A stretch of DNA of 5,748 nucleotides from Acidobacteriota bacterium (GTDB taxonomy: Bacteria > Acidobacteriota > Thermoanaerobaculia > Multivoradales > JAHEKO01), in NCBI GenBank assembly GCA_030610025.1, contig JAUWSP010000205.1:1-5748 (forward strand), given 5' to 3'. Shown one piece after another: positions 1 to 5,748 of the stretch (its first letter is position 1; the number at the start of each line of letters is the position of its first letter). The notes beneath the pieces are model-generated. The model had not been told where the DNA came from. It worked only from the letters and a program-made list of their open reading frames with translations, and made no database searches. Both the position numbers and the translations under genes were made by a program.

Positions 1-3000
1 AGAGCCTGGCACCGGAAACAGCTCGAGCTCCGGTCGCAAGGCGAAAGTCAACCGCTCCCTGCCACAGCCGAGCCAGATCAGGTCGGTTTCCTGCATGAGC
101 GCATCCAGCCAGGCCGGGTAGTAGGGGTCCAGTCGGGCCGGTAGGAGCTCCGACTCCCAGAGCCGGACTGGCGCCGGGTAGCCGAACAGGCTCTCCAGGG
201 CTGCCTTCAGGCGCTCCGGGTCGCCTCCAGCACCTCCCAACTCCTGTTGCGTAGCGAGGAACAGGGGCAGCTGGTCGAGAGATAGGGCCTCGAAGGAGGG
301 TCGAGCCTCGGCTCTCAACAGCCTCAAGAGGCGTTCGAGATTGTCACTGTCGCAGATCTCGAGCCTCTGGTCGTCCCCGCTCCGGAAATGATCGATGACG
401 ACGCGCTCCTCTCCCAGCAGCGCCTCCACCACCTCCCTGGTGTCGGCCTCGCTCAGAGCAAAGGTCTCCGCCAGAAGCTGATCGGGGAAGGGGCCATAGA
501 ACCGGATCCACTCCGATATCAGATCCACCAGGGTCGCCCCACCCTCTTCCGAATCGATCTCCCGGTCGGCCTCACTCGAGGATTCGACGAGACGCTCCTG
601 TGCCCACTCCAGGGCCACTCGGGAGCCATCGGATCCGCTCACCAGGGGCTGGAGCTCGACCGCATCGTCTCGCCACCCGAGACCCCGGGACAGCCTGGGC
701 AGGTCCTCTACATGGACTACAACCTCCAGGCCCTCTCGAGAGTCACTCCCCCGGACCCACACGAGACGCTCCGAGGCCGACCGTAGGATGGCATCGAGGT
801 CGGACTCCTCCCGGGCTAGATCTCGGTCCATCGCCGCGAGAAGCTCCTGCCACTCTGCGACCGGCAGGACCACTCGCTCCCGGGCCCAGTCCACGAGATC
901 CCGCGCCGTCTGCGGGGCATAGCCTGGATAGACCCTGTGCAGCTTGCGCTGGAAGCGGTCCACCAGTGCGGAAGGCAGCCGCGGCCGCAAATGAGAGCTA
1001 TGGACCAACTCCTGCAGCAGGTCGCGGCGCAGGCCTCCAGCCCGACCTTCCTCGGGAATGTCGTCCTCGTACATCAGGCGGTTGGTCTGCTTCCACAGCA
1101 CATTGGCCGCCAGGGGCGAGGCTTCGGAGGTGGAGACTTCGCTCCAGCGAATCTCTCCTCGCTCCAGCTCTCCGAGAACGAGCTTGAGGCTCTCCAGATC
1201 GAACTCGTCCTGAATGCAGGTTCGCCAGGTCTCCACCAGAATCGGGAAGTCCTCATAGCGGGAGACCGCCGCGAGCATCTTCTTGGCTCGCTGACGGTTG
1301 AGCCACAGGGGAACGCGGCGCCGGAAGCTCGCCCGTGGCAAGAGCAGGGCCCGGCCGGCGTTCTCGCGGAATCGCGCTCCGAAGAAACCGCTTCTCTCCA
1401 GGCTGTGGCGCAGGAGCTCTTCGACGTTGTCGGGGCGCACCAGCCCCAGGAGATGATCGACATCGAGACGCTCATCGGCGGAGAAAAGGAGGCAGTCGTT
1501 GTCCTGCTCTACAGAGAGCTGCCGGCCCTCCTCCCGTTCCCAGGCCGCTGCCAGGGCCAGGGCCCAGGGCCGGTTGACCTGCCCGCCCCACAGGCTGTGA
1601 AGGACCAGCCCGCTGCGACCCTCCCGCGGATCGGGGTCCATCACCCGCTCCACGACGAGGTGCTTTCGGTGCGGCAGGCCACAGCCGGTCACGGCTCGTT
1701 GATGCTCGAGGAGCCGTACCAGGTCCTCGGCTGCAGAGGCCTCGACGCTGTGCTCTTCTCGCAGCCGGCGTAGTGGAACAGCGCGACCACCCTTGTCCTC
1801 CAGAAAGCTGTCGGCCTGCTCCAGGAACTCGCCGGTTCTGGAAGCCAGATGGAAGCTGCGGTTGCGCTCCTCGGCTCGCCAGAAGGGAGCCATGGCTGAA
1901 GAGCGACGCGCCGGCACGACCAGCACGTCGTTGTGAGTCACGGCCCGGATCTGCCAGTTCTGTGCTCCCAGGGTGAAGGTGTCACCCACCGAGCGCTCCC
2001 AGACGAACTCTTCGTCCAGCTCGCCGATCTTGGCCATCGAGTCCTGCAGTCGAAGATGGAAGTAGCCGCGGTCCGGAATCGTACCGCCAGATTGATAGAC
2101 CAGACGAGATGCTCCCGGCCGAGCACGGATCGTGTTGTCCACCCGATCGAGGGTCACTCGCGGACGCAGCTCCCGGATTCGACTGTCGGCGTAGCGGCCG
2201 GCCAGCATCTCCTGGACCAGATCGAACTGGCGACGCTTGAGATCCCGGTATGGGTAGGTGGATCGTAGAAAGGCATAGAGCTCGTCCACATTCCAGGTCT
2301 CGGCCACCACCATGGACAACATCACCTGCGCGAGAACGTCGAGAGCTCCGGTTACGGGCCGGCTCTCCTCGATCTCCTGTTCCAGGACACATCGGGCCAT
2401 CACCGCAGCGTCCAGGAGGTCCCGGTCGAAGAGGGCGTAGAGCCGACCCTTGCTGGGCGCACCGACCTGGTGCCCAGCTCGCCCCAGGCGCTGCACCGCC
2501 GAGGCGACGGTCGCCGGGGTCTGCACCAGCAGTACCTCGTCCAGCGCCCCGATGTCGATGCCGAGCTCGAGAGAGTTGGTGGCGACCAGGGCTGCCAGGC
2601 GGCCCTCTTTCAAGCGCTCCTCCACGACGGCGCGGATCTCGCGTGAAAGCGATCCGTGGTGCGAGTAGGCCAGATCAGCCGCCTCGGTCTCGTTGAGCAG
2701 CCGGGTGAGCTTTTCGGTCAGGCGTCGGGAGTTGGCGAAGATCAAGGTAGAGCGATTGCTCTGGATGCGACCTCGTATCCCGGCGATCAGGGGTTCCCAG
2801 ACCTCTGCAGGAGAGGGCTCCGCTCTGAGCCTCTCCGGCACGCTCTCCGATTGGCTCGACTCTTCCTGCCCTCGGGCAACAACTCTCAGGTCGTACCGCT
2901 TCGCCTCGGATGAGGCGATGACCGAAACCGGCCGCGGTCGACCGGTGGGCTCCCCTTCTGCCCCCAGGGGTCCTGGCTGATATCCGCCCACGAAGCGAGC

Positions 3001-3642
3001 GATGCGCTCGGCGGGACGGACCGTGGCCGAAAGGGCGATGCGCTGAAACTCTCCCGCCAGCAGGCCGAGCCGCTCCACGGCAGTGATCAGATGAGTCCCC
3101 CGCTTGCTACCGGCGACTGCGTGGATCTCGTCCAGGATCACGCACTCCACGGATCCGAGGATGGATCTGCCGCCCTTCGAGGTCAGCAGGATGTTGAGGC
3201 TCTCCGGGGTGGTGATCAGCACCTCGGGAGGGTGTCGAAGCATCTTCTGTCGCTCGGCGGAGGGCGTATCGCCGCTGCGGGTCTGCACTCGCACCGCCTC
3301 GGGCCGCTCGCCAGCCTCTTCGAGCTCGATCTCCAACCGGGCCAGGGGGCCCAGCAGGTTGCGCTGGATGTCGTTGTTGAGTGCCCGCAGGGGAGAGACG
3401 TAGAGCACCTTCGTCTGCCCACCTCGCCATTGTCCCGTCAGCAACTGGTTCAAGGACCAGAGAAAGGCCGCCAGCGTCTTGCCGCTGCCGGTAGGGGCGG
3501 TGACGAGAACGTTCTCGCCAGCCGCGATGCGCGGCCAGACCTGGGCTTGCACCTTGGTCGGCTCTCCGACCTCGCGCTGGAACCAGCCGGCGACGACCGG
3601 ATGAAAGACGCTCAATGCTGCGCTTGTCTTCTTAGACGCCAT
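1..3642 (-). CDS. lhr: Lhr-type ATP-dependent DNA/RNA helicase, C-terminus beyond window
   Basis: Superfamily 2 helicase of the Lhr (large helicase-related) group, ATP-driven 3'-5' translocases acting in DNA repair. I translated the frame from ATG at 3642 to base 1 and found no stop: 1214 codons, partial. Visible motifs: Q-motif-like region near residues 29-34; Walker A APTGSGKT at 49-56; motif Ia SPLRAL at 83-88; TTPESL at 144-149; Walker B DEIH at 171-174; SATV motif III at 205-208; IFANSRR at 301-307; motif V ELGIDIG around 359-365; motif VI QRLGRAGH at 383-390. GTIPDRG at about 520-526 and the following GELDEEFVWERSVGD belong to the DEAD/H-associated domain typical of Lhr. The Lhr core ends near residue 860; a C-terminal region with winged-helix-like sequence (YGPFPDQLLAETFALS, from 1049) follows. 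Known full-length Lhr proteins have about 1500 residues, so roughly 300 are probably outside the window. An in-frame stop at 3667-3669 and no other ATG between support this start; no strong Shine-Dalgarno precedes it. Family certain, cellular role inferred. Confidence 0.95.
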   Translation of the reverse strand, partial: MASKKTSAALSVFHPVVAGWFQREVGEPTKVQAQVWPRIAAGENVLVTAPTGSGKTLAAFLWSLNQLLTGQWRGGQTKVLYVSPLRALNNDIQRNLLGPLARLEIELEEAGERPEAVRVQTRSGDTPSAERQKMLRHPPEVLITTPESLNILLTSKGGRSILGSVECVILDEIHAVAGSKRGTHLITAVERLGLLAGEFQRIALSATVRPAERIARFVGGYQPGPLGAEGEPTGRPRPVSVIASSEAKRYDLRVVARGQEESSQSESVPERLRAEPSPAEVWEPLIAGIRGRIQSNRSTLIFANSRRLTEKLTRLLNETEAADLAYSHHGSLSREIRAVVEERLKEGRLAALVATNSLELGIDIGALDEVLLVQTPATVASAVQRLGRAGHQVGAPSKGRLYALFDRDLLDAAVMARCVLEQEIEESRPVTGALDVLAQVMLSMVVAETWNVDELYAFLRSTYPYRDLKRRQFDLVQEMLAGRYADSRIRELRPRVTLDRVDNTIRARPGASRLVYQSGGTIPDRGYFHLRLQDSMAKIGELDEEFVWERSVGDTFTLGAQNWQIRAVTHNDVLVVPARRSSAMAPFWRAEERNRSFHLASRTGEFLEQADSFLEDKGGRAVPLRRLREEHSVEASAAEDLVRLLEHQRAVTGCGLPHRKHLVVERVMDPDPREGRSGLVLHSLWGGQVNRPWALALAAAWEREEGRQLSVEQDNDCLLFSADERLDVDHLLGLVRPDNVEELLRHSLERSGFFGARFRENAGRALLLPRASFRRRVPLWLNRQRAKKMLAAVSRYEDFPILVETWRTCIQDEFDLESLKLVLGELERGEIRWSEVSTSEASPLAANVLWKQTNRLMYEDDIPEEGRAGGLRRDLLQELVHSSHLRPRLPSALVDRFQRKLHRVYPGYAPQTARDLVDWARERVVLPVAEWQELLAAMDRDLAREESDLDAILRSASERLVWVRGSDSREGLEVVVHVEDLPRLSRGLGWRDDAVELQPLVSGSDGSRVALEWAQERLVESSSEADREIDSEEGGATLVDLISEWIRFYGPFPDQLLAETFALSEADTREVVEALLGEERVVIDHFRSGDDQRLEICDSDNLERLLRLLRAEARPSFEALSLDQLPLFLATQQELGGAGGDPERLKAALESLFGYPAPVRLWESELLPARLDPYYPAWLDALMQETDLIWLGCGRERLTFALRPELELFPVPGS

Positions 3643-3834
3643 GCTCGACCACGCTCTGCCACTACGTTACCGGAGCCGTAGTGTAGCCCTTCTTCCCAGC
3701 GGCGTTATCAACTTGAGGTCCGTCCGCGTGGTCCGCTGGGGGACGGCGTCGGCTTTGTAGGGGCGCCCCTTGCGGGCGCCCGCGGGAGGGGGCAAGCCCC
3801 TCCCCTACATCCAGGCGGGCCGCCGCCTTGTCTT
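3643..3834. other. Intergenic region between helicase start and IS right end
   Basis: This stretch holds no convincing gene. A minus-strand frame crossing it continues out of the IS right end and through the palindromic repeat, so it is not credible as a protein. It contains the 5' leader of the helicase gene and the REP-like repeat at 3756-3809. A helicase promoter is not clear: TTGATA (minus strand, 3711-3706) and TACACT (3685-3680) resemble -35 and -10 boxes, but they are 20 bp apart, longer than the usual 16-18. Confidence 0.6.
3756..3809. repeat. REP-like compound palindrome (two hairpins, complementary loops)
   Basis: A 54-bp imperfect palindrome bounded by TGTAGGGG (3756-3763) and CCCCTACA (3802-3809). 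It can fold as two adjacent hairpins. The first has arms GGGCGCCC at 3761-3768 and 3774-3781 with loop CTTGC. The second has arms GGGAGGGG at 3784-3791 and CCCCTCCC at 3797-3804 with loop GCAAG. The two loops are exact reverse complements of each other, so a single long cruciform or a pair of kissing hairpins is possible. GC-rich elements of this shape are commonly dispersed in bacterial intergenic regions. With only one copy in the window, dispersal is inferred. No T-run follows on either strand, so a simple intrinsic terminator is unlikely. Confidence 0.75.
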
Positions 3835-3838
3835 CCAT
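3824..3838. other. IS target half-site plus core at the right-end junction
   Basis: Host sequence next to the IS right end, followed by the putative core CCAT at 3835-3838. The nine bases CGCCTTGTC at 3824-3832 are the same, letter for letter, as the RNA that would be read from the minus strand at 4051-4043 inside the IS. This is the relation expected between the left half of a target and a bridge-RNA left target guide. Two bases (TT, 3833-3834) between the match and the core do not match. Confidence 0.6.
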
Positions 3839-3848
3839 GAGAAGGCCA
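3837..3848. repeat. Right subterminal inverted repeat of the IS (IRR)
   Basis: ATGAGAAGGCCA, the exact reverse complement of 5285-5296. It is the outermost part of the IS on the helicase side and overlaps the putative core CCAT (3835-3838) by two bases. Confidence 0.8.
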
Positions 3849-3853
3849 TTTTG

Positions 3854-3859
3854 TGTCAA
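3854..3859 (-). promoter_or_regulatory. Outward-facing -35 box in the IS right end
   Basis: On the minus strand this reads TTGACA, a perfect sigma-70 -35 hexamer, about 20 bp inside the right end and pointing out toward the helicase gene. No good -10 hexamer lies 16-18 bp downstream, either in the integrated form (GGAAGA region) or in the reconstructed circle junction (GGGATG region). It may therefore be weak, need an activator, or be chance. Confidence 0.35.
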
Positions 3860-3875
3860 GGCCGCCTTGGCGGCC
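3860..3875. repeat. 16-bp palindrome inside the IS right end
   Basis: GGCCGCC at 3860-3866 and GGCGGCC at 3869-3875 are separated by TT. It lies between the putative bridge RNA and the outward -35 box. On the minus strand it would form a strong stem after the RNA, and could bound the transcript's 3' end, but no U-tract follows directly. Confidence 0.5.
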
Positions 3876-3914
3876 CAGCTTCGTGGCGGGTAGCGAGCTC
3901 GGGCAGATCCAGGG

Positions 3915-4080
3915 CTGGGATTTGACCGTTGCCGCAGGCTTCCATTCGCACTCTGGGTGAGCCAGCTCTTCTGGCTCGGTGCACGTTGGGATCCATCCAG
4001 TACAGAAGCTGCCATCTCGTCATCGGTCTCAGGTTCGGACCTGACAAGGCGCCGCAGTCTTCCGGACTGGGCGGTCGGTC
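3915..4080 (-). ncRNA. Putative bridge RNA (seekRNA) of the IS
   Basis: Non-coding part of the IS downstream of the transposase, read on the transposase strand; outer limits are approximate. Three small stem-loops follow 5' to 3': CAGTC/GACTG (4069-4065 with 4059-4055), possibly extended by CGCC/GGCG across a bulged C; TCAGGT/ACCTGA (4044-4039 with 4034-4029); and GAGCCAG/CTGGCTC (3977-3971 with 3965-3959). The second hairpin is flanked by CGCCUUGUC (4051-4043, overlapping the stem by two bases) and CGAUGACGAGAUGG (4025-4012). These match the two target halves outside the IS in the orientation required of left and right target guides. The third hairpin is flanked by AUCCCA (3992-3987), equal to the donor at 5295-5300, and by AUGG (3945-3942), the complement of the core; these donor matches are short. 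IS110-superfamily transposases are known to be guided by such RNAs, encoded at the right end in IS1111-type elements. The structure was judged by eye, without a folding calculation. Confidence 0.65.
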
Positions 4081-4141
4081 GGTAGATAGCCCTGGGGTTG
4101 GACATGCGGTTGGATTGCCAATGCCGAGACGCAAGGAGTCG

Positions 4142-5209
4142 TTAGGCGGCGCGACGGTGCTCCTGGAAGAGGGGGTCGTAGACCTCACCGGTAGTCCACA
4201 GGTGATGGAGCAGCACCGCTAGCTTCCTAGCCATTGCGACAATGGCTCGATGATGGGCTCCCGGCCCACCTCGAGCCTGCAGGCGCTCACCGAAGCGGCG
4301 CAGGTCACAGTCCTCACCAAAGGGTCCCATCATGTAGTGAGCGCATTGGACCAGCAGTGCTCGCAGCATCGTGTTGCCCTCCTTGCGGATCCGCAGCTGT
4401 GGGCGACTCTGTCCAGACTCCCGCCTGGCCGGCACGAGCCCGAGATAGGCACCGACCTCCCGGCTGCGGCGAAAACGCTTCGGGTCCTGCACGATTAAAA
4501 CAAAGGCCAAGGCAGTGATGGGTCCCACACCTCGGACCTGCCGTAGCAGCTGGGTTTCGGGATAGCGCTCCTGGGCCAGGCGCTCGAGTTGCCGCTCGTA
4601 GGCCCAGATCTGTCGGTTCAGCTGCCCGAGCATCTCCAGCAAAGGCCCCAATGCCGGCTCGAGGAAGTCGGGCAAGACCTCACCGAGTCGCCGGGCAAAC
4701 GTCGACGTGGAGCCTCCGGGAATCCGTAAGCCATGCGACTTGGCTACGCCCTGACAGTGTAGAACCAGGCGCGTGCGGGTCCGGACCAGCATCTGTCGGG
4801 CCCGCAGGACGGCCAAGTCTGCCTGTGCCTGGGCACTGCCATGCTGGACCGGGGCCAGGAGCTTGGGATCGACGCGCGCCAGACGGGCCAGGTACTCGGC
4901 ATCGACCTGATCGTCCTTGTTGCGGTTTTCGTAGATCAGACGCAGCTTGCGGGGATTCGCTACGATCACCTCGTGACCCAGCTCGCTGAGCAGTCGAGAA
5001 ATCCACGGGGAATGGGTGCCCACCTCCAAGGCAATACGCAAACGTGTCGCGCCGGAAAAGCGCCCGCTCAGGGCGCTTTGGATTGTGCGGAGCCGAGAGC
5101 GCTCCACCACTTCGCCGCTGTCTCGCTGCAACACGATGATCTGGGAGTACCGATCACCGACGTCCAATCCCACCACTTGATTCGCTTGCTCCATGCTAGT
5201 CTGATCCAT
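4142..5209 (-). CDS. IS110-family transposase (DEDD N-terminal plus Tnp_20 domain)
   Basis: A 355-residue RNA-guided recombinase that excises and inserts the surrounding IS as a circle. The N-terminal RuvC-like DEDD domain shows D16 in VGLDVGD, E62 in ALEVGTHSPW, and D100 and D103 in NKDDQVDAEYLARL. A helical, partly coiled-coil-like linker spans about 125-220. The C-terminal Tnp_20 domain starts with GVGPITALAF (225-234) and continues through GAYLGLVPARRESGQ (251-265); S263 is the likely nucleophilic serine, followed by IRKEGNTMLR (272-281). Length is normal for the family, with no frameshift or internal stop, so the protein looks functional. I chose the ATG at 5209 because an AAGGAG Shine-Dalgarno lies 8 nt upstream; an in-frame ATG at 5239 would add ten residues (MMALKKGDWP) but has no comparable site. 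The stop is TAA at 4142-4144. The gene is alone on its strand, followed by the putative bridge RNA. Family assignment is firm; subgroup IS1111 rests on the element's ends. Confidence 0.94.
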   Translation of the reverse strand: MDQTSMEQANQVVGLDVGDRYSQIIVLQRDSGEVVERSRLRTIQSALSGRFSGATRLRIALEVGTHSPWISRLLSELGHEVIVANPRKLRLIYENRNKDDQVDAEYLARLARVDPKLLAPVQHGSAQAQADLAVLRARQMLVRTRTRLVLHCQGVAKSHGLRIPGGSTSTFARRLGEVLPDFLEPALGPLLEMLGQLNRQIWAYERQLERLAQERYPETQLLRQVRGVGPITALAFVLIVQDPKRFRRSREVGAYLGLVPARRESGQSRPQLRIRKEGNTMLRALLVQCAHYMMGPFGEDCDLRRFGERLQARGGPGAHHRAIVAMARKLAVLLHHLWTTGEVYDPLFQEHRRAA

Positions 5210-5217
5210 GGGCCAGT

Positions 5218-5223
5218 CTCCTT
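5218..5223 (-). promoter_or_regulatory. Shine-Dalgarno site of the transposase gene
   Basis: AAGGAG on the minus strand, 8 nt before the ATG at 5209. It decides the start in favour of 5209 over the upstream ATG pair at 5239 and 5236. Confidence 0.7.
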
Positions 5224-5284
5224 TCTTGAGAGCCATCATGAGCTCGTACTAAAGATTGCAGACCTCTACAGTACTGCGCGAGGC

Positions 5285-5296
5285 TGGCCTTCTCAT
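5285..5296. repeat. Left subterminal inverted repeat of the IS (IRL)
   Basis: TGGCCTTCTCAT, the exact reverse complement of 3837-3848. It lies upstream of the transposase gene and is separated from the core CCAT (5298-5301) by a single C. Confidence 0.8.
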
Positions 5297-5297
5297 C

Positions 5298-5311
5298 CCA
5301 TCTCGTCATCG
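5298..5311. other. Core plus target half-site at the left-end junction
   Basis: CCATCTCGTCATCG: the core CCAT followed by ten bases of host DNA outside the IS. The same 14 bases occur at 4012-4025 inside the element. Transcribed from the minus strand, the internal copy would pair with the top strand here, as a right target guide should. The match ends exactly at the core on one side (5297 C versus 4011 G) and ends at 5312 on the other. Confidence 0.65.
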
Positions 5312-5409
5312 CGCGGGATCTCTTGTGCTCTGTGAAGGTCCTGGCGCTGCGCTCGATTCGGCACCCCCTGTCGAACCACCCGAACGAACCTCTCGAACCG
5401 ACGGTGCCA

Positions 5410-5486
5410 GATCGGCCAAGGGGTCTCCTGAGTCGGAGGGGCATGGTCGGGTGAGGCCGCAGACTCAGGAGACCCCTTGGCCGATC
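5410..5486. repeat. Long perfect inverted repeat, 25-bp arms and 27-nt loop
   Basis: The arms at 5410-5434 and 5462-5486 are exact reverse complements over 25 bp; the left arm starts GATCGGCCAAGGGG and the right arm ends CCCCTTGGCCGATC. The 27-nt spacer is 5435-5461. The stem would be very stable in RNA or as a cruciform. There is no T-run after it on either strand, so it is not a standard intrinsic terminator. It lies outside the IS, in the region between the helicase and hydrolase genes. It could be a small non-autonomous element, a structured RNA or a protein-binding site; nothing here decides between them. Confidence 0.85.
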
Positions 5487-5520
5487 CCATGCTCGGGTCG
5501 ATCCCATTTTCGGGTCGAAC
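5482..5520. repeat. 17-bp tandem repeat next to the large palindrome
   Basis: Two adjacent copies, CGATCCCATGCTCGGGT (5482-5498) and CGATCCCATTTTCGGGT (5499-5515), differ at two central positions; a degenerate third start, CGAACCC, follows at 5516. The first copy overlaps the last five bases of the right palindrome arm. Short tandem units of this kind can be operator sites for a dimeric regulator, but that is only a possibility. Confidence 0.6.
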
Positions 5521-5600
5521 CCTCGCCGACAACAGTCCGATTCTCTAATGTCCAGGCCTGCTGGCCACCCGGACGGACCTCCGCCCGTTAACGTTCCGGC

Positions 5601-5606
5601 TATACT
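5601..5606 (+). promoter_or_regulatory. Possible -10 box of the hydrolase gene
   Basis: TATACT matches the sigma-70 -10 consensus at five of six positions and lies 55 bp before the ATG at 5661. No recognisable -35 hexamer sits at the usual distance (5578-5583 reads CCTCCG), so an activator-dependent or alternative promoter is possible. The hairpin leader would lie on the transcript. Confidence 0.4.
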
Positions 5607-5634
5607 GCTTTCAGATTCGAACCGCTAGCAGATA

Positions 5635-5655
5635 TCAAGCGTTCTTCGCTTGAGG
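5635..5655 (+). promoter_or_regulatory. Leader hairpin overlapping the ribosome-binding site
   Basis: TCAAGCG (5635-5641) and CGCTTGA (5647-5653) form a perfect 7-bp stem with a 5-nt loop. The Shine-Dalgarno GAGG at 5652-5655 overlaps the last two bases of the stem. The site is 5 nt before ATG 5661 and 8 nt before ATG 5664. The hairpin may partly mask the ribosome-binding site. Confidence 0.5.
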
Positions 5656-5660
5656 AACTG

Positions 5661-5748
5661 ATGATGACTTCTGAGCAATCAATCTCTGCCGAGTTCCCTT
5701 TCGAGTCCAAGTACATCGACGTTCTTGGCTCGAAGATGCACTACATCG
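5661..5748 (+). CDS. Haloalkane dehalogenase-like alpha/beta hydrolase, N-terminal fragment
   Basis: Only the first 29 residues are in the window, and the gene runs off the right edge. The segment FPFESKYIDVLGSKMHYI (residues 12-29) closely resembles the N-terminus of haloalkane dehalogenases and related epoxide-hydrolase-like alpha/beta hydrolases, in which a beta strand reading F-x-Y/V-x-V-x-G-x-x-M-H-Y precedes the oxyanion-hole motif. Those enzymes cleave carbon-halogen bonds hydrolytically through an Asp nucleophile. The nucleophile, His and oxyanion residues lie outside the window, so the activity cannot be confirmed here. There is no signal peptide. Two starts are possible, ATG 5661 and ATG 5664; GAGG at 5652-5655 has the better spacing to 5664, and I give the longer form. 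The gene is divergent from the helicase gene, with the IS inserted between them. Confidence 0.72.
   Translation, partial: MMTSEQSISAEFPFESKYIDVLGSKMHYI

Follow-up and report, generated by a model that had tools for sequence, protein, structure and literature searches.

The window analyzed here is one whole contig (C356; 5,748 bp) of a draft genome and carries an insertion sequence (IS) in which a long noncoding region follows the transposase gene. Two segments of this region match DNA at the two edges of the element, and a first-pass annotation had taken them for the target guides of a bridge RNA. The locus thus raises the question of whether the noncoding region encodes an RNA that guides insertion and, if so, which of the matching bases belong to the guides.

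The element and its insertion site

The IS lies upstream of the 5′ part of an Lhr-type helicase gene (1-3642, minus strand), on the same strand, and interrupts a copy of a dispersed repeat. The element and its site comprise the following features.

3834-5303, minus strand: IS1111-type insertion sequence, 1,470 bp, left end at 5303 and right end at 3834 (subterminal inverted repeats [sTIRs] and end extensions common to relatives; uninterrupted repeat copies continue through the junction)
5297-5303, minus strand: left-end extension AGATGGG, starting with the core AG (relatives and published 7-bp rule)
5285-5296, minus strand: left sTIR, ATGAGAAGGCCA
4142-5239, minus strand: transposase gene, 365 aa from the first ATG (Pfam DEDD_Tnp_IS110 and Transposase_20; relatives)
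3837-3848, minus strand: right sTIR, TGGCCTTCTCAT
3834-3836, minus strand: right-end extension GGA (relatives and published 3-bp rule)
5304-5581, no strand assigned: left part of the interrupted dispersed repeat, with the target half CGATGACG at 5311-5304
3715-3833, no strand assigned: right part of the interrupted dispersed repeat, with the target half AGACAAGGCG at 3833-3824

Relatives of the transposase that are 355 aa long start at the second Met (5209). The profile of the relatives matched the solved transposases of IS621 (8wt6) and ISCro4 (9t56), and D26, E72, D110 and D113, invariant in the transposase alignment (A1), are presumably the catalytic four of a DEDD/RuvC transposase.

The sTIRs are 12 bp long and perfect. 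Relatives have similar sTIRs, an AGATGGG-like left extension (8 bp as read in L016, L026 and L018) and a right extension GGA or AGA; as these shared ends fit the 7/3-bp rule of IS1111 elements, the element was taken to run from 5303 to 3834. The left boundary at 5303/5304 was set from relatives and from uninterrupted repeat copies, and because AGA is found at both junctions, sequence alone leaves 3 bp of play in the boundary. The element is single-copy, with no other close copy in its own genome.

The interrupted repeat is intergenic and dispersed. In the element's own genome, the joined site ATGACGAGACAAGGCG was counted 10 times exactly and 24 times within 2 mismatches, against 0 for the reversed control; G014 has 16 such sites and G015 has 8, and the other genomes of the family have 0 to 3, as do their controls. 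Most of the sites belong to copies of the repeat. A search with one repeat copy gave 24 places of at least 76 nt, the query among them, and in addition the interrupted copy of the window. A repeat copy is present in 21 of the 22 own-genome regions fetched, and two of the site matches (the second in L092, and the one in L127) proved unrelated. All 16 sites of G014 have TG instead of the AG core, so that the guide of the window element would fit them poorly. Such a target shows how one guide can offer many sites outside genes.

Uninterrupted copies continue through the insertion point with a single AGA, while the IS has AGA at both junctions, which indicates insertion without target duplication; by the published rule, the single AGA of empty sites is assigned once to the target and once to the left end of the IS. 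In two genomes of the same genus, similarity of the region upstream of lhr to the window stops at about 3692, and neither the IS nor the central part of the repeat was found upstream of lhr in these two genomes within the fetched stretch, although L073 has a 30-nt piece resembling one end of the repeat. Empty sites were therefore taken from other repeat copies, no orthologous one having been found.

The repeat (L088-L126) has a short form of ~180 bp and longer forms near 380 bp, often at contig ends, with ~25 copies in the own genome and more in both same-genus genomes. The window copy has terminal inverted repeats at 3715-3739 and 5557-5581. Its right part contains a G+C-rich palindrome, GTAGGGG...CCCCTAC (~3756-3811), with similar palindromes at the same place in the G014 copies L109, L110, L113, L114, L116 and L117, and its left part contains a 30-bp inverted repeat (5410-5486; 93% complementary, 17-nt loop).

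Target guides of the predicted RNA

Both reported matches are exact: minus-strand 4025-4012 and minus-strand 5311-5298 read CGATGACGAGATGG, minus-strand 4051-4043 and plus-strand 3824-3832 read CGCCTTGTC, and a short hairpin (CAGGT/ACCTG) separates the two segments. The 14-mer had been placed directly outside the left end; it straddles the IS boundary instead, with 8 bp in the flank (5304-5311) and 6 bp in the IS (5298-5303). When 3,000 random 46-mers of the window's dinucleotide make-up were compared on both strands with the noncoding region, 14 nt was reached by one and at least 9 nt by 327, showing that the 14-mer is indeed rare by chance and that the 9-mer alone is not unusual. A second, same-strand 9-nt match of the right flank was dismissed as meaningless. 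In the following reading, the guides are parts of a structured RNA.

3923-4068, minus strand: conserved structured RNA region (predicted guide RNA), ~145 nt (covariance model match; compensatory changes)
4004-4063, minus strand: predicted target-binding loop, closed by a stem of 4063-4059 and 4057-4054 with 4012-4004 (9 pairs, 4 changed on both sides, 98.2% of cells paired)
4043-4051, minus strand: predicted right target guide CGCCTTGTC, the reverse complement of right-flank positions 2-10
4018-4022, minus strand: predicted left target guide TGACG, equal to left-flank positions -5 to -1
4016-4017, minus strand: copy of the core AG within the left target guide

Relatives were collected by protein search of 18, 72, 396 and 148 genomes around the element's own, of species genomes and of viral contigs; the last yielded no relative with a single-protein query and four loci with an alignment query. 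Of 40 loci (L001-L040), we analyzed the 28 in which a left flank and the two ends were all present (leaving out L002, L003, L008, L010, L011, L012, L013, L017, L023, L032 as a duplicate of L033, L034 and L035), and 21 remained after removal of the repeated copies L020, L022, L024 and L027-L030. The nearest elements compared as DNA were at most 58% identical; the closest protein relatives (76-93% identical) lay outside the DNA comparison. The core was located by motif and picked by hand where there were two candidates (L005, L016) or none (L009); these choices, like those of the 8-bp left ends of L016, L026 and L018, were made with the flanks in view.

Nearly all of these elements share an RNA layout, consisting of a GACTGCG-like stem strand, the right guide, a hairpin, CCG, the left guide, the core and an AT(G/T)GCAG-like stem strand, from which L007 and L009 depart most. 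The refuting condition set by the first-pass annotation was examined here, and the guide reading survived it: homologous elements inserted elsewhere have segments of other sequence, each fitting the flanks of its own element. In a combined score, the cognate flanks were the best or joint best in 19/21 elements (unique best in 18), and each guide alone ranked them so in 15/21; for all of these, 0/20,000 permutations were as good. Left-flank positions -5 to -1 match in 16, 17, 20, 19 and 20 of the 21 elements and position -6 in 5. On the right, where the counts are favorable because the register was picked by best match, positions 2 to 9 match in 19, 20, 19, 20, 20, 18, 18 and 17 elements, and the count drops to 11 at position 10 and to 3 at position 11. 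Borders this sharp, at -6 and at +10/+11, argue for a left guide of 5 nt and a right guide of 7-8 nt, with a core of 2 nt. A single long 14-nt guide was rejected on this basis, as the flank is followed by 5 nt plus the core alone: guide and core account for only 7 bases of the 14-mer, CGA (-8 to -6) is incidental, and ATGG after the core is near-constant in the RNA and the IS end among the 21 elements. The support for the guide reading is thus comparative and does not come from the 14-mer itself.

We also rejected an RNA that reads the integrated junction, with the IS end as well as the flank. RNAs and ends hardly vary in the AT that follows the core, which leaves pairing there without variation to back it; L018, L033 and L019 break the AT, and bases +4 to +6 match the element's own end no better than those of others.

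The fit is imperfect in places. The right guide is weak in L005, L037 and L039, the left guide matches at just 3/6 positions in L036, L033 and L021, and the window's right target guide ends in CA where CT is expected, making core pairing imperfect. In the lineage of L020-L022, L025 and L027, the core is AA and not AG, and this holds for the left donor guide and the target guides as well as for the left end and the flank. As judged from these comparisons, the RNA has the hallmark of a bridge RNA, a predicted target loop with two guides that fit both target strands, core included.

The structure of the region, the second part of the annotation's check, proved to be conserved, with compensatory changes. 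It was evaluated on an alignment of 19 rows, with L007 and L009 left out. Helices written by hand paired in 95.2% of cells, with 9/19 pairs changed on both sides, and RNAalifold returned nearly the same helices from this alignment. The covariation score was 0.380, compared with at most 0.086 when partners were slid by 1-3 columns; shuffles of this sort do not remove relatedness. Folding of the window RNA alone was unremarkable (z -1.19; 24/200 shuffles as good), and Rfam gave no match in the window.

A covariance model of the 19 RNAs found matches in 26/396 genomes of the phylum, the own genome included. For a held-out check, 30 further loci were inspected. In 17 of them the right-end segment of the RNA recurs downstream, and 15 of these entered the test, after dropping L192 (a duplicate of L191) and L197 (lacking a recognizable end). 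The right-guide 7-mer matched its own flank at a mean of 5.53/7 positions versus 3.90 for the other flanks (0/50,000 permutations as good), and the cognate flank was the joint best at 9/15 loci. L191 is one more copy of an element from the earlier tests, and L175, L177 and L178 are kin of L021/L025. When four loci repeating others were taken out, 8/50,000 permutations were as good for the remaining 11. Misfits were L176, L183 and L187 (3/7) and L017 (4/7, with a left guide that fits 5/5).

The model also detected, with an E value of 2.8e-6, the RNA of a second IS110-type element of the own genome (L199; G000:C170, 704-861, minus strand), with a transposase ~30% identical and a right guide matching its own flank at 8/8 positions. 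The noncoding 3′ regions of L018, L003, L023, L033 and L017 measure ~520-650 nt or more, versus 240-363 nt in the other two-ended elements, and these five may have an extra component between the RNA and the right end. The left flank of L019 includes, shortly upstream of the element, an uninterrupted copy of its own target (CCTCCCTGG/AGTGCTGAACTTC). Verrucomicrobial relatives lie at GCCTAAC-like sites (left flanks of L007, L009, L011 and L012), and the right flanks of L007, L009 and L010 begin with AGTCGCCGG; these sites may resemble integron attC sites.

Segments corresponding to the element's own ends

The annotation dealt with the two flank matches. Besides the dispersed repeat as the target, our analysis adds two segments that correspond to the ends of the element, located in a second loop 3′ of the target loop, the right donor guide on its 5′ strand and the left donor guide on its 3′ strand.

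3987-3990, minus strand: predicted right donor guide CCCA, the complement of TGGG in the left end
3947-3983, minus strand: donor-loop hairpin, TGCAC (3983-3979) with GTGCG (3951-3947) (inner helix, 5/5 pairs changed on both sides)
3939-3945, minus strand: predicted left donor guide ATGGAAG, equal to the right end plus core

The left donor guide is identical to the right end plus core in 20/21 elements, following the changes between GGA and AGA and between AG and AA; the exception, L006, has a flank reading AC and departs at the core. The right donor guide is fully complementary to the final bases of the left end in 15/21, following TGGG, TGAG, TAAGG and TTGG (0/20,000 permutations as good). 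It is partial in L018 and L019 and fails in L036, L033, L007 and L009, and it shows no clear pairing with the core. On the transposase tree, TGAG left ends appear in three apparent places (L018, L038 and L004-L006). The switch of the right end needs three changes on this tree, just one of which is forced by well-supported branches, so that few events lie behind the left donor guide.

No relative was found among plasmids at 1e-60. At 1e-12 there were distant relatives, six of which were selected, not at random, from 40 among the matches listed. The 7-mer of right end plus core was present in the noncoding region of four of the six (L200, of the IS4321 type, L204, L205 and L202), compared with 1.5-2.8% of shuffled noncoding regions. 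It was absent from those of L201 and L203; the sTIRs are uncertain in these two and in L202. Taken with the comparisons among the relatives, this points to an RNA that is predicted to recognize the element's own two ends through its second loop.

Proposed mechanism, alternatives and relation to known systems

We consider it very probable, from the comparisons above, that this IS1111-type element makes from its 3′ noncoding region a guide RNA of ~145 nt, which would direct the transposase to a dispersed repeat via both target strands and is predicted to recognize the element's ends via a second loop. The element, its ends, the conserved RNA structure, the four putative guide segments and the way these change along with the flanks and the ends can be read from the sequences; pairing of these segments with DNA in a transposase-RNA complex is inferred, and the steps beyond are modeled on the IS110/IS1111 literature. 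Together, transposase and RNA would make up a complex that pairs with 14-15 bp of the target (5 + 2 + 7-8), the same complex would also pair with the IS ends, and strand exchange between the two DNAs would take place at the shared AG core, without target duplication.

Chance, in a region rich in G+C, as the explanation of the 14-nt and 9-nt matches draws on the frequency of 9-nt matches (327/3,000 random flanks) and on the half of the 14-mer, 7 bases, that is incidental or constant. It has practically no probability left, being refuted by the permutation test on 21 elements and by the position-by-position matches: cognate matches recur at fixed positions in these elements and in the held-out loci. 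We also find it very improbable, to a slightly lesser degree, that the segments act as DNA, as short homologies or protein-binding sites. In this genome the matches are known from DNA alone, which suits that idea, yet the segments lie in the loops of a structure kept by compensatory changes, and opposite-strand homologies of 5 and 7 nt are too short for homologous recombination. In addition, a transposase-bound RNA from the same region has been described for members of the family (PMC11187229).

A stronger contender, though still an unlikely one, is a seekRNA that picks the target while the transposase alone recognizes the ends, the copies of the ends in the RNA having another role or being constant scaffold. 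It is in keeping with the 82-nt seekRNA of ISEc11 having sufficed for movement (PMC11187229), a length that by the present layout fits the target loop and not both loops, and with the right donor guide failing or being partial in 6/21 elements. Variation of the right end among relatives is also limited, to at least three changes on the tree. Against it, the left donor segment tracks GGA/AGA and AG/AA in 20/21 elements, the right one tracks four forms of the left end better than any of 20,000 permutations, and the 7-mer recurs in 4/6 distant elements; donor pairing has moreover been predicted by inspection for other IS1111 elements (PMC11208160). A bolder reading, which we consider likely, is that RNAs of the IS1111 family are complete four-guide bridge RNAs, in which everything past the short seekRNA forms a donor-binding loop pairing with the element's own ends (7 nt of right end plus core, 4-5 nt of the left end), and in which ends, core and guides are rewritten together by evolution. 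The failing or partial right donor guides slightly lower our confidence in this four-guide reading. By analogy in length, the target loop (4063-4004) would correspond to the 82-nt ISEc11 seekRNA and the two loops (~145 nt) to its long form of 154 nt (PMC11187229). As the 82-nt form sufficed in the assay, the donor loop may help and not be essential.

Siddiquee et al. left open, in the Discussion of PMC11187229, the role of the long RNA and the protein part that binds the IS ends, and Durrant et al. predicted donor pairing by inspection for six IS110/IS1111 elements (PMC11208160). A search of the open-access literature, with bioRxiv outside its scope, found no later study of the IS1111 donor loop. 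If the four-guide reading is true, the long seekRNA gains a job, and the question of how IS1111 ends are found has an answer. Because an RNA region of long-form length carries segments that track the IS ends in relatives and in some distant elements, the open question about the seekRNA becomes testable. The comparative support for a donor-binding loop is an addition to the known class, and to a family of interest for DNA insertion the element contributes an independent example that nature has reprogrammed and in which comparison has fixed the guide borders. The term "reprogrammable" used in the annotation holds for natural variation among relatives, and no further than that.

The element is an IS1111-type member of the seekRNA/bridge RNA class, a kind already published in 2024 (PMC11187229, PMC11208160). 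Its transposase has the C-terminal Transposase_20 domain and the sequence GLVPARRESG, in agreement with the motif GL-P----S(T)G of the IS1111 group (PMC11187229). The long noncoding region is 3′ of the transposase gene (305 nt from its stop to the end of the right sTIR, versus 64 nt ahead of the first ATG), of the two target guides the one complementary to the top strand comes first (5′), and the target is not duplicated. The 12-bp sTIRs are within the range of about 11-13 bp typical of the group. Insertion in one orientation at one target sequence was judged on the seven copies of one relative in G299, whose guides fit the target, and not on the single-copy window element. The IS110 group (IS621 type), in which the left end contains the RNA, the left target guide precedes the right one and sTIRs are very short or absent, does not fit, given an RNA 3′ of the transposase gene, the reversed guide order and 12-bp sTIRs. 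In invoking the target-loop logic of bridge RNAs and seekRNAs, the annotation was right in kind; the order of the guides and their place are those of an IS1111 seekRNA, the reverse of the IS110 type.

Like ISEc11, ISKpn4, ISPst6 and ISPa11 (PMC11187229), the window element combines a DEDD transposase, sTIRs with 7/3-bp extensions and a noncoding region 3′ of the transposase gene, and a top-strand complement precedes the bottom-strand match; unlike them, it has another target, an AG core and another host lineage. A dispersed repeat is also targeted by ISPa11, namely REP, and transposase-bound RNA from the 3′ noncoding region is known in IS1111-family members (PMC11187229). The donor loop predicted here is not described in the accessible text of that paper. 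The RNA resembles the IS621 bridge RNA (PMC11208160) in having two loops, each with two guides including the core, and differs in its location 3′ of the transposase gene (at the left end in IS621), its reversed guide order and its long sTIRs. The more distant L200, an IS4321-type element on plasmid NZ_LR999865.1, has TT at its right junction, another target and a transposase 29.9% identical over 78% of the query; it shares with the window element the 7-nt copy of right end plus core (ATAGATT in L200), preceded there by CTCAT, a complement of its left end.
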